Assembly: GCA_015488935.1 (NCBI GenBank)
Contig: WFMU01000331.1
Location: 1-5,290, forward strand
Length of the DNA stretch: 5,290 nt
Direction: 5' to 3'
From: Flavobacteriaceae bacterium
GTDB lineage: Bacteria > Bacteroidota > Bacteroidia > Flavobacteriales > Flavobacteriaceae
The notes under the pieces were generated by a model. The model saw only the letters and a list, made by a program, of their open reading frames with translations, did not search any database and was not told where the DNA came from. Shown piece by piece: positions 1 through 5,290 of this stretch. The position numbers and the translations under genes were made by a program. Positions within the stretch are counted from its first letter, which is position 1. Each line of letters starts with the position of its first letter.

Positions 1-2130
1 AAACAATTTTACGGACAAGAATATTCTTATAAATTAGAAGATGGTAAATCTAGTGGTGTAGCAACCTTTGAACCAAATGTTTCTAAAGAAAATCCTTTTA
101 TTGAACCTTTTTATGATAGTGCAGACCGAATATTAGCACCACGCGAGGTAAGTTATGTAGAAAAACCTTTTGGCGTTTCCTTTTTCCCAAGTGCAAGGGT
201 AACGTATTCTAGAGTAGAAGTAAAAAATTTAGAAAGAAAAAATGATACAAAGGTAGTAAAGAATAATGCCACAGGTAAAGTAGTAAATACTTTCTATACC
301 TCGTACGACTTTCCAACAAAAGCTGATTTTACTGATATAGATAAACCAAAAAATTGGGTATCTATACCAGATAGAGACCACCTGTATAAAAATATATTAA
401 AAGGAATCTTAGGAATGAAAATTACCACCAATGTAGAGATGACATATTCACAAGGATTTGTTGTACAAACCAATGATATGGATGGTAAAACAAGAAAACA
501 AGAAGTATATAATGAAGAAGGCGATTTTATTTCTGGCGTAGAATATAAATATAGTGTAAAAGAAAATGAAAGTAGATTAGAAAATAAATTACCAGTGATT
601 GATGCTTTAGGTAATATATCTAAAAAGGAAATAGCCACTCATTACGATGTGATAAATGATTTTAGAGAAAGTTACTCGAATACTAGAGTAAATGGACTAA
701 GCGCGAATATAGCTGTTTTTGGACTTGGACCAATACCTGTAATTATACCAATGGGACTACCAGAAAGAGCTGATCATACCAATATAATGCATACAGTTAC
801 TACCACAAAAGTAATACATAGTACTGGTATTTTAAAAGAGAAAATAGCTACCGATTTAGGCGCAAAAGTAGCTACAGAAAATTTAGCTTGGGATGCAATT
901 ACAGGGCAAGTACTTGTAACAAAAACAAAAAATGAATATAACGATGCTTATTATTCAATTAATTATCCAGCACATTGGAAGTATAAACCAATGGGCTTAG
1001 CTTCAAATAATATCAATCTATCTGGTGTATTAACACCAACTACAACATCAAATTTTACACTAAATAATGCAGAAGATTATTTGTTAGAAGGAGATGAATT
1101 GTACTTAGAATATGTTGACGCAGATAATGAAAATGTAGTAGAAAAGTTTTGGGTCTCTAAAGTGGCTAATAATAATGTTACTCTTATGGATAAATATGGT
1201 AAAGTACTAAATGATAGCAATCCTATTTTAAGTTCAAAATACAGTGTGCCAAATACTGCAAAGTTTAAAGTAATGCGTTCTGGCTATCGCAATTTACAAT
1301 CTGCTTCAATGGCATCTGTCACAACAATGACAAACCCTATTTATAATAACCAAATACCCGCAACATTAAAACCAAAACTAACCGCACAAAATACTAAAAT
1401 AGTTAATGCAAGTGCAATCGAATATACCGATTTATGGTCACCACAATGTGAGTGTTTAGGGATACCAAGTTTTGCTTACAACTTTAATGGAAATGGAGAT
1501 TTAGTTGATGAAAATGGAAATGCATATACAGATACAAATCCATTAGGAAATACCTTTGCTGCAATTAAAGGAGATTCTTTAAATCATTTTAATCCCTATT
1601 TATATAATGTTAAAGGAAATTTTAAAGCAGTAAGATCTTATGCATATTTAACAGAAAGAAATTCAAATATAAATGATGCTTCGCCACGTAGCGATGGTTT
1701 TTTTATAGAATTTGAACCATATTATATAACTACAGGTATTGGAAATAATACACATTGGATAAAAAATCCAACTGCAGATAGTAAATGGACCTTTGCGAGT
1801 AAAGTTTCTATGTATAGTCCTTATGGTGTAGAATTAGAAAATAAAGATGCTTTAGGTAGATATTCTTCTGCACAATATGGTTTTAACTATACCTTACCAA
1901 CAGCAGTAAGCTCTAATAGTAAATATACAGACATGGGTTATGATAGTTTTGAAGATTACCAATCAAATAAAGATTGTACAACAACACATTTTGCATATAG
2001 AAAAGCATTGTCAAATGATATAGGTAATGCAGCGATAACAAATAAAGAAGCACATACAGGACACAATGCCATAAAAGTAAAAGGAGGTACAAGTGCAACT
2101 TTAGAAAAACGTATTGAAAATTGTAATTAA
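1..2130 (+). CDS. Giant Bacteroidota Rhs-associated surface protein, C-terminal 709 residues (5' end outside window)
   Basis: Partial gene: the reading frame is open from base 1, so ATG 415 is an internal methionine, not the start. What I see: a sequence with no enzyme motif and no membrane span, rich in beta-prone Tyr/Asn/Thr stretches. It reads as a chain of blocks I recall from very large (thousands of residues) Flavobacteriia proteins encoded beside Rhs/YD-repeat genes. These are GQEYSYKLEDG near the left edge, FYTSYDFPTKADF (292-330), NDMDGKTRKQEVY, a glycine/proline hydrophobic patch FGLGPIPVIIPMG, AWDAITGQVLVTKTKNEYND (886-945), NYPAHWKY, GDELYLEY, a WSPQCECLG Cys pair (1435-1461), ALGRYSSAQYGFNYTLP, and a final HTGHNAIKVKGGTSATLEK strand set. 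It ends ...IENCN followed by tandem in-frame TAA TAA. The biochemical role is unknown; a cell-surface or secreted structural protein is an inference. The tail I would expect after this point (SAWVKE/EWQR domain and YD repeat) is absent here and lies in the next gene. It could alternatively be a naturally shorter family member. Confidence 0.85.
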   Translation, partial: KQFYGQEYSYKLEDGKSSGVATFEPNVSKENPFIEPFYDSADRILAPREVSYVEKPFGVSFFPSARVTYSRVEVKNLERKNDTKVVKNNATGKVVNTFYTSYDFPTKADFTDIDKPKNWVSIPDRDHLYKNILKGILGMKITTNVEMTYSQGFVVQTNDMDGKTRKQEVYNEEGDFISGVEYKYSVKENESRLENKLPVIDALGNISKKEIATHYDVINDFRESYSNTRVNGLSANIAVFGLGPIPVIIPMGLPERADHTNIMHTVTTTKVIHSTGILKEKIATDLGAKVATENLAWDAITGQVLVTKTKNEYNDAYYSINYPAHWKYKPMGLASNNINLSGVLTPTTTSNFTLNNAEDYLLEGDELYLEYVDADNENVVEKFWVSKVANNNVTLMDKYGKVLNDSNPILSSKYSVPNTAKFKVMRSGYRNLQSASMASVTTMTNPIYNNQIPATLKPKLTAQNTKIVNASAIEYTDLWSPQCECLGIPSFAYNFNGNGDLVDENGNAYTDTNPLGNTFAAIKGDSLNHFNPYLYNVKGNFKAVRSYAYLTERNSNINDASPRSDGFFIEFEPYYITTGIGNNTHWIKNPTADSKWTFASKVSMYSPYGVELENKDALGRYSSAQYGFNYTLPTAVSSNSKYTDMGYDSFEDYQSNKDCTTTHFAYRKALSNDIGNAAITNKEAHTGHNAIKVKGGTSATLEKRIENCN

Positions 2131-2161
2131 TAAATTAAGTATAAAAAATAAAAATTTACGA
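2131..2161 (+). other. Short A-rich intergenic leader
   Basis: Thirty-one bases between the tandem stop of the first gene and the preferred ATG of the second. They are almost entirely A and T with one more stop in the upstream frame (2149-2151). I see no hairpin with a T-run, so no intrinsic terminator, and no Bacteroidota -33/-7 pair (TTTG and TAnnTTTG) at workable spacing. There is no Shine-Dalgarno sequence. An A-rich leader before ATG is usual for Bacteroidota translation starts. The genes are therefore probably co-transcribed. Confidence 0.6.
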
Positions 2162-2224
2162 ATGAAAATATATAAAATAATAATATTCATTTTTATACTG
2201 AGTATAGTGAATAGGATGTCTGCC
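2162..2224 (+). other. Signal peptide of the modular protein
   Basis: Residues 1-21: a basic n-region (MKIYK), a strongly hydrophobic core (IIIFIFILSIV) and a polar end, RMSA, with likely Sec cleavage before Glu22-Asn23. No lipobox cysteine follows directly, so it looks like a type I signal peptidase substrate rather than a lipoprotein. The exact cleavage site is a guess. This segment is the main reason for treating the gene as an independent secreted protein and not a frameshifted continuation of the upstream one. Confidence 0.8.
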
Positions 2225-5092
2225 GAAAATCTACCTACAACCTGTCAAAATCCAGATATAGCTGAATATGGTTACGATTTTAATGCTAATCAGTTAGTTG
2301 TTACTTTGCGGTATGATGACCCTACACAGTATGCAGATGTTTATCAATGGGAAATTAAATGGGGAAATAATCCAGATATAATTCGTTTTGATCCTAGTGT
2401 TTCAGGTACAGAAGCAGGTTCATATATTGTTAATGGACCAATAACACCAGATACATCAGGTAATTATGTTATTCGTTTGAATATACCTTATTCAGAAATT
2501 TATTTGTCAGGAGGAACTTCAGGTTCTACGTTAAATTATAGTTTTCACATTCAAACAACATGTCACAGTGGAACTTCAGACTGGAGTTTAATTCAAAATG
2601 ATTTTAAATACATAACTGGTTTTGAATGTATGAGTGAAAGTACGGTAAAAATAAATTTTGGTACTCTAACACAGCCTATTTCTAAATTTAGAATTATTTA
2701 TGGACCAAAAGGTTTTGACCCTTCCTTAGCAGAGAGTGCGTTAAATGCAATTGGTGCATACATAGTTGAAACGGCATTTCCACCACCAGTAGAAGGTCCA
2801 CAGTATATGTTTGTTTATGGATTGCAAGGAATAGTTTATGATTTTTATATACAGCGTATAGAGAATGTAGGAACTGGGAATGAATCTATATGGGGATATA
2901 ATCTAATACCATATACATTTGATATAAAAGGGTGTGCTGGAACTAACCCACCACTCTGTCAACCTTTAACTGCTATACAAATAACCAATATTGCTGGTAC
3001 ACAAATCCAATTAGATTGGTTAGATTCAAATAGTCCTGCAACAGTATGGCAATTAGAATATGGTCTGCAAGGTTTTACTCAAGGTACAGGAACCATTATA
3101 AATGGCATTACAAGTCCAACATATACCTTAACAGGTTTATTAGAATTTACTGCGTATGATGTTTATATTACAGCAAATTGTAACGATTTTGGTTTAAGTG
3201 ATGCAACACAAGTAAGTTTTACAACCACTGCACAACAGTGTGCTATACCACTTAATTTACAAGCAAGTCCTACAGACACATCAGTCTATTTAAGTTGGGA
3301 AGATGGCGATACTACACAAGAACCTGGTGCTTGGGAGGTAACCTATGCATTATCAAATTATGACCCAAATACCGATCAATTAGCAACACAAATAACTACC
3401 TATGCTCCAGAAATAACTATAGAAGATTTAATTCCTTCAAATGCTTATGATTTTTGGGTAAGGTCTGTTTGTAGTTATGGGAATTCAGATTGGGTATTAG
3501 TACATGTAGATACGCCATGTACAAGTTGTTCTTCTTTTACACCTCAAATCGGAAAAGAATATGTTATTAGTGCGTGGGTTAAAGAAAATTGGGATACAAG
3601 ACCAACAGTAACAATGAATCCTCCTGTAAATAAAATAAAAGAAATGTTAAATGATTTGGTTTTACTATACAATACAAATTATAATACAGACAATCCAATA
3701 TGTCCAAATGGAACTCAAATAACGGCAGTAAATGAGATGATTACTGCTAATTTATTTCATGAAGAACTAATACAAACCATAGATGGAATTTCTGGGCAAA
3801 CAGCACCAAGAATTTATAATTTTCAATATTATACCAAAGAAAATAAAAGTGAATTTAGATTTCAGTTTACTAAAGGAGAACACCATTGGTCAGACAATTT
3901 ATTAAAGAATCCAGGAGCCGAATTGGGAACAGATAATTGGAGTGGAAGAATTTTTTCTTCTTTGTCTGTAAATGAAAGATGTGGAGCAGGAACCCCAAAT
4001 ACTAAGGATGGTAATACAGGAAGCCGTTTCTTTTGGATGGGGATTAATTGTGGTGTAAATTATGGAAGTTCATTGCAAATTTATCAAGATGTAGATGTAT
4101 CTGAATACTTAATTGATAACGGAGATAGTACCGTAGAAATATCAGGTTATATGAAAGGACATGATAATGAACGTAATGTGGGCGATACACAAAAGATACA
4201 ACTTATATTTATAGATAGTTCGGGCGAACTTGTAGGAATTACAGATCCTTCTTCAGATAATATGTTTAATGATGTGGGAGTAAATGCATCTGCACAAGTA
4301 TGGTATAAATATACACACGAGTATCCTATTCCACCAAAAACTAGAACCATCAGAGTTAAATTAATAGGAGAAAACGGAGTACCAAATAATGAAAATGATT
4401 CCTTTTTTGATGATTTGTCTTTAAAAGTAAATTACCCAACTTTTGATGACTTATCTCCAGTACAATCTTTTGATGTTGATTGTTATAATAATGGAATTTA
4501 CGAACATAATACTGTAACTACGGTAACCGATCCTGCTCACTATCCATTCAGTAATTATTATTATAATTTGCAATATACATGTAATGCTAACTCTATTGAT
4601 AGTAAGTATAAATATGGAAAAAATGTATATACTTCGACTGCCAGTACTGTAACAATAGGTCAACAGGTATATACCTATAATAAGACATACTTAGAATTAA
4701 CATTTTTAAACAATCAAGATGAAATTATACCCGATTTTACTGGAGTATCAAATAGGAGATATTACCCAAGCGGAAATATTATAGATGAATGGCAACGAAT
4801 ACAAGGAACTTTTAAAGCACCAATAGGTACAGTTAAAGTAAAAATAGCATTGGTAAACAAACATATAAGTGATGCCTTTTTTGACGATGTTCGTGTATTT
4901 CCTGCCGAGGGAAATATGAAATCCTTTGTTTACGATCAAATAACACAAAAATTAATGGCAGAATTAGATGAAAATAATTATGCAACATTTTACGAATACG
5001 ATAAAGAAGGAGGACTAATACGTGTTAAAAAAGAAACCGAAAAAGGAATATTTACCATACAAGAAACACGTAGTGGTAATGTAAAAAAATAA
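2162..5092 (+). CDS. Secreted FN3 / carbohydrate-binding-like / YD-repeat modular protein, 976 aa
   Basis: Start chosen at ATG 2162 because it opens directly with a signal peptide. The longer frame from TTG 2114 overlaps the previous gene and puts a charged, Asn/Lys-rich 16-residue stretch ahead of it. Domain order by residue: signal peptide 1-21; two divergent FN3-like units about 27-150 and 151-258; two clearer FN3 units about 266-356 and 360-453; first half of a jelly-roll domain with GKEYVISAWVKEN (464-476); unassigned 477-576; galactose-binding-like sandwich 577-757; unassigned 758-815; second half of the jelly roll with IIDEWQRIQGTF and AFFDDVRVFP (to about 914); one YD repeat 920-955; tail ending RSGNVKK. 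No catalytic motif, no transmembrane helix after the signal, and no recognisable type IX secretion C-terminal domain. Expected location is periplasm or cell surface, binding glycans or proteins. It lies 31 bases after the previous gene and 12 before the next. The combination suggests a fission/fusion product of the giant-protein family. Function is unproven. Confidence 0.88.
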   Translation: MKIYKIIIFIFILSIVNRMSAENLPTTCQNPDIAEYGYDFNANQLVVTLRYDDPTQYADVYQWEIKWGNNPDIIRFDPSVSGTEAGSYIVNGPITPDTSGNYVIRLNIPYSEIYLSGGTSGSTLNYSFHIQTTCHSGTSDWSLIQNDFKYITGFECMSESTVKINFGTLTQPISKFRIIYGPKGFDPSLAESALNAIGAYIVETAFPPPVEGPQYMFVYGLQGIVYDFYIQRIENVGTGNESIWGYNLIPYTFDIKGCAGTNPPLCQPLTAIQITNIAGTQIQLDWLDSNSPATVWQLEYGLQGFTQGTGTIINGITSPTYTLTGLLEFTAYDVYITANCNDFGLSDATQVSFTTTAQQCAIPLNLQASPTDTSVYLSWEDGDTTQEPGAWEVTYALSNYDPNTDQLATQITTYAPEITIEDLIPSNAYDFWVRSVCSYGNSDWVLVHVDTPCTSCSSFTPQIGKEYVISAWVKENWDTRPTVTMNPPVNKIKEMLNDLVLLYNTNYNTDNPICPNGTQITAVNEMITANLFHEELIQTIDGISGQTAPRIYNFQYYTKENKSEFRFQFTKGEHHWSDNLLKNPGAELGTDNWSGRIFSSLSVNERCGAGTPNTKDGNTGSRFFWMGINCGVNYGSSLQIYQDVDVSEYLIDNGDSTVEISGYMKGHDNERNVGDTQKIQLIFIDSSGELVGITDPSSDNMFNDVGVNASAQVWYKYTHEYPIPPKTRTIRVKLIGENGVPNNENDSFFDDLSLKVNYPTFDDLSPVQSFDVDCYNNGIYEHNTVTTVTDPAHYPFSNYYYNLQYTCNANSIDSKYKYGKNVYTSTASTVTIGQQVYTYNKTYLELTFLNNQDEIIPDFTGVSNRRYYPSGNIIDEWQRIQGTFKAPIGTVKVKIALVNKHISDAFFDDVRVFPAEGNMKSFVYDQITQKLMAELDENNYATFYEYDKEGGLIRVKKETEKGIFTIQETRSGNVKK
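2240..3520 (+). repeat. Array of up to four fibronectin type III-like units (protein-level repeat)
   Basis: The last strands of each unit recur: LNYSFHIQTTCHSGTSDWS (residues 124-142), IVYDFYIQRIENVGTGNES (224-242), AYDVYITANCNDFGLSDAT (331-349) and AYDFWVRSVCSYGNSDWV (428-445). A second signature also recurs as IIYGPKGFDP, LEYGLQGFTQGTG and, more weakly, VTYALSNYDPN. Units 3 and 4 (266-356 and 360-453) open with C-x-x-P/L and have the FN3 core tryptophan (LDW, LSW). Units 1 and 2 are degenerate, and their boundaries are approximate. Repeats are at protein level only; the DNA copies have diverged. Such arrays act as spacers or adhesive modules in secreted Bacteroidota proteins. Confidence 0.75.
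3524..3589 (+). other. First half of a split jelly-roll (SAWVKE) domain
   Basis: Residues about 455-476, with FTPQIGKEYVISAWVKEN. The 'GK-Y-x-I/F-S-x-W-V-K' strand is the start of a carbohydrate-binding-like beta-sandwich found near the end of the giant Rhs-associated Bacteroidota proteins. The strands that should pack against it, ending in EWQR and FFDDVRV, come only about 400 residues later, which indicates that material has been inserted within this domain. Confidence 0.55.
3890..4432 (+). other. Galactose-binding-like / carbohydrate-binding beta-sandwich domain
   Basis: Residues about 577-757. It opens with NLLKNPGAELGTDNWSG, the usual entry strand of CBM4/9-type and related galactose-binding-like domains. 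It continues with GNTGSRFFWMG, a YQDVDVS strand followed by VEISGYMKG, a QLIFIDSSGELVG strand pair, then PPKTRTIRVKLIG and NDSFFDDLSLKV as the closing strands. The order and spacing match a complete single domain, so it looks functional rather than decayed. Ligand cannot be told from the sequence; a glycan is the usual target of this fold. Confidence 0.7.
4604..4906 (+). other. Second half of the split jelly-roll (EWQR) domain
   Basis: Residues about 815-915. Contains TYLELTFLNNQDEIIPDF, then GNIIDEWQRIQGTFKAPIGT, VKVKIALVNK and AFFDDVRVFPAEG. This is the closing part of the same sandwich type that begins with SAWVKE at residues 464-475. It leads directly, through GNMKSFVYD, into the YD repeat, an arrangement I recall as constant in the family. 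Confidence 0.55.
4919..5026 (+). other. Single terminal YD (Rhs-type) repeat
   Basis: Residues about 920-955 fit the Rhs/YD pattern 'YD-x-x-x-G/Q-x-L-x-A-x-x-D-x-N-x-x-x-x-Y-x-YD-x-x-G-x-L': FVYDQITQKLMAELDENN then TFYEYDKEGGLIRVKKETE. Only one copy is present and the protein ends 21 residues later, so it cannot form the beta-cocoon of full Rhs toxins alone. It more likely marks evolutionary or physical association with an Rhs-core protein encoded nearby. Confidence 0.7.
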
Positions 5093-5104
5093 AGAAAAAA
5101 ATAG

Positions 5105-5290
5105 ATGAAAAGAATTTTAACATTAATTGTATTTATATTATCCATTCAAATTCAAGCACAAACAGTTAAGGATATATTAAATAAAGTAAAAAACAAATTT
5201 GAAGAAAAGCAGCACTATAAAATAAAAGTGGATTATACCTTATATAGAGGGTTAACAAGTAAACAGAAATTATTTAGTTATGGAGGAGAA
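5105..5290 (+). CDS. Small secreted protein of unknown function, N-terminal 62 residues (3' end outside window)
   Basis: ATG 5105 follows the previous stop by 12 A-rich bases, so it is surely in the same operon. The start is supported by an immediate signal peptide: basic MKR, hydrophobic ILTLIVFILSI, then IQAQT with probable cleavage between Ala18 and Gln19, a very common Bacteroidota exit site. The mature start TVKDILNKVKNKFEEKQ is an amphipathic helix, followed by beta-prone HYKIKVDYTLYRG and LFSYGGE. A helix and then antiparallel strands with 'Y-x-L-Y-x-G' resembles the opening of LolA-like periplasmic lipoprotein carriers. I recall small secreted proteins of this type next to the giant Rhs-associated genes. 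The LolA-like reading is weak with only 62 residues visible, and no function should be transferred from it. Confidence 0.8.
   Translation, partial: MKRILTLIVFILSIQIQAQTVKDILNKVKNKFEEKQHYKIKVDYTLYRGLTSKQKLFSYGGE

What the first reader, a model, noticed from the sequence alone, without database searches (positions are those of the whole stretch)
2095..3590. A normally continuous giant protein appears split in two, with a new secreted N-terminus on the second piece
The upstream gene stops at ...TLEKRIENCN with tandem TAA TAA (2128-2133). The blocks I remember as following it in homologues (GKEYVISAWVKE, IIDEWQR, FFDDVRVFP, YD repeat) occur instead at the end of the next gene, behind its own signal peptide and FN3 array. 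The two genes are in different frames, and a signal peptide intervenes, so one frameshift would not restore a sensible fusion. This suggests gene fission with gain of about 1.4 kb of FN3-coding DNA, giving a two-protein version that could reassemble outside the cytoplasm.
Basis: partly seen in the sequence, partly recalled or inferred. Interest (0 to 1): 0.72.

Follow-up and report, generated by a model that had tools for sequence, protein, structure and literature searches.

The report
Giant secreted protein split mid-domain
A giant protein that relatives across the Bacteroidota phylum make as one chain is encoded here by two neighbouring genes cut inside a predicted sugar-binding-type domain; the second piece carries its own predicted export signal and extra domains, and the two pieces likely come back together outside the cytoplasm.

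Summary
62 of 66 database relatives show both parts in one chain. In Flavobacteriaceae the split form dominates: of 32 strong places in 397 genomes, 27 are split, 4 joined, 1 unresolved. The cut is not between domains but inside one, a CBM-like sandwich: A keeps the first strands, B the rest plus a YD tail. In 17 of 46 split loci B is little more than signal peptide, half domain and tail, so reassembly with A is the simplest reading. The FN3 array is this lineage's version; other B proteins carry LRR, PKD, Ig or VWA domains, or almost nothing. Both halves look to be under purifying selection. Cysteines beside the cut co-vary between A and B, with one discordant clade and a sensitive threshold, hinting at an inter-chain disulfide. 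Best structural match of a joined relative: mosquito SGS1, a Tc-like Rhs/YD shell with a CBM. A second cut site exists elsewhere. Binding, secretion route and function are untested.

The parts
1..2130 (+). Gene A, 3' part (709 aa, open at the contig start): C-terminal part of a giant Rhs/YD-shell-like protein; uncut homologous frames are about 1,870-2,170 codons
1939..2127 (+). First half of the split CBM-like domain (YDSFEDY ... HTGHNAIKV ... ATLEKRIENCN) at the very end of A
   Evidence: matched to joined chains L045, L046, L137
2122..2124 (+). Cys codon of A, one residue before the end; candidate partner of the dock cysteines of B
2128..2133 (+). Tandem TAA TAA ending A
2162..5092 (+). Gene B (976 aa)
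2162..2224 (+). Predicted signal peptide of B (my hydrophobicity rule; no SignalP run)
2225..3517 (+). Variable front end of B in this lineage; fn3 recognised by Pfam, best stretch 3248-3493
3518..3586 (+). Dock of B: CTSCSSFTPQIGKEYVISAWVKE, two cysteines and the first strand of the second half of the split domain
3587..4681 (+). Insertion inside the second half, with what looks by eye like another galactose-binding-like module at about 3899-4429
   Evidence: for the length; module by eye only
4682..5089 (+). Rest of the split domain (KTYLELTF ... IIDEWQR ... FFDDVRVFP) and YD-type tail to the C-terminus; the last 106 residues are the conserved B tail
   Evidence: residues 842-968 are among the confident parts of an otherwise poor model
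5105..5290 (+). Start of the next gene, LolA3-family-like, cut by the contig end
   Evidence: NF053579, E 1.7e-12, 47.4 bits on the 62-residue fragment

Best explanation
The window holds a two-gene form of a giant, predicted Rhs/YD-shell-like Bacteroidota protein, cut inside one predicted CBM-like sandwich, whose two pieces are predicted to be exported separately and likely refold together outside the cytoplasm. Shown: joined and split forms both exist; the A half and the B half are both kept; B has a signal-like start in each of 46 split loci by my rule; in the model of a joined homologue the cut falls in a low-confidence loop of one domain. Inferred: A (shell with the first strands) and B (remaining strands plus YD tail) complete one sandwich non-covalently, in many lineages also held by a disulfide between the cysteine at the end of A and the dock cysteine of B. 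Fission turned a loop of the shell into a free N-terminus, so different lineages could hang different modules (FN3, LRR, PKD, Ig, VWA or none) in front of the same dock. The neighbouring genes, a LolA3-like carrier and, in L048, a giant DUF6443/RHS protein with an Rhs core, suggest that A+B is one part of a Tc/Rhs-like cocoon and the RHS gene the rest (inferred, untested).
Against: No complex was predicted or tested. Pfam support for a half domain is weak: the minimal B of L048 matches CBM_4_9 only at positions 58-133 of 136 and L051 only at 63-127, but the joined L137 also matches only 61-131, and the A half of the window has no hit; only joined L046 matches from 28 on. The model of window B is poor (mean pLDDT 48.7) and P0031 is a distant relative with a poor overall mean (47.7). 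In minimal-B loci A carries a 130-207 residue stretch from the HTG motif on, which could complete the sandwich by itself. The cysteine signal exists only for offsets 24-30, the rule was chosen after looking, and a clade of 9 loci breaks it. Export was judged by a simple hydrophobicity rule. Eight of the 20 dS values exceed 1.
Confidence: 0.6

Rival explanations
1. Two independent proteins: after the fission each half was completed or replaced by new sequence, and A and B no longer bind.
For: A tails in many loci run 130-244 residues from the HTG motif on, and B often carries large new modules; in 8 of 46 loci 4-12 kb separate A from B.
Against: 17 of 46 B proteins are little more than signal peptide, half domain and tail; in W, L042, L054 and L204-L209 A ends 25-36 residues after the start of the HTG motif, which leaves little room to complete the sandwich; both halves look to be under purifying selection.
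Confidence: 0.24
2. B completes a different partner (itself as a dimer, or the downstream RHS protein), and the A half is a conserved leftover.
For: An RHS gene lies two genes further on in L048, and B ends in a YD-type tail.
Against: In the predicted fold of a joined relative the B half and the A half form one domain; in the A half H-F and H..G are invariant in 13 of 13 aligned split loci.
Confidence: 0.1
3. Broken gene: decay, frameshift or assembly error of a once single protein.
For: The window is a small contig of a fragmented bin; one other bin, L130, has A itself in two frames.
Against: Split in 46 loci including single-contig assemblies and isolates; signal-like start on B in 46 of 46; low dN/dS.
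Confidence: 0.02
4. Two genes are ancestral and the joined forms are fusions.
For: Joined L137, and L137 with P0005, lie inside the split clade of the best trees; one split locus of another order (L202) lies outside it.
Against: The split family loci are nested in successive joined relatives with support 96-99; joined forms include named Chitinophaga, Mucilaginibacter and Saprospira proteins. Monophyly of the family's split loci is not rejected (p-AU 0.285; 0.304). Rooting was arbitrary (midpoint or P0048).
Confidence: 0.04

Closest known systems
SGS1, mosquito salivary gland surface protein 1 (PDB 8fjp; PMC9935623, abstract and passages seen)
   Different: One chain of 3,364 aa that includes the whole shell; here the CBM-like domain is cut between two genes and the rest of the shell is likely another gene
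Tc toxin TcB/TcC cocoon (TcdB/TcaC-like systems; PMC3482391, passages seen; structural details recalled)
   Same: A shell made by more than one protein (recalled), next to an RHS protein with an Rhs core
   Different: Tc shells meet between TcB and TcC (recalled); here one inserted domain is itself shared by two chains. No SpvB or TcdB Pfam hit in the window's A piece or in A of L048
Bacteroidota RHS polymorphic toxins
   Same: The RHS gene beyond LolA3 in L048/L221 (one genome) has DUF6443, RHS repeats, an Rhs core and core-bearing genes downstream
   Different: A and B of L048 have no Rhs core hit
Natural split proteins after gene fission (e.g. split cox2, PMC9895450, search listing only)
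   Same: One ancestral chain made as two complementary gene products
   Different: Here the downstream piece carries its own signal peptide and variable modules, and the cut is inside a sandwich domain

Membership tests
CBM_4_9 (PF02018) domain | Match above the Pfam gathering score (25.9) | tested here: inconclusive
   Minimal B of L048 29.1 bits but positions 58-133 only; joined L046 22.5, joined L137 22.0, B of L051 21.8, all below the cut-off; window pieces no hit
CBM-like / galactose-binding-like fold | Sandwich matching solved CBMs | tested here: met
Rhs/YD shell (Tc-like, SGS1-like) | Rhs/YD strands around the CBM | tested here: met
Tc toxin TcB | SpvB domain and beta-propeller | tested here: inconclusive
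   No Pfam hit in the window's A piece or in A of L048; the N-terminal part was not folded
RHS polymorphic toxin (A or B as such) | Rhs core in A or B | tested here: not met
   No NCBIfam hit in A or B of L048; core found in the downstream RHS gene and two further genes of L221. Window A and B were not scanned with NCBIfam
LolA3 family (next gene) | NF053579 above its cut-off of 83 bits | tested here: inconclusive
   Cut 62-residue fragment 47.4 bits; homologous genes 180.6 (L048), 186.3 (L051) and 76.2 bits (L046, below the cut-off)

The most novel reading that the evidence does not exclude
A plug-in architecture born by gene fission: a Tc/Rhs-like shell protein ends in half a sandwich domain, and a separately exported partner supplies the other half, locked by an inter-chain disulfide in many lineages, so that interchangeable surface modules are snapped onto one conserved shell. 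The same kind of cut arose at least twice, at two sites.
Probability: 0.35. Interest if true: 0.82.

Novelty: new variant of a known kind. Interest (0 to 1): 0.64.

Why it matters
If true, it is a natural, family-wide example of a protein cut inside a domain with both pieces sent across the membrane separately and reunited, the cut being reused as an attachment point for new modules.

Tried and rejected
Cysteine pairing as proof: supportive but fragile. Offsets 24-30 give Fisher p 7.9e-5 to 9.8e-6; at 22 p is 1; at 32 and 34 it is lost (0.28, 0.13); at 36-40 it is weakly reversed (0.018). The clade of 9 TSP3-like A tails (label by eye) has a dock cysteine without the near A cysteine.

Pfam half-match as proof of a half domain: rejected, because joined L137 also matches CBM_4_9 only from position 61.

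Independent fission of L202 (another order): it groups with joined P0028 (support 86), but placing it with the family group is not rejected (p-AU 0.385). A single fission within the family is not rejected. The first constrained test ('fast' search, p-AU 0.006) was badly optimised and is discarded in favour.

Foldseek of the poor window B model: best rows are the sugar-recognising F-box proteins 3wso_A (E 1.5e-4) and 2rj2 (1.3e-3) and phage tail fibres; not used. The profile of the joined domain against PDB sequences gave nothing below E 0.045; CBM-bearing entries at 0.1-0.3. PHROGs: no hit for A or B. Site-2 splits were seen in context in 3 loci only (L216-L218); P0003, P0004, P0006, P0008-P0010 and P0031 start at a similar place but their neighbours were not seen.

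Papers: searches listed no description of this split; subscription papers are not held.

Full report
What is in the window. The window is an entire contig (C331) of a fragmented genome bin. Gene A is open at the contig start and ends at 2127 with TAA TAA. Gene B (976 aa) starts 31 nt later in another frame, with a hydrophobic, signal-like start. A third gene starts at 5105 and is cut by the contig end; its 62 residues match the LolA3 family below the cut-off. In Pfam, fn3 is the only family above its cut-off in B, and A has no hit.

Are there single-chain homologues? Yes. A search with the region around the junction of a joined homologue (L046) found 66 proteins. 62 show the A tail and the B tail in one chain, two of them (P0061, P0064) with only a very weak A-tail score; 2 show only the B tail (P0051, P0062) and 2 only the A tail (P0065, P0066). 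Seven of the 62 (P0003, P0004, P0006, P0008-P0010, P0031) lack the giant front part and start near a second site. Named joined ones include Chitinophaga, Mucilaginibacter and Saprospira proteins. In six-frame searches, L045 and L046 (other families of the same order) read through the junction in 2,098- and 2,072-codon frames. In continuous relatives the gap is a short loop, e.g. HTGKRSLRVQSPTLDVRSDLELEGEKEYVISAWVK in L046 and HTGRKSLKL...KIINFSEECTSFSPLKNKKYIFSVWVK in L137. The window reads HTGHNAIKVKGGTSATLEKRIENCN, stop, then in B CTSCSSFTPQIGKEYVISAWVKE.

How common is the split? In 397 genomes of the family, 49 have a B-tail match and 33 an A-tail match. Of the 32 B-tail places above 100 bits, 27 are split, 4 joined (L137, L142, L144, L145) and 1 unresolved (A and B on different contigs). 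Weaker B-tail places of the family lie mostly in frames of about 1,500-2,260 codons and, where looked at, are joined (L146, L147, L149, L150). Over all loci examined in detail, 46 of 57 are split, 8 joined, and 3 lack one part. Outside the family, one genome of another order in the class (L202) is also split. The frames of the stronger hits in family f7 of the same order are mostly about 2,000-2,300 codons, as expected for joined genes, but most were not examined one by one.

What B is. Each of 46 split B proteins has a signal-like start by my rule, against 67 of 4,860 internal control pieces. B front ends differ: fn3 in the window, LRR, Ig and VWA in L053, LRR and Ig_7 in L056, PKD in L054; L055 and L043 gave no hit. 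In 17 of 46 the dock follows the signal peptide almost directly. A database search with such a minimal B (which by its length limit sees only small proteins) found 620; of the 120 listed, 112 start with M and have at least 170 aa, 101 of these with a signal-like start, and the dock lies a median 36 residues from the start in the 105 where it was found. Half a sandwich with its own export signal, kept in many genomes, is the strongest argument that it meets its other half after export. In 38 of 46 loci B starts within 150 nt of A's stop; in the other 8 (Flavobacterium sp. SLB02 and similar loci, and Mesonia) 4-12 kb lie between. In Mesonia (L055) the two genes between have T9SS sorting domains; the two in L054 gave no NCBIfam hit.

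Evolution. Trees of A and B tails place the family's split loci together, nested in joined relatives, with joined L137 inside in the first tree (support 98 for that clade, 96-99 for the joined relatives around it) and L137 and P0005 inside in the second (support 93). Monophyly of the family's split loci is not rejected (p-AU 0.285; 0.304), so one fission suffices for the family. L202 groups elsewhere, but a single origin is not rejected (p-AU 0.385). P0005 is joined with about 150 residues inserted exactly at the cut site between cysteines, which suggests insertion first and fission later (inferred). In other families the gene is cut upstream of this site: in L216-L218 A ends in frames of 1,629-1,676 codons, and the next gene, with a hydrophobic start by eye, carries the rest including the CBM region.

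Do the halves still matter? In 12 pairs of split loci dN/dS is 0.05-0.41 for the A half (0.41 for the window and L042) and 0.02-0.17 for the B tail in the 20 of 24 estimates that were not saturated; 8 of these have dS above 1, and the A-half estimates rest on 55-68 codons.

Cysteines. With a cysteine within 28 residues of HTG in A, the B dock has a cysteine in 20 of 20 loci; without it, 15 of 24 docks lack one and 9, all from one clade, have one. A dependent-evolution model fits better (LR 24.9, 4 df, p 5e-5). This depends on the offset rule, chosen after looking, and vanishes at 32. Several joined chains have cysteines at both ends of the loop (P0005, P0020, P0022, P0028, P0047, P0049, P0050, P0060); others have one only near the dock (P0012, P0029, P0041) or none. 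It is a lead, not a proof, that an old intra-chain link became an inter-chain one.

Neighbourhood. A LolA3-like gene follows split (L048, L051) and joined (L046, below the cut-off) forms; L045 has no such small gene before the next giant frame. The giant gene beyond it has DUF6443 and RHS repeats in L048 and an Rhs core, with two downstream core-bearing genes, in L221, the same genome read further. That is the layout of polymorphic toxin systems (PMC3482391, passages seen). The giant frame after L046 was not scanned. From this I infer, without test, that A+B is a partner shell of that RHS protein. In F. johnsoniae lolA3 deletion did not affect gliding or amylase secretion (PMC11885536, passages).

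Verdict. It is wider and more interesting than stated, because the cut runs through a predicted domain; but nothing here shows the two proteins together.

Noticed in passing
L216, L217, L218: A second cut site upstream of the window's one: A ends in frames of 1,629-1,676 codons and the next gene carries the rest, with another front end.
   Followed up: partly
L221:11244-12260 and 12818-13792: Two short genes with an Rhs core and different tails downstream of the giant RHS gene, like spare C-terminal cassettes.
   Followed up: partly
L055:12137-19057: Two genes with T9SS type A sorting domains lie between A and B in Mesonia phycicola.
   Followed up: partly
L049 (= L117), L121, L124, L137, L138 (genome G239): One genome holds five copies of the system, four split and one joined.
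   Followed up: no
L130: Gene A of this bin is itself read in two frames (1,826 and 239 codons), a likely extra break or assembly error.
   Followed up: no
window 3899-4429: B seems, by eye, to hold a second galactose-binding-like module inserted within the second half of the split domain.
   Followed up: no
L222: The RHS gene appears duplicated in tandem with identical starts (565 and 11178).
   Followed up: no
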